Of a DNA stretch of 56,416 nt, positions 1 to 56,416 are shown in pieces (position 1 is the stretch's first letter; each line of letters starts with the position of its first letter). This DNA comes from Bacillota bacterium. Lineage in GTDB: Bacteria; Bacillota; Bacilli; Alicyclobacillales; SLC66. Both the position numbers and the translations under genes were made by a program. The notes below the pieces were generated by a model. That model saw only the letters and a program-made list of their open reading frames with translations, did no database searches and was not told the origin of the DNA. The DNA lies in contig JAJZEE010000007.1 in NCBI GenBank assembly GCA_021805735.1, forward strand, positions 1-56,416, in the 5' to 3' direction.

Positions 1-129
1 TACACTGTAACACTCGAACAAAGTGCATCTGCATAACCCATAAAATGTAAGGCCATCGTTCCAAGAGTGGATAGGTACTTTTTTGCGCCTTCAGAGCAAA
101 AAACAAGAACCATTTTCGTATAAAAAGAG

Positions 130-174
130 AAGGTGATCGGGTTATGGCGCGACATGCCATAACCCGATCACCTT
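130..174 (-). terminator. Intrinsic terminator of lexA
   Basis: A perfect 19-bp inverted repeat (130-148 and 156-174, 7-nt loop) is followed in the minus direction by a T-rich run (complement of 121-129). The lexA stop codon lies inside the stem, so the hairpin forms at the very end of the message. No T-run follows it on the plus strand. Confidence 0.85.
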
Positions 175-759
175 GCCCAGTATGGTGACGCGCGAAAATA
201 TCGTGGGTTGCACCGTCCTGTTTTCCCGCTGCAGCCGGACATGGTTCTTCTCCTTAAAAAAGCGTTTCATTGCAGCTTCGTCGTCTTCAGTCACGGCTAC
301 CACGATATCGCCGTTGTCCGTCGCAGCCTGACGCCTCACATATACGAGGTCGCCGTCATGGATCCCGGTGTCGATTATGCTGTCTCCCAGCACCCGCAGG
401 GCGAAGACGTCGCGATCGTCGCGGTCATGGGGCGGAGCCTGCAGGTACTCTTCCATGTCTTCGACCGCCGTGATGGAACTGTTGGCGGTCACCTTGCCCA
501 GCAGGGGAATCGCGCCCTGGACTGGCTGCGCGTGAAACGAGTCGTCGATAATCTCAATCGCATGTGGTTTTGTTGCGTCTCGCCGGATCAGCCCGCGCTG
601 TTCCAGTTTCGACAAATGGCCATGGACCGTGGATGTGCTGGTCAATCCGACGGCGCCTCCGATCTCAAGGACAGACGGCAGATACCCTCGCGCACTTACC
701 GCCTCTTTTATGTTAGATAGAACCGCTTCCTGCTTGGCTTTGGCACTGGCTCGAGCCAT
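142..759 (-). CDS. lexA: LexA repressor (SOS regulator), unusual cleavage site
   Basis: The 205-residue protein matches LexA over its full length: an N-terminal winged HTH (residues about 28-60, with STVHGHLSKLE) and a C-terminal S24 peptidase domain with the catalytic serine in GDSIID (S127) and lysine in AAMKRF (K165). It would repress SOS genes until RecA-stimulated self-cleavage. The start at 759 is chosen because AAAGGAG lies 9 nt upstream; an upstream in-frame ATG at 849 lies beyond the likely promoter. The self-cleavage dipeptide, normally Ala-Gly, is A92-N93 here, within GKVTANSS. A promoter TTGCAT-N18-CATACT (822-827, 798-803, minus strand) overlaps the LexA-box-like palindrome at 825-838, suggesting autoregulation. 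It could also be a second LexA paralogue. Confidence 0.93.
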   Translation of the reverse strand: MARASAKAKQEAVLSNIKEAVSARGYLPSVLEIGGAVGLTSTSTVHGHLSKLEQRGLIRRDATKPHAIEIIDDSFHAQPVQGAIPLLGKVTANSSITAVEDMEEYLQAPPHDRDDRDVFALRVLGDSIIDTGIHDGDLVYVRRQAATDNGDIVVAVTEDDEAAMKRFFKEKNHVRLQRENRTVQPTIFSRVTILGKVIGLWHVAP

Positions 760-797
760 CCGCGCAGTCTCCTTTCTATCCAAGTTCTGCTGGACAG

Positions 798-838
798 AGT
801 ATGGCACGTCATGGCCAATGGATGCAAACACATGTTTG
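798..838. promoter_or_regulatory. LexA box candidate and lexA promoter
   Basis: CAAACACATGTTTG at 825-838 matches 13 of 14 positions of the Bacillus LexA consensus CGAACRNRYGTTYG. It overlaps the -35 of the lexA promoter (minus strand -35 TTGCAT at 822-827, -10 CATACT at 798-803, 18-bp spacing) and lies just before the ribosome binding site of the divergent small gene at 854. One operator could therefore control both genes. The plus-strand promoter is not obvious. Confidence 0.65.
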
Positions 839-853
839 AAGGAGGGCAAGTCA

Positions 854-955
854 ATGACCTCCGGGGTTCTGTTTACCGCCTATCTGGCGATCGTCAACGC
901 AGTACGGGCCAGACGGCGGCGCAAGCGTTCCGTACGCGAACGCACACTGCTGTAA
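854..955 (+). CDS. Putative SOS-controlled 33-aa membrane micropeptide
   Basis: A 33-codon reading frame has GGAGGG 7 nt before its ATG and is followed by a strong intrinsic terminator at 1016-1057, so a short transcript is likely. The peptide has a short hydrophobic N-terminal stretch (LFTAYLAIVNAV) followed by a very arginine-rich tail (RARRRRKRSVRER). The gene is divergent from lexA, the position held in Bacillus by yneA (SOS division inhibitor), but it has no LysM domain and is not YneA. Small SOS-induced membrane peptides such as TisB are a functional analogy only. An inverted repeat GCGTTC-N7-GAACGC (925-943) lies within its coding end. Function is unknown. Confidence 0.5.
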   Translation: MTSGVLFTAYLAIVNAVRARRRRKRSVRERTLL

Positions 956-1015
956 GTAGAAATGTATTTACATTCGTCTTCTTTTCCACTACGATGATGT
1001 ACGAAAGTTTGGGTG

Positions 1016-1057
1016 AAGGAAGACGGGGTGGCGGCCCTTAACGTCTTCCTTTTTTAT
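1016..1057 (+). terminator. Intrinsic terminator after the small gene
   Basis: AAGGAAGACG at 1016-1025 pairs with CGTCTTCCTT at 1042-1051, followed by TTTTATTTT. The only gene it can serve on this strand is the 33-codon frame at 854-955. Confidence 0.8.
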
Positions 1058-1077
1058 TTTCACTTTCGCCGCTCCTT

Positions 1078-1127
1078 AGACAATGAATGGCGTTACAGCC
1101 TCTGGCTGCACACGCCATTCATTGTCT
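1078..1127. repeat. Long perfect hairpin without T-run
   Basis: A perfect 16-bp inverted repeat (1078-1093 and 1112-1127) encloses a second 5-bp stem, CAGCC/GGCTG, at 1096-1100 and 1104-1108. Neither side has a T-run, so it is not a standard terminator. The rest of 1128-1305 shows no gene. Confidence 0.6.
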
Positions 1128-1305
1128 CCTACCACCGTCTCCCTAGGCAAGAAAAAGTCTCTTTTTCCCCGACAGGGAGACGGAGAGGCAACAGCTGCGG
1201 ACGTTGTCCAACTCATATTGATCACCCCAACTATTTGACGATGTGGAACGAAGTGAGGTTACAAAACGAATTCCATGATTAACGTGAACGAACGATCATC
1301 TTTTG

Positions 1306-1364
1306 TTGACGCGCGAGAGGATCAACGGTAGAATATGAACAAAAGTTCAATGAAAATGTGTTCA
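1306..1364 (+). promoter_or_regulatory. Promoter with tandem TetR-type operators
   Basis: A near-ideal SigA promoter, TTGACG (1306-1311), 17-bp spacer, TAGAAT (1329-1334), is followed directly by the palindrome TGAACAAAAGTTCA (1336-1349) and a second TGAA-N6-TTCA element (1351-1364). The first palindrome covers the expected start of transcription. The operon it drives contains its own TetR gene, the likely ligand of these sites. Confidence 0.7.
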
Positions 1365-1393
1365 CTAAAACCAATAGGACCGGGGGCTACCAC

Positions 1394-2869
1394 ATGGCGA
1401 GCAGAAAAGTATGCATCGTTGGGGCGGGTTTAGCTGGACTCAGTGCGGGAATTCATCTGCAGCAACAGGGGTTTGATACCGAGATCTTTGAATTGGCGGG
1501 CTGGGCCGGCGGTATGTGCACGGCCTGGGTGCGCAGAAACTATCGGTTCGACGGTTGCATCCACTGGATGGTAGGCACAAGGCCGGGAGACGAGTACTAC
1601 AAACTCTTTCGCGAGGTGGATGCGTTGGCAGAAGACACGGTGATTTTCAACGCCGAATCCATCAGGCTGGAGGTCGGCGGTGTGATGTATGACCTGCCTA
1701 TGACCATCGCCCAATTCAAGGAGTTCCTGTATTCACTTTCGCCATCAGACCGCAGGCCCATCGATGAACTTTGCAAGAGTATTGAAGCCATGATGAAAAC
1801 CAAAATGCCCGCCGGAGCACCCTCAAATTTCGCCGCATTGATAAAAGTATTAAGGGAAAGTGGAGGGTTTCTGAGGCTGGCGCGGAAGTATATGGGCAGA
1901 ACTATGAAGGACCTTGCCGACGACTTTCAGAGCGCGACCATACAGTCCATCTTATACAATCTCATGCCGACGGAATTCTCGGCAGTGGCGTTAATCCTGA
2001 TGTTGGGCACGCGCATGAGTGGCAATGCCGGCTATCCCATAGGAGGCGCCCTTGATGTGATTCGACGGGTGGAAGCGAAATACCGCGATCTCGGTGGGAA
2101 GATCCATTTTCTCTCCAAGGTTGACAAGATTGTCGTAAACAACAACGGCAGAGCTGTGGGCGTTCAGTCCAAGGGTGTATTCCACGCGACGGACGCAGTC
2201 ATTGCCGCCTGTGACGCGTACGATACCTTGGCAAATATGCTGGGTGGAGAATACAAACATGAGCAGCTCGACACGATGCTTGAATCGGGACCGCTGTTTT
2301 CTCCCTTGATTCTGGTCTCCTATGGACTGAAACAGCAGTTTGATATTCCCTATTCCCTCACCCTGGAGGTTCCAAACGGCATTGACACAACACCTGATAT
2401 AACGGTGCACACCATGCACCTGCGATCTTTTGATTTTGATGAAACAGCCGCGCCCTCCGGTTGCAGCAGTGTCATGGTGACATTGACAGCTCCCTGCGAT
2501 TACTGGCACAATCTTCGCAATCGTGATATGACAGAATACAGGCAGCAAAAGCAGCGGTTGGCGAACACCGTGGCAACGGTGATAGAACAGCGGTTTCCCG
2601 GCTTCAAGGACGCCATAGAGGTCATCGATGTCGCGACACCCGCCACATACATTCATTTGACCAACGTCTATAAGGCTTCCTTTGAAGGGTTCCTGCCGAC
2701 GCCAGCCATGCTGAAAACAAATGTCCGAAAGACAATTCCCGGAGTGCAAAACTTGGTGCTTTGCGGCCAGTGGACGGAGCCAGGTGGTGGAATCTGCACA
2801 GCCGTTGCTAGCGGGAAAGGCGCCGCGCGCAGGGTTATGAAAGCCATCAAACCACGACGAGAAAGGTGA
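1394..2869 (+). CDS. FAD-dependent oxidoreductase, phytoene desaturase/isomerase-like
   Basis: The 491-residue protein starts with a Rossmann dinucleotide-binding motif (VGAGLAGLSAG, residues about 7-17) followed by an acidic residue at the end of strand 2 (EIFE). It ends with the second FAD-binding segment (CGQWTEPGGGICTAVASG). This is the architecture of the CrtI/carotenoid isomerase/retinol saturase group, length 490-500; substrates in this group are polyenes or other hydrophobic molecules. ATG at 1394 is preferred to a GTG at 1358 because it begins directly at the FAD-binding strand, although its ribosome site (GGGGG) is weak. It is the first gene of a TetR-controlled operon, only 4 bp before the regulator. 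The actual substrate is unknown. Confidence 0.8.
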   Translation: MASRKVCIVGAGLAGLSAGIHLQQQGFDTEIFELAGWAGGMCTAWVRRNYRFDGCIHWMVGTRPGDEYYKLFREVDALAEDTVIFNAESIRLEVGGVMYDLPMTIAQFKEFLYSLSPSDRRPIDELCKSIEAMMKTKMPAGAPSNFAALIKVLRESGGFLRLARKYMGRTMKDLADDFQSATIQSILYNLMPTEFSAVALILMLGTRMSGNAGYPIGGALDVIRRVEAKYRDLGGKIHFLSKVDKIVVNNNGRAVGVQSKGVFHATDAVIAACDAYDTLANMLGGEYKHEQLDTMLESGPLFSPLILVSYGLKQQFDIPYSLTLEVPNGIDTTPDITVHTMHLRSFDFDETAAPSGCSSVMVTLTAPCDYWHNLRNRDMTEYRQQKQRLANTVATVIEQRFPGFKDAIEVIDVATPATYIHLTNVYKASFEGFLPTPAMLKTNVRKTIPGVQNLVLCGQWTEPGGGICTAVASGKGAARRVMKAIKPRRER

Positions 2870-2873
2870 AGAA

Positions 2874-3482
2874 GTGAATACACGTCAGCAACAGAGACAA
2901 GAACGCCGTGAACAAATACTCCATTGCAGCCTCGACATCATCATTCACCGCGGATTTGAGGCGATGAAGATCCGCGACATTGCCGACAGACTCAATATCA
3001 GCGTCGGTTTGTTTTTTAACTATTTCGCGTCAAAGGAAGCGGTCTATGAAGAACTTGTCAGGATTGGACTTTCCGGGCCTGAGAGTGTCTTGGAATTCAA
3101 CATTGATGGTATTGGGCCCATCGAGCTGTTTGAAAAAATGACCGCAGCTATCTTCGAATCCTTGAAGACCAATTCCCTTACGGCGAAAATGTTTTTGCTC
3201 ATGAGTCAGACGTTGAAATCGGATGCGGTGCCTGACAGCGTTAAGAAACTGGTCGCCGACCTTGATGTTGTCACGCCGGTCATTCCAGTGATTTGCAAAG
3301 GCCAGCAATGCGGCGAGATGAAACCAGGCGATCCCGCTGCATTGGCCACGGCCTATTGGGGCGCAGTACAGGGAATTGCGGAGAGCTTCGCGATCCACCC
3401 TGAGATACCTTTGCCCGAAAGTAGCTGGATTGTCGATATTCTGCGGGCGAACCCTTTTCGGACAACCTCCTCAAGCGAATGA
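2874..3482 (+). CDS. TetR/AcrR-family transcriptional regulator
   Basis: This 202-residue protein has a typical N-terminal TetR DNA-binding domain (IRDIADRLNISVGLFFNYFASKEAV across residues about 35-60) and a helical ligand-binding C-terminal part. It starts with GTG 4 bp after the oxidoreductase stop, with AAGGTGAAG as ribosome site overlapping that gene's end, so the two are translationally linked. It probably binds the tandem palindromes at 1336-1364 and represses its own operon; the inducer may be a substrate of the neighbouring enzymes or the exporter. Confidence 0.85.
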   Translation: MNTRQQQRQERREQILHCSLDIIIHRGFEAMKIRDIADRLNISVGLFFNYFASKEAVYEELVRIGLSGPESVLEFNIDGIGPIELFEKMTAAIFESLKTNSLTAKMFLLMSQTLKSDAVPDSVKKLVADLDVVTPVIPVICKGQQCGEMKPGDPAALATAYWGAVQGIAESFAIHPEIPLPESSWIVDILRANPFRTTSSSE

Positions 3483-3590
3483 GGGTGTTCGTTTCATCTT
3501 ACCCCGATGCAAGTCACGCGGATGGTAGACATTCGCATAAAAGAGGTTGAAGTAGACGATGCAGATTGCCAAGCGACGGGGGGATAATGA

Positions 3591-3899
3591 GTGATAACTG
3601 AAGCGGCGATCCTCAATGTTCGATACGGAATGGAGCAGGAATTTGAGAACTCGTTCAGGAGGGCCTCAAAGATAATCTCTTCAATGTCCGGATACCTATC
3701 ACATGAGTTGCAAAGGTGCATAGAGGTTCGGGGCAAATACCTCTTGCTTGTGAAATGGGAACAGTTGGAGGACCATATCATTGGATTTAGACAGTCGGAA
3801 GAATATCAGGAGTGGCGAGAGTTACTCCATCATTTTTATGAACCTTTCCCCACCGTGGAGCATTTTGAAACTGTACCCAATTTGACGGGTGGCGATTGA
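3591..3899 (+). CDS. ABM-domain (antibiotic biosynthesis monooxygenase-like) protein
   Basis: This 102-residue protein is a single ABM ferredoxin-like fold, recognised by the opening ITEAAILNVRYGMEQEFENSF and the central YLLLVKWEQLEDHIIGFR with the usual FRQSEEYQEW segment. Members are cofactor-free monooxygenases or small-molecule-binding proteins, usually dimers. The GTG start at 3591 follows GGGGGG. It is the third gene of the TetR operon and its end touches the start of the transporter region. The specific reaction cannot be told. Confidence 0.75.
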   Translation: MITEAAILNVRYGMEQEFENSFRRASKIISSMSGYLSHELQRCIEVRGKYLLLVKWEQLEDHIIGFRQSEEYQEWRELLHHFYEPFPTVEHFETVPNLTGGD

Positions 3900-3988
3900 C
3901 TGACAAGGATACGGATCCTCTGTTATCGCGAGGGGGTGTGAAAGAAAAAGATTATCCCATCCTTCGTAGAGAGAGAAGGCAAATATCC

Positions 3989-4614
3989 ATGCATCGCAAG
4001 ACTAAGGCCTATCTGTCGATGACCGCCGCCATGATCACCGTGGGGAGCTCGTTCGTGGTCAGCAAATTCATCGTGGCGCGCTTTCCTGTGTTCCTAGCTT
4101 CGGGACTTCGCTATGGCTTGGCTGCTGTGATTTTTCTTGTCATTCTCTACGTCAAGGAGCACGGATTCCCCAAACTCGCTCGCCAGGATGTTCTGCGTCT
4201 GTTTCTGCTTGCGCTGTGATCGGAGAATCCATGTTCACCATCCTTGGGAAAATTCTCTCCGGGCGGCTGTCTCCCCTCGCCATTTCGACGTACGTCACGG
4301 TCTTTGGTTTCTTGATGTTTTTACCGTTCGCCATGTACCAGGCCCTTTCCTTCAATTTTCTCGCTCCATCCGTTGCCGACTGGATGAATATTGTTTATTA
4401 CGCGGTCGTGGTTACCGTCGTCGGCTTCACCCTATGGTATTCAGGCGTCTCCGTTGTTCCCGCCAGCACGGCGGGCGTGTTTACCGGTGTGATCGCCGTC
4501 TCTGCTTTGTTGCTGTCCTATGTATTCTTGAAGGAACCTCTCAGGCGGGAATATCTGGTTGGCGCCGTGTTTGTGTTGGTCGGCGTGTACGTGACCACGC
4601 GTCGACCGTCTTAA
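3989..4614 (+). pseudogene. EamA/DMT-family transporter, internally deleted
   Basis: Two adjacent frames give the start and the end of one EamA (drug/metabolite transporter) permease. The first (ATG 3989 to TGA 4217-4219, about 76 residues) covers the first two or three membrane helices. The second (from GTG 4216 to 4614) begins at the second EamA repeat (FTILGKILSGRLSPLAISTY) and runs to the C-terminus (VLVGVYVTTRRPS). Against the usual 290-residue layout, about 70 central residues are missing and the frames differ, so a deletion with frameshift broke the gene. It would have been the exporter of the TetR operon. A split two-protein transporter is less likely because the missing helices occur nowhere nearby. 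Confidence 0.7.
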
Positions 4615-5038
4615 GGGGCGCGCGATTCTGGAACGAGCGAGTGTATTTCTTCGGAGAAAGCGGCGGGGCACTGTACATCGTGCCTTTCGCATCGAATGAG
4701 CATGGGGATGTTCAGCGTTCTCAAGGACTCGCGAATATCATACTTCTTGAGATCCTGATTGTACGTCGCCATCCTCTTTCTAGTGAGTGATAACTTCCTG
4801 ACCTTGGAACACAGCGATCCAGGTTGTCAAGGTGCGCATCCTTAGATATGAATAGCCTCCCTGCGACAATCAGCCTTCGTCGGGCCAAGCGGTGCTCTGT
4901 GTACAAACGGTGATCCACCAAAGCTGAGGTCGAGATACACGAGATTCCTTGACAAGACTGCCAAGAATCAAATGATCTCCCCCGTATCAATGGAGGATGC
5001 CTTTTTTATCTCACGGAAGCAGCCGCCTGCTCATTGTT
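4615..5038. other. Intergenic stretch without recognisable gene
   Basis: No reading frame here resembles a known family. A minus-strand open frame at 4721-4990 lacks a ribosome site and family signature. Near the right end, a weak inverted repeat followed by CCTTTTTTAT (about 4968-5008) could be a plus-strand terminator. Confidence 0.4.
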
Positions 5039-5419
5039 TCACACGGGCATTCCGATGCCCTTGGACAGTTGGTACACCACGTACTGATTGAGGCTAACGC
5101 CTTCTTCACGCGCCTTCTCGACCAAAGTCTTGTGAAGAGACTTCGGCAAGCGAGCGATGAACTTGCCGGAGAATTCTTCTGGATCGGCAGTCGGCTCAGG
5201 GATTGCGACGCCCATGTCCAAAGCGGCCATGAGCCATTCCCGTTTCGCATCTTCGATCATGCGGTACGCGTCTTCCACCGTTTCTCCTTGACTGATGCAG
5301 CCTGTCAATTCATTGATTCTCACAGCAAATCCACCTTCTGGCGACGGAACCAGCGTAATCGAGTACGGGAGCGACAGGTAGTGATCGAGTGATCCCTTTT
5401 CCAGTGGCTTCTTCTCCAT
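5039..5419 (-). CDS. hicB: HicB-family antitoxin
   Basis: The 126-residue protein has the HicB pseudo-RNase H fold at its N-terminus (YSITLVPSPEGGFAVRINELTGCISQGETVEDA) and a ribbon-helix-helix C-terminus (FIARLPKSLHKTLVEKAREEGVSLNQYVVYQL). The first part would bind and block HicA, the second would bind operator DNA. Its ATG overlaps the hicA stop by one base (TAATG), so both are made from one message. The length is typical of HicB proteins with a fused DNA-binding tail. Confidence 0.9.
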   Translation of the reverse strand: MEKKPLEKGSLDHYLSLPYSITLVPSPEGGFAVRINELTGCISQGETVEDAYRMIEDAKREWLMAALDMGVAIPEPTADPEEFSGKFIARLPKSLHKTLVEKAREEGVSLNQYVVYQLSKGIGMPV

Positions 5420-5649
5420 TAGAGCAGACCCTCCTTTTTGAGCGTCTCGATAATCATGTGGACATATGCTTCATTTACGTAGGGGCGATGAATCGGTACA
5501 GTAAGAGGCTTCATTCCTGGCTTGCGGAACGTGTAATGGCTCGAACCGCCATTCGGTTGATGTATCGTGTAGCCAAAGCGCTGAAGGATTTTGGCGAGAT
5601 CCGAAAACACCACGGTCTTAGGATTTTGCTGGATCGCCTCCACCGTCAT
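5419..5649 (-). CDS. hicA: HicA-family mRNA interferase toxin
   Basis: A 76-residue HicA toxin: the double-stranded-RNA-binding-like fold contains the conserved GGSSHYTFRKPG with the catalytic histidine at residue 38, and the end (YVHMIIETLKKEGLL) is typical. It cleaves mRNA when not bound by HicB, encoded by the overlapping next gene. The start ATG at 5649 lies about 17 nt after GAGGAG, a long spacing, so translation may be weak. ATGGTATCAT covers the start codon region and recurs at 5801-5810. Confidence 0.9.
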   Translation of the reverse strand: MTVEAIQQNPKTVVFSDLAKILQRFGYTIHQPNGGSSHYTFRKPGMKPLTVPIHRPYVNEAYVHMIIETLKKEGLL

Positions 5650-5810
5650 GGTATCATATATAGTATCTCCTCGCGAACATTATACGCAGTGATAATGGAT
5701 AGACCCGGCGAGACTGGTGCGGGAACCATCGCAAGACGCACGAAATTCCCGGCCCGTCAGGATCGCAGCATCGCAATAACCTGTGCTAATGTTATCCAAT
5801 ATGGTATCAT
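5648..5810. repeat. Two copies of ATGGTATCAT between hicA and the IS element
   Basis: The decamer occurs at 5648-5657, over the hicA start, and at 5801-5810, just before the transposase gene, in the same orientation 153 bp apart. The second copy lies inside CCAATA-N11-TATTGG. Whether the copies belong to the hicAB operator or to the element end is unclear. Confidence 0.35.
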
Positions 5811-5830
5811 CGTATTGGTTGAGAGAGCCA

Positions 5831-6159
5831 ATGGAAGAAAAGTATGTGAGTATCGGAAAGGCCGCGAAGATGCTCGGTGTCAGTATTGGCGCCCTGCGAA
5901 AATGGGAAGAGAACGGTCTATTAACGCCGGAGCGGGCACCGACCGGGCATCGCCGCTATCGTGTCGCCGGGTTACAAAAACTTATGCACGAGAAAGACGA
6001 GTCACCAATTTTACGTACGCCATTTATGCTAGAGTGTAAACGAAAAAGCAAGAAGACGCAGGAAATTTGGACCGTCAAACGGGTCGATTGAGCGCTTATG
6101 CCGCAAAACAAGGCTGGCCTATTTTCGCCGCACGAATCCGTGACGGGAGTGGAACTGAA
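5831..6159 (+). pseudogene. tnpA: IS607-family serine transposase TnpA, inactivated
   Basis: The N-terminus (EEKYVSIGKAAKMLGVSIGALRKWEENG, then TGHRRYRV) is the MerR-like HTH of IS607 TnpA. After a frameshift near 5985-6005 the resolvase domain continues as TYAIYARV, stop, TKKQEDAGNLDRQ. In the family this reads YARVSTxxQ, with the serine as nucleophile; here TAA (6037-6039) stands exactly at that serine. The domain continues to about 6150 (AAKQGWPIF) and then runs straight into tnpB, so the rest of the catalytic domain is deleted. The gene is dead by three independent lesions. Confidence 0.75.
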
Positions 6160-6858
6160 ATGAAAACGACGTTTCAAGGCGTCTTGCTTGAAGTTGGCGA
6201 GGAGACCGCCCAATGCTTGGACCGCCTGATGCGGAAATGCGGATTCATGGTGCGCTGCGCCTATTGGAGTCAGGCACAAAAGTGGGCGAATTGGAACGCA
6301 TCCTGGCCGCGGAAACCGGATTGCCGCTTCGTTACGCAAAAGACGCCGTGGCCGAAGCCAGGCAACTAATCGCTAGCCAAAAGGTCCTCGTCAAGGAGCA
6401 TTTGCAACTTTGGCAACGACGCGAGAAAAAGACGGCGGCGAGGATACACAAGATCGCGAGACAGGATTCAACCTCACGCAAGTTGCCGGGACTTCGAAGC
6501 AAACTGGAGAAGCAGCAACGCAAGGCGGCGTTTTACCAACAACATGCAGAGCAAAGTACGTTTCCTCCGGTGATTTTCGGAAGCCGTGAACTGTATCTTT
6601 CGCAGTTCAAAGAGGGTGTCAATCAGGCAGCGTGGCGCTATTGCGCCAGGCGATCGAACGGGGCGATCCGTATCAGGTGGAAATCCTGCGCAAGCGCGGG
6701 GTTTATCGCGTTCACGTCACGGTCGAGGAAATGCCCGCCAAGCTGGTGACGTATCCGGTCAACGGATGGGTCAGAAACTGATTGAAAAAACCTTGAAGGG
6801 GAAAGGAGGCAGCCTGGTTTCGTGGTTGGATCAACGCAAGGAACTGCTTCAAGGGTAA
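6160..6858 (+). pseudogene. tnpB: TnpB (IS605 OrfB-like RNA-guided nuclease) remnant
   Basis: Starting at ATG 6160 the sequence MKTTFQGVLLEVGEETAQCLDRL is followed, after a one-base shift near 6262, by RLLESGTKVGELERILAAETGLPLRYA, the usual N-terminal region of TnpB. A second shift near 6640 leads to a strand-rich segment (YQVEILRKRGVYRVHVTVEE). The RuvC nuclease core and zinc finger that should follow are missing, replaced by a short tail near 6765-6858. TnpB proteins are RNA-guided DNA nucleases that support transposon retention. This copy cannot be active. Confidence 0.65.
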
Positions 6859-7068
6859 CGAAAGGCTCCTGCCGCGTACACGTGGAGAAAGGCGCGGCGG
6901 GAAATCTGATCGGGACCGGGTAACACCCGGGAAGATGGCAACACGGATCAGACATAGGAAAGGGCGACTTTTCCGTTCTCTGGTCCGGCTCATCTTCGGT
7001 GGTGCGAGAGCAGCCGCCAAGCGGATGAATCCTGCAAGACCGCGGACTCGAAAGAGTCGAAAGGACCT
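6859..7068 (+). ncRNA. Possible remnant of the element's right-end guide RNA region
   Basis: Downstream of the tnpB remnant several compact hairpins lie close together: CCGGG/CCCGGG around 6915-6931, and GACTC-GAAA-GAGTC (7045-7058) with a GNRA loop. TnpB guide RNAs come from this position. There is no direct evidence of function, and the nuclease gene is broken. Confidence 0.25.
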
Positions 7069-7107
7069 ATGAGAGATTATAGTAGGTTTTTTGAACCAGG
7101 GAAGTTG

Positions 7108-7650
7108 ATGATTCAACTCAAAATAATCCCTGCGACAGCCAACGATGCCGATTCCGTGCGATCAATTCTGTTGGAAGCGGCGCAGTGGATTCACGCCAAA
7201 GGGATTGATCAGTGGCGAATCTCTGAGTTTACGAAGGAACATGTTCTCGACAATATTCAGGATGGCGACGTATTCCTAGCCTATGACGGGAGCGTGCCGG
7301 TAGGCGCGGTGATCCTGCGCAGGCAGCCGGGTCCATTTGACCGCCAGATATGGGGAGAAGGAGCGGATGACCATGCTGCTTATGTGCACCGACTTGCCAT
7401 TCGTACGAAATATCACGGGCAGGGATTGGGCGGCCAGATCCTGGGCTGGGCGGAGGATGAATCCGTTCGGGCAGGCATGGCCTATCTCAGGCTCGACTGC
7501 ATGGCGGACAATGAGGCGCTGAATCGGTACTATCAGCGCTTCGGATTCGTGCATCAGGGCGTACACTCGGCTGGGCGCTTTAGCGTCAGCCGCTATGAGA
7601 AGGCGCTCAGCAATCCGGCAGCAGAGCACTCTGTATTGTCTCTGGCCTGA
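7108..7650 (+). CDS. GNAT-family N-acetyltransferase
   Basis: The 180-residue protein is a standard GNAT enzyme: the acetyl-CoA loop appears as HRLAIRTKYHGQGLGGQILGWAEDE (motif A, R/QxxGxG/A form) and the C-terminal strand region as LDCMADNEALNRYYQRFGF. It transfers an acetyl group from acetyl-CoA to an unidentified small molecule or protein amine. ATG at 7108 has GGGAAG 5 nt upstream; an in-frame ATG at 7069 would add residues encoded by the right end of the IS element. It is monocistronic. Confidence 0.85.
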   Translation: MIQLKIIPATANDADSVRSILLEAAQWIHAKGIDQWRISEFTKEHVLDNIQDGDVFLAYDGSVPVGAVILRRQPGPFDRQIWGEGADDHAAYVHRLAIRTKYHGQGLGGQILGWAEDESVRAGMAYLRLDCMADNEALNRYYQRFGFVHQGVHSAGRFSVSRYEKALSNPAAEHSVLSLA

Positions 7651-7773
7651 CGATTGGCCATTCAGGATGAGGAGACGGATGTATGACGGATTTCGATCGC
7701 TCGGATTAAGAGTCGGAGCGAAATGGACATGACATAAACCTGACGGCGTGATGAACGAATTGGCAACATCGGG

Positions 7774-7944
7774 CTAGAACCATCGTTTTCCCTTTGGCGT
7801 CAATGGCTCGCGGCTGTGCTTCACGTTCTCCCATCCGCGGTCCTTCTTGTAGATGACGATTACCTCCTTCCAGCAGATCGGGTTCTGTTTCGTGACGGAG
7901 CGTCTTTCGGTGCGATTTTTATTGCCAAATGGCAAGATGGGCAT
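7774..7944 (-). CDS. Small basic protein of unknown function (56 aa), start codon in hairpin
   Basis: A 56-codon frame begins MPILPFGNKNRTERRS and ends KGKRWF; it is strongly basic, with a central strand-like WKEVIVIYKK. GAGGTGA sits 5 nt before the ATG. It follows the 57-codon gene at 7997-8170 by 52 bp and is probably co-transcribed with it. The message can form an 11-bp hairpin that captures the ATG and holds the ribosome site in its loop region. I do not recognise the family; the two-gene layout recalls toxin-antitoxin pairs but nothing in the residues proves that. Confidence 0.5.
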   Translation of the reverse strand: MPILPFGNKNRTERRSVTKQNPICWKEVIVIYKKDRGWENVKHSREPLTPKGKRWF

Positions 7945-7978
7945 GGTTGTCACCTCTGGGAGACAGTATGCCCATCTT
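7934..7978 (-). promoter_or_regulatory. Start-codon-sequestering RNA hairpin
   Basis: In the minus-strand message AAGATGGGCAT (7978-7968) pairs perfectly with ATGCCCATCTT (7944-7934). The first three bases of the 3' arm are the start codon of the 56-codon gene, and the 23-nt loop contains GAGGTGA plus an inner TGTC/GACA pairing. Such a structure would block initiation until melted by a ribosome, protein, RNA or temperature. Confidence 0.6.
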
Positions 7979-7996
7979 TGACACCGTTACAATCTG

Positions 7997-8170
7997 TCAT
8001 GCGTGATTCAATCGGTCCACAAATTCCTCAACAGCCGAGTCTCTTCGAGCCGAGTACTGCTTGGAACGTTTCCTTTGAAGCTCAAGGAGTTCCTTGGCTG
8101 CCTTGGAAGAACGAGTGAACTCCGTAGGCGGCACAATGCGTACCTTGGATTTGAGGGTGGCAAGTGTCAT
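7997..8170 (-). CDS. Small helical protein of unknown function (57 aa)
   Basis: The frame opens MTLATLKSKVRIVPPTEFTR and continues as a charged helix (SSKAAKELLELQRKRSKQYSARRDSAVEEF). AGGAGGG lies 6-7 nt before the ATG, an excellent ribosome site. It is upstream of, and probably in one operon with, the gene at 7774-7944. The size and helix resemble small antitoxins, but no DNA-binding motif is clear, so no function is assigned. Confidence 0.55.
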   Translation of the reverse strand: MTLATLKSKVRIVPPTEFTRSSKAAKELLELQRKRSKQYSARRDSAVEEFVDRLNHA

Positions 8171-8204
8171 TGAAATCCCTCCTGTATCATGTGACCATAG
8201 TATA

Positions 8205-9143
8205 TCACGGCTTGTCCGTTGCGCCTACTTCTTCCATGTGTTCCACTATCAACGCACGTTCAAAGTTTGATTGCAGCACGTTAGCCATGGCTTCTACAAA
8301 AGCAGCGTCCGTTTCCGTAAAGGTGTAGTTGGTTGCATGGAACCAAACTGTATAACTTGTGTCACCAAAATTGACTGGCGCGGCGATGGCGGAGTCCCAG
8401 TTTCCTCTGACGGGAGCCACCCTCGGCATACTCAAGGCCTCTTTTACGAGATGTGGGAGATTTACTTGTATGACTCGCAGACGTTCTGTTTGTCCGGAAC
8501 TGATGGATGTCTGAAGTTGGTCGGTGTCGTAGCAACTCATAATCGATTCACGAAAGGTGGTAAGAGCGGACTCGGCATCCAGTTCAAGGCCATTCATGCG
8601 TTCTTGGACGGCTCGCATACCCAATTCCGATGCCATGGCTCCAACAGCGGTCATGCGATCCCATTCTAATTTACGAAAAGCTTGAAATTGATCCTTGGCC
8701 TCCTCTTTCAGCCGTGTGGCCTCAAAGAGACCGAACAGTTTGACCTGCTGCCAGTTGGCAAACGGAACTCGGATGACATAGGAGAGGATCCCAATCAGTC
8801 CAAAGAAAATGCCGAATAATATGACCGTCTCATCCGCGGGATTGTTGATGAGCGCAGATTGCAAGGAATTCCACGAGTCTACTATCGGTGGATGAACGAA
8901 AGTTGTCCAATTTACAGCAATCAAATAAATCGATGTAACCGCCATGATTGACGGAACTGTAAATGGCAAGACGATTTTCCAGGCAAGGATCAGTCTCCTG
9001 GATTTAAGGAAAGCGAGAAGTACCATTCCGACAATAATACCGACCGCCAACATTAATACAGTTAACAAGAGTACACCTCCCAGACGTAGAATTCGCGTTG
9101 CATACGCCAAATCCTTCTCCGCTGGAAAATTTATGGAGTTCAA
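8205..9143 (-). CDS. Membrane protein with C-terminal GAF-like domain
   Basis: The 312-residue protein has three predicted membrane helices in its first 130 residues (around 22-44, 56-76 and 105-125), then a helical linker rich in charged residues (RLKEEAKDQFQAFRKLEWDRM). The C-terminal region ends AAFVEAMANVLQSNFERAL, the signature of a GAF sensory domain's last helix. No kinase, cyclase or methyl-accepting domain follows, so the output is unknown. The frame starts with TTG at 9143 without a visible ribosome site; GGGAGG before a TTG near residue 26 is an alternative start. A protein with a similar plan is encoded at 43930-44826. Confidence 0.6.
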   Translation of the reverse strand: MNSINFPAEKDLAYATRILRLGGVLLLTVLMLAVGIIVGMVLLAFLKSRRLILAWKIVLPFTVPSIMAVTSIYLIAVNWTTFVHPPIVDSWNSLQSALINNPADETVILFGIFFGLIGILSYVIRVPFANWQQVKLFGLFEATRLKEEAKDQFQAFRKLEWDRMTAVGAMASELGMRAVQERMNGLELDAESALTTFRESIMSCYDTDQLQTSISSGQTERLRVIQVNLPHLVKEALSMPRVAPVRGNWDSAIAAPVNFGDTSYTVWFHATNYTFTETDAAFVEAMANVLQSNFERALIVEHMEEVGATDKP

Positions 9144-9285
9144 ACAAATCCGCTAATGAGGGATGACGGTGCGAATCGGACTCTATCCGATGGGGAACGG
9201 TGGATGGTATGATGTGGAGACATGGTCGGGAGCACGAGTCATATCCGGCTAATAAGAAGACGGAACGGCAAAGGGGGAACTCGGC

Positions 9286-9636
9286 GTGGGCTTGGCAAAG
9301 ACTCCGGCGCCGCCTTATTATGCGGTGATCTTCACTTCGTCGCGAAATGACGGAGACTACGGATACGAGGCGATGGCGAAAGAGATGGTTGCGCTTGCCG
9401 AACAACAGCCGGGCTTTCTCGGCATGGAGAGCGCACGGGATGGCAGCGGTTTTGGCGTCACCGTATCGTATTGGGAGTCGGAGGAGGCCATCGCGGCCTG
9501 GAAACAGCATGGACGCCATCGGGTGGCTCAGCAGCGGGGAATCCAGGAGTGGTATCAGAATTTTGCCGCGCGCGTCTGCAAGGTGGAGAGAGACTCCGGT
9601 TCGGTTCGTGGGGTGTGGGGCGCTGGTTCTCCGTGA
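9286..9636 (+). CDS. ABM-domain monooxygenase-like protein
   Basis: This 116-residue ABM-fold protein reads YYAVIFTSSRNDGDYGYEAMAKEMVALAEQQPGFLGMESARD followed by VTVSYWESEEAIAAWKQHGRHRVAQQRG, the pattern of the YqjZ/HmoA-like subgroup. GTG at 9286 follows AAAGGGGG. Its stop overlaps the start of the next gene in GTGA, so the two are translationally coupled. A role in stress or haem-related chemistry is possible, but the substrate is unknown. Confidence 0.75.
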   Translation: MGLAKTPAPPYYAVIFTSSRNDGDYGYEAMAKEMVALAEQQPGFLGMESARDGSGFGVTVSYWESEEAIAAWKQHGRHRVAQQRGIQEWYQNFAARVCKVERDSGSVRGVWGAGSP

Positions 9637-10544
9637 GTTCAGCCGTGAGCACAACCGTGAACCCAATCGTGAGTACAACCGTGAATCCGAAATACTTTCT
9701 CACGGATCTCGACGGCACCCTGCTGAATTCCTCGGCCGGCCTCTCCGACTACACGATCCAGGTGCTGAATGACGCGCTCACCGCTGGTCACGTGATCGCT
9801 TTTGCCACTGCGCGCAGTCTGGTCAGCGCCAAACTGTGTGTGGCGCATGTCCACTGGCGACACCCTGTGATCCTCTTTAACGGCGCCTTGATCATGGATT
9901 ATGCGAACGATCAGGTGATCCGTGGATACTTTGTGGATGGGGAAGTGGCGGACGAGGCGCTTTCCATCGGCCGACTGTTCGGCGTCACGCCTTTTGTCTA
10001 CCTCATGAACGACGACGGCCGAGAGGAAGTCCAGTACGAGAGTGTTCATAACGATGGCGAGCGGGGATATCTCCAGGGCCGCGCCAATGATCCGCGGTTT
10101 CGGCGTGTCGACGCCGTCGCCGTCCCTCCCGCTGCTCGCATCATGGCGCTGTCGTATATCGCCCCCCACGAGGAGCTTGAGAGTTTGTACGAGACATTAC
10201 GCACTCAGTTTGGCGACGGGATCCATCTTCATTTCACGCAGGATACCTATCTACGGGAGTATTACTTTTTGGAAATCTCTCATCCCAGCGCCAACAAACG
10301 CTCTGCCCTGCACACGTGGGCGTCGCTTGTCGGTTGCGATCCTGCTGAGATCACCGTCTTTGGCGATAATCTCAATGATCTCGGCCTCTTTGCGGCGGCG
10401 GGCCAGCGGGTGGCGGTAGCCAATGCGCACCCAGATTTGAAAGCGATGGCTGACAGGGTCGTCGCCAGTCACGACGAGGACGGGGTTGCCAGGTATATCG
10501 CGTCGCATACGGGGTTCAGGGGAATGAAATTTCGCTTCTCGTGA
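9633..10544 (+). CDS. HAD-superfamily phosphatase, Cof type
   Basis: The 303-residue protein has the Cof-type HAD layout: DLDGTLLNSSAGLSDYT (motif I with nucleophile Asp), a T/S motif (FATARSL), a large C2 cap, and the late acidic motif VFGDNLNDLGLFAAAG with the metal-binding aspartates. It is probably a sugar or cofactor phosphate phosphatase. GTG at 9633 overlaps the stop of the ABM gene. The first 20 codons contain a direct duplication encoding VSTTVNPI then VSTTVNPK, which supplies several spare GTG starts. Its own stop overlaps a GTG leading into the Nudix frame. Confidence 0.85.
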   Translation: MSSAVSTTVNPIVSTTVNPKYFLTDLDGTLLNSSAGLSDYTIQVLNDALTAGHVIAFATARSLVSAKLCVAHVHWRHPVILFNGALIMDYANDQVIRGYFVDGEVADEALSIGRLFGVTPFVYLMNDDGREEVQYESVHNDGERGYLQGRANDPRFRRVDAVAVPPAARIMALSYIAPHEELESLYETLRTQFGDGIHLHFTQDTYLREYYFLEISHPSANKRSALHTWASLVGCDPAEITVFGDNLNDLGLFAAAGQRVAVANAHPDLKAMADRVVASHDEDGVARYIASHTGFRGMKFRFS

Positions 10545-10624
10545 GTCGTTCTTGGCGGCAAATGGGAAGCGGTCGTTGGACCGATTCAAGGATAAGTTTT
10601 CGACTACGGCGGGAGGCGACGCAT

Positions 10625-11341
10625 ATGGGTGTGGGCACAGGATTTGGCGAAGAACCCCTGCACGTAGAGGAGATGACCGCCGATCAGCCGTTTTGTGCGG
10701 GCGTCATTCTACTGCTGGGAGAACGCATTCTGGTGACGCTCAATGACGACGGATTGCCGCCCGAACGGGCTGCCTGCGCCTATCGGGTCGGCGGAGTAGG
10801 CGGTGGTCAGGAGCCCGGAGAGACGATTCTTCAATGCGCTCTCCGTGAGGCCAGAGAGGAAACCTGCGGTGACGTGGAGCTGGTGCCTTCACCTGTCACG
10901 TATGTCCATGATATGGACACCGACGATGTGAGGCGAATGCAAACAACCGATGTGCTGTCTCCGTACTTGCTTCAACGCGTGACCAACCGCACGCCGCACA
11001 CGCCCTACAAACCGGGGCTGCCGACAGGTCCGTATGTATACTTTGGCGTCTATCTGGCGCGAATGAGCACATGGGGGACACTGGCTCCGGGTGATGATGT
11101 CCGCGGTCTGCTGGCCATTTCGCTTACGGATTGGGAACTGCTTGAGCGGGGCGTGAGCGTTCATGATCTTGAGGCGTCAGGCACGCTGGTGTGGAAAGGT
11201 CCTGAGTTGAGGTCAGATTTCCGCCTGTGGTTGCCCGAGCGGGAGTCCTTCAGAGTGGCCGTCAAGTTGCTGCTGGATGAGGATATATCGATGGATGGGA
11301 GATCATCGGAAGATCAGGGCTTACATCCGATTCATACATGA
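10625..11341 (+). CDS. Nudix hydrolase
   Basis: A 238-residue Nudix protein with a box reading GGGQEPGETILQCALREAREET, nearly the full Gx5Ex7REUxEExGU pattern; the last glycine is displaced by one residue (ETCGD). It hydrolyses a nucleoside diphosphate-linked compound or related phosphate ester. ATG 10625 follows GGGAGG at the right spacing; an open frame extends upstream to a GTG at 10541 that overlaps the HAD stop, so coupling is possible. The protein is longer than house-cleaning Nudix enzymes, with a C-terminal extension of unknown role. Confidence 0.8.
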   Translation: MGVGTGFGEEPLHVEEMTADQPFCAGVILLLGERILVTLNDDGLPPERAACAYRVGGVGGGQEPGETILQCALREAREETCGDVELVPSPVTYVHDMDTDDVRRMQTTDVLSPYLLQRVTNRTPHTPYKPGLPTGPYVYFGVYLARMSTWGTLAPGDDVRGLLAISLTDWELLERGVSVHDLEASGTLVWKGPELRSDFRLWLPERESFRVAVKLLLDEDISMDGRSSEDQGLHPIHT

Positions 11342-11405
11342 TCAGACGAAAAGAAGCACGATGCTAGGGAAGCGACTTATCAGGTGATTCGGAGGGCCAA
11401 ACGAC

Positions 11406-11957
11406 ATGGAAACGCATGTATATTTAGAACGACCCACTGTGGAATTGCGAAACGAGTACCTCTCTTTTTATCAGGAGTGGAAAGCGAGCGGCGAGACGAT
11501 GGTGCCGTGGGTCATCAGCAAAGATCCAGCGGACTTTCCGGCAATGATTCAAAATCTGTTTGACGCCGAGCAGGAAGAGAATCTCCCGGAAGGCCGGGTG
11601 CCAGGTTCGACGTATTGGCTGGTGTCGGACGAGAAGAGAGTGATCGGGGCGGTGAATATTCGCCACCGATTGAACGAGGCATTACTGAATGCAGGCGGGC
11701 ATATTGGTTACGGCATTCGCCCGTCCGAGAGACGAAAGGGATACGCAACCCGGTTGCTGTTCCTGGCGTTGGAGAAGGCAAGGGAATTGGGCATTGCATC
11801 TGTTCTGGTGGTCTGTGACGATGACAATGTCGGGTCTGAAAAAACCATTGTCAAAAATGGCGGATTGCAGGATGCGAGCTTCGTCGAGGATGACGGAAAT
11901 ATAGTAAAAAGGTTCTGGATAAGAGTAGACCCACTTGGCGTTTGCGTGCGCGAATAA
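11406..11957 (+). CDS. GNAT-family N-acetyltransferase
   Basis: This 183-residue acetyltransferase carries the acetyl-CoA binding segment GHIGYGIRPSERRKGYATRLLFLALEKARELGI and the following VLVVCDDDNVGSEKTIVKNGG. GGAGGG lies 8 nt before the ATG. The central 154 bp of the gene (11670-11823) recur as a diverged fragment at 13831-13984. The final residues after RFWI may be altered relative to relatives. The substrate is unknown. Confidence 0.85.
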   Translation: METHVYLERPTVELRNEYLSFYQEWKASGETMVPWVISKDPADFPAMIQNLFDAEQEENLPEGRVPGSTYWLVSDEKRVIGAVNIRHRLNEALLNAGGHIGYGIRPSERRKGYATRLLFLALEKARELGIASVLVVCDDDNVGSEKTIVKNGGLQDASFVEDDGNIVKRFWIRVDPLGVCVRE

Positions 11958-11964
11958 CCGGCGG

Positions 11965-12066
11965 AAAATGCGCCTGCGGCGATTGTCCGAGATAGACTTT
12001 CATGCTGCTACGCAGCACCAACAACCGGGAAGAAAAATGCGCCTTCGGCGATTTTCCGAGATAGAC
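11965..12066 (+). repeat. Two direct repeats with internal hairpins
   Basis: A 33-bp unit (11965-11997) is repeated at 12034-12066 with two mismatches, period 69 bp. Each unit starts AAAATGCGCC and carries CGCC-TNC-GGCG, flanked in the second copy by GAAAA and ATTTTC so that a longer stem can form. GCTGC-TAC-GCAGC (about 12004-12016) lies between them. They may act as terminators for the GNAT gene. A related sequence occurs near 45940-45975. Confidence 0.5.
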
Positions 12067-12067
12067 G

Positions 12068-12802
12068 TTGGCGCAGGAAGTCTGTCAAATACTCGCCAAT
12101 GCAAGCAAAGGCTACGAGAGAAGGTGTGTTACTACGGGCGGGTCCGGTTATAAAGTGATTCTCTTTGATCTTGACGGGACATTGACTGATCCGAAGGCTG
12201 GTATCACAAGATCCGTTCGCTATGCATTGGGTAGATTGGGGATTGAGGAGCCTGATCTGGATAGCCTGATCGGCTTCATCGGCCCCCCTTTGGCTGAATC
12301 TTTTTCCAAGCAGTATGCGATGACCCCCGAAGAGACAGCAAGTGCGGTTGTATTCTATCGTGAATTCTTCAAACAGCAGGGTATGTTTGACAATGAGGTC
12401 TATCCAGGGATTGAGGAGTTGCTTCAATCTCTGAAGAGTGTAGGCTGCACCCTTGTTGTGGCGACCTCAAAGCCCACTGTCTTCGCCGAGGCAATCTTGC
12501 AACATTTTGACTTGGCGAAGTACTTCGACTTGGTCGTGGGGAGCAACCTGGACCAGACGCGTTCTGCGAAAGCCGAAATCATAGCCTGCATCTTGGAAAG
12601 TTTCCCCGAATTTCAGAACGCCTATTTTGTAATGATCGGCGATCGGGAGCACGACATCATCGGCGCCCACCACACACGGATCGACTCCATTGCAGTGAGG
12701 TGCGGGTACGGCCCAGACGAAGAATTACGGAGGGCGAACCCCACGTATATGGCAGAAGCGGTGACGGAACTGCGGGATCTGCTGCTCTCGAAAATAGGGT
12801 AG
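12068..12802 (+). CDS. HAD-superfamily hydrolase, phosphoglycolate phosphatase-like
   Basis: The conserved part begins YKVILFDLDGTLTDPKAGI (motif I), includes the helical C1 cap and VVATSKPTVFAEAIL (motif II), and ends with MIGDREHDIIGAHHTRIDSIAVRCGYG (motif IV), the Gph/PGP-like HAD IA subfamily. The likely substrate is a small phosphate ester such as phosphoglycolate. The start is uncertain: the frame is open from TTG 12068, which lacks a ribosome site, and the first in-frame standard start at the domain edge is GTG 12155, inside motif I's strand. Relatives begin M-YKYVLF, so the original start codon may have been lost. Confidence 0.75.
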   Translation: MAQEVCQILANASKGYERRCVTTGGSGYKVILFDLDGTLTDPKAGITRSVRYALGRLGIEEPDLDSLIGFIGPPLAESFSKQYAMTPEETASAVVFYREFFKQQGMFDNEVYPGIEELLQSLKSVGCTLVVATSKPTVFAEAILQHFDLAKYFDLVVGSNLDQTRSAKAEIIACILESFPEFQNAYFVMIGDREHDIIGAHHTRIDSIAVRCGYGPDEELRRANPTYMAEAVTELRDLLLSKIG

Positions 12803-12970
12803 CGGACGCTGTGAATGCCGGGTGCCCGTGGTCGCCAGAATTGCGAACGGAGGTGAGACGCGCCATCGGATGTCGACGAAGTCATCGTGACGATTCCAGG
12901 CGCATATCGCCTGGAGGGAACCTTATCCATCCCTCCGGATCTCAATATCTCATCAATACATTCGCCCAGA

Positions 12971-13510
12971 TCATTTCAAGGGGTTTGTAAAGGTGTTCTT
13001 GGAACCCGAAAACATTGCCGCGAGGAAAACAATAAAAGTCAATATTGAAATTCCAATAATGATAGCAAGGTATAAACTTCCCAGACCGCGTTGTAGACCC
13101 AATGAGGTTCTAATAATGCCCAATTGCAGCGCAAACACAATAGAGCCAATCTCCACCCCGCCTATGGACATGAACAGTCTCCCATACCCGTACAACTTCG
13201 CAGTGTTACGAGGTGTTAATTGAACAGGATAATTGAACATCCAAGGCAGCCGACTTAAGATAACGGACCCAGTAAACATCAATAGAGATAATATAGGCAA
13301 CGGAATAATATTAACTTTCGCACCCCATTGATCGGGCTTTCCAGATGCACTAAAATGAGTCGGGATATTTTTGGGGAGCATGGGCCATTCGTGAACCGTG
13401 TAACCGATACACATGAGAACAACCAAGGCACCTAATACGAGTACGGCGTAATCCCACCATCGATTTGGTGGGGAAACACGCGAACGCGACTGAATTCCAC
13501 TCGGAGACAC
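12971..13510 (-). CDS. DUF1648-domain membrane protein
   Basis: A 179-residue membrane protein with about four hydrophobic helices. Between the first two lies PKNIPTHFSASGKPDQWGAK, the hallmark of DUF1648, a domain found in SdpI-like immunity proteins and in free-standing proteins. The C-terminal SdpI part is not evident. GTG at 13510 has GAGGAGG 10 nt upstream. It is transcribed against its neighbours. The role is unknown; membrane sensing or peptide immunity are only analogies. Confidence 0.75.
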   Translation of the reverse strand: MSPSGIQSRSRVSPPNRWWDYAVLVLGALVVLMCIGYTVHEWPMLPKNIPTHFSASGKPDQWGAKVNIIPLPILSLLMFTGSVILSRLPWMFNYPVQLTPRNTAKLYGYGRLFMSIGGVEIGSIVFALQLGIIRTSLGLQRGLGSLYLAIIIGISILTFIVFLAAMFSGSKNTFTNPLK

Positions 13511-13690
13511 GATATGTATACCTCCTCAACTTAATCCGATCTGGTGTATTATGTTTATTGTATGCGTTAGCAACTTACCTTTCAAATCCACGATGCAGAT
13601 TCCGAAATTGAACCGTGCCCCGTTATTTTACAGATATCGGTCGGATTCCGTAATGCGCAGACAACTTCCTTAAATGCAGGGAGTTGGGGG

Positions 13691-13830
13691 ATGGTCCGGA
13701 TGCAGATAGCAAACTATCCGAATGACCTAAAGCTGAGTGTGTGCAAATATTACGTTTAGCTGTATATCAACGGCAAGCAGGTCGACTTCGCGACATTCAA
13801 TGTGGATAGGCCAATCGTTGCAAAGGCAGG
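13691..13830 (+). pseudogene. Possible fragment of a copper amine oxidase-like (stalk) domain
   Basis: In one frame interrupted by TAG (13757-13759) the residues YINGKQVDFATFNVDRPIV resemble the opening of the copper-amine-oxidase N-domain repeats common in Bacillota. It ends at the join with the GNAT fragment at 13831. The match is short, and 13511-13690 shows nothing else. Confidence 0.25.
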
Positions 13831-13984
13831 TTGAACGAGGCATTACTGAATGCAGGCGGGCATATTGGTTACGGCATTCGCCCGTCCGAGAGAAGTAAGG
13901 GCTACGCAACCAGGCTATTGTTCCTGGCGTTGGAGAAGGCAAAGGAATTGGACATTGCATCTGTTCTGGTGGTCCGTGACGATG
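13831..13984 (+). pseudogene. Duplicated internal fragment of the GNAT gene
   Basis: These 154 bp align without gaps to 11670-11823 of the acetyltransferase at 11406-11957, with about 10 mismatches by hand count. The copy covers the acetyl-CoA binding region only and has neither gene end, so it is a relic of a local duplication or of a lost paralogue. It lies 31 bp before the HAD gene at 14016. Confidence 0.8.
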
Positions 13985-14015
13985 GACAAAACGCGTGATG
14001 AAAGGAGAAATTTGA

Positions 14016-14735
14016 GTGACGCGGTGGAGATCCATACTGTTTGATTTGGATGATACGTTATTTGACTTTAGGGTCGCATTTAGAGACGGCATGCTCCAGA
14101 CCATGCGTTCGCATCCATTGACGTGCCGCCTGGACGCCGATCATTTCTATCCCATTTTTGATCGGTATAGTCATAGTTTATGGAGTCGCGTGGCGTCCAA
14201 TGAGATGACTTTCGCCGATTACCGTCGCCAACGTCTCATGAGAGCTCTGGAGTCTATCGAACATGCAGTAGACATGGATGCGGTAGACCATTTCAACCAG
14301 GCGTTTGCGCAGAATTACCTCGATGCCATGTCACCTAGCGAGGCAACTACGCAGCTCATTTCGCGGTTAGCCGATCATTATCCATTAGGGTTAATCACAA
14401 ATGGTCCCGGCGATCTTACGATCGAGAAGCTCAAACGGCTGGGTCTGGCCTCCTTTTTTGCTCCTCAGAGGATTGTGGTGTCGGAGACTGTCGGTTTCTC
14501 GAAGCCTGATCCGCGGATATTCGCCGAGGGTTTGACGCGTATGGGAGTTCGGGCTGACGAGACGATCTTTGTCGGCGACTCCTGGGAAACGGATATTGTG
14601 GGTGCGATCCATGCAGGAATTGCGGCTGTATGGCTCAATCCTACTCAGCAGGAACAGCCCACGGACGAAACGCCAATGGCGGTCATTCAAAGGCTGCAAG
14701 ATCTGGAATTTGTGCTTATAAACTCTGACGCTTGA
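14016..14735 (+). CDS. HAD-superfamily hydrolase, YjjG/IA subfamily
   Basis: A 239-residue HAD IA protein: ILFDLDDTLFDFRVAF (motif I with Asp nucleophile), LGLITNGPGDLTIEKLKRLG (motif II), VSETVGFSKPDPRIF (motif III lysine) and FVGDSWETDIVGAIHAGI (motif IV). This set is typical of YjjG-like pyrimidine 5'-nucleotidases and related phosphatases. GTG at 14016 follows AAAGGAG at good spacing. It is the third HAD gene in 5 kb; the three are not closely similar to one another. Confidence 0.85.
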   Translation: MTRWRSILFDLDDTLFDFRVAFRDGMLQTMRSHPLTCRLDADHFYPIFDRYSHSLWSRVASNEMTFADYRRQRLMRALESIEHAVDMDAVDHFNQAFAQNYLDAMSPSEATTQLISRLADHYPLGLITNGPGDLTIEKLKRLGLASFFAPQRIVVSETVGFSKPDPRIFAEGLTRMGVRADETIFVGDSWETDIVGAIHAGIAAVWLNPTQQEQPTDETPMAVIQRLQDLEFVLINSDA

Positions 14736-14736
14736 T

Positions 14737-14928
14737 CCGCATACCGGGATCACCATTCACCACGCGAATGAACACTATGACGAAGGGGATATCGTAGCGC
14801 AGTGCACGGTTTCCATATTGTCGCAGGATACCCCTGAAACCCTCGCGCAGCGTGTATTGATACGCGTACACTCGTTTTTGGTTGAAACGCTGAGGTCAAT
14901 CATCGCGGGGATCATTCTCCTCGAGTAA
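14737..14928 (+). pseudogene. C-terminal fragment of a PurN-like formyltransferase
   Basis: Directly after the HAD stop, a frame without start encodes HTGITIHHANEHYDEGDIVAQ and DTPETLAQRVLIRVHSFLVETL, then TAA at 14926. This is the C-terminal part of glycinamide ribonucleotide formyltransferase (PurN) or a close relative, including the conserved His and Asp of TxHxxxxxxDxG. The N-terminal two thirds are absent. Confidence 0.65.
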
Positions 14929-15056
14929 ATGGTGGAACAGGCGTAACAGCGTGAGTATCTCTATCGTTTAAATGAGTCCGACGAATAGCGGCGGATCAGT
15001 TCGAGCAGTTGTGGATACCGTAGTGTTTTGTGCTGGAATCGAGCACATGATCGTGG

Positions 15057-15070
15057 TATAGTAATTACTA
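15057..15070 (+). promoter_or_regulatory. -10 box and palindromic operator of the AbrB/RelE pair
   Basis: TATAGT (15057-15062) overlaps the perfect 12-bp palindrome TAGTAATTACTA (15059-15070), 27 bp before the antitoxin ATG. AbrB-type antitoxins repress their own promoters, so this is a plausible operator. The -35 is weak. Confidence 0.5.
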
Positions 15071-15096
15071 ACTGACAAATGAAAGGGGCGCACAAC

Positions 15097-15363
15097 ATGT
15101 CACTGGGTAAAATCACTCGCAATGGGCAAGTCACGATTCCTAAATCAATTCGTAAGGAATTGAACCTGGAGGAAGGCGACTACGTGGAAATTGTACGCCA
15201 GGACGGCGGGATTGTCCTGCGTCCCAAAAAGGTAAAATTTATCGATCCCGACCAGGAGTATTACTGGACGGAGGACTGGCAGGAGAGAGAGCGGCGCGCC
15301 GATGAAGATGTTCGAGCGGGGCGCGTTCATCGACTGAGTTCCCTTGATGACTTGGACAACTAG
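15097..15363 (+). CDS. AbrB/SpoVT-family antitoxin
   Basis: The 88-residue protein opens with the swapped-hairpin DNA-binding fold (LGKITRNGQVTIPKSIRKELNLEEGDYVEIV), followed by an acidic tail (EDWQERERRADEDVRAG) suited to binding a toxin. AAAGGGG lies 8 nt before the ATG at 15097. Its stop is only 2 bp before the RelE-like gene, so the two form one toxin-antitoxin operon. Confidence 0.85.
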   Translation: MSLGKITRNGQVTIPKSIRKELNLEEGDYVEIVRQDGGIVLRPKKVKFIDPDQEYYWTEDWQERERRADEDVRAGRVHRLSSLDDLDN

Positions 15364-15365
15364 CT

Positions 15366-15629
15366 ATGTATGAACTCTTCCATACGGAAGAATTTAAGCG
15401 CGATTATCAGAGCTTGACGCAGAATGAGAAGCAGGCTATTCGGCGGGCCTTAGAGCGCATGAAAGATGATCTGAGGTATCCAAGTTTGCGTGTAAAAAAG
15501 ATGCAGGGCCGGGATGACGTATGGGAAGCCAGGGCAAGTGAGGATTTGCGAATCCTATTCGTTATTGATAAACCAGAAACGCTCATTCTTCGCACATGCG
15601 GACACCACGATTCAACACTGCGCAAATAA
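15366..15629 (+). CDS. RelE/ParE-superfamily toxin
   Basis: This 87-residue protein has the RelE fold pattern: YELFHTEEFKRDYQSL at the start, then LRVKKMQGRDDVWEARASEDLRILFVID and a histidine-rich end (LRTCGHHDSTLRK). RelE-type toxins cut mRNA on the ribosome, using basic and histidine residues. The gene follows its AbrB-type antitoxin by 2 bp. AbrB-RelE pairings are known. Confidence 0.8.
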   Translation: MYELFHTEEFKRDYQSLTQNEKQAIRRALERMKDDLRYPSLRVKKMQGRDDVWEARASEDLRILFVIDKPETLILRTCGHHDSTLRK

Positions 15630-15772
15630 TGGCTGATTCAGTTGCGAGGACCATTTTCGCGACGCAAATGGGGAGTGCGTTAGGATGGATCGCATTCCCG
15701 CTTGGCGTGCCCCTCACGACGGGCGAGACCCGTTGGATCATTGTCCTCACTCGTTGGAAAAAAGGATCCCGC

Positions 15773-16645
15773 TTAAGTTTTCCATGCGCAGAGTCCACGC
15801 GCAATGGGTGCGACCTTGCGGCCTTTAAACAAAACACACTTTAACGCAAATGAGACTGGCTGTTTGTGATCGTCGAACTGGATTGCAAACATGGCGCGCG
15901 TGTTCGCATCAGCTTCCCGGAACATGCGGTCAATCTCGGCCCGCCTCTCTTCATCGGGAGCCGATTGGTCAATCCACCAGGATATCTCCATATGAAGATC
16001 CCATTCACGAGCGACGGTTGTGCTGACGCCCGCCTGCTGAAAACGGTGAAGCCACTCGTGCGCGGTCCATTCCCGTACGTGGGACTGATCGCGGAGCCAA
16101 TCGATGCGATTGATGTATTCGTCGAGTCGCGCCTCGTCAGGTGCGATGTGATCGACCATCAGCAGCAGGCCGTCAGGCTTTAACACGCGGGACATTTCTC
16201 CAATGGCCGCATCTGGGTCTACGAAGTGATGCGCGGCAAAGCGGCAGGCGACAATATCGAAATGATGATCCGGAAACGGCATATGTGCTGCGTCGGCGAC
16301 GAGAAACTGTACATTGTCAAGTCCGCGCTCTGCGGCCAAACGCGTCGCATTATCGACCATTCTGGCCGTCAGGTCGACGCCCGTAACCGTCTGCGCGCCC
16401 CCGGCCAGGGCAAATGCCGTATGACCCGCTCCTGTTGCAACGTCGAGGATGTGTTCATCCCCCGTCAAAGAAGCCTCCGCAACCACCCAGGCCAAATCTT
16501 CCCCGCTTGCATGCACATGCGATGTCGTGTATCGGTCGGCGCGGCGTGAGAACTGCTCCTGCACGGCGTCATTGGATCCTGTCGCTTTGCCTGCATCTGT
16601 CCCTGCACCTGCACTTGCACCCGCGCCTGTGCCTTCTCGCGTCAT
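15773..16645 (-). CDS. Class I SAM-dependent methyltransferase (UbiE-like)
   Basis: The 290-residue protein contains the SAM-binding motif I (ILDVATGAGHTAFALA), the acidic ribose-binding residue in VTGVDLTARMV, and MPFPDHHFDIVACRFAAHHF, as in UbiE/COQ5-like methyltransferases. ATG at 16645 is preferred to GTG at 16666 because GAGGAGG lies 8 nt before it. The N-terminus has a low-complexity Gly/Ala/Ser/Thr run (residues about 5-25), encoded by imperfect six-base repeats and probably unstructured. The acceptor is unknown. Confidence 0.85.
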   Translation of the reverse strand: MTREGTGAGASAGAGTDAGKATGSNDAVQEQFSRRADRYTTSHVHASGEDLAWVVAEASLTGDEHILDVATGAGHTAFALAGGAQTVTGVDLTARMVDNATRLAAERGLDNVQFLVADAAHMPFPDHHFDIVACRFAAHHFVDPDAAIGEMSRVLKPDGLLLMVDHIAPDEARLDEYINRIDWLRDQSHVREWTAHEWLHRFQQAGVSTTVAREWDLHMEISWWIDQSAPDEERRAEIDRMFREADANTRAMFAIQFDDHKQPVSFALKCVLFKGRKVAPIARGLCAWKT

Positions 16646-16796
16646 TCCATCCGCCTCCTCAGCCACTGCCTATATCATTGATGGGAAAATAGCAGTCCGG
16701 CTGCTTTCGTCGTAAGATTCTGCCCCCGTCAGGGGAGTGGGAATTAGTGCAATCATACTGGCTGTAACACCATATGTCCAAGATATATAATCTACA

Positions 16797-17612
16797 TCAT
16801 CGATAGTTTTTGTCTATGCCACTGCGCCGGGCAAGACGAAGTTCGGTCAGATAGCGTTTGGTGATTTGACCTGAATATTGGGATTCGATAAGATTGGCGA
16901 CGCAGTCAAGGAGTCCTTGGCGCGCTTCCGATGCAAGCGCCCTGTGATCGGAGTAGGTCAGCAACAGCTCGCAGTAGGCGGTTGCCGAGTAGGTTTTTTC
17001 CCATTCGTAGCGTTGGAAGGTTGCCGGTCCGAATCGACCGGAGCGGCTGATTTCCTCGCTGTCCATGGGAATTTCAGCTGCCGCTTGCAAATGGATTCGG
17101 GTAGAGGCAGACGGCTTCCATTGTTCGTAACAGCGCTGTACTCTGACAAAAAAATCTTCGTCTCCGCCAGCAATGTGATGCGTTGCGACGGTGGCCAACA
17201 CGCCGTCCGGACGCAGCGCCTCCGCGGATTTGATGACGCGAACAGCCGGATCGAGCCAGTGGAAAGCTGTCGCCGACACAACCACATCAAATGGCCGGGC
17301 GGGAAGCGGCCAGTCCTCAAACGGCGCCACGATCACCTGAACTGACGGATAGTTCCTTAGATGATCAGACGCGACTGCGGCCATATCGGAACCAAGATCG
17401 ACAGCGACAATCTCACATCCATGCTTGGCCAGGGGAACTGTGAGCTGCCCTGTTCCGCAACCGATCTCCAACACACGGCAGCCTGATCCGACGTCGGCGA
17501 GGTCCGCGAGGTCGGAGAACAGTTCCATCGGGTAACCTGGACGGGCCCGGTCGTAGAGTTCGGCGTCCAGGTTGAATGTTTCGCGCAGTCTCTCCCGGTC
17601 ATGATGGATCAT
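16797..17612 (-). CDS. Class I SAM-dependent methyltransferase
   Basis: A 271-residue methyltransferase with motif I VLEIGCGTGQLTVPLA, the acidic residue in IVAVDLGSDMAAVA, and FDVVVSATAFHWLDP, a TylM1/Tam-like arrangement. ATG at 17612 has AGGAGG 10 nt upstream; the longer frame from 17690 would overlap the end region of the anti-sigma gene. It follows that gene by 75 bp on the same strand and may be read from the ECF operon. It is not closely similar to the neighbour at 15773-16645. Confidence 0.83.
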   Translation of the reverse strand: MIHHDRERLRETFNLDAELYDRARPGYPMELFSDLADLADVGSGCRVLEIGCGTGQLTVPLAKHGCEIVAVDLGSDMAAVASDHLRNYPSVQVIVAPFEDWPLPARPFDVVVSATAFHWLDPAVRVIKSAEALRPDGVLATVATHHIAGGDEDFFVRVQRCYEQWKPSASTRIHLQAAAEIPMDSEEISRSGRFGPATFQRYEWEKTYSATAYCELLLTYSDHRALASEARQGLLDCVANLIESQYSGQITKRYLTELRLARRSGIDKNYR

Positions 17613-17686
17613 TCCAAAGGAGCCTCCTGTCCATTGATTCGAGCTTACTGCGGATGGTACACAATCGATGCTCGTCTTCGTTCTGC

Positions 17687-18673
17687 TCAATAAGGATTGG
17701 CGATCGCCCCCAATACGCTTGCCTTCACAAAGGCCTTTCCCTGAAGCGCCATCAGCGCATGCGGTGTTCCCGTGACGACGATCCCGATGATTTTAACATC
17801 CGCGGGAACGATCCTGCCCTTCCCATGGCTCAACACATCAAAAATCTGCTGGCTTGCGTATTGGAGCGGTCCACTGGTTTTCATTGCGGTTTCCACCGCC
17901 TGGATGAATTGTGTTCGCTGATGTCCGGCAGGCGCAGGCATGTTGCCAAACCCATATACTTCGTTAGCCATCATCGGGAACGGAAATTGGGCCAGCGACC
18001 GAATATCTTGCTTGCTGTACGCGTTTACCCAGTACCACGCGGCGTGAACTCCTTTTGGCAACATGGACGGTATTTGACGATAATTGTACGCCTTGTTGAA
18101 CGATAAGGCCATTTCGACGCGATCTCCGCGAGGAATGTTTTTTAACTGCTGCAAATCATGAAAGTAATGGCGATAGTTTATGCCCGGATAATAGAACATC
18201 ATTTCCCGTTGTTCGGTTTGGGGATTGTACGGTCTCACCCCACTAGGAGTGGGGATCTGCGGAGACGGACTATAATTGCCAGTCATACGTGAATAACCGC
18301 TGAAGATATTGTATGTGTAGGATTGGGTCGTCCACGGAATGGGAACCCCATCGATCATTTTATAGGTCTGCAATTGAAATTGCCCTCCGAACAAACCGCC
18401 GCTGTTGTGGTAGTCACCCAAGGATACATTCGGCTCGCTGATCTGATTTTCCAGAGATGAATATGAATAGAGGTTGTTGGTCCGAAAATTCAACAGTTGA
18501 GCGTTCAGAAGAAGACAACCGAACACAACGAGCACAGATGTTGCGGTTGAAATCAAAACGGTCTTTATGATCGAATGTCTGCGCGCCTTTCTTACCACGC
18601 TGGTCAAAACTGCTTTATCAAGATCTGCGGGGAATAACTCTCTCGTTTCCTTGTCGAACTGGTCATCAGCCAT
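17687..18673 (-). CDS. Anti-sigma factor-like membrane protein (Sigma_reg type)
   Basis: The 328-residue protein has a cytoplasmic N-terminal segment (DLDKAVLTSVVRKARRHS), a single membrane helix (TVLISTATSVLVVFGCLL) and a large outside domain containing LPKGVHAAWYWVNAYS, the pattern of the sigma-factor-regulator N and C domains. It would hold the ECF sigma factor inactive until a surface signal is sensed. Its ATG overlaps the sigma stop by one base (TGATG), with GGAGA upstream, so the two are made together. The signal is unknown. Confidence 0.8.
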   Translation of the reverse strand: MADDQFDKETRELFPADLDKAVLTSVVRKARRHSIIKTVLISTATSVLVVFGCLLLNAQLLNFRTNNLYSYSSLENQISEPNVSLGDYHNSGGLFGGQFQLQTYKMIDGVPIPWTTQSYTYNIFSGYSRMTGNYSPSPQIPTPSGVRPYNPQTEQREMMFYYPGINYRHYFHDLQQLKNIPRGDRVEMALSFNKAYNYRQIPSMLPKGVHAAWYWVNAYSKQDIRSLAQFPFPMMANEVYGFGNMPAPAGHQRTQFIQAVETAMKTSGPLQYASQQIFDVLSHGKGRIVPADVKIIGIVVTGTPHALMALQGKAFVKASVLGAIANPY

Positions 18674-19164
18674 CACTCTGTCTCCTTGTACGCGAGTCTG
18701 AATTTTTGTCTTGCCCGATGCAAGTAACTCGACACGGTTGCGACAGGCAAGCCGAGCAACGTTGAAATTTCCTCGTATGACAGTCCCTGATCGTATTTGA
18801 GGACGAGCAAGTGCTTCTGCGTGGCGCTCAACCCGTCGAGAACCTGTTTGATGTGGGACCTGCTTAGACCGTCCAGCAACGCCTTTTCAGGCGTTCCCTC
18901 GTCCTCCAGCACAATCGTGTCAATCGATATTTCCACATGTCTCTTTCGTTTGCGGCAGAGATCATAGTAACGATGAATGGCCACCTTAAACAGCCACGCC
19001 GGAACCCGATCGGGATCGATGGAGTCGGCGTACAGCACCCCCTTGTACAGCGCATCCTGCACGATGTCCTTGGCATCCTCCCGATCCGCGCCGATCTTGA
19101 CAAGATGTCCATAGATCATGGGGGCGACGGCATTGATCAGTTCATCCGTTAATGCGCGGTTCAT
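18673..19164 (-). CDS. ECF-type RNA polymerase sigma factor
   Basis: This 163-residue protein has sigma region 2 (ADREDAKDIVQDALYKG, then PAWLFKVAIHRYYDLCRKRKR) and region 4 (LSATQKHLLVLKYDQGLSYEEISTLLGLPVATVSSYLHRARQ), and no region 3, as in ECF sigma factors. ATG at 19164 follows GGAGGGGG. It overlaps its anti-sigma gene. An 8-bp inverted repeat upstream (19180-19214) marks the promoter region shared with the divergent gene at 19393; no classical -35 AAC/-10 CGTC pair at normal spacing was found. Confidence 0.9.
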   Translation of the reverse strand: MNRALTDELINAVAPMIYGHLVKIGADREDAKDIVQDALYKGVLYADSIDPDRVPAWLFKVAIHRYYDLCRKRKRHVEISIDTIVLEDEGTPEKALLDGLSRSHIKQVLDGLSATQKHLLVLKYDQGLSYEEISTLLGLPVATVSSYLHRARQKFRLAYKETE

Positions 19165-19179
19165 CGCGTTCCCCCTCCA

Positions 19180-19214
19180 CTGTATAGACGATGAGAGGCC
19201 GCAAAACTATACAG
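19180..19214. promoter_or_regulatory. Inverted repeat upstream of the ECF operon
   Basis: CTGTATAG (19180-19187) and CTATACAG (19207-19214) form a perfect 8-bp inverted repeat with 19 bp between, 16 bp before the sigma start. It could be an operator or two opposed promoter elements for the divergent genes. Confidence 0.45.
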
Positions 19215-19392
19215 GTTCAAAACAGCAAGTTCAGCAACGGGCAACTGCATCATCGCGTCATAACGAAGACGGATGTCGCACAGCCTCGTGGCGAGGCAGA
19301 AAATAGTATAGAATGGAATATGGTTGCATCAATAAGTTTACGGTGTATGCCATCCCTATACAAAGCACACTCACAGAAAGGCGGCGAATAAC

Positions 19393-20016
19393 ATGCAAGC
19401 GAAAGATTACCCTACCGTCACGCTTTGTGGTTCGACGCGTTTCAAACGTGAATTCGAAGCGATGAATGCAATCCTGACGATGGAAGGATCTGTCGTTCTG
19501 ACCGCCGGCATCTACAAAGACTACTTTGGTCGGCAACTGACGAATGAGGAGAAAGACAGGCTCGACAAGATGCATTTGCATAAGATTGATCTGTCCGATG
19601 CCGTTATAGTCATTGATGTTGGCGGCTATATCGGAGAAAGCACCCGACGCGAGATCGAGTATGCGCAGGATCATGCCGGAATCACAGTCGCGTATCTGTC
19701 GCAACACCGTGAGTGGTTGGAGAAAATCGAAGTTGCGACAGAAGTCAAAGAAACGTTGGTGGCGCGAGGGATCGCGCACAACTACTATTCCGGCGATGAT
19801 CAGCCGTTCGTTGGTATATTGTGGGATGAAACGGATTCGAATAAGTTGGAATTAACGGGGTCGGTGCACCACGCACTTAGACAGTGCGAGGGAGAAACGG
19901 TCGAACTTCTTGTTCGTAGTTTTGGCATCCAGAAACAGCCGCGCATGCGGATTGAATTATCGGACAGCTATAATTATGAGCCTGTTTTGTGGGATCAAGA
20001 GGCTCGCCGGGAATAA
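19393..20016 (+). CDS. Nucleoside 2-deoxyribosyltransferase-like protein
   Basis: The 207-residue protein starts VTLCGSTRFKREFEAMNAILTMEGSVVLTAGIY and continues with LHKIDLSDAVIVIDVGGYIGESTRREIEYAQ. This is the pattern of the nucleoside 2-deoxyribosyltransferase-like (DUF4406-related) fold, with the GES-x-R/E segment that carries the catalytic glutamate in active relatives. AAAGGCGG lies 9-10 nt before the ATG. About 60 C-terminal residues beyond the domain are not recognised. A role in nucleotide salvage or nucleotide signal processing is possible. It is divergent from the ECF operon. Confidence 0.7.
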   Translation: MQAKDYPTVTLCGSTRFKREFEAMNAILTMEGSVVLTAGIYKDYFGRQLTNEEKDRLDKMHLHKIDLSDAVIVIDVGGYIGESTRREIEYAQDHAGITVAYLSQHREWLEKIEVATEVKETLVARGIAHNYYSGDDQPFVGILWDETDSNKLELTGSVHHALRQCEGETVELLVRSFGIQKQPRMRIELSDSYNYEPVLWDQEARRE

Positions 20017-20156
20017 TACGTTCAGGCTGAAAACCCCACTGCGCCGCTTCGATGGCATTCACGAGTTCATGGTCACCCATTCCGAATTCACCTCTAACGG
20101 GTCTCTGTAGAGCGACTCGATGATCGTCGAAGAAAATTGGCGGGAAAATTCGGGAC

Positions 20157-21434
20157 CTATTGTCTCAGCTCCTCTCGTCCATTCATGTAGGGGCGCAGGG
20201 CCTTCGGGATGTGGATCGACCCGTCTGCCCGCTGATGATTTTCCAGAAGTGGAATGAGAATGCGCGGTGTTGCCACAGCCGTGTTATTGAGCGTATGGCA
20301 GAACTGCAAACGGCCGCTCGCGTCGCGATAGCGTATATTGGATCGCCGGGCCTGGAAATCCAATAATATCGAGGACGAATGAGTCTCTCCATAGTTTTTG
20401 CGGCTGGGCATCCAGGTTTCAATATCATATTGCTTGTAGTTTTTTTGCGACAGATCGCCCGTGCATACAGCCACGATTCGATACGGCAACTCAAGCAGTT
20501 GAACCAAGTCCTCAGCATTTTTTGTAATCTCGGCAAACACCTGCTCAGAAACATCCCGATCATTCCTGCAAATCACGACTTGCTCGACCTTTGCGAACTG
20601 GTGCACACGGTAAAGTCCTCGTACATCCCGACCGGCCGATCCCACTTCGCGGCGAAATGAATAGGAAGCGGCGGCCAGGCGAATGGGCTCGGCGACATTG
20701 ACGATTTCGTTGCTGTAGTACGAAACGAGAGGTACTTCTGAGGTGCCCACTAGCCACTTTTGTTCGTTCTCAAGCTTATACGTCTGATCTCGCCCTGTCG
20801 GGAAGAATCCAGTATGGAGCAGGGCTTCTTCCCGGACGATCAACGGAACGTCCATGATGGTGAACCCGCGAGCCGAGAGCAGATCGAGGGCAAGCTGCTG
20901 CACAGCCCGATGCAGCAACAGCCCAGCATCTCTGAGAAAATAGCCCCGCGTGCCCGCGACCTTGATTCCGCGTTGAATGTCGATCAAATTCAAGGTTTCT
21001 GCCAGCGCGACGTGATCCTTTGGCGCGAAGTCAAAAGAAGTCGGTTCGCCAACCCGGCGGACTTCCACGTTGTCGGCATCGGTGGCGCCGATCGGCGTGT
21101 CCGGGGAAACGACGTTTGGCACGAGCAGCATAAGAGCTTCGAATGCATGTTCAATCACTGTTCGTCGGGATTCTATTTGTTGCAACTCCACGTTGATTTG
21201 CCGGACCTCTTCTTTCGTTTGTACGATTTCGTCCGCTTGGTTCTCCGCGTCAAGCTGGGGGATCAATTTGGAAAGACGGTTGCGCTGCTGCCGGAGTTGC
21301 TCAGTCTGATGCAAGAGACGCAGTTTCTGCTTGTCGACCGACAGCAGTTCCTCGATGGAGATATCAATTCCCTTGAGTCTTGCCACTTGCTGCAGCAGCT
21401 CCGGATTGTCACGAATAAACTGAATGTCCAGCAT
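20157..21434 (-). CDS. serS: Seryl-tRNA synthetase
   Basis: The 425-residue protein is a complete class II SerRS: an N-terminal long coiled-coil tRNA-binding arm (residues about 30-100), then the catalytic core with LVGTSEVPLVSYYSNE, motif 2 (FRREVGSAGRDVRGLYRVHQF) and motif 3 (CHTLNNTAVATPRILIPLLENHQ). It charges tRNA-Ser in the cytoplasm. ATG at 21434 is chosen by homology, with AAAGGGGG upstream. Expression is controlled by the T-box leader at 21456-21731. Confidence 0.97.
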   Translation of the reverse strand: MLDIQFIRDNPELLQQVARLKGIDISIEELLSVDKQKLRLLHQTEQLRQQRNRLSKLIPQLDAENQADEIVQTKEEVRQINVELQQIESRRTVIEHAFEALMLLVPNVVSPDTPIGATDADNVEVRRVGEPTSFDFAPKDHVALAETLNLIDIQRGIKVAGTRGYFLRDAGLLLHRAVQQLALDLLSARGFTIMDVPLIVREEALLHTGFFPTGRDQTYKLENEQKWLVGTSEVPLVSYYSNEIVNVAEPIRLAAASYSFRREVGSAGRDVRGLYRVHQFAKVEQVVICRNDRDVSEQVFAEITKNAEDLVQLLELPYRIVAVCTGDLSQKNYKQYDIETWMPSRKNYGETHSSSILLDFQARRSNIRYRDASGRLQFCHTLNNTAVATPRILIPLLENHQRADGSIHIPKALRPYMNGREELRQ

Positions 21435-21455
21435 GTACAGGCCCCCTTTTGAACA

Positions 21456-21731
21456 CAAAAAACGCCCTCATCCGATTGGGACGAGGAGCGTTGCGCTCGC
21501 GGTGCCACCCAATTTGGCCGAACAGTTTGACAGTGCCGGGCCCACTCTGGTTCCGCGATAACGGGCGGCGCCGATCTGCTTAGAGGGTGTGGTCAATCTC
21601 GCGACACCCCGGTCACAATACCTCCGAGTTGGATGCTCTTCATGGGCATGATGTATATCTGGATTTTAACCGCAACCACAACGGCGCAGCCGCAGGGTGC
21701 GGTCGTACAGGATACCGATACTTTAATTGTA
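21456..21731 (-). promoter_or_regulatory. T-box riboswitch leader of serS
   Basis: The minus-strand leader contains the T-box motif GGGTGGCACCGCG (complement of 21498-21510) and a terminator stem ACGCTCCTC/GAGGGCGT followed by TTTTTT (complement of 21457-21462). The T-box bases UGGC fit a tRNA with discriminator G, as in tRNA-Ser. An extended -10 TGCTACAAT (complement of 21726-21731 plus upstream bases) marks the start. The stem I region is present but its usual GA-rich signature is weak; I could not fix the specifier codon. Confidence 0.8.
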
Positions 21732-21830
21732 GCACGTACGGTCCAAGAGAACCAGACTGTTTGCATTCCGTTTGCGATGCTATGATCTGTCTGCGCGCAA
21801 CCATCAGTGGAATGAAGCACCCGCCCAACA

Positions 21831-21900
21831 GGATTCATATGCTGTGCCCGTCGCGAGTTCGGCGTAGCCGTGTCTGAGCAGGGGCACAGCATATGAATCC
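21831..21900. repeat. Long perfect hairpin (19-bp stem)
   Basis: GGATTCATATGCTGTGCCC (21831-21849) pairs perfectly with 21882-21900 across a 32-nt loop. No T-run follows on either strand. It lies between the serS promoter and the divergent epimerase gene. Confidence 0.6.
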
Positions 21901-21948
21901 GGCTGGCAGGAATGACCGTGCGATTTTCCGGGATAGGAGAGGGAACAT

Positions 21949-22965
21949 TTGCGGATTTTGGTCATAGGCGGTTCTGGCATGATCGGATATTACCTTTTGT
22001 CCCTGCTTGTCACTGAAGGTTACGATGTGGTGGTCATGTCCAGGGGCAACCGTTCCATAATTGCCGAGGGTATCACACATGTGAAGGCAGATCGACGCTT
22101 TATGGAAGACGCGGCTGCTGCGGTCACGGGGCATTTTGACGTCATCATTGATAATGTCGCCTACAGTTCCAGTCATGCGGAATCCTTGTGCGAGGCTTTT
22201 AAGGGTCGCTTTCAGCATTATGTCGTCACGAGTACGGCTTTTGTATACCAAGGCATCGAAACGGCCTCGGCGGGACCGTCTCGGCCATTCCGCGAAGAGG
22301 ATGCTGTCTTTGCGAAACCGGTCTCTGATGAGGCGGTTCATTCCCCGCATGATCAGTATGTTTTTCAAAAGAGACGTCTGGAGTATTGGCTGAGGCGTGT
22401 TGCGCCTGGTTACGGCGTGAATGTTACGGTGATCCGGCCGTTGCTCCAAATCGTCGGACCAAATACAGAGGACGCCCGGTTCGCCTGGTTTTGGCTACGA
22501 GTTGCAGATGGCGGTCCCGTATGGCTGCCCGAAGACGCCCGTCTGCATGCTGGATCGTGTCAATTGGCGTTTTCTGGCGATGTGGCGCAGGCCATTGCCA
22601 AGGCGGTCACGCATTCGCCAAGCGGTGGCTACGCCGTATATAATGTTGGCCAGCCCGAGCTTTGGACGTATGAAGAGTACATTCATGCGCTGGCAAGAGC
22701 GGCGGGAACCACAGCGGCCGTATGCTACGCGCCGCGTGAAATGCTGAATCACAGCCCATTTGCCCTAGACGGAGTGTATCGGTTGCCACTGCCGTATCGG
22801 GTTGCGTTTGACGTACGCGCTGCGGAACTCGCCTTGGAGCTCACCTGGACGCCCATGGACCATTGGATTGAGGAAACTGGGGCCTGGATGAACCAGTTTT
22901 ACAAGGATGCCGCGCCGGAATGGTATAAGTTACGCCCGTTGGAACGTGAATGGCCGTTGAAGTGA
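21949..22965 (+). CDS. NAD-dependent epimerase/dehydratase family protein
   Basis: The 338-residue protein is an extended short-chain dehydrogenase: ILVIGGSGMIGYYLLSLL is the nucleotide-binding GxxGxxG motif, and VVTSTAFVYQG with a later YVFQKRRLE corresponds to the Ser/Tyr/Lys active site, although the usual YxxxK appears as YVFQK. TTG at 21949 follows ATAGGAGAGG. It resembles proteins of the nucleoside-sugar epimerase and isoflavone-reductase-like groups. The substrate is unknown. It is monocistronic. Confidence 0.8.
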   Translation: MRILVIGGSGMIGYYLLSLLVTEGYDVVVMSRGNRSIIAEGITHVKADRRFMEDAAAAVTGHFDVIIDNVAYSSSHAESLCEAFKGRFQHYVVTSTAFVYQGIETASAGPSRPFREEDAVFAKPVSDEAVHSPHDQYVFQKRRLEYWLRRVAPGYGVNVTVIRPLLQIVGPNTEDARFAWFWLRVADGGPVWLPEDARLHAGSCQLAFSGDVAQAIAKAVTHSPSGGYAVYNVGQPELWTYEEYIHALARAAGTTAAVCYAPREMLNHSPFALDGVYRLPLPYRVAFDVRAAELALELTWTPMDHWIEETGAWMNQFYKDAAPEWYKLRPLEREWPLK

Positions 22966-23073
22966 CTCCGAACAGTGAGTCATTTGAGTCATTTTGACAG
23001 GGTCCTCTTGCTTGAGAGCCGCATGATCCGACCAGCGCAACAGCGATGACCGCATCTTCGAATTATCTTCGGA

Positions 23074-24093
23074 TTAGAGATAGGCGGGCAATCGGCCGGT
23101 TTCCCTAATCGCCTGATCCGCTTTGATCAAGGAGTTGCGAACAGGTACTCCTTCGCGGGTGGCCTGCTGATAGAAGCGCAGCCACAGATCTTTCTGATCG
23201 GCGCGCAGGAGCCGCGACAGCAATCTGTAATAGGTCACTTCGCGCGATGAGGAAGGATCGTGCTGGAGAAAGAACTGTGCCCCCTCCTCGTACTCGGACA
23301 GTCCAAACCGACAGTAGAGAACGAGTTCTGTCAACGATTCGATTTTGTTGCGCGCTGCGTATTCCTTGTTCCGCGCGTCGTTGCTCTTTTTCGTGACCAG
23401 TCTCAACTGCGTCCTGGCGTCTGCCAGAAGTCGTTCGGCTTCTTCAATGGCCAGTTCCTTGAGCGGCGCGGTGTTCAAATGATCCAACAGTGCAAGCCAT
23501 AGCGTTTCGTGTAGGGTTTCTCTCCCCAAGGAGTGCTCGATCGCCAGAGCGATGGCCTTGGCCACCCACTTCTTTGGCGGCGCGTCTCTCCTGATCATTT
23601 GCACGATGATGCTGTACAGACGTTCCTGGGCGATGCCGACAGAGCGGAAGGGGTCTTCGGTAGAGAACAGAATATAATCTCCGGCTTCGCACAGCAAGGC
23701 GTACAATTGCTCCAACAGTTCGGCAGCCTTCGCCGTGTCTTCGGGGGTATCGGTTGCCAACTGCAAATCGTGGATAAAGCGCTTCACGATAAATCGCCAC
23801 TTCGGACGATCTTTTTTTCTGATTATGCTATTTGGCGCAAAATAGTATTGGTTTTTCGCGTCGGTCACAAATTCGACAATGTCTGGTTCCAATTCGTCAA
23901 GCGTTCGCTGCGGTTCACTCTTGAGCGCTTTTGCCAACCCGGCATAGCTTCCGGGATCGCGAACCAATTCGTCCATACGGTGTTCTTCGATCGTCTTCTT
24001 GGGAATTTTCTTGTACAGTTCCACGATGATGGCCTGCAAATCTTCCGACTTATGCCCGGAAATCAGAGACCTCAATTCAGCCAGTTTCATCAT
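23074..24093 (-). CDS. Hypothetical helical protein (339 aa)
   Basis: I do not recognise this protein. It begins MMKLAELRSLISGHKSEDLQ and is almost entirely helical, with many charged residues and repeating hydrophobic helix faces, as in helical-repeat (HEAT/TPR-like) proteins. A central segment (FRSVGIAQERLYSIIVQMIRRDAPPKKWVAKAIALAIEH) looks like paired helices. There are no membrane segments or signal peptide. GAGGTGT lies just before ATG 24093. It is convergent with the epimerase and divergent from the Nudix gene. Confidence 0.6.
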   Translation of the reverse strand: MMKLAELRSLISGHKSEDLQAIIVELYKKIPKKTIEEHRMDELVRDPGSYAGLAKALKSEPQRTLDELEPDIVEFVTDAKNQYYFAPNSIIRKKDRPKWRFIVKRFIHDLQLATDTPEDTAKAAELLEQLYALLCEAGDYILFSTEDPFRSVGIAQERLYSIIVQMIRRDAPPKKWVAKAIALAIEHSLGRETLHETLWLALLDHLNTAPLKELAIEEAERLLADARTQLRLVTKKSNDARNKEYAARNKIESLTELVLYCRFGLSEYEEGAQFFLQHDPSSSREVTYYRLLSRLLRADQKDLWLRFYQQATREGVPVRNSLIKADQAIRETGRLPAYL

Positions 24094-24423
24094 ACACCTC
24101 GGTGTTGGGGCGACGTCAGGATCGCTGAATGGATGTGCACACATGACCCGCGTTTACTTGCACGCAGGGCGCCTGTTGAACTGCATGCATGGCTCACGTT
24201 GTCTGACCCGCATGGCTCATGCCGCATGGAAACGTTATTCGACACGTCCGGCGTTTTTCCTTCAAGCATTTGTCGCTCGCTGGATCCGCAGTGTCGTCCG
24301 CCACATCCGTGCCTTCGCATACTCCGCATCCGAACCGGGATGGGGGCGACGTGTCCAAACATACATGCAACGAAGTTCTGTATAGTGGAGATGTGGGCAT
24401 TTTGAAACGGTGGAGGTGTCAGC

Positions 24424-24840
24424 GTGGGCGAGCCCCCAAAACATATCGTGGCTGCGTGCGTCGTTGTGACGAATGAAAAGGATGAAATTTTGCTGATCAA
24501 GGGGCCGCGCAGAGGTTGGGAACCGCCTGGCGGTCAGGTGGAAGTGGGTGAATCGATTCGGGACGCGGGTGTCCGGGAAGTTAAAGAGGAGTCCGGCGTC
24601 GATGTTGAGATCGTGCGATTTTGCGGCATTTTCCAAAATATCACGCGCGGCGTATGCAGCACGATCTGGCTTGGCAAACCTGTTGGCGGAGAGTTGACCA
24701 CGTCGGAGGAGAGTCTGGAAGTCGGCTATTTTGCGTTGGACGAAGGTCTGAAAATGATTTCGTGGGGGAATTTCAGAGAGCGGATCCAAATGGCGCTGGA
24801 TGAGAGCAAACAACCGTTTTATGTGGAATTCCGACCTTGA
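24424..24840 (+). CDS. Nudix hydrolase
   Basis: A 138-residue single-domain Nudix protein with a complete box, GGQVEVGESIRDAGVREVKEESGV, and the usual preceding strand (VVVTNEKDEILLIKGPRRGWEPPGG). It probably hydrolyses a nucleotide or nucleotide-sugar by attack at the diphosphate. GTG at 24424 follows GGAGGTGT at correct spacing. No operon partner is evident. Confidence 0.88.
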   Translation: MGEPPKHIVAACVVVTNEKDEILLIKGPRRGWEPPGGQVEVGESIRDAGVREVKEESGVDVEIVRFCGIFQNITRGVCSTIWLGKPVGGELTTSEESLEVGYFALDEGLKMISWGNFRERIQMALDESKQPFYVEFRP

Positions 24841-24976
24841 ACGTCAAGGGGAGGGCGGATGAGAGCGCCTTGACACGTTTTGCGAGTGTGCGCCCGCTTC
24901 GATGAGTTTCCGGTTCGTCAGCCATTGTAACCCCGTTCGGGGTTCGATCGTCTAACGGATGGGAGGGGGAGTTTTC

Positions 24977-26293
24977 GTGAATCGTGTCCATATCAACGCC
25001 AGAGCCACGGGCGTCCGGTTGGCCGCACTGGCCGCTGTCGCAACTGTCGCAACTGTCGCAATACCTTGTGGACCGGTCCATGCCGACAGTTTGCCGGGGC
25101 CGCCGTCCAGTCAGCCGATCGCCAAGGCTGCCATGACGCTGTCAGAGACGGCGCCTCCGCGCAGCGATCTGGCGGTCGTCGAGAACTTCCTGTACACGCT
25201 TCAGGATCTGGGTTCCATGATCGATCAGCGCGTGGTTCTCGGGTCTGCTTACGGCCAACTGTCGGCGTCCATGCGCAGTCAGGTTTCGCTGACCGCATGG
25301 ATGAAGCGTTTTTCGCAAATCGGTCACATCAATACGTTGCAGATCATTCCGCTTCCTGGCCAGCGATTTTTCGTCGAATTGGAAGACTGGTATCAGCAGC
25401 GAATCGGCGGGGCGAGCGGCTACAATGCGCAGACCATCGGCTACTCTGACGGCATGGTCTCGGTGAAGGGCGGCAAGATCAGCGGATTCGATCCACGGCC
25501 GGAAAACACGTTTGCGATGTTGAACCGCATCCAGGCTTGGCCCTACAGTCTCCTGGCGTACGATCAAACGATGGTCGCCCGCCAGGCGGCTGCTCCGCTG
25601 CAGCAGAATCCGCGGATCGACGGCATTCAGGCGATCGCGCCATACACGTACAAGCTCACGACCACGGTCGGGAATCGCTCCTACCAAACGATCCTGTTTG
25701 AACAGGCGGACCGTTCGTATACCATGCTCAGCATTCGTCCTGTCGACTTTTCCCCGCAGTCGTTTGCATCCTGGAGTCCCGCCGCGCTCGCGGCGTTCAA
25801 CGTCAAACACCACCTTGCGCTTCCTTTCGCCGGGACTGACGTGGTGCGCAGCTATCCACCGACCGGTCGCATTTCGTCCGCCATCAGATCCGGATACCAT
25901 TTGCCTGGCGGCATGACGTACCGGTCGGCCGACTGGCATCCGATCGACGACTGGAGCGGTCGGCTCTCCGGCAAATCATTTCTGCTCCAACTGTACCGCT
26001 ACAATCACGGGCGGCGGTTTCTGCTTGCTGAAGCGTACGGTGGCCGGACCGTCCTGGCGCTGCTGGTGGCGCACCGCGCCTGGTTCACGAATTTCACAGG
26101 TCGCTTCGCTGTCTTTGCCGTTGGCGCGCCGTCGAAGCGCAATCTGCCAGTGGCGCTCGATCTGACCAACGGGCATATGCTTCGCTCGCAGCCGCTCGCG
26201 TTTGACATGTCCAACATTTATCCGGGGCAGTCGCCGTACTCGTGGCTGAATCAGTACGTCGGCGGCCTTCCGGTTCTGATGTACCCGCGGTGA
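24977..26293 (+). CDS. Secreted protein of unknown function (438 aa)
   Basis: The N-terminus is a typical Gram-positive signal peptide: basic residues, hydrophobic VRLAALAAVATVATVAIP, then a likely cut near VHADS. The mature part is rich in Tyr, Gln and Ser, with mixed strands (LTTTVGNRSYQTILFEQADRSYTMLSI) and no motif I recognise. GTG at 24977 follows GGGAGGGGGAG. The signal peptide contains a 9-bp tandem repeat (25037-25062). It is followed by a hairpin at 26300-26348 and then another secreted protein gene, so the two may belong to one surface function. Confidence 0.7.
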   Translation: MNRVHINARATGVRLAALAAVATVATVAIPCGPVHADSLPGPPSSQPIAKAAMTLSETAPPRSDLAVVENFLYTLQDLGSMIDQRVVLGSAYGQLSASMRSQVSLTAWMKRFSQIGHINTLQIIPLPGQRFFVELEDWYQQRIGGASGYNAQTIGYSDGMVSVKGGKISGFDPRPENTFAMLNRIQAWPYSLLAYDQTMVARQAAAPLQQNPRIDGIQAIAPYTYKLTTTVGNRSYQTILFEQADRSYTMLSIRPVDFSPQSFASWSPAALAAFNVKHHLALPFAGTDVVRSYPPTGRISSAIRSGYHLPGGMTYRSADWHPIDDWSGRLSGKSFLLQLYRYNHGRRFLLAEAYGGRTVLALLVAHRAWFTNFTGRFAVFAVGAPSKRNLPVALDLTNGHMLRSQPLAFDMSNIYPGQSPYSWLNQYVGGLPVLMYPR

Positions 26294-26299
26294 GACAGG

Positions 26300-26348
26300 G
26301 CTGTCCAGGAGGCTGCCAAGGAGAGCGCCAAGGAGCACCCTGGACAGC
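26300..26348 (+). other. Inverted repeat after the secreted protein gene
   Basis: GCTGTCCAGG (26300-26309) pairs perfectly with CCTGGACAGC (26339-26348). The 29-nt loop contains GCCAAGGAG twice. There is no T-run, so if it ends transcription it is not a standard intrinsic terminator. Confidence 0.4.
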
Positions 26349-26446
26349 AGTTCAGACAACGAATTGACACATATCTCCATGCGGCTCTGTAACTTCTGAA
26401 GTTCGTGGGACATCCAATAGACATCCGAAGCGAAGGAGTCCTCCAC

Positions 26447-27817
26447 GTGCGATCTATGCGATACAGAAACATATCGTCTGCACTCACGCTTGGGCTGACC
26501 GTATGCGCCGTGGGATTTTCCGCCGTTGGCGCATCCCCTGCCGCAGCCGCGGCGACAAATGAGTGGTCGGCCATCAATGCAAAGGCGCTGGACGGCCTCG
26601 GCACACTCGCATTTTGCTGGCATCATGATGTCTGGACGGTGAAAGACGGAAAAGCGCACGACCTAGGACCCGGATTCCGTCCGGTCCTGTCTTCCTCAGG
26701 TCGCTATGTCGCCTATATAAAGGAGACTGGGTCAAGTTCGGGAACGCTCTGGGTGGCGCGCACCGATGGCAGCGGTCAGCGCTTCGCGCCGCTCGGCTCC
26801 ACACCGGTGGCCGCGAATGGTTATGCGTGGGTGTCAGGAACGGGTGAACTGGTCGCGGCAAGGTCGAATTGGGCGGGAGGGAGCCCGGGGCAAGCGACGC
26901 CGTCCACCAAGACGTCTCCGGGACAACAGGGCAGTTTGTGGGCAATTCACGCGTCGACCGGCAAAATATCGACCATTGTCTCCAATGCGCGAATCACCAG
27001 TGTGACGGCCGGGTCTGGACTGGTGGCCTACAGCGTCGTACACCCAATCTCATCGAAGTACCCCGGCAATGCAACCGATGTGCTGTATGTGGCCCACCTT
27101 CGACCGCACAGTTCTCCCAAGCCTCTTTTGTCGACATTGGATTCAGGAATCCAATTGGCGGGAATTGCCGGAAACCACATCCTCTACTGGGTGGACCCTC
27201 AACATTCGGCGTCCATTGCAGCAGACGGCATGGTTCTGTACAGCGTTCGGTCCACGGGCGGGCGGGCGCAGACGCTCACGACCACTCTGGGCTATCCTTC
27301 GTGGCTCTCTTTCTCCAGTCCCGATACGCTGTACGCGGTCGCGGGCGGCCTGCGCATCGTCTGGGCGAGGAAAACGCTCCGTCGCTATTCTCTCGCCACG
27401 GGCACATACAGCTTGATAGCCGGCAACTCCGCAAAGGCAGCGCTGGATCCCGCGGCAGACCCCGCCACAGGCCGCATCGCCTTCGTTGCCGCAGCCAATC
27501 TCGACGTCAAGACCTGGGGATTTTCCTCACCTGCGCCACTGGAACAATGGATCGCGTCCCGCACACTGTGGGTGACGAAGCCGGGCGGCGCCAGCCCGCA
27601 GCCAGTCGCGGCGGCGGGATACGGAGTGTACCATCCACAATGGACAGCCAATCCAAACGTGATCCTGTATGCCAAAAACAGCGGGCTGTGGCTTGTCGAT
27701 CTGTCTACCGGGCGTACGGTAGAAGTGGTCAGCGGAATCTTTGGCTCATCGGAAAATGACCTGTTCGGCTTCTACGGACACCGCTGGATGACCGACGAGT
27801 ATTCATGGGTTCAGTGA
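26447..27817 (+). CDS. Secreted beta-propeller-like protein (456 aa)
   Basis: A signal peptide (ISSALTLGLTVCAVGFSAVGASPAAAAA) is followed by repeated short strand units of the TolB/WD40 type: FRPVLSSSGRYVAYIKETG with LWVARTDGSG, then LYVAHLRP, VLYSVRSTGG, and LWVTKPGG with YHPQWTANPNVILYAKNSGLWLVDLSTG. This fits a secreted beta-propeller. GTG at 26447 lies 8 nt after GAAGGAG; ATG 26456 is an alternative. Neighbouring genes also encode secreted proteins. The ligand is unknown. Confidence 0.7.
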   Translation: MRSMRYRNISSALTLGLTVCAVGFSAVGASPAAAAATNEWSAINAKALDGLGTLAFCWHHDVWTVKDGKAHDLGPGFRPVLSSSGRYVAYIKETGSSSGTLWVARTDGSGQRFAPLGSTPVAANGYAWVSGTGELVAARSNWAGGSPGQATPSTKTSPGQQGSLWAIHASTGKISTIVSNARITSVTAGSGLVAYSVVHPISSKYPGNATDVLYVAHLRPHSSPKPLLSTLDSGIQLAGIAGNHILYWVDPQHSASIAADGMVLYSVRSTGGRAQTLTTTLGYPSWLSFSSPDTLYAVAGGLRIVWARKTLRRYSLATGTYSLIAGNSAKAALDPAADPATGRIAFVAAANLDVKTWGFSSPAPLEQWIASRTLWVTKPGGASPQPVAAAGYGVYHPQWTANPNVILYAKNSGLWLVDLSTGRTVEVVSGIFGSSENDLFGFYGHRWMTDEYSWVQ

Positions 27818-28055
27818 GGCGGTCCGTCTTGACAGAATGACGCCGACGCGCGCCAAGCCGGGCGGCGCTTCTCGCTGGTGCAGCGCCCCCGTTTCGACGA
27901 AATGATACCGACACACCCGGTCTCTGGTTTGCGCATGGCGCAATGGCCGCCACATGTTGAGCATGGGCGGCCGCGGCTCCCCGATGACTCTTGTGCAACG
28001 CTTGGCCACTGTTGTGACGGGTGTTGCATTCATATTTGGGCGTTCACTACGAATC
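27818..28055. other. Intergenic region between convergent genes
   Basis: Nothing recognisable is encoded here. GGCCGCC near 27953 and GGCGGCC near 27969 form an inverted repeat that might end transcription from either side, but without a T-run. Confidence 0.35.
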
Positions 28056-30002
28056 TCAATGTATCGTCTTGTCGTGCGCCTCGGTCAGAGCCTTGGCCAG
28101 GAAGTCATCGACACGCATCTGACCCTGGTCGCCCTTGCCGTATTGACGCACCGCCACCGCGTCCGCCGCGACCTCCTCTTTGCCCACAACAAGTGTGTAC
28201 GGAATCTTGTACATCTGTGTCTCGCGAATTTTATAACCGATCTTCTCGTTGCGGCGGTCAATGTCGACACGAAGACCAGCTTTGACAAGTTTCACCCGCA
28301 CCGTCTCAGCATACTCAGCGAATTTGTCCGACACCGGCGCCATCCTTGCTTGCACGGGCGCCAACCAGAGCGGGAACGCTCCCGCGAAATGTTCCGTCAG
28401 TATGCCGATGAAGCGGTCGATGGAACCGAAGATCGCGCGGTGGATGACGACCGGTCGGCGCTTCTGATTGTCCTCGTCGATGTAGTTCAGGTCGAACTTC
28501 TCTGGCATCTGAAAATCGAGTTGGATCGTTCCACACTGCCAGCTGCGCCCGAGAGCGTCGCGGACATGAAAATCGATCTTCGGTCCATAGAACGCTCCAT
28601 CGCCCTCGTTCAGCCGGTAGGGGATGCTGAGCGACGCCAGCACATTTTGCAACCCCGTTTCCGCCGCTTCCCACAGGTCGTCGGACCCCATCGAGTTTGC
28701 GGGGCGCGTCGACAACTCGATCTGGTAGGAAAACCCGAACACGCCGTAGATCTGTTTGATCAATTCGATGATTCCCGCGATCTCGTCCTCGATCTGATCG
28801 GGCCGCACAAAGATGTGGGCATCGTCCTGCGTGAATGTGCGCACGCGCAGCATGCCGTTCAGAGCCCCCGATAATTCGTGCCGATGGACCTGGCCGTTTT
28901 CAGAGAGGCGGATCGGCAGGTCTCGATATGAATGCGTCGCGTTTTTGTAGATCAGCATATGCCCCGGGCAGTTCATCGGCTTGAGCGCGAATTTGGTCTC
29001 GTCCACGTCGACGAAGTACATGTTCTCGTGATAGTGGTCCCAGTGGCCGGACTCTTCCCACAGTCGCTGATTCATCATCAGCGGTGTGCGTACTTCCTCG
29101 TATCCGGCGGCGTGCTGCAGGCTGCGCTCGAAGTTCTCCAACTCATTTCTGACGATGAGACCGTTCGGCAGATAAAACGGCATACCCGGCGCCTCTTGCG
29201 CAAACATGAACATGTTCAGCTCGCGTCCGAGCTTGCGGTGGTCGCGCCTCTTCGCCTCTTCGAGCATGGCGAGGTGCTCATCGAGTCCCCGCTTGTCCGG
29301 AAACGACGTGCCGTAGATGCGCTGCAGACTCTTGTTGTTAGCGTCGCCGCGCCAGTACGCAGCCCCGACGGACAGCAGCTTGAACGCTTTGATGCGGCTG
29401 GTGGACGGCACGTGCGGGCCGCGGCAAAGATCAATAAATTCGCCCTGTTCGTAAATGGTGATCGTCGCGTCCTCAGGCAGATCCCGGATCAACTCGAGCT
29501 TCAACTCATCACCGATTTCGTTGAACAGGTGAATGGCCTCGTCGCGGCTGACCATGTACCGCCGGATGGGGAGATCCTCCTTGACGATATTGGCCATTTC
29601 CGCCTCGATCTCGGCCAGTTCCTCCGCCCGAATCGGACGCGGCACGTCGACATCGTAGTAAAATCCTCCCTCGATCACCGGTCCGACGCCCAAACTCACG
29701 TGTTCGTGCCCGAAGAGCCGTTTGATCGCCTGTGCCATCAGGTGCGTTGTGCTGTGGCGCAGCATCTCAAGCCCCTCCGGGCTTTCTGGCGTCACGACCT
29801 CGACGCTCGCATCCGCCTCAATCTGCGCGTATACGTCGACCAGCTTGCCGTCGATGCGTCCGCCGATCGCACTCCTTTTCAGCTCCCGACCGATCGAACC
29901 AGCGAGGTCTTCGACAGTCGCGCCGCGCGGCAATTCCTTCGGTACGCCGTTCGGAAGCGTGACGACGATCTGACCTGCTGCTCGTTTCTCCGTCCATTCC
30001 AT
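28056..30002 (-). CDS. thrS: Threonyl-tRNA synthetase
   Basis: The 648-residue protein has the full bacterial ThrRS layout: N-terminal TGS domain (VVTLPNGVPKELPRGATVEDL), the editing/SAD domain with HSTTH (HxxxH), the class II core with the zinc-binding cysteine in MNCPGHM, and a C-terminal anticodon-binding domain (TLVVGKEEVAADAVAVRQYG). It charges tRNA-Thr and removes misattached serine. ATG at 30002 follows AGGAGG; the frame is open upstream only because it runs through the leader. Controlled by a T-box. Confidence 0.97.
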   Translation of the reverse strand: MEWTEKRAAGQIVVTLPNGVPKELPRGATVEDLAGSIGRELKRSAIGGRIDGKLVDVYAQIEADASVEVVTPESPEGLEMLRHSTTHLMAQAIKRLFGHEHVSLGVGPVIEGGFYYDVDVPRPIRAEELAEIEAEMANIVKEDLPIRRYMVSRDEAIHLFNEIGDELKLELIRDLPEDATITIYEQGEFIDLCRGPHVPSTSRIKAFKLLSVGAAYWRGDANNKSLQRIYGTSFPDKRGLDEHLAMLEEAKRRDHRKLGRELNMFMFAQEAPGMPFYLPNGLIVRNELENFERSLQHAAGYEEVRTPLMMNQRLWEESGHWDHYHENMYFVDVDETKFALKPMNCPGHMLIYKNATHSYRDLPIRLSENGQVHRHELSGALNGMLRVRTFTQDDAHIFVRPDQIEDEIAGIIELIKQIYGVFGFSYQIELSTRPANSMGSDDLWEAAETGLQNVLASLSIPYRLNEGDGAFYGPKIDFHVRDALGRSWQCGTIQLDFQMPEKFDLNYIDEDNQKRRPVVIHRAIFGSIDRFIGILTEHFAGAFPLWLAPVQARMAPVSDKFAEYAETVRVKLVKAGLRVDIDRRNEKIGYKIRETQMYKIPYTLVVGKEEVAADAVAVRQYGKGDQGQMRVDDFLAKALTEAHDKTIH

Positions 30003-30024
30003 TTCATAATCCTCCTGACAAAAT

Positions 30025-30310
30025 AAAAAACGCCTCATCCGCAAAGGGACGAAGTCGTCTCGTGGTTCCACCCTAATTCGCCTGGGTAACCGCATAACGC
30101 GGCGCGCAGACCTCAGCGCCAGATAACGGCTGGCCGGTCCGTCGGCGGATACGCGCGGGCGCCTGTGCCCGTTTCCCCGCCGCCGCTTGCAGGGGGTGAG
30201 ACGTGTCCGAGCCGGGGAACTTCGCAGCAAACAATTCCCTCTCTGAACGGCCGGTGACGCGTCCCGTGTCCTGGATCGTCGCGATTTTCCCCATCATACA
30301 CGGTTGAATT
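30025..30310 (-). promoter_or_regulatory. T-box riboswitch leader of thrS
   Basis: On the minus strand the leader carries AGGGTGGAACCACG (complement of 30061-30074) and a terminator GACGACTTCGTC region plus GATGAGGCG followed by TTTTTT (complement of 30025-30030). Upstream, CAGAGAGGGAA matches the GA-rich element of stem I. The T-box UGGA fits a tRNA with discriminator U. The 5' limit is approximate; 30311-30668 otherwise holds only the thrS upstream region and the start region of the secreted-protein gene. Confidence 0.82.
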
Positions 30311-30668
30311 CGCGAGCGCAAGACGCAGCGCGAGATGAGAATGTGGCAATTCATTCAGGCTGTATCTACCACCAAGTGCGTATCATAGTCATATTATCAG
30401 GTCAATCAGCTAAAAATCGTGAACTATCTTGGTTTCGCTGTATTGCCGAGGAGAGTTTGATCCGACGAGAAGAGGAGTATCAAGATAACGAATCTACGTC
30501 ATATCATCCGTCAGCCCGAAGCGTTCACTTCGATTCATGCACGAATCAAATGAGGTTTCCCTGTTTAGCCGCTTGTCTCTGGGTGTGCTGCCGTCATTCG
30601 CGGCGCGTGTAACCTGGCGGCATTGTCTGTCGTCTAGAGAGCATCCTTGACATGAAAGGACTGACAAC

Positions 30669-32003
30669 ATGAAGCCCTCGAGTTGGATCAACTGGATGGC
30701 GACGGCTGTCCTGGCGCTGTGGACGGCAGCGATCGGCGCAGTTCCGGCTGTCGCTGCTGCTGCGCATCATACGGCGCCCGCCATGGCGAGTTCCAAGCGT
30801 TCCTATATTTCTGCAGCGAGCCAGGTCGGGGCGAGTACTGGCCACGCGATGCAAAGCAGCGATTCGGTTCCGAGTCGTTCTGTTGGGGTGATCGAGAATC
30901 TTCACATGTTCTCCGCGCGGAACGGTTGGGCTTTTGCCGCGATGAACAGCCGTACGCGGCTGCTGCGCACGACTGACGGTGGCCGACGGTGGGTTGCCAT
31001 CAGTCCGCCGCCTGTGAAGGCCGGTGTCATTGTGGGGCATGTATTTGTAAATCCCAACACCGTTTGGATTGCGGTGCAATCACAGCCGATGAACTCCTTT
31101 GCAACACAACCGCTGCGCTTTTTGCGGACACAGGATGGCGGGCGCACGTGGCAGACCGTGTCGAGCTTTACGCTGCCGAATGGGATGCCAGTGCAGTCCG
31201 TCCAATTCGATCTGGTCACTCTCACCGCGGGTTTTGTGATGGTTCAGCCTCAGCATGGAATGGGCAGCGAACCGGGTCTGCTGTATGCCGTGAGCGGCGC
31301 TGGGAAGCGGTTTTCGTTGAGGAGCGAAAATTTATACGCCTACGCGTCCACGAAGGGAAACCGTCTGCCGGACGGCGGTTCCATATACTTTTCCTCCCTG
31401 CGGGTCGGATGGCTCGTTGCGGCGGATTGCACGACGTGCACCGAGCACCTGTACGAAACCGCGAACGGAGGAAAGAACTGGCGCCGCATCCCGTTGCCGG
31501 CGCCGCGCTCCGACCGCGGTCGCACGCCGAACCTGCTGTCCGCGCCCTTTTCTCCCGTGACAGGCGGGGCTCTTTACCTTGCCGCGTTTATGGACGGGAA
31601 CGTCGGGTTAAATCCGAGCGCTCTCTACCGGTATGACTCCGCCGCGCACCACTGGATCTATGACGGCGTCCTGCCTGACAACTACGGCTCCCTTCAGATG
31701 ATGGCGTCGCGGCCGTCGTACGTGGATTTCACCAGCGCTGCAAATGGATACGTCATGGGAACGAATCGTCTATACGAGACAGTGGACGGAGGACGGAATT
31801 GGTCGCCGGTTCCCGGTGGACCGCAAAAACCAACTGCGACAGCGGCCCTGCAGGAGATTGATTTTGTCAGCAAACAAACAGGGTGGATCCTGTGGAATAC
31901 GTACCCGGCAAATGGGAAGGATGTCAGCGTACTGTATGAATCGGTCGACGGCGGCCATTCCTGGAAGCTGATTCTGCGGACTGCGCCGACGGCGGCAAAT
32001 TAG
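30669..32003 (+). CDS. Secreted Asp-box (BNR/YCF48-like) beta-propeller protein
   Basis: The 444-residue protein has a signal peptide (WMATAVLALWTAAIGAVPAVAAA) and at least five Asp-box repeats of the form S/T-x-D-G-G-x-x-W: TTDGGRRW, TQDGGRTW, TANGGKNW, TVDGGRNW and SVDGGHSW. These are characteristic of sialidase/YCF48/Vps10-type propellers. The catalytic residues of sialidases are not evident, so a binding or assembly role is more likely. AAAGGA precedes the ATG by 9 nt. It is transcribed alone. Confidence 0.8.
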   Translation: MKPSSWINWMATAVLALWTAAIGAVPAVAAAAHHTAPAMASSKRSYISAASQVGASTGHAMQSSDSVPSRSVGVIENLHMFSARNGWAFAAMNSRTRLLRTTDGGRRWVAISPPPVKAGVIVGHVFVNPNTVWIAVQSQPMNSFATQPLRFLRTQDGGRTWQTVSSFTLPNGMPVQSVQFDLVTLTAGFVMVQPQHGMGSEPGLLYAVSGAGKRFSLRSENLYAYASTKGNRLPDGGSIYFSSLRVGWLVAADCTTCTEHLYETANGGKNWRRIPLPAPRSDRGRTPNLLSAPFSPVTGGALYLAAFMDGNVGLNPSALYRYDSAAHHWIYDGVLPDNYGSLQMMASRPSYVDFTSAANGYVMGTNRLYETVDGGRNWSPVPGGPQKPTATAALQEIDFVSKQTGWILWNTYPANGKDVSVLYESVDGGHSWKLILRTAPTAAN

Positions 32004-32018
32004 GCAGTGACCCGATGG

Positions 32019-32615
32019 TCATTGCCTTTTTTTCTTTCGCAACTTCCACCCCGCGTAAAGACCGACCAACAGGACCGCGACAATGATGGTCGGTACAAGG
32101 AATTGGTGCAGGACCGCGTGATATTTTGACCATTCGACGCCGATCACCCGACCCAACAGCGTGAATGTCAATACCCATGCCAAAGCACTGATCGCATTCA
32201 AGACAACAAACGTCGCGAATTTCATGCGCTCGATTCCCGCAACGTAAGGAACCAGTACGCGAATGCCGGCGATGAATTTCCCGATCAGCACGACCCATGC
32301 CTGGTACCGTCGAAAAGCCGATTCTGCCTTGTCAAACCGTTCTTCCGTCAGCCCGATGTACTTTCCAAACCGGGTGATGACGGGGCGTCCGAGCAGCCGA
32401 CCGATCCCGTAGGCAATCGCCGATCCCAGCATGTTGCCCAGAAACGCCGCGAGGAGTAGTGGAAACAGCTGAAATGTGCCGTTAGACAGTTCGATGCCCG
32501 AGATGGTCAGCGTCGTCTCAGCAGGGAAAGGAATCCCGATCATTTCCAGCAGGAGAATGAAAAATACGCCGACGTAACCGTATTGGTGAATCAGGGCTGT
32601 TACGTGAATATGCAA
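32019..32615 (-). CDS. DedA-family membrane protein (SNARE-associated/VTT domain)
   Basis: The 198-residue protein carries the DedA signature: FFILLLEMIGIPFPAETTL at the first re-entrant region and the later FIAGIRVLVPYVAGIERM with conserved basic residues, plus four to five hydrophobic segments. DedA proteins act in undecaprenyl phosphate or phospholipid recycling across the membrane and affect envelope homeostasis. TTG at 32615 follows AGGAGTG at good spacing. The stop of the small membrane gene at 32628 overlaps its ribosome site, so they form an operon. Confidence 0.85.
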   Translation of the reverse strand: MHIHVTALIHQYGYVGVFFILLLEMIGIPFPAETTLTISGIELSNGTFQLFPLLLAAFLGNMLGSAIAYGIGRLLGRPVITRFGKYIGLTEERFDKAESAFRRYQAWVVLIGKFIAGIRVLVPYVAGIERMKFATFVVLNAISALAWVLTFTLLGRVIGVEWSKYHAVLHQFLVPTIIVAVLLVGLYAGWKLRKKKRQ

Positions 32616-32627
32616 ACCCGATCACTC

Positions 32628-32807
32628 CTAAAAGGGAAGAAACGAAAGGACGATGTCAAGCACTACCCCCAGCCATCCCCAGCGCAGCGCCTCCCGGCGC
32701 TGTTTTTCCGTCTTTCCTTTGCGCTTCGAGGGGATGATCACATTGAACAGTATCAGTATTCCCAACACGATCAGTATGCCAATGACAGCCAGAAGTAATT
32801 TGCTCAT
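32628..32807 (-). CDS. Small membrane protein (59 aa) co-transcribed with dedA-like gene
   Basis: A 59-codon frame with GGAGGAACGG before its ATG encodes two hydrophobic segments, LLLAVIGILIVLGILILFNVII and LGVVLDIVLSFLPF, separated by a basic cytoplasmic loop (SKRKGKTEKQRREAL). The stop TAG (32628-32630) lies within the ribosome site region of the following DedA-type gene. The tight layout suggests a helper or regulatory partner of that protein. I do not recognise a named family. Confidence 0.65.
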   Translation of the reverse strand: MSKLLLAVIGILIVLGILILFNVIIPSKRKGKTEKQRREALRWGWLGVVLDIVLSFLPF

Positions 32808-32957
32808 CCGTTCCTCCCTGCGTTCCGTTCGGCATGAACGTTGTCCTTATCCATTTTACTCTACTCTACGGCGGTGTACTCTAAAAGCGAATCCGAAACT
32901 TTTGGCGGTGTGTTCACAGGGAAGAGGCGCTTCGAAGCGCATCGTTCGCACGCGGGA

Positions 32958-34241
32958 TCAATTCCGCACAATCATATCCTCACGGCGCGGCCCCACGGAG
33001 AGCAGGCGAATCGGCGTTCCGATCAACTGTTCGACCCGTTCGACGTACCGTCGCGCCTGTTCGGGCAACCGTTCATACGATCGTATGGACGAGATGTCGC
33101 ATTGCCAGCCGGGCAACGTTTCAAGCACAGGCTGCGCATCCTCCAGCATTGCCGTGACAGGAAACTGAGTGGCTGTCTCACCGTTTATCTCGTAGCCGAC
33201 ACAGATCGGAATCTCTCGCCAATGTCCGAGCACGTCCAAATTGGTCAAGGACGCCTCCGTGGCGCCTTGCACCTGGCATCCGTAGCGCGTGGCCACGGCG
33301 TCGAACCAGCCAACGCGCCGAGGCCGCCCGGTGGTGGCGCCGTATTCCCCCGCGTCTCCGCCGCGTTCTCGCAGTTCGTCTGCAGTCTCCCCGAAGAGTT
33401 CGGTGACAAAGGGACCGGCTCCCACGCATGTCGAGTACGCCTTGACAACCGCGACGATGCGAGTCATGGCATAGGGGGGGATGCCGGATCCTACGGTTGC
33501 AAAACCGGCCAGAGTGGAAGAGGATGTTGAAAACGGGTAGATGCCGTGATCCGGGTCGCGCAACGCCCCGAGCTGGCCTTCCAGTATGATGCGTCGGCCT
33601 TGCGCCAGTCCCTCCTGCAACAGGCTCGTGGTATCGCTGATAAACGGTTGCAAGCGCCTGCCTTCGAGCCACAGGGATTCCGTCACTTTCTCCGGATCCA
33701 CAGGGGATTGGTTGTACAGATGTGCAATCAGCACGTTTTTATTGACAAGCGATCGTTGTACGCGTTGCGCCAGGCGATCCCGATCAAGCAAATCCGCAGC
33801 CTGGACGCCGACTTTCAGATATTTGTCCGCGTAAAATGGCGCGATGCCGGAGCGTGTGGAACCGAATTGCTCCGCGCCGAGCCGTTCTTCTTCGTACCGG
33901 TCCAGCAAGCTGTGCACAGGCAGAACGATCTGCGCGCGCTCGGAGACGGAAAGCTTGGGAACGGGGAGACCGCGTTCTGCCAGGTCCGCCAATTCCTTCA
34001 AAAGCGCCGTCATATTGAGCGCAACGCCCGGTCCTATCACGTTATGCACGTGCGGATAAAACACTCCGGCCGGCAGCAGATGCAACGCAAACTTGCCATA
34101 CTCGTTGATGATGGTGTGGCCTGCGTTGTTGCCGCCCTGAAAACGGACGACAAAGTCCGCTTCGCGGGCCAGGTAATCCGTGATCTTTCCTTTTCCCTCA
34201 TCGCCCCAATTGGCTCCCACAACAGCCGTGACAGTCATCAT
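32958..34241 (-). CDS. purA: Adenylosuccinate synthetase
   Basis: The 427-residue enzyme is complete: the N-terminal GTP-binding loop NWGDEGKGK with the catalytic Asp, the NNAGHTI segment with the catalytic His, FGSTRSGIAPFYADK for IMP binding and the late GATTGRPRRVGWFD. It joins IMP and aspartate using GTP, the first committed step to AMP. ATG at 34241 has GAGGAGG 6 nt upstream. It is divergent from a LysR-type gene. Some substitutions relative to textbook PurA are present but all main motifs are intact. Confidence 0.95.
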   Translation of the reverse strand: MMTVTAVVGANWGDEGKGKITDYLAREADFVVRFQGGNNAGHTIINEYGKFALHLLPAGVFYPHVHNVIGPGVALNMTALLKELADLAERGLPVPKLSVSERAQIVLPVHSLLDRYEEERLGAEQFGSTRSGIAPFYADKYLKVGVQAADLLDRDRLAQRVQRSLVNKNVLIAHLYNQSPVDPEKVTESLWLEGRRLQPFISDTTSLLQEGLAQGRRIILEGQLGALRDPDHGIYPFSTSSSTLAGFATVGSGIPPYAMTRIVAVVKAYSTCVGAGPFVTELFGETADELRERGGDAGEYGATTGRPRRVGWFDAVATRYGCQVQGATEASLTNLDVLGHWREIPICVGYEINGETATQFPVTAMLEDAQPVLETLPGWQCDISSIRSYERLPEQARRYVERVEQLIGTPIRLLSVGPRREDMIVRN

Positions 34242-34333
34242 GCGTTGCCTCCTCTGATTATGCAGTGTGGACGGATCTGGCGCCGCCAATCGTCTTCCTG
34301 TCGTTTTCTTGGCCCGATATTAAGTATAATGAG

Positions 34334-34366
34334 TTGCGAAGGATAATAGAAAGTGATTCTTATTAT
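34334..34366. promoter_or_regulatory. Inverted repeat in the purA-lysR divergent region
   Basis: ATAATA (34343-34348) and TATTAT (34361-34366) form an interrupted palindrome in an AT-rich stretch 17-40 bp before the LysR-type start, where such regulators usually bind their own promoter. No clear SigA promoter at normal spacing was identified. Confidence 0.35.
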
Positions 34367-34382
34367 ATGAATCATAAGGGTG

Positions 34383-35276
34383 ATGAATGTGTCGATCAAT
34401 CTGGAGCGATACCGCGTGTTCTATCACGCAGCGCAGGCGGGAAGCCTGTCACGGGCCGCTGAGGAACTGTATCTCTCGCAACCTGCAGTCAGTCAGGCCG
34501 TCAAACAACTGGAATCGGACGTCGGTTGCCCATTGTTCGTCCGCATGGCGCGGGGCGTTCGCCTGACTGAGGAAGGGAAGGTGTTATTTTCGTACATTGC
34601 GCAGGCGTACCGTCTGATTGAGACGGGAGAACGCAAAGTGGCTGAGTTGATGAGGCTGGAAGCAGGAGAGGTTTGCATCGGCGCGAGCGATACGCTCTGC
34701 CGCTACGTATTGCTTCCCTATCTAGAGGCGTTTCATGCCGCTTATCCGCTCATCCAGATTCATGTCACCAATCGTACGTCCAGGGAAACGGTCGAACTGC
34801 TTGCGGAGGGGCAGATCGATTTTGGCATCGTCACTCTGCCTGTGTTCCACGAGCGGATCGTCGTTCATGAAGGCATATTTCTGCAGAACTGTTTTGTGGT
34901 GGGCGAACGCAGGCGGACGCTGGCCGCGCGCCCCATTCCCGTGGCCGAACTTGCGAGCCATCCGCTCATATTGCTGGAAGAAGGGAGTGTGAACCGCGCT
35001 GGAATCGATGCGTATTTCCAGTCTCACGGTGTGTCGGTCAAACCGGAAATCGAGCTTGGCAGCATCGATCTGCTCGTGCAATTCGCCAAAATCGGCCTTG
35101 GCGTGGCATGCGTTGTGCGGGATTTCATCACGGAGGAATTGAATGCCCGCACACTCTTTGAGGTTCCTGTGGAACCTCCGGTGCCCAAGCACCGAATCGG
35201 CTTGGTTACGCTGAAGGATACGCCGGTGTCGCCGGCCGCCAACGCCTTTATCGCCGCGCTGCGGTATGATGGGTGA
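34383..35276 (+). CDS. LysR-family transcriptional regulator
   Basis: The 297-residue protein has the LysR winged HTH (RYRVFYHAAQAGSLSRAAEELYLSQPAVSQAVKQLE) and a periplasmic-binding-protein-like effector domain (GEVCIGASDTLCRYVLLPYLEAFHAAYPLIQIHV). These regulators bind as tetramers and respond to small metabolites. ATG 34383 follows ATAAGGGTG; GTG 34380 is equally possible. It is divergent from purA, so it may act on purA, but LysR regulators also act at a distance. Confidence 0.87.
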   Translation: MNVSINLERYRVFYHAAQAGSLSRAAEELYLSQPAVSQAVKQLESDVGCPLFVRMARGVRLTEEGKVLFSYIAQAYRLIETGERKVAELMRLEAGEVCIGASDTLCRYVLLPYLEAFHAAYPLIQIHVTNRTSRETVELLAEGQIDFGIVTLPVFHERIVVHEGIFLQNCFVVGERRRTLAARPIPVAELASHPLILLEEGSVNRAGIDAYFQSHGVSVKPEIELGSIDLLVQFAKIGLGVACVVRDFITEELNARTLFEVPVEPPVPKHRIGLVTLKDTPVSPAANAFIAALRYDG

Positions 35277-35542
35277 AGGCATGGGGCTCCAGGCCGAAGC
35301 AGGATGGACCCCTTGATTTCATGGAACTGATCGTACTTCTCCCGGGATCGCTCGTACTTGCGCAAATGATATGCGTGCCACGCAGACTACAAGGACCCAG
35401 TTCGCGTATTTGAATCTAGCCGGAGCGTCGTGTCCACACTATAATGGAGTTGATATGAGGCGGTGACCACACGCCACGCAATGAAACAGACATCATTCAT
35501 AAGGCGCTCCAGGGCAAAGGTTACGGGGGGCGATGGAACTTT

Positions 35543-35590
35543 TTGCAGACTGATTTCAATAGGTGTATAATTCCCACCCTGATTGGTGGG
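35543..35590 (+). promoter_or_regulatory. Promoter and palindrome of the RelE-type module
   Basis: TTGCAG (35543-35548), 17-bp spacer, TATAAT (35566-35571) is a strong SigA-type promoter. CCCACC (35573-35578) and GGTGGG (35585-35590) form an inverted repeat covering the start of transcription, a likely autorepression site. Confidence 0.65.
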
Positions 35591-35615
35591 GGTACGAAGG
35601 CAGGAGGGTGCCGTC

Positions 35616-35840
35616 ATGAGTGTGAAAGAGGAATTGCATCAACTCATTGAGCAACTTGATGAATTAAGCGCGCAGGAAACCCTGGATTATATTCATTGGT
35701 TTCAGCTTTCACACGACTCTTTGACTCCAGAGGAGTGGGAACAGGTGCGTCAGGGCGAGGCTCAAATTGCCCGAGGGGAGTACATCACACTTGACGGCCT
35801 GGAGCGGGAGTTGGGATTGACCAAAAATCCGCGTGAATAA
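35616..35840 (+). CDS. Putative antitoxin of a RelE-type module
   Basis: A 74-residue acidic, largely helical protein (VKEELHQLIEQLDELSAQETLDYIHWFQ, later WEQVRQGEAQIARGEYITLDGLEREL). The C-terminal segment resembles the toxin-binding tail of RelB/Phd-type antitoxins. AGGAGGG lies 7 nt before the ATG. The gene is followed after 44 bp by a RelE-like gene, which supports the assignment; no DNA-binding fold is clearly visible at the N-terminus. Confidence 0.65.
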   Translation: MSVKEELHQLIEQLDELSAQETLDYIHWFQLSHDSLTPEEWEQVRQGEAQIARGEYITLDGLERELGLTKNPRE

Positions 35841-35884
35841 GGGCGTGGCGGCACTGTCTGCGGACAACTGGTTTTGTCGTTAAA

Positions 35885-36175
35885 ATGGCCTCAAATGATT
35901 CAGGAGGGATCGGCATATTCCAGATCCATGTTGCCCACCAAGCCTCTGCGTATATTTATCGGTTAGATCGTTCCACCCAAAAATGCATTGCGAATCGCTT
36001 GCGACAGCTCGCGGAGAATCCGTATGGCCCCTACACGAAACCGCTGACGGGCGTCGATCGTCAGCGATCCTCCCGTGTTGGAGGCTGGCGAATTATTTAT
36101 ACTGTGGACGAGGCACAAGAGACGGTCAATGTGAGTCTGATTGCTTCACGCGGCGAAGTATATCGCCGACTATAG
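35885..36175 (+). CDS. RelE/ParE-family toxin, apparent start codon ATA
   Basis: From residue 11 on, the frame matches a RelE-type toxin: FQIHVAHQASAYIYRLDRSTQKCIANRLRQL, then PYTKPLTGVDRQRSSRVGGWRIIYTVDEAQETVNVSLIASRGEVYRRL. The in-frame ATG at 35885 has no ribosome site. In contrast AGGAGGG (35902-35908) stands 6 nt before ATA at 35915, exactly where the family's first methionine falls. The native start was probably ATG and is now ATA, so expression should be low. It follows its putative antitoxin by 44 bp. Confidence 0.75.
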   Translation: MASNDSGGIGIFQIHVAHQASAYIYRLDRSTQKCIANRLRQLAENPYGPYTKPLTGVDRQRSSRVGGWRIIYTVDEAQETVNVSLIASRGEVYRRL

Positions 36176-36248
36176 AGATCCCGTCCTCTGCGAAGTGAAG
36201 CCGTTTTTTTCTCCGACTTCGCATATTTCACTATTCATTTTCATGAAT

Positions 36249-36273
36249 ACACGTATGATAATACGTGTACAAT
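36249..36273 (+). promoter_or_regulatory. Palindromic operator and -10 of second hicAB
   Basis: ACACGTAT-GATA-ATACGTGT (36249-36268) is a perfect 8-bp inverted repeat that ends on the -10 box TACAAT (36268-36273), just before hicA. It is the expected binding site of the ribbon-helix-helix tail of HicB. Confidence 0.6.
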
Positions 36274-36295
36274 AAGGGTGAGAGGTGATGGTTTG

Positions 36296-36496
36296 ATGAC
36301 GAGTCATTCGTCCCGCGATATCATCAAGCGGATTGAGGCGGATGGATGGTATTTTGTCAGAGCCGCCGGAGATCACCATCAGTTCAAACATCGTTATAAG
36401 GCTGGCAAGGTAACGGTGCCGCATCCGGTCAAGGATCTACCGGCTTTTGTCGTGAACAGTATTTTTAGGCAAGCAGAACTCAGGCAGGGGGATTGA
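36296..36496 (+). CDS. hicA: HicA-family mRNA interferase toxin
   Basis: The 66-residue protein has the HicA pattern: RDIIKRIEADGWYFVRAAGDHHQFKHR with the catalytic histidine in the DHHQFKH segment, and KVTVPHPVKDLPAFVVNSIFRQAEL at the end. GAGGTGATG lies 5-8 nt before ATG 36296. Its stop overlaps the beginning of the hicB frame. It is a separate subtype from the hicA at 5419-5649. Confidence 0.88.
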   Translation: MTSHSSRDIIKRIEADGWYFVRAAGDHHQFKHRYKAGKVTVPHPVKDLPAFVVNSIFRQAELRQGD

Positions 36497-36498
36497 CT

Positions 36499-36912
36499 GT
36501 GAACAGAGATCGCTATGTGTACCCGGCTCTATTTCACTTCGCAGAAGATGGAATCTCCATCGAATTTCCTGACCTTCCGGGCTGCTTTACGTGCGGTCGT
36601 GATCAAGGGCAGGCGTTGTATATGGCCCGAGAAGCGATGGCGCTCCACCTGTACGGAATGGAGCAAGACGGCGATCCGGTTCCAGAACCGACATCGGTGT
36701 TCCAGATTGCGCGTCAGTCCAATCAAACGGTGGTGCTGATTGAGGTTTGGATGCCGCCTTTTCGGGACGAGATGGAGCAACGTGCAGTGAAAAAGACCCT
36801 GACCATCCCGAAGTGGTTGGATGATCTGGCTCAGGAAAACCACGTGAACTTCTCGCATCTACTGCAGGATGCGCTAAAAAAATACCTTGGTGTGACGGAT
36901 AAGCATGTCTAG
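36499..36912 (+). CDS. hicB: HicB-family antitoxin with DNA-binding tail
   Basis: The 137-residue protein combines the HicB fold (YVYPALFHFAEDGISIEFPDLPGCFTCGRDQGQAL) with a C-terminal ribbon-helix-helix (KKTLTIPKWLDDLAQENHVNFSHLLQDALKKYL). It neutralises HicA and probably represses the operon at the palindrome 36249-36268. GTG at 36499 is preferred, 2 bp after the hicA stop; TTG at 36493 is an alternative overlapping start. Confidence 0.88.
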   Translation: MNRDRYVYPALFHFAEDGISIEFPDLPGCFTCGRDQGQALYMAREAMALHLYGMEQDGDPVPEPTSVFQIARQSNQTVVLIEVWMPPFRDEMEQRAVKKTLTIPKWLDDLAQENHVNFSHLLQDALKKYLGVTDKHV

Positions 36913-36955
36913 AATGACCATCCGGATGGGATGGTCATTCGTGGGACCGTCCCAC
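36912..36955. terminator. Tandem hairpins between convergent genes
   Basis: GAATGACCATCC (36912-36923) pairs perfectly with GGATGGTCATTC (36929-36940), beginning at the hicB stop; GTGGGAC/GTCCCAC (36941-36955) follows at once. There is no T-run, so this may be a stability or attenuation element rather than a classical terminator. Confidence 0.4.
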
Positions 36956-37052
36956 CACTTAGACTCGCGAACAAGGGCTGACTCTCTTGCCAAGAGTTGG
37001 CGCCTTGTTCGTTCGCGTATGCACCAATGAAAATACATTTGCGCGACGGACC

Positions 37053-39107
37053 TCACTCCGCGGCGATGCCGATCTTGTCGAGGATAAACGCGTAGCTGGC
37101 GGCCAACTCCTTCAGGTGGTTGAAACGGCCAGAGGCGCCGAAGTGACCGGCTCCCATGTTCGTTTTCATCAGCAGCACATGATCGTCGGTCTTGGCCGCG
37201 CGGAGTCGGGCGACCCATTTTGCAGGTTCCCAGTAGGCAACGCGCGGATCATTCAGACCGGTCGTGACCAGCATGTGCGGATAGCTCTTCTCTTCTACGT
37301 TGTCATACGGACTGTACGATTTCATGTACGCGTAGTATTCTGGTTGCTCCGGATTGCCCCATTCATCCCATTCCAGGCTCGTGAGTGGAATCGTCGCGTC
37401 GAGCATGGTCGTGACGACGTCGACGAAAGGCACGCTCGGCGCGATCACCTGGAACAGATGCCCTGCCATGTTTGCGACGGCGCCCATCAGCAGTCCGCCT
37501 GCGCTGCCGCCGCGCGCTGCGAGCCGATCCGGAGTCGTGTAGCCGCGCTTGATGAGATCTTGCGCCACCGCAATGAAATCGCTGAAGGTGTTGCGTTTTT
37601 GCAGGAGCTTGCCGTCTTCATACCAGGAGCGCCCCATCTCCGATCCGCCGCGAACTTGCGCGGTAACCCAGATAACGCCCAAATCCAACAGAGGCAGGCG
37701 AACGGGATCAAAATGGGGATCGCTGTTGGCTCCATACGATCCATACCCGTGCAGGATGAGCGGGGCGGGACCCTGTTCGAGCAATCCGGCGCGGCACACC
37801 GCCACCATGGGAACCGCGCCGCCGTCCTCGGCGGTCGCCCACAGGCGCTCCTGGCGATAATGGCTCGGCGCATAGTCGCCTGGCACGGGCGCTTCTTGCA
37901 AACGGACCCGCGCACCGTGGATGAGGTCGAGACCAAACGTCGTTTTCGGCGTGAGCAGTGATTCATATTGAATCAAGGCTTCGGTTGTCTCGTAACTTCG
38001 ATTTCCTCCGACAGTTACGGTGTACAGGGGTTCGTCCCAAGTCAGCCGCGTGAGCGTCTCCTCGCGGTACATCCAGAGTTGGGTTAACCCATCCTGGCGA
38101 CCGGCGAGCAAGAGAGCTTCCCGAAACGGGTAAACGCCTTGGAGATAGCGTGCGTCGTCATACGGAAAGAGGTCCTCGCGAGCGGTTTTCGCCGGGTCAT
38201 GGACAGGACAGCGCTGCAGACAGAAGTTGCGCGCCCCCTCATTCGTCCGTATGAGGAAGTCGTCGCCCCAGTGTTCCACATCGTACAGGATTCCTCGTTG
38301 CCTGGCGTCCAGCAATTGGAAGGGATGGAGGGGTTGATCGGCGGCCAGATACCGTGTTTCATTTGTGACCGTGTTCTCTGACTTCAGAAATAAAAAACGC
38401 CCGCTGCGCGATTTGCCCAGTCGCAAAGAAAACGTGATGTCCGTTTCCTCGTACAGCAAGACATCGGCCTCGATTGCGCCAACGCGATGCCGCCAGAGTC
38501 GATGCGGGCGTTGGCTGTCATCGACGGTGATGTAAAAGAGATGGTCGCCGGCGGCGTCCCATTCCAGGCTGTCGAGAATGAACACATTGGCAATCCGATC
38601 GGGCAGCAGAACGCCCGTCGCAACATCTTTCACATAGAGCGTATACTGATCGGTTCCATCGCGGTTTTCCAGATAGGCCAGCCGGGTGTGATCAGGGCTC
38701 ATGCGCTGAACCGTCACACTCAGATACCCTCCGTCTTCGGCAAGGGCATTCAGATCGAGGAGGATGTCCTCCGGCGCGCCTTCAAGCTCTTCGCGGTTTT
38801 CGGCCCTCTTCCGGGCGTACAGGGGGTACTGCAGGTTTTTTTCCATTCTGGAATAGTAGTAGTACCCGCCGTCCTGCGCGGGAACCTTGATCTCGACATC
38901 GGGGATGCGGGCGATCATCTCCTGGTAGAGACGCCCGGAGAGCGGTTCCAGCGGGCGCATGGCTTCCTCATAGTATCGGTTTTCCTCTTCAAGATAGTGG
39001 ATGACCTCGGGATCATGACGGTCTTTCAGCCAGTAATAGTCATCAGAGCGCTCATCGCCATGCAAGACGTGCAGATGAGCGATGCGCTTGGCCATGGGCG
39101 CGTTCAT
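37053..39107 (-). CDS. Oligopeptidase B-like S9 family peptidase
   Basis: The 684-residue protein has the prolyl-oligopeptidase plan: an N-terminal beta-propeller (residues about 70-400) and a C-terminal alpha/beta hydrolase. The catalytic triad is visible as ARGGSAGGLLMG (Ser), TTGLNDPRVAYWEP (Asp) and MGAGHFGASGRF (His). The opening HVLHGDERSDDYYWLKDR is typical of oligopeptidase B. It cuts short peptides after basic residues in the cytoplasm. GAGGAGGAG precedes ATG 39107. It is divergent from the aldo/keto reductase gene. Confidence 0.92.
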   Translation of the reverse strand: MNAPMAKRIAHLHVLHGDERSDDYYWLKDRHDPEVIHYLEEENRYYEEAMRPLEPLSGRLYQEMIARIPDVEIKVPAQDGGYYYYSRMEKNLQYPLYARKRAENREELEGAPEDILLDLNALAEDGGYLSVTVQRMSPDHTRLAYLENRDGTDQYTLYVKDVATGVLLPDRIANVFILDSLEWDAAGDHLFYITVDDSQRPHRLWRHRVGAIEADVLLYEETDITFSLRLGKSRSGRFLFLKSENTVTNETRYLAADQPLHPFQLLDARQRGILYDVEHWGDDFLIRTNEGARNFCLQRCPVHDPAKTAREDLFPYDDARYLQGVYPFREALLLAGRQDGLTQLWMYREETLTRLTWDEPLYTVTVGGNRSYETTEALIQYESLLTPKTTFGLDLIHGARVRLQEAPVPGDYAPSHYRQERLWATAEDGGAVPMVAVCRAGLLEQGPAPLILHGYGSYGANSDPHFDPVRLPLLDLGVIWVTAQVRGGSEMGRSWYEDGKLLQKRNTFSDFIAVAQDLIKRGYTTPDRLAARGGSAGGLLMGAVANMAGHLFQVIAPSVPFVDVVTTMLDATIPLTSLEWDEWGNPEQPEYYAYMKSYSPYDNVEEKSYPHMLVTTGLNDPRVAYWEPAKWVARLRAAKTDDHVLLMKTNMGAGHFGASGRFNHLKELAASYAFILDKIGIAAE

Positions 39108-39349
39108 AGATTCTCCTCCTCGTGACGGGTCGACTAACCGTTCTGACGCAGTTCGCTATCAGGGTCATGAACTTCTTCATTATAGCATCCCATTCACAGC
39201 CCAACCTGCGCGGGTCAACGTTGGCGCGAATCCGCCCTGATCAGGAACGGGCGCCATGGGCGCTCTGCTGCCTCCTCTGCGCCGATGCGTTATACTAAAG
39301 ACGGCGCAAAAATCGGCGCAGATCGAGAAATCAGGGAGGCGCACCTATC

Positions 39350-40333
39350 GTGCAAATGAGGGAACTTGGGAGTCAGGGGTTGGCGGTGTCGGCGCTCGGT
39401 CTCGGTTGCATGGGGATGTCCGATTTCTACAGCAACCGGGATGACCGCGAGTCGATCGCAACCATTCACAGGGCTGTGGAACTGGGGATCACGTTCTTCG
39501 ACACGGCCGACATGTATGGGAGCGGTCGAAATGAGGAGTTGGTGGGGATGGCGCTGGAGGGGCGCCGGGATCAGGTGATCCTCGCTACGAAATTCGGCAA
39601 TATGCGCGGCGCCGACGGGGCGTTTCTCGGCGTCAACGGACGGCCCGAGTACGTCAAATCCGCCTGTGAAGCCAGTCTTCGCCGCCTGAACATGGAGTAC
39701 ATCGACTTGTATTACCTGCATCGCGTCGACCCGGCTGTGCCGATCGAAGAGACGGTCGGAGCGATGTCCGATCTGGTCCGGGAGGGTAAGGTGGGCTATC
39801 TCGGGTTGTCGGAGGCCGGGCCCGAAACGATCCGGCGAGCTCACAAAGTCCATCCGATCACGGCTTTGCAGACGGAATATTCGCTGTGGAGCCGCGATGT
39901 CGAAGACGCCATTCTGCCGACGTGCAGGGATTTGGGCGTCGGTTTCGTTCCTTACAGCCCCCTTGGACGAGGCTTTTTAACGGGGGAAATCAAAACATTC
40001 GACGATCTCGCAGAGGACGATTATCGGCGATTTTCGCCGCGCTTCCAGGGAAACAATTTCGCGAAAAACTTGGCGTTGGTGGAACGAATTCAGCAGATGG
40101 CGAAAGAGAAGAATTGCGCGCCGTCGCAACTGGCGCTGGCCTGGTTGCTGGCTCAGGAAGACCTCGTGCCGATCCCCGGCACAAAGCGCCGCAAATACCT
40201 GGAGGAGAATGTGGGCGCGCAGGATGTTCATTTGAGTCCAGAGGATCTGCGGCGGATCGATGAAATCGCGCCGCAAGGTGCCGCCGCTGGCGAGCGCTAT
40301 CCAGAACGGGGCATGAAATCGGTCAACCTTTGA
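39350..40333 (+). CDS. Aldo/keto reductase
   Basis: The 327-residue protein is an AKR barrel of the general aldo/keto reductase (AKR13-like) group: [18 protein letters not shown] carries the catalytic Asp and Tyr, ILATKFGN the Lys and LYYLHRVDP the His. NADPH binding is shown by [22 protein letters not shown] lies 10 nt before GTG 39350; ATG 39356 is an alternative. It reduces aldehydes or ketones, perhaps in detoxification. Confidence 0.92.
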
Positions 40334-40431
40334 TCGACAGAATGGGTTCCGATCATGACCATGCCGGGTTTATGGGGAATGAAACCTGCGCGTCGGCGGA
40401 TCGTCTATAGGGAAAGGAGGCGATCACGACG

Positions 40432-41262
40432 GTGAATTCAGAGAAGCTCGCGGTTGCGGTCGGACTGCTGTTTCTGGTCACGGTGGGCGCTGGAACCATC
40501 GTTCACGCCGATCCTGTCCATAATGCTTTGCATGCCGATGCTGCAAGCGCGTCAGGTTCATTCCATGCCCCCAGGGCTGTGCAGGGGATTTCGCTCGCCA
40601 GTGACACTCCCGGGCAGATGTGGTATTTCCCAGCCAACCCGGCCGCCGTCACCTCACAGGTCTGTCGTTGGCTGCAGACAGCGACGCCAACCACTGTCCA
40701 CATCCCCTCTCAAAAGGGGATCGTGCTGGCGGACTATCTGGGGCCCGCCGAACTCTATTTTACGGATCAAGCGGGACGTCAAGTCGTTGTTTTTCCCGCC
40801 CACTATCTGACGGACTCCAAACGGGGCGACATCGTCCTGCGGTATTTTCCGGGTGTGGTTGCTTATGAGGATGGGCACCACACTCTTTATCTCCATTCTC
40901 CCGAACTGTACCGTTACCTGCGGCAAGACGCCGTCTGGAAATCGCAGTTCGTGATGGAGTCGTACACGGCGGCGCAACAAAAAGCCATTCACGCGGTTTT
41001 TGCGTCAACGTGGGGCAGGGGATTTCGCGGATTCCCGACGACACCCGGCGTCGCTGCCATCAGCATCTTTGGGAAAGGCGGCTCGACGCCCGTTTACGCC
41101 ACGAGTACCACAAGGGCCCTCCCGGATGGGAAGAACATCGATGTGGTTTTCGAGGAAACGTGGGCTAACGGGATGGCCATGCATACGTGGGATTTTGTGG
41201 TCAGCTCCGGCGGGGGCATTCTGAGGCACAACGACTCGGGCAAACCCGCGCCTCTGCGATAG
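40432..41262 (+). CDS. Secreted protein of unknown function (276 aa)
   Basis: A signal peptide (LAVAVGLLFLVTVGAGTIVHAD) with a likely cut near HAD-PV precedes a mature domain with no motif I recognise. GIVLADYLGPAELYFTDQAGRQVVVFPAHYL and VFEETWANGMAMHTWDFVVSSGGGIL suggest a beta-rich fold. GTG at 40432 follows AAAGGAGG. Its Tyr- and Gly-rich character resembles the secreted proteins at 24977 and 26447. It is not part of an evident operon. Confidence 0.65.
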   Translation: MNSEKLAVAVGLLFLVTVGAGTIVHADPVHNALHADAASASGSFHAPRAVQGISLASDTPGQMWYFPANPAAVTSQVCRWLQTATPTTVHIPSQKGIVLADYLGPAELYFTDQAGRQVVVFPAHYLTDSKRGDIVLRYFPGVVAYEDGHHTLYLHSPELYRYLRQDAVWKSQFVMESYTAAQQKAIHAVFASTWGRGFRGFPTTPGVAAISIFGKGGSTPVYATSTTRALPDGKNIDVVFEETWANGMAMHTWDFVVSSGGGILRHNDSGKPAPLR

Positions 41263-41382
41263 GGCGATAGGGCGATGTGGTCGCGTTGCCGGCAGGCGCT
41301 GTGTGGCCGCCTTGCCGCGCCGCCGTGTGCAGCCAGCGCGAGAGCGGCCCGCAGGGTGCGGCTGTTGCTGATCAGTTGATGT

Positions 41383-42636
41383 TCACTGGAGCAGCGAATC
41401 CACCACCATTTGAACCTCGTCCAGAGCCGCGATCCGAGTCCGCCCTGTCTGCCTGTGTCTCACCTCGACGCCGCCGGCCGCAAGCGCTCGCGGGCTTGCG
41501 GTGACGCGCACGGGCATGCCGAGCAGATCGGCGTCCTGGAGTTTGCGGCCGGCGCCCAGGGGGCGATCATCCCACAAGGTGTTTTCGGCGCCGAGCATGG
41601 CATGCAGTTCCTCCGCCATCGTTCGAATCTCAGGTTCATGGCCAAGCGAAACCAGATGAACGGCGTAGGGCGCGACGCTGGTTGGCCAGACGATGCCGGC
41701 GCCGTCGTGATTCGCCTCCACGACACACGCCAACATGCGGGAAATTCCGATGCCGTAACAACCCATGAGCAGTGGCTTGCGCGCCCCTTGGCTATCGGTG
41801 AAGAACGCGCCCATGGCCTCGCTGTATTTTGTGCCCAACTGAAAAATATTGCCAACCTCAATCCCGCGCATCCGTCGCAGCGTTCCTTCACACCGCGGAC
41901 AAATGTCTCCGGTGAGTTGCTGCAGTTCCAGCACTTCGAGGTTGGCCGCGTACGCGCAGGCATCGCAAAGAAGGAGTGTATCTTCGCCGCTGTCTGACAG
42001 AAGCATGAACTCGTGCGCGTCGCCGCCGCCCATCATCCCTGCATCGGATTCGACCTGAATCGCCTGGATGCCGCAGCGTGCGTAAAATGACTTGTACGCG
42101 GCCGTTACGCGACCGTAGAACTCTGTGAGACTCTGCGCATCGGCATGGAAACTGTAAGCGTCTTTCATCTGAAACTCGCGCAGGCGAATAAGTCCGCCGC
42201 GCGGACGGGCTTCATCGCGGAACTTGGTTTGAATCTGATACACCATCACGGGCAGTTGCCGATGCGACTGGATCACATGTCGCGCTAAGTCTGTCACCGC
42301 CTCTTCGTGAGTCATGGCCAGCACCATCTCCTGACGGTTGCGATCGGTAAAGCGGGCCAGCGAGGCGTCGATGGCTGCATAGCGCCCCGTTTCGCGCCAG
42401 AGGGAAGCCGGCTGCGCGACGGGAAGGAGCAGTTCCTGTCCACCGATGCGGTTCATCTCGTCGCGCGCGATCTCGGCGATGCGCTGCATGGCGCGCCAGG
42501 CTAGCGGCGTGAGGCTGTAGATGCCCGTTGAGACTTGCCGGATCAATCCGCTGCGCAGCAACAAACGATGACTGATGAGATCCGCATCGGCGGGCGTCTG
42601 TTGTTCGGTTTTGATCAATAGTTGCGACAGGCGCAT
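41383..42636 (-). CDS. proS: Prolyl-tRNA synthetase lacking the INS editing domain
   Basis: The 417-residue protein is a bacterial-type class II ProRS: TGIYSLTPLAWRAMQRI, motif 2 (FRDEARPRGGLIRLREFQMKDAYSFH) and motif 3 (IVWPTSVAPYAVHLVSL) are present with a C-terminal anticodon-binding domain. In bacterial ProRS an insertion of about 170-180 residues (INS, removing misacylated Ala) lies between motifs 2 and 3. Here only about 20 residues with two CxxC pairs (LCDAC, CPRC) stand there, followed directly by GIEVGNIFQLGTKYSEAMGA. It would charge tRNA-Pro but not edit in cis. ATG at 42636 follows AAGGAGGAG. Controlled by a T-box. Confidence 0.93.
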   Translation of the reverse strand: MRLSQLLIKTEQQTPADADLISHRLLLRSGLIRQVSTGIYSLTPLAWRAMQRIAEIARDEMNRIGGQELLLPVAQPASLWRETGRYAAIDASLARFTDRNRQEMVLAMTHEEAVTDLARHVIQSHRQLPVMVYQIQTKFRDEARPRGGLIRLREFQMKDAYSFHADAQSLTEFYGRVTAAYKSFYARCGIQAIQVESDAGMMGGGDAHEFMLLSDSGEDTLLLCDACAYAANLEVLELQQLTGDICPRCEGTLRRMRGIEVGNIFQLGTKYSEAMGAFFTDSQGARKPLLMGCYGIGISRMLACVVEANHDGAGIVWPTSVAPYAVHLVSLGHEPEIRTMAEELHAMLGAENTLWDDRPLGAGRKLQDADLLGMPVRVTASPRALAAGGVEVRHRQTGRTRIAALDEVQMVVDSLLQ

Positions 42637-42661
42637 GGATTCTCCTCCTTCTACATAGCAA

Positions 42662-42956
42662 AACCCCGCCCTGTACAAAGGGCGGGGATTATCCGCGGTA
42701 CCACCTTTATTGGTCGCTGACCGTTGTCAGCTGCCCACTCAAGCCACAGCCAACCAAACGGACGGCTGTGGTCGCCTCATGGTAACCGAAGGCAATCGGT
42801 GCGGTTCGTCGCCGCAGGTTCAGGGATGGGTTCCACTGCACGCGTCGGCCGACTTTGCACCTGTGCGGTCGGCTCTCTGATCGACACCGTGAGAGTGTAC
42901 TGGTTCCGTCTTCACCAATTTGTGTCATTGTACCCGCAGTCGTGCGACGGTGTCAA
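42662..42956 (-). promoter_or_regulatory. Promoter and T-box riboswitch leader of proS
   Basis: The minus-strand promoter is TTGACA (complement of 42951-42956), 18 bp, TACAAT (complement of 42927-42932). The leader contains CAGAGAGCCGA in stem I, the T-box AGGTGGTACCGCGG (complement of 42693-42706) and terminator CCCCGCCC/GGGCGGGG followed by TTTT. The T-box UGGU suits a tRNA with discriminator A, as in tRNA-Pro. Confidence 0.88.
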
Positions 42957-43103
42957 CTGGTCCTGACGGCTAAAGGGCAGGGAACCAAAATAGAGGGCGT
43001 ACCGTATCGAAATCTTGCGGTCTTGTATCCCTGGCATACTCAATCGCAGTGAGTGACTTTATACTCATGTAAGAGGATGTCGCAAAGAGGATGAGGTGAC
43101 GGT

Positions 43104-43742
43104 ATGGAGCCAAGCGACGAATTATACGAGACAATGGTAAAGCGAAACGCCAGATTTGATGGTCGATATTACGGGTTGCGTATTGTCGGTGTTGCCGATT
43201 TATTTGAAGCGCTATGTTGGGCGATCATGGGTCAGCGAATCAATCTGGCGTTCGTCTATATGTTCAAACGTCGCTTTGCGGAGTCGTTCGGCGTACACCA
43301 ACAGTGGGCAGGACGGAACTATTGGCTGTTTCCTCGTCCAGAGACCATCGCACAATTGCATGTCGACGATCTGCTCGGCCTGTAGTTCACCAGAAGGAAG
43401 GCGGAATACGCGCTGGCAGCGGCGATGCGAATGGCCGAGGGCTCCTTAAGCAAACACGGTCTTTTGCAGGCGGGAGACTTCCAGGCGGCTAAGCGGGAAT
43501 TGATAAAGATCCGCGGGATTGGCCCCTGAACAGCGAACTACATACTCATGCGGTGTCTGCGAGACCCCTCCGCGTTTCCGATTGAGGATGTTGGTTTGCA
43601 GAACGCCGTAAAAGCAACGCGGGGCATGGATCGCAAACACAGCATCGCGGAGTTGCGGGAAATGACCGTAGCGTGGGAAGGATGGGAAGCCTATGCCACA
43701 TTTTATCTGTGGAGGAGTTTGTATAACACCGTCGGGGGATGA
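43104..43742 (+). pseudogene. alkA: DNA-3-methyladenine glycosylase (AlkA-like), two nonsense codons
   Basis: One continuous frame encodes the HhH-GPD glycosylase core: DLFEALCWAIMGQRINLAFVYMFKRRFAESFG, then FTRRKAEYALAAAMRMAEG, the helix-hairpin-helix KIRGIGP-stop-TANYILM, and the catalytic Asp in FPIEDVGLQNAVKATRG. It is interrupted in frame by TAG (43383-43385) and TGA (43527-43529). The second stands at the conserved Trp of GIGPWTA, a single-base TGG change. The N-terminal third of a normal protein is also missing. It was a base-excision repair enzyme for alkylated DNA. Confidence 0.8.
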
Positions 43743-43743
43743 C

Positions 43744-43797
43744 TGCTCAGTCGTGATCCGGCTGCATAAAAAACGACAATCGGATCACGACTGAGCA
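43744..43797 (+). repeat. Long perfect hairpin (17-bp stem) after alkA remnant
   Basis: TGCTCAGTCGTGATCCG (43744-43760) pairs perfectly with 43781-43797 over a 20-nt loop. CTTTTT follows 6 nt later on the plus strand, so weak terminator activity is possible. Confidence 0.55.
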
Positions 43798-43929
43798 ACA
43801 GCCTTTTTCCTGTCCGTCTTTCTGGCGGTAAAGGTTTCAATTCCGTTAGAGGCTGAGGACGGACGAACGCCCCGAATAATCCACGCACCAGTCTTGTCGC
43901 TTCGTGTGACAGCGGTCTTGATAGACGCT

Positions 43930-44826
43930 TTAACGGGGGAATGTTTCTTTTTCATCGTTATCCTCACCTTCCTTCTCATATTCTAAAACAAACTCCACCA
44001 GCTTGTCCATAAATCCTAGCATTCTCATGATATATGAGGCCTGTAGAAACGTGCTGTCGTCGACTTCAATCCGGACGGATGGATGGATGACGGCAATCAG
44101 GAACCCAAGACGAAAATCGCCCGGATTGCGAATCATGATCATGGTGTGAATATCTGAATCCGGATATTCCTCTTGCACCGATCGCATGACGGAGACGGTT
44201 TTCCTCCGTTGACACATTCGGATAACCAGTTCTTCATCCCCGGATAAAATTCCCTCTATGCTTTCGTGCTTCCGCAGCGCCTTTTCAAACTGTCTGCCGA
44301 AGCGGAACCACGAGATGCCGACACCGTCGGTCGATCCCGCAATAACATAGGCGCGATAATGACGTGGCGCGAGGCCCAGCGTCACTGTCACCGTCTCGGC
44401 CACGGAGAGTATCAAGTCCTCCATTTTTTCCTGGAGTTCGTGCTTTTCAGTGTCTGGATTATCCAGAGCTTCGGCGGCGGACGAAAGTTCTTCTTCGTAC
44501 AAAATCGAAGGGTAAATGAACGGCGAACTCCTGTTGACCATTCGTTTGATGAACTGCCACAAAAGAAATGGACCACCCATAACAAGCAACATAAGGGCGG
44601 AGAAATCGATCCATCTAAAAAGCGGACTGGTTGGATTCCAATGTGCCAGCCAAAGGAAAGGTTTATCCAAGTACTGATTGATGTCCACCGTGGACTCGGC
44701 AATGCCGTCGAGGACTCCTGCAGCGATCCAGGCGATTAGAACGCTTGCAACTCTGTGGTTTTGAATCTGGTATTGGGCATGGCACTGGATCTTCACGCGA
44801 TGAATGGCAAGTTTCAAGATGTACAT
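43930..44826 (-). CDS. Membrane protein with sensory-like C-terminal domain
   Basis: The protein has two hydrophobic segments (VASVLIAWIAAGVLDGIA and FSALMLLVMGGPFLLWQFI), a charged linker (SSAAEALDNPDTEKHELQEKMEDL) and a C-terminal domain ending ASYIMRMLGFMDKLVEFVLEYEKEGED. The plan resembles the protein at 8205-9143. The start is uncertain: ATG 44826 has no ribosome site and its first codons overlap the oppositely oriented acetyltransferase, so the N-terminus may have been lost in a rearrangement. Function is unknown. Confidence 0.45.
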   Translation of the reverse strand: MYILKLAIHRVKIQCHAQYQIQNHRVASVLIAWIAAGVLDGIAESTVDINQYLDKPFLWLAHWNPTSPLFRWIDFSALMLLVMGGPFLLWQFIKRMVNRSSPFIYPSILYEEELSSAAEALDNPDTEKHELQEKMEDLILSVAETVTVTLGLAPRHYRAYVIAGSTDGVGISWFRFGRQFEKALRKHESIEGILSGDEELVIRMCQRRKTVSVMRSVQEEYPDSDIHTMIMIRNPGDFRLGFLIAVIHPSVRIEVDDSTFLQASYIMRMLGFMDKLVEFVLEYEKEGEDNDEKETFPR

Positions 44827-45243
44827 GATCTCAAGATTGTGCGCGTCCGCGCGGAGTCCGACCTGGACGATTGGGTCTCTGTTAGGGTGTTCAGCGCACC
44901 GGAAGCTGTCGTGACAGCGCTTCAAGGCGTTCACCGTTTGTTCGGTGTCAGCGACTCGCGCCCGTGGCGCTATTTCATAGGTTTCGTAAATGGGAAACCA
45001 GCAGCCACATCATTGCTCTTTCTGGGCGCGGAGGCCGCTGCCGTTCACTGGGTTGTGACGCTGCCAGGATACAGGAAGAAAGGCATCGGCGCTGCGATGA
45101 CACTACGAGCTCTCCATGAGGCGAGAGAAGGGGGCTACAAGGTTGCGGTCTTGACCGCGTCCCCGTATGGCATTGGGATCTATAGGAAGATTGGTTTCCG
45201 GGAATTTTGCACGATTCGCAGATATGGATGGGAGCCCAAATAG
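44800..45243 (+). CDS. GNAT-family acetyltransferase, probably 5'-truncated
   Basis: From KIVRVRAESDLDDWVSVRVFSAPE on the sequence is a GNAT domain with the acetyl-CoA motif VHWVVTLPGYRKKGIGAAMTLRALHEAREGGY and the C-terminal YRKIGFREFCTIRRYGWEP. Relatives with this C-terminal half usually carry about 100 extra residues before it; here upstream sequence belongs to the opposite-strand membrane gene. No ribosome site stands before ATG 44800 or GTG 44755, so it may not be expressed. Confidence 0.6.
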   Translation: MNGKFQDVHDLKIVRVRAESDLDDWVSVRVFSAPEAVVTALQGVHRLFGVSDSRPWRYFIGFVNGKPAATSLLFLGAEAAAVHWVVTLPGYRKKGIGAAMTLRALHEAREGGYKVAVLTASPYGIGIYRKIGFREFCTIRRYGWEPK

Positions 45244-45422
45244 CTGGTGTGTAATCCGTGTTCATGAGGCTTCGAGCAACGAGGAGGCATGAAATGAATG
45301 TCTGCACTGCGAATTCATTTAAGAGGAAGACCTCAACGTCCGCCAAATTCAGCGCAACGGGTTTTCACAGTAATGGAATCAGGATTACAATATGGATGAA
45401 AGACGAAGCAGGGGGTATGACG

Positions 45423-45674
45423 ATGGTCTTGTCGTCTGGTGGTGTGTTGACCGAGTATTTGAATGCTGCTTTGCGACACATTCGCATGGAACGATTGGCG
45501 GATGACGGGCAGATGTATGCGGAAATTCCGGTGTGTCCTGGGGTGTGGGCTTCCGCTCAAGATGAAGAGGGAGTTCGACGCGAAATTCAAGAAGTTCTTG
45601 AAGAGTGGCTAATTCTTAAAATCCGTGATCGAGAACCTATACCGGAAATTGACGGTCGGAGCCTGAGGCTCTGA
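45423..45674 (+). CDS. hicB: HicB-family antitoxin (single-domain)
   Basis: From VLTEYLNAALRHIRMERLADDGQMYAEIPVCPGVWASAQ to LEEWLILKIRDREPIPEIDG this is a compact HicB antitoxin without DNA-binding tail. ATG 45423 lies 7 nt after AGGGGG; the frame is open upstream to 45258 but those residues do not look like the family. Its stop overlaps the original hicA start in TGATG, so order is hicB-hicA, the reverse of the other two modules. Confidence 0.8.
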   Translation: MVLSSGGVLTEYLNAALRHIRMERLADDGQMYAEIPVCPGVWASAQDEEGVRREIQEVLEEWLILKIRDREPIPEIDGRSLRL

Positions 45675-45892
45675 TGCCATCGTCTGTCTGACGCAGAGAA
45701 TTGATCCGCCGTTTACGAGCGTTAGGGTTTAACGGCCCATTGAGCGGGGGCAAACATTCGTTCATGCAAGGTGGTGCGTTAAAACTCCATATTCCTAATC
45801 CGCACGGGTCTGGAGATGTCCGTCCTGAGTTGCTGATTCGGATTTTGCGACAAGCTGGAATCACGACGGCGCAATGGGAAGAGATCAAGTGA
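45674..45892 (+). pseudogene. hicA: HicA-family toxin with stop at codon 6
   Basis: The original frame begins ATG at 45674, overlapping the hicB stop: MPSSV, TGA (45689-45691), RRELIRRLRALGFNGPLSGGKHSFMQGG and LHIPNPHGSGDVRPELLIRILRQAGITTAQWEEIK. All residues of a HicA toxin, including the GGKHSF histidine, are intact after the stop. A TTG at 45701 could allow weak re-initiation, giving a protein lacking nine N-terminal residues. The neighbouring antitoxin is intact. Confidence 0.75.
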
Positions 45893-45939
45893 AGTTGGTT
45901 ACGATACTTCGTGGACGATGGTCAAGCTGTTCGATTGAT

Positions 45940-45975
45940 GGAAAAACAGCCGTCTGGCGATTTTCATCGTAGACT
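45940..45975 (+). repeat. Hairpin related to the 11965-12066 repeats
   Basis: GAAAAACAGCC, then GGCGATTTTC and TAGAC, follow the same order as the repeat units at 12034-12066 (GAAAAATGCGCC, GGCGATTTTC, TAGAC). It can fold into a stem with A/T-rich base, like a bidirectional terminator, after the hicBA remnants. Confidence 0.35.
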
Positions 45976-46062
45976 GTGCCCCGCCGGGGCTTGGGGGATT
46001 GGTCCGCCAAGGCATGTGGCCACCTGTTGCAAGTAACAGGCAGGGGAGTGGGGAGGGCTACG

Positions 46063-46638
46063 ATGCCCGAGAGTTGTGAAACCCGCCTGAAAGAATTGAT
46101 CGAGGCGCATGAATGGTTCTTATCCGTGTTGAGGGCGGTTCGGTCGTGCGATCCGCCGGATTGGCTGGTGGGCGGCGGCGTGCTGCGCGATCTGGTATGG
46201 GACGCCTTGCACGGCTATGAGCATCCGACAGCGCTCCGGGACGTGGATGTAGCGTATTTTGACCCACATGATCTGCGTCCAGAGCGCGACGAGGAAATCG
46301 ATCGCAGCCTTTGTTCGCAAAATCCCCATGTTCCATGGCAGGCCAAGAATCAGGCGGCCGTTCACCTGTGGTATGAACGAGTGTTCGGATTTCCGGTGGA
46401 GCCTCTCGCGTCAAGCGCAGACGGGGTCGGCACCTGGCCAGAGACAGCCACCAGCGTGGCCGTGCGGCTGCTGGCAAACGATGACCTGCTTGTCGTCGCT
46501 CCGTGCGGACTTTCAGATCTGTTTGACATGATCTGTCGGCGCAATCCTCGTAGGGTTACGCCCGAGATTTTTCGAAAGCGTTTGCTGGACAAGCGAATCG
46601 AGGAGACGTGGCCGAGGGTTCGCGTCATTCGCGAGTGA
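46063..46638 (+). CDS. Nucleotidyltransferase-family protein (NTP_transf_6 type)
   Basis: The 191-residue protein has WLVGGGVLRDLVWDALHGYEHPTALRDVDVAYFDPHDL, the nucleotidyltransferase GG...R and DxD metal-binding pattern of the COG3575 family, and the usual ending (DLFDMICRRNPRRVTPEIFRKRL). GGGGAGGG lies 5-6 nt before ATG 46063. The reaction of this family is not established; transfer of a nucleotide to a protein or RNA is inferred. Its stop is followed by two 17-bp direct repeats. Confidence 0.8.
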   Translation: MPESCETRLKELIEAHEWFLSVLRAVRSCDPPDWLVGGGVLRDLVWDALHGYEHPTALRDVDVAYFDPHDLRPERDEEIDRSLCSQNPHVPWQAKNQAAVHLWYERVFGFPVEPLASSADGVGTWPETATSVAVRLLANDDLLVVAPCGLSDLFDMICRRNPRRVTPEIFRKRLLDKRIEETWPRVRVIRE

Positions 46639-46649
46639 ACACGCGGCAT

Positions 46650-46688
46650 GGGGGAATTACACGCCGACAAGGGGGGAATTGCACGCCG
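46650..46688. repeat. Two 17-bp direct repeats between convergent genes
   Basis: GGGGGAATTACACGCCG (46650-46666) is repeated at 46672-46688 with one mismatch, period 22 bp, between the nucleotidyltransferase stop and the response regulator end. Confidence 0.55.
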
Positions 46689-46774
46689 GGTTCACGTTGT
46701 TTCACCGAACAACAAGGCTCAGCCTACGCGGCAGCATGACGGCGTCATCGGCCTGACCCGGTTCCATCCTCTCT

Positions 46775-47431
46775 CTACCGCGACTCTGGATCTAGGTCCC
46801 GCAAGGCCATCATGATTTGGGTGCGGCGCTCCATCCCAAACTTGGACAAGACATCGCTCACATGGTTGCGCACCGTCTTCTCGGATATGCCTAACCTCTG
46901 TCCCACCTCGGCGTTGGAGAACCCGTTGGCCACCAAGGCGGCAACCTCCATCTCCCGCGGCGTCAAACGTTCGAGCAGCGGTGGATGGGGTGTCGTGTCG
47001 TCCGATCCCTCTCGTCGCACGAACCGAAGCAGGGAATCCGCCACCTGTTCCCGCAATATAGGGCGTCCTTGCGCCAGCGCGAGTACCGCTTCGATCAAAG
47101 CGCGGCTGTCGGCGGTCTTGATCAGGAACCCATCTACCCCGGCGGCCACAGCCTCGATCACAGCGCGCTCCTCCCCGTAAGAGGTTAGGATGAGGATTTT
47201 GGTTCCGGGAGAGAGCTGGCGAACCTTTGGCACAATGTTCAGCCCTGAACCGTCAGGCAGCCGCGCATCAAGAATCAGGACGTTGGGCCGATGCTGACCA
47301 AGCGCCTCTATGGCATCGTGTGCGGTTCCCACCAAAGCCAGAAGTTCGAACTCTTGCGCATCGGCCAGGACTGACGCCAGCCCCACACGCACGATCTCGT
47401 GATCATCGACCACCATCACCGTATACGCCAT
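46775..47431 (-). CDS. NarL/FixJ-type response regulator
   Basis: The 218-residue protein has a receiver domain (VMVVDDHEIVRVGL, phospho-acceptor D55 in LILDARLPDGSG, and the Lys in GFLIKTADS) and a C-terminal LuxR-type HTH (LTPREMEVAALVANGFSNAEVGQRLGISEKTVRNHVSDVLSKFG). It is the partner of the histidine kinase 35 bp upstream. GGAGGTGAG precedes ATG 47431. Its likely targets are the adjacent redox genes, an inference from gene order. Confidence 0.93.
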   Translation of the reverse strand: MAYTVMVVDDHEIVRVGLASVLADAQEFELLALVGTAHDAIEALGQHRPNVLILDARLPDGSGLNIVPKVRQLSPGTKILILTSYGEERAVIEAVAAGVDGFLIKTADSRALIEAVLALAQGRPILREQVADSLLRFVRREGSDDTTPHPPLLERLTPREMEVAALVANGFSNAEVGQRLGISEKTVRNHVSDVLSKFGMERRTQIMMALRDLDPESR

Positions 47432-47466
47432 CGATCATCTCACCTCCACGCAGCCCTGACTTGCCG

Positions 47467-48867
47467 TTAAGTTCGATCCTGTACCACCGGGAATTCCAGA
47501 CACACCTCGACTCCGCCTTCGTTCGACCGCTGCCATTCCACGATGCCGCCGAGCCGTTGCCCACGCCGTTCCAAATGTCCGCGTCCGCGTCCGCTCGCGA
47601 GTTTGTCCGATAGCCCTCGACCATTGTCCCCAATGGTCAGGCAGATACGTTCGCTGCGCTGCTGAAACGAGATCCGGATGTGGGTGGCATGTCCGTGACG
47701 GACCGCATTGGAGAATGACTCCGTGATAAATGGTCCTAGCTCGGCGACAACACGTCGGGGCAATCCATTGGCAATCTCAAGATTCATCCACGTCACCGTC
47801 ACTTCATGCAGCAGCGCCATGGTCTCAATCGAGATTCGCAGTTGCTCCGTCGCCGATCTGCTGGCATCATCCAGAACGTTCATCATCGTCCGTGTCGCGT
47901 CCATCGCGCTCCTGATCGCAACCAGGGCGGAGGCCACCTGCGGCTCGGTGAGCACCGCATTGGCGCCGCTCCAGCGCGCTCGATCGAGTTGAATCCCCAC
48001 GGCGTAGAGCGACTGAAGCACGCCGTCGTGAAGTTTCATCGCGATCTCCTGCCGTTCGGCCATACGCACTAGACTAGCCTGCTCCTTCACACGCCTGGCT
48101 CGCATGATTGCCACCGCCGCATCCAGCGCAAACATCTCGAGCAGCCGTGTCTGATCGGGCCCAAACCCGGTTTCGCCAGCGCGTCCGCCCAGGTACAGAT
48201 GGCCAAGCAACTCTCCTTCCCAACGCACCGGCACTCCGAGAAATGTCCGAAAGTGGGGATGGCTTCTTGGGAAGCCCGTAAATGCCTCATCCAACGTCAC
48301 ATCATCGATCATGACCGGTCCTGGGCCGTTGAGCCGCTTCAGAAGGCCCCGATGGGTAGGGGGGGCGCCAATGACGCTCAAGGTCGCTTTATCGACTCCG
48401 GTTGTGACAAAACGGATGACTTCTCCCTGCGGGTCAAGCTCGGCCAGTGCGCCATAGCGCGCCTGGCTGAGGCGCGCGGCCTCCTCAACCACATGTTGCA
48501 GCAGTCCTTGATAGGAGGGTTCAGCGACCACACGCAGAGCCGCCGCGTGCAACGCTTCAAGCTCGGCGTCCCAGTGCCGCGCGGCCGCATGAAGCCTCTC
48601 CAGTTCCTTGTGGTCCTTCTCCACTCGAGCCTCCACCCGTCGCAGTTGATCGAAGACGATCCAAATGACCGCGCACATGATGGAAATCTCAACCAAATCG
48701 AAACCTTCCCGCATGAGTGGTGAGGGGATATGGGGCCGCAGGTAGGGTTCGATCAGGAAGTCGGATCCCAGTTCAACCAACACCACGGTCGCGATCATGG
48801 CCCACTTGAACAGGGTCGTGTACCTGCTGGCTGAGCCTGATCGTCCGGTCGGACTCCGTCCGTCCAA
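47467..48867 (-). CDS. GAF-domain sensor histidine kinase (NarX/NreB-like HisKA_3)
   Basis: The 466-residue kinase has two membrane helices (residues about 21-38 and 57-73), a coiled coil to about 115, a GAF domain (about 115-258), a HisKA_3 dimerisation region with the phospho-accepting H280 in MKLHDGVLQSLYAVG, and an HATPase domain with N-box N387 (ESFSNAVRHG) and G-box DNGRG (D414). GAF domains sense small molecules or redox signals; no cysteine cluster for an NreB-type iron-sulfur centre is seen. TTG at 48867 follows GAGGGGG. It is the third gene in the module with the two redox genes. Confidence 0.88.
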   Translation of the reverse strand: MDGRSPTGRSGSASRYTTLFKWAMIATVVLVELGSDFLIEPYLRPHIPSPLMREGFDLVEISIMCAVIWIVFDQLRRVEARVEKDHKELERLHAAARHWDAELEALHAAALRVVAEPSYQGLLQHVVEEAARLSQARYGALAELDPQGEVIRFVTTGVDKATLSVIGAPPTHRGLLKRLNGPGPVMIDDVTLDEAFTGFPRSHPHFRTFLGVPVRWEGELLGHLYLGGRAGETGFGPDQTRLLEMFALDAAVAIMRARRVKEQASLVRMAERQEIAMKLHDGVLQSLYAVGIQLDRARWSGANAVLTEPQVASALVAIRSAMDATRTMMNVLDDASRSATEQLRISIETMALLHEVTVTWMNLEIANGLPRRVVAELGPFITESFSNAVRHGHATHIRISFQQRSERICLTIGDNGRGLSDKLASGRGRGHLERRGQRLGGIVEWQRSNEGGVEVCLEFPVVQDRT

Positions 48868-49155
48868 CCAACCACCCCCTCGTTGCGTCAGCCTTGTCGG
48901 ACACCCTCCTTAGGGATACCGCGCTTCAGCGAATCACTTTGGTTGCCTTCCGGCAACATCGGATCGACAAGTGTTTCGCCACCACACTAACACCGTCCAT
49001 CGCAATCGGCAAGAGGCTGCTTGCCGGCATGACACTCTGAGCGGCATCACTCCCCAGTCGGCGCCCACCACCGACGCCACAAACACCAAGCCCGGAATTG
49101 CCATCGCCTGAGTCATCATGCGGAGTGGCAACGGCTGAGCCGCCGTGATCGTTCC
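48868..49155 (-). other. Gap between oxidoreductase and kinase genes
   Basis: This 288-bp gap shows no convincing gene. GTTGCC-TTCC-GGCAAC (about 48949-48964) could form a hairpin shortly before the kinase gene, perhaps a partial terminator or processing site inside the operon. Confidence 0.35.
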
Positions 49156-50847
49156 CTACTTTGCCGTTAGCACCGGCGGCGCCGCAGCAACTCCTCTCTG
49201 CGGCCTCGCCGCCAGAATTGCATGCGCTGTTTCACGGCCTTCGGCCATGGCTGTTACCACCGTTTGCGGCCCGGTCAAGGCATCGCCCACCGCCCACACC
49301 CGTTGCCCTTGCGGCTTACGCGCCTCTGCCCGATCCTGATCTCGCCTCAACACCAACGGCAACATCTCTCGGCCCGCCGGCGCCGCCAAGCCTGCGGCCA
49401 TCAGCCGTCGGGGGATGATCGCTGGCGGTGTTTTTGGCTTTAGAGGCAACTTTGCGCCAATGCTGGCGCTCAGCGCCGGATCCGGCCGATAGCCGACCGC
49501 CATGATCACCATGTCCACGGCTATCCGCTCCAGAGGCGCATTGGTCCTCTTTGGAAGTTCGGTGGCGCTCTGCTGAAGGGTGGAGGCAAACACCGCCCCC
49601 TCAATGCGATCCGACCCGACCAGTTCGAGCACCTGGGTTTGAAATCGGATGGTGACGCCCTCGCGTCGGGCCTGCATCAATTCGTCCGCGCGGACTTTGG
49701 CGAAACGGGCGTCGACCCAGTCCACCGCTGTAACCTCACCCGCGCCCAGGCGCCGGGCGCTTCGGGCCACGTCCATGGCCGTGTTGCCGGCGCCGGCAAC
49801 CAGAATTCGGGTTCCGTCGTGGATCTCCTTGAGCGAGCGCCCTTCCCGAAGCGCCGCCTTGGCCTCGGTCAGGAAAGTGGTGGCGTCGATTATGCCTGGG
49901 AGATCGCGTCCAGGAACCGGGAGGGAAATTCCGATTCCCGCACCGTGAGCCAGCACCAGAGCATCGTACGTCGAAAGCAGTCTGTCCATATCCTCTGGCT
50001 TAATCTCAGTTCCATAGCATACTTTTGCTCCGGAAGCCGCCAACGCATCAATAGGTCGATGGGCCACATGATCGGGCAAGCTGAACGACGGGATGCCCCA
50101 ACGCAGAACCCCAAGCCCCTGCTCATCTTTTTCAAACACCGTCACGTCTGCGCCATGTTCCAGCAGCGTCCAGGCGACTGACATGCCTGCGGGGCCAGCG
50201 CCGACCACGGCCACTTTCAGATCCTGGCCGTCAGGACTCTGTCTGGATGGCGGTGGAACGGGCGTCTGGTCGGTGATAAACCGTTCCAACAGCCCAATCG
50301 CCACCGCCTGACCTCCCGCCAGCTTGAGGTTACAGCCGCCCTCGCATTGACTCGACTGATCACAGACGCGGCTGCAGATGTCGGGCATCATCGACGTGCG
50401 CGCCAGCACTTCATGAGCCGTTTTGAGGTCCCTTTGCCTGATTGCCTCGATAAAACCAGGTATGTCGTTGTGCGCCGGGCATCCAAGCACGCACGTCGGA
50501 TCCGGGCAAGCGAGGCAACGATCAGCTTCTTTCAAGGCCTGATCCCAAGTACGATATCCCTGGTGCACCTCCTCCGTTTTGCCAAACACATGATCATCAG
50601 CGTGGACATGGGCGGCAGTTCGCGGCAAGATCAACAGCGGCCCTTCCACAGTGATCGCGGAGAAGGGACAGGTGCGCACGCACTGACGACAACCAACGCA
50701 AACGGCATCATCGGCGACTGCTTTCCAGATGGCTGAATCAAGACTCAACGCGCCCATCGGGCAACGCACGATACACTCCTGGCAGCCGGCACAGCGTTCA
50801 AGATTGATATCAACATGAATCTGTTCTCGTCTAGGCACCGTCGCCAC
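49156..50847 (-). CDS. Ferredoxin-fused FAD/NAD(P) oxidoreductase (GltD-like)
   Basis: The 563-residue protein fuses three parts. First, two 4Fe-4S ferredoxin motifs: CAGCQECIVRCP and CVGCRQCVRTCP (residues about 19-62). Second, a GltD-type helical Fe-S domain: CLACPDPTCVLGCPAHNDIPGFI and CSRVCDQSSQCEGGC. Third, FAD (VAVVGAGPAGMSVAW) and NAD(P)H (ILVAGAGNTAMDVARSARRLGAG) domains, ending VWAVGDALTGPQTVVTAMAEG. Such proteins pass electrons between NAD(P)H and ferredoxin-like partners. GTG at 50847 follows AGGGGGA. It directly follows the membrane Fe-S protein gene (35 bp), its probable electron partner. Confidence 0.9.
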   Translation of the reverse strand: MATVPRREQIHVDINLERCAGCQECIVRCPMGALSLDSAIWKAVADDAVCVGCRQCVRTCPFSAITVEGPLLILPRTAAHVHADDHVFGKTEEVHQGYRTWDQALKEADRCLACPDPTCVLGCPAHNDIPGFIEAIRQRDLKTAHEVLARTSMMPDICSRVCDQSSQCEGGCNLKLAGGQAVAIGLLERFITDQTPVPPPSRQSPDGQDLKVAVVGAGPAGMSVAWTLLEHGADVTVFEKDEQGLGVLRWGIPSFSLPDHVAHRPIDALAASGAKVCYGTEIKPEDMDRLLSTYDALVLAHGAGIGISLPVPGRDLPGIIDATTFLTEAKAALREGRSLKEIHDGTRILVAGAGNTAMDVARSARRLGAGEVTAVDWVDARFAKVRADELMQARREGVTIRFQTQVLELVGSDRIEGAVFASTLQQSATELPKRTNAPLERIAVDMVIMAVGYRPDPALSASIGAKLPLKPKTPPAIIPRRLMAAGLAAPAGREMLPLVLRRDQDRAEARKPQGQRVWAVGDALTGPQTVVTAMAEGRETAHAILAARPQRGVAAAPPVLTAK

Positions 50848-50882
50848 ATCAATTCCCCCTTATTTCCGTCACAACGTCATGT

Positions 50883-52421
50883 TCACTGGGCGCCGTTCAT
50901 GAAGACGTACAACACCATCATCGAACCGCCGATCGCTGCCAGCCCGACCGCCCAGACTACATACAGGAGACCCAAGCGTCCGCCTTTTGCGTCAAAATCG
51001 CGGCCAATCACTTTCAGGGCCGAATAGAGACTGGCCAACGTGCCAATCCCGACCACGATCAACTGGCTGTTGACCACGCCCGAGGGCGACAACAGATGGA
51101 CGCTATAAAGGGACGAATGAGCCGTGCCAAACAGGTTCCATCCCAGTCCCAGCGGATTTGAGATCGCCGGAACAATCCTTAGGGCATGGTTCCAAAACTT
51201 GGGCAGTTGGCGTGCCAGATAGTCGCTCGCCATCACCGGCGCCACCGTATACGCGAGCCCGGCGAAGGCCGTCAACCCTTTCCCAGCCTTAGCGGTTGGG
51301 GTTAAGGCCACTGAGACCGGGGTAGGGGAGAAGACCTTGATCAAAGCCCATATGACCCCGGCGACAACCAGAGCAACCGCCACAATGATGATCAGATAAT
51401 CGATCGGATTCGGATACCCTGGAAACTGAGTGACCCGGTTGAGCCAATCGTCGACAGTCGAATAAATCGGAAGCGCATTAAGCTGTTGGAAGAGCACCAG
51501 CCCCAACAACAGAAGAATTCCCCAGGCTACATCGACCCTGCGATTGACCGTGGCTACCACTGACGTCAGCGGCGGCTGGACGTAAAGACCGATATTGTCG
51601 TACGGACAATTCTTGTAGCATTCGGCGCACAGGCCGCAGGTGAGATTGGACGACGCGCTGCCCGGCCATTCGTACCAAGGGCACCCATACCCGGCTTCGC
51701 TGCCGCGCATGCAGTCTTTGGTCGGGCAGGTCAAACAGCGATTGCGGTCGCGCGTGCGGAAACCGGCCACGCCACCGGTGGCGCCGACGCTGCCGATCAA
51801 GGCGGTCAGCGGGCATAGATACCGACAGAACGTGCGCCGTTCAAACAACAGGAAGGTCAGCAAGGCGAAAGCAATGATGAAGATAACCAAATAGGTGGTG
51901 TACGCCGGAGCACCGGGACCGGCAATGTTAAAGTACTCTTCAAACCACGTCAATGCGATGAAGACCCAGACCGATGGCAGCAATCCCCACCGAGCCAGTT
52001 GTTTGGGCCACTTCCATCCAAGCGACAGGGACACCGGACGCCGCTTCCAAAACGACAGCCGCTGCACCCATTCCGCCAACCCGCCGAATGGGCACATGAC
52101 GCACCAGCCCCGTCCAACTCCCACCATCAACAGGAAGACCACGCAGAACCAGATGTACCAAGTGATGACGGAAGCAAAGTTGCGGGTGGGCAGCGCCGCC
52201 CCCAAAACCCCGGTGGCCATGACCACCCAGAAAATGATCTGATTAGGAAGTATAAGAAAAAATTGAAACATGCGACTGCGCAACACACGGTCGATCACCC
52301 GATGACGCGCGATATCGATGCGAGGATCGGTCGGATCAAAATGCTCATTCATCCCTTCATGCTGGGGCGGGTGAAGGTGAGTTGACACTGGATGCACCCC
52401 CTGGAAATCATCTTCGGCCAT
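50883..52421 (-). CDS. NapH/NosR-like polytopic membrane 4Fe-4S protein
   Basis: The 512-residue protein has about nine membrane helices. The NapH-type cysteine motifs appear as GRGWCVMCPFGGLAEW and RTFCRYLCPLTALIG on membrane segments, followed by two soluble Fe-S clusters: CLTCPTKDCMRG with later C, and CGLCAECYKNCPYDNIG. Proteins of this type move electrons between the quinone pool and a soluble or extracellular reductase. The C-terminal third adds four more helices, not found in NapH itself. ATG at 52421 is the first gene of the module. No terminal nap/nos/nir reductase is encoded in the window. Confidence 0.85.
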   Translation of the reverse strand: MAEDDFQGVHPVSTHLHPPQHEGMNEHFDPTDPRIDIARHRVIDRVLRSRMFQFFLILPNQIIFWVVMATGVLGAALPTRNFASVITWYIWFCVVFLLMVGVGRGWCVMCPFGGLAEWVQRLSFWKRRPVSLSLGWKWPKQLARWGLLPSVWVFIALTWFEEYFNIAGPGAPAYTTYLVIFIIAFALLTFLLFERRTFCRYLCPLTALIGSVGATGGVAGFRTRDRNRCLTCPTKDCMRGSEAGYGCPWYEWPGSASSNLTCGLCAECYKNCPYDNIGLYVQPPLTSVVATVNRRVDVAWGILLLLGLVLFQQLNALPIYSTVDDWLNRVTQFPGYPNPIDYLIIIVAVALVVAGVIWALIKVFSPTPVSVALTPTAKAGKGLTAFAGLAYTVAPVMASDYLARQLPKFWNHALRIVPAISNPLGLGWNLFGTAHSSLYSVHLLSPSGVVNSQLIVVGIGTLASLYSALKVIGRDFDAKGGRLGLLYVVWAVGLAAIGGSMMVLYVFMNGAQ

Positions 52422-52544
52422 TTTGCCGTTACCCTGATCCTATCGGGAAAGCGTTTACACGAATAGTGACAACTGACCCTCTCTTTCGAAGGTCAAAGTC
52501 GGGACATTTGTCCTGATCTGTCTGAGGTTTGATTTCCACGCAGG
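52422..52544 (-). promoter_or_regulatory. Upstream region of the redox module
   Basis: TGACC (52474-52478) and GGTCA (52491-52495) form a spaced inverted repeat 53 bp before the first gene. It is a candidate site for the module's NarL-type regulator; no strong promoter is evident. Confidence 0.3.
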
Positions 52545-53333
52545 CTAACTGCCCGAACTTGCATATCTTCTGATGCCGGCGCGCCACACCAAGGCTGCCG
52601 CACTGATCGAAACGGCCGCGACAATCGGCGGAAGAAACCGGAGCCAAGCACCATCGGTTGTTTTTCCGAGCAGAACGAGGGATGGATAGTAATTCAAAAA
52701 GGAAATCGGAATAACGGTAACAACAATCTGAAACCACGTTCCAAAGAGGTCGATCGGGTATTGTTGCACGAGCATATTGAAGCGGTTCATGATGTTGGCC
52801 AGCGAAAGGGATCGGCCCAACCAAAACGCGGTCGAGGCGATTATCCAGCGGATCGACATTTCGACCACCGTACCAGAAAGGATGGCGACAGCGAAAAACA
52901 GCCATTGCCAGGCTTGCCAATGCAGCCCCTTGTTGCTGTAGGCCAAACCAAACGCGGCGACTCCCACCACGATATCGCCGATGCCGATGTACTGGATCTC
53001 CCGACCGAGAAACTGGATCAGCGGGCTGATCGGCCGGATGAGAAACTGATCAAACGTTCCCTGCGCGATATAGGTATCCATCATGTTGAAGTGCCAGAAC
53101 AGCAAACTGTACAGACTGTGGCTCAGCACGAACATGCTGTACAAAAAGACCAGATCCCAGACTGTCCAGCCATGCAGTTGCGTAAAACGGTGCACCAGGA
53201 TTCCGATCAGTCCGAGATTGACGGCGTTCAACACGAGTACACTGATGATGCCGGTGATAAAATCAGCCCGGTACTGCAACCGGCTCCTCATCGAGATGCG
53301 GATCAGTTTCACATAAATCCGCAATTCTTCCAT
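52545..53333 (-). CDS. ABC-2 family transporter permease (COG3694-like)
   Basis: The 262-residue protein has six hydrophobic segments and begins ELRIYVKLIRISMRSRLQYRADFITGII, typical of the COG3694 permease partner in three-gene ABC-2 exporters. FDQFLIRPISPLIQFLGR is the conserved loop. GGGAGG precedes ATG 53333, 5 bp after the stop of the other permease. It forms one operon with the next two genes upstream. Confidence 0.87.
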   Translation of the reverse strand: MEELRIYVKLIRISMRSRLQYRADFITGIISVLVLNAVNLGLIGILVHRFTQLHGWTVWDLVFLYSMFVLSHSLYSLLFWHFNMMDTYIAQGTFDQFLIRPISPLIQFLGREIQYIGIGDIVVGVAAFGLAYSNKGLHWQAWQWLFFAVAILSGTVVEMSIRWIIASTAFWLGRSLSLANIMNRFNMLVQQYPIDLFGTWFQIVVTVIPISFLNYYPSLVLLGKTTDGAWLRFLPPIVAAVSISAAALVWRAGIRRYASSGS

Positions 53334-53338
53334 GCCGG

Positions 53339-54136
53339 TCAACCTCCCTGCACCACAAGCCGGGTATGGACGCCGTTCCATGCGAGTCTCCCGACGATGA
53401 AAAGCGCGATAACCCACACGCTCTGGAAAATGAGCGCCTCAAGCGCGGCGCTTCCGTTTAGCTTTCCAATATAGATTGAGATCGGGATCGCATAGATGCT
53501 TCGAAACGGCAATACATTTGCGAGAGCGCCGAGAAATCCGGGAAACAGCCAAAGGGGGACCATCTGCCCCGAAAAAAACCGGACGAGCGAATTGTAGGCC
53601 CAGGAGATGCTGCGAATGTCAAGGGTGACGACCGCCAACATGCCGAGCAGGAAATTCAGCGCGAAAAGGACCAGGTAGCCGAGGAGGAGGCTCACTGCGA
53701 ACAGCCCGGCGGCAACTGGGGACGCGGGAAACTGCAAGCCCAGGAACGCGCCGCCGATCAACGCCGAGGGGAGAACGAGCGTTCCGAACCGAAACAGGAT
53801 TTCCCCAAAGTTTCTTGCCAGCATATGAAGGTGAAAATCCAGTGGCTTCGCGAGGTCGGTGTCAATCCCGCCCGTTTTCAGTTGCGTGGCAATGTACATC
53901 TGCGGTCCTTGGCCGGGATTGAAAATGGCCTCCAGCGCCATGCCCAGGATGCCGTATGTAACCATCTGCGCGACGTTCACGCCAAACGCTGCGGGATGTT
54001 GGCTGTAGAGACTGGTCCAGATCCAATGCACGCTGTACATCATGAGAAAGACGGAAATCAACTGCAACCAATAGTCAAACCGATAGATGGCCGCATTATG
54101 GAACGCTTGCCGTGCGAACGACCAAAATATCCTCAC
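53339..54136 (-). CDS. ABC-2 family transporter permease (COG4587-like)
   Basis: The 265-residue membrane protein starts IFWSFARQAFHNAAIYRFDYWLQLISVFLMMY and contains GGIDTDLAKPLDFHLHMLAR, the loop conserved in COG4587 permeases, with six membrane segments. GTG at 54136 follows GAAGGAGG. It lies between the ATPase and the second permease and would form a heteromeric channel with the latter. Confidence 0.87.
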   Translation of the reverse strand: MRIFWSFARQAFHNAAIYRFDYWLQLISVFLMMYSVHWIWTSLYSQHPAAFGVNVAQMVTYGILGMALEAIFNPGQGPQMYIATQLKTGGIDTDLAKPLDFHLHMLARNFGEILFRFGTLVLPSALIGGAFLGLQFPASPVAAGLFAVSLLLGYLVLFALNFLLGMLAVVTLDIRSISWAYNSLVRFFSGQMVPLWLFPGFLGALANVLPFRSIYAIPISIYIGKLNGSAALEALIFQSVWVIALFIVGRLAWNGVHTRLVVQGG

Positions 54137-54160
54137 TCTCCAGGCCTCCTTCTCTCTGGC

Positions 54161-55132
54161 TTAGCTTCCCCCATAGATCGCGCGCACCATGTCTTCGATC
54201 TCCGGTTCCTCCACCGCCAGATCGATGATTGGATATCGCGTGCTGATATAGGCGATCAGTTCAGAGGGCGTGGTTGCGAGGCGGTCAAACCGGAACCACA
54301 GCTTTCCGCCTTCGGATTTGAGGCACTCCGCGTTTGGGGCTGAAAATTCCGGAATCTCGCGCTCAAATTGCACGACCAAAGTGCGGTGGCGTCCGTATTT
54401 TTCCCGGATCTGCTCCACGCTGCCGTCATAGATCATCTGTCCATGATCGATGATCATCATCCGCGTGCAGAGTTTTTCAATGTCCCTCATGTCATGGGTG
54501 GTGAGCAGCACCGTAACTTTCCGTTCTCGGTTGATTTCCTTGATGAAGTTGCGCAGGCGCTCCTTTGCGACGACATCCACGCCGATTGTGGGTTCGTCCA
54601 AAAACAGGATGCGCGGCGTGTGCACCAGCGCGGCTGCCAGATCGGCGCGCATTCTCTGTCCGAGGCTGAGTTGCCGCACAGGCGTGTGTTGGAATTCGTG
54701 GAGATCGAGAAGATCGGAAAAGAGTTCCATATTGCGCGAGAACTCGACGTTTGACACCTTGTAGATGTCTTTTAACAAGCGCAAACTATCGATGACGGGA
54801 ACATCCCACCACAACTGCGTCTTCTGCCCGAAGACCACGCCGATCTGGCGGGTATACTCCTTTCGCTGCTTATGCGGCGCCAGTCCATTGACCTCGATGC
54901 GGCCGCTGGTCGGAACGAGGATGCCCGTGAGCATCTTGATCGACGTTGATTTGCCGGCGCCGTTGGGGCCTATGTATCCGACCAACTCCCCAGGCGCAAT
55001 GTGAAAGGAGATGCCATCCACCGCCCGCTTTACTGCAAAGTCTCTGCTGAGAAGCGTGCGAATGCCGGAAAACAGACCCTCTTTTCGCACAGGACGCTTG
55101 TATTCCTTGACCAAGTTATCGACATGGATCAA
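54161..55132 (-). CDS. ABC transporter ATP-binding protein (COG4586-like)
   Basis: The 323-residue ATPase has Walker A (GYIGPNGAGKSTSIKM), the ABC signature as LSLGQRMRADLAAAL, Walker B (RILFLDEPTIGVDV) and the switch His (LLTTHDM). The N-terminal extension VRKEGLFSGIRTLLSRDF and the 80-residue C-terminal part are typical of COG4586, which pairs with COG4587 and COG3694 permeases. TTG at 55132 is assigned; the ribosome site GGTGAT is moderate. The exported substrate is unknown. Confidence 0.9.
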   Translation of the reverse strand: MIHVDNLVKEYKRPVRKEGLFSGIRTLLSRDFAVKRAVDGISFHIAPGELVGYIGPNGAGKSTSIKMLTGILVPTSGRIEVNGLAPHKQRKEYTRQIGVVFGQKTQLWWDVPVIDSLRLLKDIYKVSNVEFSRNMELFSDLLDLHEFQHTPVRQLSLGQRMRADLAAALVHTPRILFLDEPTIGVDVVAKERLRNFIKEINRERKVTVLLTTHDMRDIEKLCTRMMIIDHGQMIYDGSVEQIREKYGRHRTLVVQFEREIPEFSAPNAECLKSEGGKLWFRFDRLATTPSELIAYISTRYPIIDLAVEEPEIEDMVRAIYGGS

Positions 55133-55151
55133 CTATCGGATCACCGCCCCG

Positions 55152-55652
55152 TCACTTCAACCTTGTCAGCCAGCCTGGATCCCACTGGAACATCGTTCGC
55201 TCGCCAGGATCGCTCTGGAACACCTCCCGTGGGTAGGCCAGACCGAGATCCGGCATGCTGTCGGGTGAAAAATACCGAAGTTCCAGAGACTCGTCATCCA
55301 TCGGCTGCAATTGTCCGCTCAGTCGCTCGCATTCGAACAGCAGCACCGTATATTCCACTCTGTCTCCATTCGGGTATTGCGTTCGAAAATCAGCGCCGCC
55401 AAAGACGCCAAGCAGCGTCCGCGGAAGCACATGCAGTCCTGTCTCTTCCCAGACTTCGCGAATGATCGCTTCAGCCGGAGCCTCACCCGGTTCCACCGAT
55501 CCGCCTGGCAGGCTCCATTCTCCGTTATCGCTTCGCTTCTGCAACAGGACGCGCCCTTCTTCATTTCGTACCACTGCGGCCACAGCAGGCATCAACAGCA
55601 GGGAAGATCCCACTCGTTGGCGGAGTGCGCGCAAATATGTCGATATCGGCAT
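55152..55652 (-). CDS. Nudix hydrolase
   Basis: A 166-residue Nudix protein with a perfect box, GGSVEPGEAPAEAIIREVWEETGL, preceded by VLLQKRSDNGEWSLPGG. The N-terminal ISTYLRALRQRVGSSLLLMPAVAAVVRNEEG is typical of ADP-ribose or dinucleotide hydrolases of this size. GAGGAGGGG lies 7-8 nt before ATG 55652. It is 20 bp upstream of the ABC operon on the same strand and may be co-transcribed. It is the third Nudix gene of the window. Confidence 0.88.
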   Translation of the reverse strand: MPISTYLRALRQRVGSSLLLMPAVAAVVRNEEGRVLLQKRSDNGEWSLPGGSVEPGEAPAEAIIREVWEETGLHVLPRTLLGVFGGADFRTQYPNGDRVEYTVLLFECERLSGQLQPMDDESLELRYFSPDSMPDLGLAYPREVFQSDPGERTMFQWDPGWLTRLK

Positions 55653-55904
55653 TTTCCAGTTCCCCTCCTCGTAGCTTGACGGACGGTTGCAGGTTTAGAA
55701 GATTAGATTCGCGTGATTGGCGTCATTATACCGCATACCGCAGAACGAAACCGTGCGGATCACGGATGTTCGCCTCTTTCGACAGGGAAATCTTTATTCT
55801 GTCGCCGCAGCCGTGTAACCGGGAGGCGTTCTGTTTCGTCTGTACCAAAAGGAACGGGCAGGCTGGAAATAGTCCCGAGTCCAGGAAAACAAGGAGGTCA
55901 TCGT

Positions 55905-56416
55905 ATGACAAAAATGAATGCCGCAGGGCGAAAAAGCCGTGCGGCGCGAGTTTCCCTGCTCGCCGCAGCGGGAGCAATCGCCCTTACCTTTGCGCCCTTT
56001 GCCACATCCGCAAGCGCGATGGGGTTGCCGCAAAACGGCGGGATGGATCTGTTGCTGCCCAACACCGTGACGGTGGAGGGAGCGGCCACGCAGGTCGTCA
56101 GCAATCCTGTGTCCGAGGTGTCGTACTCATTCAATATTCAGGACGGTTCATTTCACGCCGTGACTCACGACTGGGCGGTTATGGAGGCGCACATCAGAAA
56201 AGCCTTGCATCGGCTTGGAATTCCGGCGGGCGATATCCTGACCACCCCGTCGTCCTACAACTTGAATCAAAACAACGGTCCGTCTGCGTCCGAGCAACTC
56301 TATGTGGTGGTGACGAAACCCGCGCAGGTTCCCGTTGTGTTGAACGTGTTGAATGGCTATTCGCCCAGCTATGTTCAGAATAGTTATTCAAACGTGCAGA
56401 TTCTATCCGTCTATCA
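55905..56416 (+). CDS. Secreted SIMPL/DUF541-like protein, partial (window ends)
   Basis: A perfect AAGGAGGT ribosome site lies before ATG 55905. The protein has a signal peptide (VSLLAAAGAIALTFAPFATSASA) and then LPNTVTVEGAATQVVSNPVSEVSYSFNIQDG and IRKALHRLGIPAGDILTTPSSYN. This order resembles the SIMPL (DUF541) domain of periplasmic and surface proteins of uncertain role. At least 170 residues are encoded before the window ends, without a stop. The 252 bp before it (55653-55904) show no other gene. Confidence 0.7.
   Translation, partial: MTKMNAAGRKSRAARVSLLAAAGAIALTFAPFATSASAMGLPQNGGMDLLLPNTVTVEGAATQVVSNPVSEVSYSFNIQDGSFHAVTHDWAVMEAHIRKALHRLGIPAGDILTTPSSYNLNQNNGPSASEQLYVVVTKPAQVPVVLNVLNGYSPSYVQNSYSNVQILSVY

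Follow-up and report, generated by a model that had tools for sequence, protein, structure and literature searches.

The lexA gene at one end of the window (the whole 56,416-nucleotide stretch of DNA that was analysed) is a second copy of this repressor gene in its genome. The copy, termed lexA2, is probably redundant, under relaxed selection and losing function, with the SOS response run by a canonical lexA on another contig, C14. The protein has Asn in place of the glycine that follows the scissile bond, its gene shows accelerated change, and it lies in a truncated fragment of a lexA locus that is flanked by repeats, while the canonical gene occupies the canonical locus. Coordinates of the features are collected in Table 1.

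Table 1. Features of the lexA2 locus, in window coordinates
Feature	Position	Strand	Basis
Repeat adjoining the fragment; other copies in the genome are 98-100% identical	1..127		repeat matches
Entire fragment with homology to the lexA locus of G002; it ends within the divergent neighbour gene	130..952	minus	blastn
Terminator-like inverted repeat overlapping the lexA2 end, identical to that of G002	130..174	minus	alignment
Second lexA copy (lexA2), intact ORF, 205 aa	142..759	minus	TIGR00498
Ala163-Met164-Lys165: catalytic Lys kept, invariant Thr163 replaced by Ala	265..273	minus	alignment
Catalytic Ser127 kept, followed by Ile128 for the invariant Met	376..381	minus	alignment
Ser95 codon TCC replacing the invariant Pro (P3')	475..477	minus	alignment and codons
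Asn93 codon AAC replacing the P1' Gly of the scissile Ala-Gly bond	481..483	minus	codon listing
P27L and R31L, DNA-binding domain, invariant positions	667..681	minus	alignment
Presumed -10 element CATACT; TATACT in three congener loci	798..803	minus	promoter alignment
Altered LexA box CAAACATGTGTTTG; CGAACATGTGTTTG in all three canonical loci	825..838	minus	alignment
Repeated DNA adjoining the other side of the fragment, hairpin at 1078-1127	953..1193		repeat matches

The lexA2 frame opens with an ATG at 759-757 and closes with a stop at 144-142 on the minus strand. Its product matches the TIGR00498 lexA model over the full length with 190.2 bits, above the curated cutoff of 110.95, and contains both LexA domains in Pfam, PF01726 (LexA_DNA_bind) and PF00717 (Peptidase_S24). 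With the single LexA of the congener G002 the protein shares 82% identity, with the canonical LexA encoded in the same genome 77%, and with the LexA proteins of congeners as a group 75-82%. By descent and domains it is a LexA, with a self-cleaving function that is putative. The original prediction, made from this stretch of DNA, was that Ala-Asn stands in place of Ala-Gly in the sequence GKVTANSS, and this is confirmed. The translated cleavage region reads IPLLGKVTA-NSSITAVED, with Ala92-Asn93 as the scissile dyad, and the underlying codons (AAG GTG ACC GCC AAC AGT TCC ATC ACG, for K V T A N S S I T) place AAC where G002 has GGC (Gly). Glycine occupies the P1' column in 31 of 31 other Bacilli LexA proteins compared. 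A misreading of the sequence at the odd site was considered and rejected, given an unambiguous codon and reading frame and an alignment that spans the full gene. The Ser-Lys dyad is retained, as had also been proposed, with Ser127 and Lys165 aligning with Ser119 and Lys156 of E. coli LexA (1JHF). The comparison that had been drawn with Gly85, the position altered in E. coli lexA3 (LexA G85D), is likewise correct, in that Asn93 aligns with residue 85, an Asp in the 1JHF chain. What had been overlooked is the P95S change two residues past Asn93, together with changes adjoining both catalytic residues.

A search of the same assembly (G000, a draft of 3.76 Mb in 170 contigs) for a further lexA was positive, and located a canonical gene at C14:21843-22457. 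The motifs of its product are all canonical (LLGKVTAGNPITAVED, GDSMI, EATVKRF, and a TAG-NP cleavage site with Ala-Gly), its locus is the one shared by the single lexA genes of the congeners G001 and G002, with flanking DNA on both sides that aligns throughout, and it carries an intact LexA box of the Gram-positive type, CGAACATGTGTTTG. A LexA box, CGAACAAATGTTTG, also precedes recA in this genome, 55-76 nt upstream of the likely starts. The components of a normal SOS switch are thus in place independently of the window gene, and with a canonical LexA in the cell a near-normal SOS response is expected. The suggestion that the Asn would alter the strain's entire SOS response is therefore unsupported, given a canonical lexA with Ala-Gly, conserved neighbours and an intact box for its own regulation. 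The narrower part of that interpretation stands, because slow or absent cleavage of the lexA2 protein is plausible with an invariant P1' Gly lost and P95, M128 and T163 altered. More generally, SOS deficiency of a strain cannot be predicted from one odd residue in a lexA gene if the genome also carries a canonical copy.

Loss of constraint in lexA2 extends well beyond the cleavage site. Among the 31 other Bacilli LexA proteins 63 alignment columns are invariant; lexA2 departs at ten of these, while each of the others, tested by leave-one-out, departs at 0-3. The ten departures (I13V, P27L, R31L, R66H, G93N, P95S, M128I, A147T, T163A and P178R) touch the DNA-binding domain, the cleavage site and the catalytic surroundings. 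Unique nonsynonymous changes number 29 on the lexA2 branch and 5 on the sister branch leading to G002 (p=3.9e-5), with no clear difference in unique synonymous changes (21 and 11, p=0.08). A codon model gives an omega of 0.29 on the lexA2 branch against 0.13 elsewhere (likelihood ratio test, p=0.023). The gene thus shows what is expected under relaxed selection, namely a raised rate of amino-acid change on its branch, invariant sites included. In addition, 10 of the 23 inferred amino-acid changes fall in invariant columns, which is about what random placement would give (P(>=10)=0.12). For the branch as a whole an omega of 1 is rejected (p=1e-4), which means that lexA2 was constrained for at least part of it, and the gene cannot be treated as a wholly neutral pseudogene along its entire length of descent. 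No disabling stop or frameshift was found in the lexA2 ORF, and the gene is accordingly not a fully disabled pseudogene. The open frame is a weak argument for function, however, because a simulation of ~35 neutral substitutions leaves it free of stops 42% of the time. A constrained phase in the donor lineage, followed by neutral decay, fits both the rejection of omega=1 and the roughly random placement of the changes with respect to invariant columns.

Since the changes span the whole protein and the promoter, where the box has gone from CGAAC to CAAAC, we regard the oddity of lexA2 as decay and not as a specific change of the cleavage site. Remodelling targeted at the cleavage machinery alone was rejected, as the DNA-binding domain and other regions are also changed. 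The gene is presumably poorly expressed, and its protein, if made, would probably cleave itself slowly or not at all, judging from the residues replaced. Repression by this protein may also be weak, because helix 2 of the DNA-binding domain and the promoter are altered; the recognition helix, VGLTSTSTVHGHLSKLEQRG, is the same as in the canonical copy. Set against decay are the intact ORF, the unchanged Ser127, Lys165 and recognition helix, and the rejection of omega=1, and persisting selection on lexA2 is possible.

One form that such selection could take is retention of lexA2 as a non-cleavable, lexA3-like repressor that acts beside the canonical LexA at the same boxes, and that damps the SOS response or keeps a few promoters off after damage. 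The shared recognition helix would suit this role, as would the joint alteration of the cleavage site and catalytic surroundings (G93N, P95S, M128I and T163A) and the constraint evident on the branch. Yet the DNA-binding half is also changed at invariant sites (I13V, P27L, R31L and R66H), A147T and P178R lie outside the cleavage machinery as well, the -10 element and LexA box of the promoter are altered, and only one of the three genomes of the genus has the gene. We consider this reading, the main alternative to decay, unlikely, and similarly doubtful is the two-LexA system that it would imply, in which a non-cleavable paralogue co-occupies SOS boxes with its cleavable partner, setting a floor on the SOS response. 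Should lexA2 still be functional, it would offer a natural test of the effect of a non-cleavable LexA beside a normal one.

The surroundings of lexA2 bear on its origin. Homology to the lexA locus is limited to the ~0.82-kb fragment, which is closest to G002 (86.7% identity over 775 nt and 93.8% over 48 nt by blastn). Copies of the repeat at window 1-127 sit mostly at or near contig ends, from which we infer that it is the end of an insertion sequence, and the repeated DNA on the other side of the fragment has copies in this and related genomes. The oxidoreductase gene adjoining the fragment has no counterpart in G001 or G002, and the contigs of these congeners that match the window contig stop or lose similarity before the lexA side. 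G001 and G002 each have a single lexA. It is very improbable that the fragment comes from another organism in the sample through a binning or assembly artefact. The draft state of the assembly, and the position of lexA2 beside repeats and 142 bases from a contig end, would allow such an error, but most of the 39 kb of the contig that was examined matches G001 or G002 at 87-98%, and a foreign contig was rejected on the ground that most of it matches both congeners. Furthermore, a truncated fragment in a non-canonical context cannot be just the main lexA locus of another species, and the 953-1086 portion of the repeat has sequence differences from the copy on C7 (96% identity), which argues against a false join through the repeat.

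Other elements of the window were recorded along with the locus. Adjacent palindrome-like 14-mers, TGAACAAAAGTTCA and TGAAAATGTGTTCA, lie at 1335-1363 upstream of genes for a CrtI-like oxidoreductase and a TetR protein, and are probably a TetR operator, though TGAACAAAAGTTCA resembles a LexA box. A HicA/HicB toxin-antitoxin pair is encoded on the minus strand at 5039-5649, and segments at 5766-7112 that match repeated DNA on many contigs of the genus are probably insertion-sequence remnants. The sequence at 11991-12066 belongs to a dispersed repeat of ~75-115 bp, for which no Rfam match was found; it recurs about 40 more times in the genome and many times in each of the two congeners. Another dispersed family, with units of ~80-145 bp, is represented at 21791-21937 and has dozens of members in genomes of the genus.

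In the sequence of events that would best account for lexA2 as a decaying redundant copy, the ~0.82-kb fragment came from a lineage related to G002 and was placed in a strain-specific stretch beside repeated, probably mobile DNA, with the flanking repeats presumably having moved it. With the canonical lexA on C14 continuing to run the SOS response, lexA2 would have come under relaxed selection, and Asn at P1' would be among some ten losses at positions that are invariant elsewhere.

The least probable reading is that the Ala-Asn site is functional, with cleavage there or at a nearby bond, which would give the strain two active LexA regulators. The Ser-Lys dyad and the P1 Ala are retained in lexA2, and two lexA genes in one genome have precedents, Leptospira having a LexA2 with Cys-Gly (PMC3789691). 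Against this stand the invariance of Gly at the column in all 31 relatives, and the published natural exceptions among LexA proteins that were compared here, which vary at P1 (Ala, Cys or Gly) and keep the P1' Gly (PMC3091678, PMC3789691). A scan for DNA encoding GKVTAN in 398 genomes of the class, with GRVTAN-type spellings outside its scope, gave 64 matches, and among the 55 of these that were read in context there was no Ala-Asn LexA beyond the window gene, so that a conserved Ala-Asn lineage was rejected. In the family member G005 (C22:1400-1863) a second lexA is in pieces with an internal TAA, and decaying extra copies of lexA may recur in this family.

Compared to the canonical LexA (DinR) of Firmicutes described by TIGR00498, lexA2 has the same two-domain architecture and Ser-Lys dyad, and differs in having Asn for the P1' Gly and nine further departures at invariant columns. 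The E. coli lexA3 protein is substituted at the same alignment position, but with Asp instead of Asn, and lexA2 has many other changes and a normal LexA in the same cell. A parallel in nature is the LexA of Synechocystis PCC 6803, which likewise has an altered scissile dyad and a long branch; there the dyad is Gly-Gly and the catalytic Ser is gone (PMC3091678), whereas lexA2 keeps the Ser-Lys dyad and has a normal paralogue. Leptospira interrogans also has a second lexA, thought to be horizontally acquired, whose LexA2 product shows 28% identity, carries Cys-Gly at the site and is apparently cleaved upon UV exposure (PMC3789691), in contrast to the Ala-Asn found in the lexA2 of the window.
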